Assembly (NCBI GenBank): GCA_025934385.1
Contig: JAICYE010000075.1
Coordinates: 1-7,957 of the forward strand
Source of the DNA: Acidimicrobiia bacterium
GTDB taxonomy: Bacteria; Actinomycetota; Acidimicrobiia; IMCC26256; BP-133
Length of the DNA stretch: 7,957 nt
Direction: 5' to 3'
The notes beneath the pieces were generated by a model. It searched no databases. It had not been told where the DNA came from and was given only the letters and a program-made list of their open reading frames with translations. Shown one piece after another: positions 1 through 7,957 of this stretch. Position numbers and translations under genes: made by a program. Position 1 is the first letter of the stretch, and the number at the start of each line of letters is the position of its first letter.

Positions 1-701
1 CGCCCGCCCGACAGCTCCAGCACCCGGTTGGCCACGCCGTCGATGAAGTCGCGGTCGTGGCTCACGAACAGCAGCGCGCCGGGGAAGGCCGCCAGCTGCT
101 CCTCCAGCCAGGCGACGCTGTCGACGTCGAGGTGGTTGGTCGGCTCGTCGAGCAGGAGGACGTCGGGCCGGGCCACCAGGATCCGGGCCAGCGCCGCCCG
201 CATCCGCCACCCGCCCGACAGCTCGGCCAGCGGGCGGCGCCGGTCCTCCTCGGTGAAGCCCAGCCCGGCCAGCACCCGGTGGGCCTCGGCCTCGACGGCA
301 TAGCCACCCTGCGTCTCGAAGGCGGTCTGGGCGTCGCCCAGTTCCCGCAGCAGCCGATCGTGTTCGGCACCGGTGGTGGCGGCGACGGCGTGGTTGAGCT
401 CGTCGATCCGATGGGCCAGCCCGTACAGCCCCCCGGCCCCCCGCAGCGCCTCGTCGAGCGCGGACCCGTCCGCCGCCTCGGTGCGGTCCTGCGGCAGGTA
501 GGCCAGGGTCAGGGTGGACGGGCGGGTCACGGTGCCGGTGTCGGGTCGCTGCTCGCCGGCCAGGATCTCGAGCAGCGTGGTCTTGCCGGTGCCGTTGCCG
601 CCGACGAGGGCGACGCGCCGACCCGGGCTCAGCGTGATGGTGACATCGCTGAACAGGACCCGCTGGCCGTGCGCCTTGGACAGTCCGGAACCGGTGAGCA
701 C
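1..701 (-). CDS. ABC-F family ATPase, N-terminal part (cut by window edge)
   Basis: Soluble ABC ATPase of the ABC-F class. These proteins have two ATPase domains, no membrane segment, and generally act on the ribosome. The 233 visible codons cover the first ATPase domain. It has Walker A GGNGTGKTT (residues 34-42), a Q-loop Gln71, a signature LSGGW (161-165), Walker B LLLDEPTNHLD (182-192) with catalytic Glu186, and a switch His215 in VSHDRD. The DEPTNHLD form and the lack of transmembrane segments point to ABC-F (Uup/YheS/EttA-like) rather than a transporter. The second domain lies outside the window. The GTG at 701 is the first start after an in-frame TAG at 711-713, so the start is well bounded. 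It has no Shine-Dalgarno and looks leaderless. The subfamily, and any role in antibiotic protection as opposed to housekeeping translation, cannot be told from this half. Transcribed divergently from paaZ. Confidence 0.93.
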   Translation of the reverse strand, partial: MLTGSGLSKAHGQRVLFSDVTITLSPGRRVALVGGNGTGKTTLLEILAGEQRPDTGTVTRPSTLTLAYLPQDRTEAADGSALDEALRGAGGLYGLAHRIDELNHAVAATTGAEHDRLLRELGDAQTAFETQGGYAVEAEAHRVLAGLGFTEEDRRRPLAELSGGWRMRAALARILVARPDVLLLDEPTNHLDVDSVAWLEEQLAAFPGALLFVSHDRDFIDGVANRVLELSGG

Positions 702-707
702 ACCGCC

Positions 708-713
708 AGGCTA
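708..713 (-). promoter_or_regulatory. Candidate -10 box for leaderless ABC-F transcript
   Basis: On the minus strand the hexamer TAGCCT fits the actinobacterial -10 pattern TANNNT. It ends six bases before the GTG at 701. That spacing would put the transcript start on the start codon, and no Shine-Dalgarno is present. No good -35 is seen. The sequence match is direct; promoter function is inferred. Confidence 0.4.
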
Positions 714-765
714 AAGGCGGGCGGGTGCCGACCCAGCCTCGTGATCACGTCCGCCGTGTTCCCCC

Positions 766-820
766 GCACGACCTGTCGTGCTCGAGGCCCTCACAGGGCC
801 CGGAACACGACCGGTTGTGC
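766..820. promoter_or_regulatory. 55-bp compound palindrome with two operator-like repeats
   Basis: Two 16-base dyads, GCACGACCTGTCGTGC at 766-781 and ACACGACCGGTTGTGC at 805-820, match at 13 of 16 positions (consensus RCACGACCKGTYGTGC). They start 39 bases apart. Exactly midway lies a third dyad, GGCCCT-CAC-AGGGCC (786-800), so the whole block is roughly symmetric about base 793. The block sits between the divergent ABC-F and paaZ genes. Either a paired operator for a dimeric regulator or a structured RNA leader would fit. I do not recognise the motif. Confidence 0.5.
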
Positions 821-824
821 TCCG

Positions 825-847
825 GCCCACGATCCGGCGCCGTGGGC
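825..847. repeat. Inverted repeat GCCCACG-N9-CGTGGGC
   Basis: A perfect 7-base inverted repeat (825-831 and 841-847) lies between the 55-bp palindrome and the PaaR-like site. It may be part of the same control region, but short GC-rich inverted repeats are common by chance in such DNA. No T-tract follows it, so it is not a convincing terminator. Confidence 0.3.
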
Positions 848-865
848 GCCCGGTACCGTCGCCGA

Positions 866-887
866 ATTCACCGGCCGGACGGTCGGT
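866..887. promoter_or_regulatory. PaaR-like operator upstream of paaZ
   Basis: The core ACCGGCCGGACGGT (870-883) fits ACCGNNCGNNCGGT, the centre of the 22-base palindrome bound by the TetR repressor PaaR upstream of paa genes in Corynebacterium glutamicum, as I recall that motif. Including the flanks ATTC and CGGT, 14 of the 16 specified positions agree. The two mismatches are T for C at 867 and G for A at 885. An overlapping wider dyad, TTCACCG...CGGTGAA, spans 867-890. The site ends six bases before a candidate -35 and about 85 bases before paaZ, so a bound repressor would block RNA polymerase. In C. glutamicum phenylacetyl-CoA relieves the repression. Transferring that here is inference, since no paaR is visible in the window. 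Confidence 0.65.
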
Positions 888-892
888 GAAAA

Positions 893-922
893 TTGGCAAA
901 CAGCGGGCCGGTGGCCTAGAAC
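893..922 (+). promoter_or_regulatory. Candidate promoter for paaZ-paaG
   Basis: TTGGCA (893-898) differs from the -35 consensus TTGACA at one base. It is followed after 18 bases by TAGAAC (917-922), a moderate -10. It lies just downstream of the PaaR-like operator, in the only AT-richer patch of the intergenic region. Predicted transcription would begin near 929, leaving a leader of about 40 bases. Confidence 0.5.
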
Positions 923-961
923 GGCGGGCAGCGTCGCTCCAGGCCGGGGCGCGCCGACGGG

Positions 962-967
962 GGAGGT
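962..967 (+). promoter_or_regulatory. Strong ribosome binding site of paaZ
   Basis: GGAGGT ends four bases before the ATG at 972. This decides the paaZ start. The open frame runs upstream to base 57 without a stop, but that extension is antisense to the ABC-F gene and then crosses the promoter. Confidence 0.85.
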
Positions 968-971
968 CGCC

Positions 972-3029
972 ATGCGGGTCCTGCAGAGCTATGTCGGCGG
1001 GCAGTGGCTCACGCCGTCGGGAGACGGCGTCGAGGTCCACGACGCCACCACCGGGGAGCCGGTGGCCCGGGTGGGCAGCGACGGCGTCGACGTCGCCGCC
1101 GCCCTCGCCTATGGCCGGGAGGTCGGCGGCCCGGCGCTGCGGCGGCTGACGTTCGGGCGGCGGGCCGGGATCCTCAAGGCGCTCGGGGCGTACCTCGGCG
1201 AACAGAAGGAGGAGCTCTACGGTCTGTCGACGGCGGCCGGCGCCACCCGGCCCGACGCCTGGCTCGACGTCGAGGGCGGGACGGGCGTCCTCATGGTCTA
1301 TGCCGGGAAGGGCCGCAAGGAACTGCCCGACGCCACGTTCCTGCGCGACGGCGAGCCCGAGGTGTTGGCCAAGGACGGATCCTTCCTCGGGCTGCATCTC
1401 CTCGTGCCCCGGGAGGGCGTCGCCGTCCTCATCAACGCCTTCAACTTCCCGGTGTGGGGAATGCTGGAGAAGGTGGCCCCGGCGCTGCTGGCCGGCGTGC
1501 CGGTGCTGGTGAAGCCGGCCACGCCGACGGCCTACGTGGCCGAGGCGGCGGTGCGGCTGATGGCCGATTCCGGAGCCCTGCCCGATGGAGCGCTGCAACT
1601 GGTGTGCGGCAGCCTCGGCGACGCCTTCGACCACCTGACCGGGCAGGACTCCGTGTTCTTCACCGGCTCGGCGGCCACGGCCATGAAGCTCCGCTCCCAC
1701 CCGAACGTGCTGGCCCGGTCGGTCCGGTTCACGGCCGAGGCCGACTCGCTCAACGCCTCCGTCCTCGGCCCGGCGGCCACGCCCGGCACGGCCGAGTTCG
1801 ACCTCTACGTGAAGGAGGTCGCCCGGGAGATGACGACGAAGGCCGGGCAACGCTGCACCGCCATCCGCCGGGCGCTGGTGCCGGCGCCGCTGGTCGACGA
1901 CGTGGTGGCGGCGCTGGCCGACCGCCTGGCCAAGGTCGTCGTCGGCGACCCCCGCCGGGAGGAGGTCCGCATGGGCCCGCTGGTCAGCCTCGACCAGCGG
2001 AGCGAGGTCGAACGGGCGGTCGCCGCGCTGGCCGCCGGCGCCGAGATCGCCGTCGGCGGGCCGGCGGCCAAATTCGAGCCGCTCGGCGCCGATGCCGACC
2101 ACGGCGCCTTCCTCGCCCCAACGGTGCTGGTGGCCCGCGAGGCCGGCGCCGGTGGTGCGGGCGCCGCGGTGCACGACGTCGAACCGTTCGGGCCGGTGTG
2201 CACGGTGCTGCCCTACGACGGCGTCGACGACGCCGTCGACCTCGCCCGGCTCGGCCAGGGCAGCCTGGTGGTGTCGGTCTTCACCCCCGACGCCGCCGAG
2301 GCCGGCCGGCTGGCGCTGGGTCTCGGGCCCCACCACGGCCGGGTCCTCCTGGTCGACGAGCGCTGCGGGAAGACCCAGACCGGGCACGGCTCGCCGATGC
2401 CCCACCTCGTCCACGGCGGCCCGGGCCGGGCCGGCGGCGGCGAGGAGCTGGGCGGCGTCCGGTCGGTCCACCACCACCTCCAGCGGGTGGCGGTGCAGGG
2501 CTCCCCCGACACCCTCTCCGCGCTGACCGGCACGCTGCTGCCCGGCGCCACCCGCCACGAGGGCGGCCCGCACCCGTTCACCAGGCACTTCGAGGACCTG
2601 GCCCTGGGCGACACGCTGGTCACGGAGAAGCGCACGATCACCGTCGACGACATCGAGCGCTTCGCCGACCTGACCGGCGACCACTTCTACGCCCACACCG
2701 ACGAGGAGGCAGCGGCCAAGAGCCCGATCTTCAAGGGCCGGGTGGCCCACGGCTATTTCGTCATCGCCGCCGCCGCCGGGTTGTTCGTGTGGCCCGAGCC
2801 CGGGCCGGTGCTGGCCAACTACGGCATCGACCGGCTGCGCTTCACCACTCCGGTGCGGCCCGGCGACGAGATCCACGTCGTGTTCACCTGCAAGGAGAAG
2901 TCGCCCCGCCCCGGCGCCGGGTACGGCGAGGTGCGGTGGGACACGCAGGTCGTCAACCAGGAGGGGACGGTGGTGGCGGCCTACGACGTGCTCACGATGG
3001 TGGCCACGAGGGAGGCGGCGCAGAAGTGA
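972..3029 (+). CDS. paaZ: PaaZ: bifunctional oxepin-CoA hydrolase / 3-oxo-5,6-dehydrosuberyl-CoA semialdehyde dehydrogenase
   Basis: Ring-opening enzyme of aerobic phenylacetate catabolism. The C-terminal hydratase opens oxepin-CoA to an aldehyde, which the N-terminal dehydrogenase oxidises with NADP+ to 3-oxo-5,6-dehydrosuberyl-CoA. The 685 residues compare with about 681 in E. coli. Residues 1 to about 515 are an aldehyde dehydrogenase domain with NAFNFP (155-160), the cofactor lysine in KPATPT (Lys181), Glu256 and nucleophile Cys295 in AGQRC. The last two fall at the same numbers as the catalytic residues of E. coli PaaZ. The stretch GHGSPMPHLVHGGPGRAGG (471-489) is also typical of the family. 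Residues from about 535 to 680 are an (R)-specific MaoC-type hotdog hydratase with TGDHFYAH, giving the dyad Asp570/His575. Both active sites look intact. The ATG at 972 follows a strong Shine-Dalgarno. It is translationally coupled to paaG and probably controlled by a PaaR-like repressor. Confidence 0.96.
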   Translation: MRVLQSYVGGQWLTPSGDGVEVHDATTGEPVARVGSDGVDVAAALAYGREVGGPALRRLTFGRRAGILKALGAYLGEQKEELYGLSTAAGATRPDAWLDVEGGTGVLMVYAGKGRKELPDATFLRDGEPEVLAKDGSFLGLHLLVPREGVAVLINAFNFPVWGMLEKVAPALLAGVPVLVKPATPTAYVAEAAVRLMADSGALPDGALQLVCGSLGDAFDHLTGQDSVFFTGSAATAMKLRSHPNVLARSVRFTAEADSLNASVLGPAATPGTAEFDLYVKEVAREMTTKAGQRCTAIRRALVPAPLVDDVVAALADRLAKVVVGDPRREEVRMGPLVSLDQRSEVERAVAALAAGAEIAVGGPAAKFEPLGADADHGAFLAPTVLVAREAGAGGAGAAVHDVEPFGPVCTVLPYDGVDDAVDLARLGQGSLVVSVFTPDAAEAGRLALGLGPHHGRVLLVDERCGKTQTGHGSPMPHLVHGGPGRAGGGEELGGVRSVHHHLQRVAVQGSPDTLSALTGTLLPGATRHEGGPHPFTRHFEDLALGDTLVTEKRTITVDDIERFADLTGDHFYAHTDEEAAAKSPIFKGRVAHGYFVIAAAAGLFVWPEPGPVLANYGIDRLRFTTPVRPGDEIHVVFTCKEKSPRPGAGYGEVRWDTQVVNQEGTVVAAYDVLTMVATREAAQK

Positions 3030-3802
3030 GCGACGCCATTCTGCTGGAGCGCGACGGCGGCGTCGCCGAGCTCGTCCTCAACCGGCCCGAGCGGCGCAAC
3101 GCCCTCGACGAGCCGGCCCGGTCGCTGCTGGCCTCGGCCCTCGACGAGCTGGAGAAGGACCCGCCCCGGGCACTGCTGCTGCGGGGCGAGGGCAAGGGCT
3201 TCTGCGCCGGGCGGGACCTGAGCGACGCCGAGCCCTTCACCGAGGACGGCGAAGCCATCCTGGCGGCCATGAACCCGATCATCGCCCGCCTCCACGGGCT
3301 GGCGTGCCCGACGGTGGCGGCGGTGCAGGGCGCCGCCCTGGGGTTCGGGCTGGGCCTCGCCCTGGCCTGTGATCTGCTGCTCGTCGGCGAGAGCGCCAAG
3401 ATCGGCAGCCCGTTCGCCGCCATCGGCGCCGTCCTCGACTCGGGCTCGCATCTCTTCCTCTGCTCCCGCATCGGCCCGGCCCGGACGCTGGAGCTGGTCT
3501 ACACCGGCCGGTTCCTGTCCGGCGCCGAGGCGCTCGACTGGGGCATCGCCAACGCCGTGCACCCCGACGATGGACTGCTCGGCGCCGCCCGGGCGCTGGT
3601 GGCGGCCATCGGCGCCGGTCCGACGGCGGCCTTCCTGCTGTCGAAGGACCTCGTGGCCCGGATCGCCGGCGGCGGTCTGCGGCTCGACGACGTCCTGGCC
3701 GCCGAGGCCGCCGCCCAGGGCGCCGCCGCCCGCACCCGCGACTACGGCGAGGGCATGACCGCCTTCCTGGAGAAGCGCAAGCCCACGTTCACGGGCCGCT
3801 GA
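3026..3802 (+). CDS. paaG: PaaG: 1,2-epoxyphenylacetyl-CoA isomerase (crotonase fold)
   Basis: Crotonase-family protein of 258 residues, close to the family's usual 260 or so. It most likely isomerises ring-1,2-epoxyphenylacetyl-CoA to oxepin-CoA, the substrate of PaaZ, and may also shift double bonds in later dehydroadipyl-CoA intermediates. The CoA/oxyanion-hole segments are GFCAGRDL (58-65) and QGAALGFGLGLALACDL (101-117). In GAVLDSG (134-140) Asp138 lines up with the catalytic aspartate of PaaG-type isomerases, where hydratases have glutamate. The GTG start at 3026 overlaps the paaZ stop as GTGA, and GGAGG at 3011-3015 lies ten bases upstream, so the two genes are one operon with coupled translation. 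A generic enoyl-CoA isomerase is the main alternative. The neighbouring paaZ and the Asp138 motif favour PaaG. Confidence 0.88.
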   Translation: MSDAILLERDGGVAELVLNRPERRNALDEPARSLLASALDELEKDPPRALLLRGEGKGFCAGRDLSDAEPFTEDGEAILAAMNPIIARLHGLACPTVAAVQGAALGFGLGLALACDLLLVGESAKIGSPFAAIGAVLDSGSHLFLCSRIGPARTLELVYTGRFLSGAEALDWGIANAVHPDDGLLGAARALVAAIGAGPTAAFLLSKDLVARIAGGGLRLDDVLAAEAAAQGAAARTRDYGEGMTAFLEKRKPTFTGR

Positions 3803-3849
3803 TCCCCTGCCGGGTCGGCCGTCACCAGCTCGGACGAGCGCCGTTGCCT

Positions 3850-3896
3850 ACCCCGAGCGCTCTGCCTACAGAATCTGTGGGTTTTCCGCTCGGGGT
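3850..3896. terminator. Nested hairpin between converging genes, probable bidirectional terminator
   Basis: An outer perfect 10-bp stem, ACCCCGAGCG (3850-3859) with CGCTCGGGGT (3887-3896), encloses an inner 7-bp hairpin, CCTACAG-AAT-CTGTGGG (3865-3881, one G-T pair). TTTT follows the inner hairpin at 3882-3885. On the plus strand the inner stem plus T-run resembles a short intrinsic terminator 60 bases after paaG. On the minus strand the outer stem could end the paaI transcript. The rest of 3803-3952 shows no gene. Confidence 0.6.
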
Positions 3897-3952
3897 TCCC
3901 CGGCCGGGCCGGCGCCGAGCACGGGTCGCTCGGAAGTTGAACCGGTGCCGGC

Positions 3953-4423
3953 TCAGTGGGTGTCGCGCCAGTCCTCGGGCCAGGCGTCCTCGCCGAGGTG
4001 CCAGCGGCCGGTGCGGAAGCACATCGCCTGGAACGAGGCCCGCAGCGTTCCGTCGGACTCCGACGTCACGTCGATGGCGTAGGACGCCGTCCGACGGGTC
4101 CGGGCCCGCTCCACCGCCGTCGCCCGCAGCGTCTCGCCGGGTAGCCCGGCCGACAGGTAGTGGATCTCGATGGACAGGGCGACGCAGATCCGGCCCCAGG
4201 AGTTGGACGACACGCCGAGGGAGCAGTCGCCCAGCGAGAACAGCGCTCCGCCGTGGACGCTGTCGACGAAGTTGAGGTGGCCCGCCTCCACGGGGAGGCG
4301 GTAGACGGCCCGTCCCCCGTCCCACTCCACGAGCTCGGCGCCGAGTCCCTTGGCGTAGGCGTCGCCCCGGAAGACGGCCTCGAGGCGGGCGCGATTGCGC
4401 TCCAACGGCGAATCGGTGGTCAC
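3953..4423 (-). CDS. paaI: PaaI-like hotdog-fold acyl-CoA thioesterase
   Basis: Predicted cytoplasmic thioesterase of 156 residues that hydrolyses (hydroxy)phenylacetyl-CoA-type thioesters. It is usually thought to free CoA when the phenylacetate pathway stalls. The hotdog signature is clear: Asn51, His57-Gly58-Gly59 in VHGGALFSLGD, and catalytic Asp66. The spacing is the same as Asn46, Gly53 and Asp61 of E. coli PaaI (140 residues). The GTG at 4423 is chosen because the protein then begins just before the usual PaaI N-terminus. A TACCAT -10-like box lies eight bases upstream, and there is no Shine-Dalgarno. An in-frame ATG at 4510 would add 29 unrelated residues and cross the next gene's start. 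It converges on paaG, so it is not in the same operon. Other small hotdog thioesterases share this motif, so the substrate is inferred from context. Confidence 0.82.
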   Translation of the reverse strand: MTTDSPLERNRARLEAVFRGDAYAKGLGAELVEWDGGRAVYRLPVEAGHLNFVDSVHGGALFSLGDCSLGVSSNSWGRICVALSIEIHYLSAGLPGETLRATAVERARTRRTASYAIDVTSESDGTLRASFQAMCFRTGRWHLGEDAWPEDWRDTH

Positions 4424-4431
4424 GGCTCGGA

Positions 4432-4437
4432 ATGGTA
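4432..4437 (-). promoter_or_regulatory. Candidate -10 box for paaI, leaderless
   Basis: TACCAT on the minus strand fits TANNNT and ends eight bases before the GTG at 4423. No Shine-Dalgarno is seen before that GTG, so a leaderless or near-leaderless transcript is likely. This box supports choosing the shorter start. Confidence 0.4.
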
Positions 4438-4480
4438 CGGAGGCCGGCCCTGGCGTCCTCGAAACGCAGCCACGGTTGGC

Positions 4481-4492
4481 TCCGGCGCCGGA
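4481..4492. repeat. Perfect 12-bp palindrome in divergent intergenic region
   Basis: TCCGGCGCCGGA lies between the divergent starts of paaI and the Lys-rich gene, 17 bases before the latter's ATG. It could be a regulator site shared by both genes, but a GC-only core of this kind arises easily by chance here. It does not fit the PaaR core ACCGNNCGNNCGGT. Confidence 0.25.
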
Positions 4493-4508
4493 CGGGTAGC
4501 GCGAGGTC

Positions 4509-7496
<2,988 letters not shown>

Positions 7497-7573
7497 CGCC
7501 GCCGACGCCCGCCCGGCCGAACGCCCGCCGTGGTCGCGGGCCCGGCCGTGTGACAACCTGGAGTGCTCCGAGG

Positions 7574-7578
7574 GGAGG
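7574..7578 (+). promoter_or_regulatory. Ribosome binding site deciding a TTG start
   Basis: GGAGG lies six bases before the TTG at 7585, the best-spaced start in this frame. The later GTG and ATG (7603, 7606) have no comparable site and would shorten the basic end of the signal peptide. Confidence 0.7.
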
Positions 7579-7584
7579 GTCGGG

Positions 7585-7957
7585 TTGTCGCGAGTCGTCC
7601 GGGTGATGGTGGCGGTGCTGGCGCTGGCCGCCGGCGCCGGCCTCGCCGCCCCGGCCGGACGGGCGGCCGGCGTCGCCGCCCCGTCGGGGCCCGACCTCTA
7701 CCGGATCACGGCGCCGCCAACGGCGGCCCGGCGGCTGGCCACGGCCGGGTTCGACGTGGCCGCCACCCGTCCCGACGGCAGCGCCGAGGTCGTGGCCGGC
7801 CCGGCCGAGCGGGCCCGGCTGGCGGCGCTGGGATTCGACCCCGTCCCCTGGCGGGACGGGCAGGGCCGCTCGGTGGCCGATCTCGCCCGGGCCCGGGCGG
7901 CGGCCGGCTACACCGTCTGGAAGCGGTGGGACGGGTCGGGCGGGCTCCACGCCGAGA
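7585..7957 (+). CDS. Secreted protein, probable M14 zinc carboxypeptidase precursor (N-terminus only)
   Basis: 124 codons are visible before the window ends. The N-terminus is a signal peptide: arginines at 3 and 6, a hydrophobic stretch VMVAVLALAAGAGLAA (7-22), and Ala-rich cleavage sites near 23-33. It is followed by a domain beginning DLYRITAPPTAARRLATAGF (37-56), which resembles the propeptide of secreted actinobacterial metallocarboxypeptidases. The segment GYTVWKRWDGSGGLHAE (108-124) resembles the usual entry into the M14 peptidase domain. The zinc ligands (HXXE and a later His) would lie beyond the window, so activity cannot be judged. Another secreted hydrolase with the same propeptide is possible. 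The TTG start is chosen from a well-placed GGAGG. The 88 bases upstream hold the hairpin at 7486-7505 but no clear promoter. Confidence 0.68.
   Translation, partial: MSRVVRVMVAVLALAAGAGLAAPAGRAAGVAAPSGPDLYRITAPPTAARRLATAGFDVAATRPDGSAEVVAGPAERARLAALGFDPVPWRDGQGRSVADLARARAAAGYTVWKRWDGSGGLHAE

Follow-up and report, generated by a model that had tools for sequence, protein, structure and literature searches.

A predicted PaaR-type operator at the paaZ promoter of an Acidimicrobiia lineage, with no clear PaaR orthologue in the assemblies of two relatives

The PaaR motif of Corynebacterium glutamicum is reportedly ACTNACCGNNCGNNCGGTNAGT, the form used in the initial annotation of the DNA described here. 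In this form it resembles the dyad before paaZ in our window (the whole stretch of 7,957 nucleotides of Acidimicrobiia DNA that was analysed) in its ACCG...CGGT elements, but its inner elements lie six bases apart, against ten in the conserved window dyad. In Thermus thermophilus, according to the available text of two reports, PaaR (CNAACGNNCGTTNG) is a TetR repressor of the paa genes that is released by phenylacetyl-CoA (PMC9493321, PMC6651687); the site as given there has the half-site AACG rather than ACCG and forms a shorter dyad than that of the window. The PaaR operator of Burkholderia cenocepacia, ACCGACCGGTCGGTT, is described in the accessible parts of its sources as a dual overlapping inverted repeat (PMC2770484, PMC9493321). 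As presented there, it is like the window site in its half-sites ACCGACC/GGTCGGT and in being a TetR operator at the paaZ promoter; however, it has no spacer, where the window has four bases, and it lies between the -35 and -10 boxes, whereas the window dyad lies upstream of the -35 box. A search for literature linking paaZ, Acidimicrobi- and phenylacetate found none, and the present site places a PaaR-class paaZ operator, as predicted here, in a poorly studied Acidimicrobiia lineage.

The window dyad, TTCACCGGCCGGACGGTCGGTGAA, covers 24 bp at positions 867..890 (no strand assigned) and is the best palindrome of bases 841-930, with 10 of 12 pairs and its centre at 878/879. Its core, ACCGRCC-N4-GGTCGGW, occupies 870-887 and reads ACCGGCC-GGAC-GGTCGGT in the window, that is, inverted ACCGACC-like half-sites of the PaaR type. 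The initial annotation had proposed a PaaR-type operator at 866..887 from a 14-base core and a 22-base palindrome. Both agreements are reproduced: ACCGGCCGGACGGT at 870-883 (no strand assigned) matches ACCGNNCGNNCGGT without mismatch, as an off-centre reading of the 24-bp dyad, and 866-887 agrees at 14 of 16 positions with the 22-mer given for C. glutamicum. The site is real, but the frame of 866..887 is two bases off; the element that is kept is the one at 867-890, and the corrected frame supplies the right 24 bases for binding tests.

The palindrome by itself is weak evidence, since 24-bp palindromes with at least 10 of 12 pairs arose in 58 of 1000 dinucleotide shuffles of the GC-rich intergenic region and two further places of the window also reach 10 of 12 pairs; the case is carried by conservation and motif. 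When the 270-bp intergenic region was shuffled in this way 1000 times, the exact 14-mer arose in 3 shuffles; the exact 18-mer ACCGNCCNNNNGGNCGGT, which was defined only once the site had been seen, arose in none.

A true paaZ was found in two of the 58 genomes of the order, G001 and G002, the former (locus L001) an Actinomycetota metagenome bin whose paaZ, at 88% identity, is closer to the window's than any other in the genome collection. Among protein hits of 88-91% identity, some bear the name Acidimicrobiia in their sources, which places the window in this class. The initial annotation had staked its reading on the motif recurring at the matching position in related species, and it is present before paaZ in both relatives that have the gene: the dyads TTCACCGACCAAGCGGTCGGAGAA (G001, with half-sites ACCGACC...GGTCGGA) and TTCACCGGCCGCGCGGTCGGTAAA (G002) occupy the same position and are followed two bases on by TTGACA and then by TAGAAC, so that window, G001 and G002 all combine location at a paa promoter with conservation. 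Against the originally proposed 14-mer, G001 shows one mismatch and G002 an exact match; against the 22-mer, they show four and two mismatches, respectively. The resulting three-way footprint is ATTCACCGRCCNNNCGGTCGG..AAARTTGRCA...TAGAAC. The gene upstream of paaZ is an ABC ATPase in the window and another, unnamed gene in G001 and G002, which we take by reading to be nuclease-like; because this neighbour differs, dyad and boxes form a footprint in which the promoter, not its surroundings, has been kept.

The -35 box that had been noted beside the operator is real: TTGGCA at 893..898 (+ strand), identified from sequence and alignment, stands two bases past the dyad and is TTGACA in both relatives. 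The -10-like box TAGAAC at 917..922 (+ strand) has the same letters in all three sequences and lies 18 bases from the -35 box in the window and 19 in G001 and G002. The promoter call rests on conservation, as a simple sigma-70 scan gave no match in 650-1050. Downstream, paaZ (972..3029, + strand) encodes an aldehyde dehydrogenase with a MaoC-type hydratase (Pfam Aldedh and MaoC; TIGR02278 984 bits, cut-off 562.8), and the solved PaaZ structure 6jql aligns with the window PaaZ at 687 bits (residues 4-680 of 685). The protein also scores 628 bits with the BoxD model, above its cut-off of 444, but BoxD identity was discarded, since this match does not discriminate: a PaaZ from Mycobacterium, whose gene we take by reading to lie near a paa cluster, exceeds the same cut-off (605 bits). 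The next gene, an enoyl-CoA hydratase/isomerase (3026..3802, + strand; Pfam ECH_1), has PaaG as its best NCBIfam model (179 bits, below the cut-off of 345) and probably forms one operon with paaZ, since its start overlaps the paaZ stop; gene order in G001 is identical. The ABC-type ATPase (Pfam) lies upstream of paaZ on the opposite strand and is presumably an ABC-F protein, judged by reading. None of the genes of the window could be recognised as paaR or as encoding an epoxidase, in agreement with the initial annotation. Elsewhere in the window, the reading frame at 4509-5093 contains many repeats of K, A and T (ATKATASKATASKATAKK) and looks by eye like a histone-H1-like tail, with no Pfam match.

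For comparison outside the lineage, 38 paaZ upstream regions of Actinomycetes were assembled from 30 loci (38 of 246 genomes had a match) and 8 loci out of 80; L023, which begins 48 bp before paaZ, was excluded, and L077 and L330 are one locus counted twice, leaving 37 distinct loci. The half-sites ACNGACC/GGTCNGT, framed on the eight loci already inspected, were scanned with spacers of 0 to 10. Spacer 4 was matched most, with 7 exact sites, 17 with at most one mismatch and 21 with at most two among the 38 regions (means of 0.0, 0.0 and 0.5 in plain letter shuffles), corresponding to 16 and 20 of the 37 distinct loci at the two looser levels; the 29 new distinct loci alone gave 4, 10 and 12. 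Spacer 0 ranked second (1, 9 and 20 of the 38 regions), in part because spacer-0 and spacer-4 readings overlap. All three window-lineage sites fit spacer 4 with at most one mismatch, and roughly half of the paaZ promoters compared from Actinomycetes have this geometry, ACnGACC-N4-GGTCnGT. Such a dyad, for example TTTACTGACCGATCGGTCTGTAAT, is like that of the window in its 24 bp, its 4-bp spacer and its place before paaZ, just ahead of a TTGACA-like box, and differs in its flanks, which are mostly TTT/AAT in Actinomycetes and TTC/GAA in the window lineage. The TTGACA-like box (at most two mismatches) lies 2 bp past the dyad in all three window-lineage sites and 3-4 bp past it in 13 of the 20 distinct Actinomycetes sites, where shuffled tails contain such a box somewhere in 29% of cases. 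From these sequence comparisons, the prediction of a PaaR-type operator before paaZ is well supported.

The regulator gives a different picture. Four TetR proteins whose genes adjoin paaZ in Mycobacterium and Promicromonospora were aligned (A1; identity to the first, 45-97%) and made into a PaaR profile; a Promicromonospora PaaR lies at L045:12142-12696. Its best scores were 348-352 bits in the two genomes that supplied profile members. In two independent genomes of Actinomycetes, one Nocardioides and one Nonomuraea, the best hits reached 237-238 bits, each at a distance of some kilobases from paaZ. A PaaR orthologue was therefore present in all four searched Actinomycetes genomes with such a dyad, two of them profile sources, whereas none is clear here: with every first-look candidate scored, the best reached 101 bits in the fragmented assembly of G001 and 76 in that of G002, against at least 203 for clear orthologues, and the G003 assembly likewise has no clear orthologue (best 100 bits). 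Among 395 Acidimicrobiia genomes, scored with at most 8 candidates per genome, only G235 has a clear PaaR orthologue (203 bits), and the other 394 stay at or below 110 bits. The G235 PaaR is on the paaZ contig, about 8 kb from paaZ, and its paaZ locus (L204) has a dyad-like site with 2 mismatches. In the window lineage, then, the operator is present but no PaaR orthologue is clear, the main caveat being that the assemblies are fragmented. In Actinomycetes the dyad and PaaR are loosely linked: of the 30 loci carrying some 1.5 kb of flank, five have a PaaR next to paaZ (208-259 bits), and at L320, L326, L334 and L346, four of the five, the dyad is lacking before paaZ (4-5 mismatches).

Hits before other paa genes, which the initial annotation named as support, did not appear around the PaaA/PaaC-family matches covered. 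No core with at most one mismatch was found in 16 loci around such matches in four genomes, where some contigs begin inside an operon; longer stretches contained one core match, inside a gene, and the 24-mer had a single 3-mismatch place (L153). Genome-wide counts, which are complete, were rejected as regulon evidence. The bare core is not enriched (66 matches against 63 for the control in G001, 55 against 43 in G002; with a looser form, 389 against 417 in G001), and the excess of the 24-bp form (17 and 20 in G001 and G002, against a control of 2) says nothing on a regulon, because it is equally large in two genomes whose paaZ has no dyad (24 and 15, against 2). The proposal that PaaR control extends to this lineage therefore divides. 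The PaaR-type operator at the paaZ promoter is supported by its occurrence in two relatives, its Actinomycetes geometry and its near-equal -35 spacing; PaaR itself and control by phenylacetyl-CoA do not follow, given no clear orthologue in the relatives' assemblies and no core with at most one mismatch in the loci taken around their PaaA/PaaC-family genes.

What is established is the site together with its conservation, geometry and spacing, and that the assemblies of two relatives show no clear PaaR orthologue; repression, the ligand and the identity of the regulator are what we infer. We see an even chance that a TetR-type repressor controls the paaZ-enoyl-CoA hydratase operon through the dyad, an operator of the PaaR class whose binder is probably a distant, non-PaaR TetR. 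One TetR dimer, or a pair of overlapping ones like that proposed at the Burkholderia operator, would bind 867-890 beside the -35 box and keep RNA polymerase off the paaZ promoter, until an aromatic acyl-CoA produced by the pathway released it. The operator class would be PaaR-type, as before paaZ in many Actinomycetes, and the dyad-binding protein here would be another TetR, probably no PaaR orthologue, with the leading candidate encoded close to an AurF-like diiron gene, which has the dyad as well. If no PaaR is present, the locus would be a compact case of a retained operator with a changed regulator.

A realistic, though rather unlikely, alternative is that a true PaaR orthologue is encoded at another place in the genome and has dropped out of the fragmented assemblies, with ordinary PaaR control and phenylacetyl-CoA as inducer. 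It is consistent with an operator geometry equal to that of PaaR-bearing genomes, with the dyad-like site before paaZ in G235, the one genome in 395 with a clear PaaR, and with the state of the assemblies, G001 being in at least 937 contigs and the G002 paaZ being broken off by a contig end; however, the best scores in G001, G002 and G003 are no higher than the background of the 394 other Acidimicrobiia genomes, as sampled with at most 8 candidates each.

The preferred reading of a distant TetR draws on a second good dyad, which in G001, G002 and G003 precedes a gene of 344 aa that matches AurF and rubrerythrin weakly. The candidate TetR adjoins this diiron gene in G002 and is one adenosine-deaminase-like gene further off in G001. 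At locus L189 it spans 4138-4701, its true start lying, by reading, probably about 15 codons upstream. TetR and diiron gene each occur in the same 3 of 58 genomes, which are close relatives, and the dyad precedes the diiron gene in 3 of 3. The candidate is 28-36% identical to nine PaaR proteins, compared with 22-32% for four other TetRs of these genomes; by PaaR-profile score it ranks first in G002 and sixth in G001, where five TetRs score higher. Its C-terminal domain is TetR_C_24, as in PaaR (Pfam), which does not single it out, since the domain is common to all five other G001/G002 TetRs tested. Judged from sequence, it may be regarded as the leading candidate for dyad binding, as a lead and not as proof. 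A PaaR-like TetR with a dyad of its own was also sought and given up: L168 has a match inside the neighbouring gene 279 bp before the TetR, and L164 has an intergenic match near 900 bp from the TetR start. The scanned TetR loci of G001 and G002 (85 loci, two of them paaZ contigs, meant to cover the listed TetR matches, together with contig C384; gene positions from a home-made codon-usage caller) contained no intergenic core match with at most one mismatch within 400 bp before a TetR start. The diiron gene was considered as a new epoxidase and dismissed; it is not special to phenylacetate but belongs to a widespread, uncharacterised family, as 602 homologues have E<=0.001 and the 120 listed are 69-100% identical and named from several phyla. 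In one locus (L189:6306-7340) the diiron-type protein, highly conserved and widespread, has no Pfam match over cut-off and is named rubrerythrin or hypothetical in the sources.

The same observations bear on an alternative that we consider doubtful, in which the dyad serves a TetR whose main job is a different one, for example the TetR encoded close to the genes for the AurF-like diiron protein, an AtuA-like protein and phosphate acetyltransferase, and paaZ was recruited to a general acyl-CoA or stress regulon with no phenylacetyl-CoA sensing. The dyad kept before the diiron gene in three genomes is in line with this, as is G003, which has the candidate TetR and the diiron gene and no paaZ in its assembly. 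So is the metabolic setting: no PaaA over the cut-off of 280 was found among the genes checked, namely three of nine PF05138 matches in G001 (115, 89 and 79 bits) and the sole one in G002, which is BoxB (622 bits), and G002 has benzoate-type boxB and boxC (860 bits). Chance recruitment, however, would not predict that the paaZ dyad shares the Actinomycetes geometry and nearly the -35 position. A further scenario, which we put forward speculatively and regard as unlikely, is that the lineage lost PaaR and kept the PaaR-type operator at paaZ, that the distant TetR near the AurF-like diiron gene took over, and that paaZ now works in an aromatic-CoA route that has been rewired and lacks the classical PaaABCE epoxidase. 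Finally, it is highly improbable that the palindrome has no regulator and simply arises from GC-rich promoter sequence. Its frequency in shuffles might allow this, but the arms are kept in three species beside divergent flanks, the exact 18-mer did not arise by shuffling and Actinomycetes operators match.

Two gene neighbourhoods of the relatives may be recorded here. In G002 (L198:2637-6330, contig C258), boxC and boxB of the benzoyl-CoA epoxide route adjoin a divergent PaaX-like gene (175 bits, not reaching its cut-off of 264.55). In G001 (L192, contig C95), a PaaK-like ligase and an enoyl-CoA hydratase occur with distant PaaA-, PaaD- and PaaC-like genes, and a short gene between them is PaaB-like by eye; this cluster possibly encodes a divergent aromatic-CoA oxygenase.

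Further dyad-like intergenic sites were looked at and set aside. In G001 they precede a nitronate-monooxygenase-like gene (C693), a subtilase gene (C137) and small genes next to a permease (C666); in G002 they precede a subtilase gene (C41) and an mltG gene (C317). We saw nothing that ties them to the degradation of aromatics, and the subtilase site alone is in both genomes, just before the gene (L190:2018-2041 and L196:3236-3259), with a divergent pirin gene in G001.

Across the rest of the class, 18 further paaZ loci were taken from 21 Acidimicrobiia genomes with a match (G001, G002 and the truncated L219 excluded); L005 and L022, the remaining two of the 20 loci compared, have 3 and 5 mismatches to the dyad. 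Two of the 20 come near it (at most two mismatches), L204 and L218, the latter as an exact spacer-0 site. By eye, a different palindrome, of the type TGATCAAAG..TTGATCA, precedes paaZ in at least five Acidimicrobiia loci (L205, L207, L208, L209 and L214), which suggests that paaZ of Acidimicrobiia is under more than one control.
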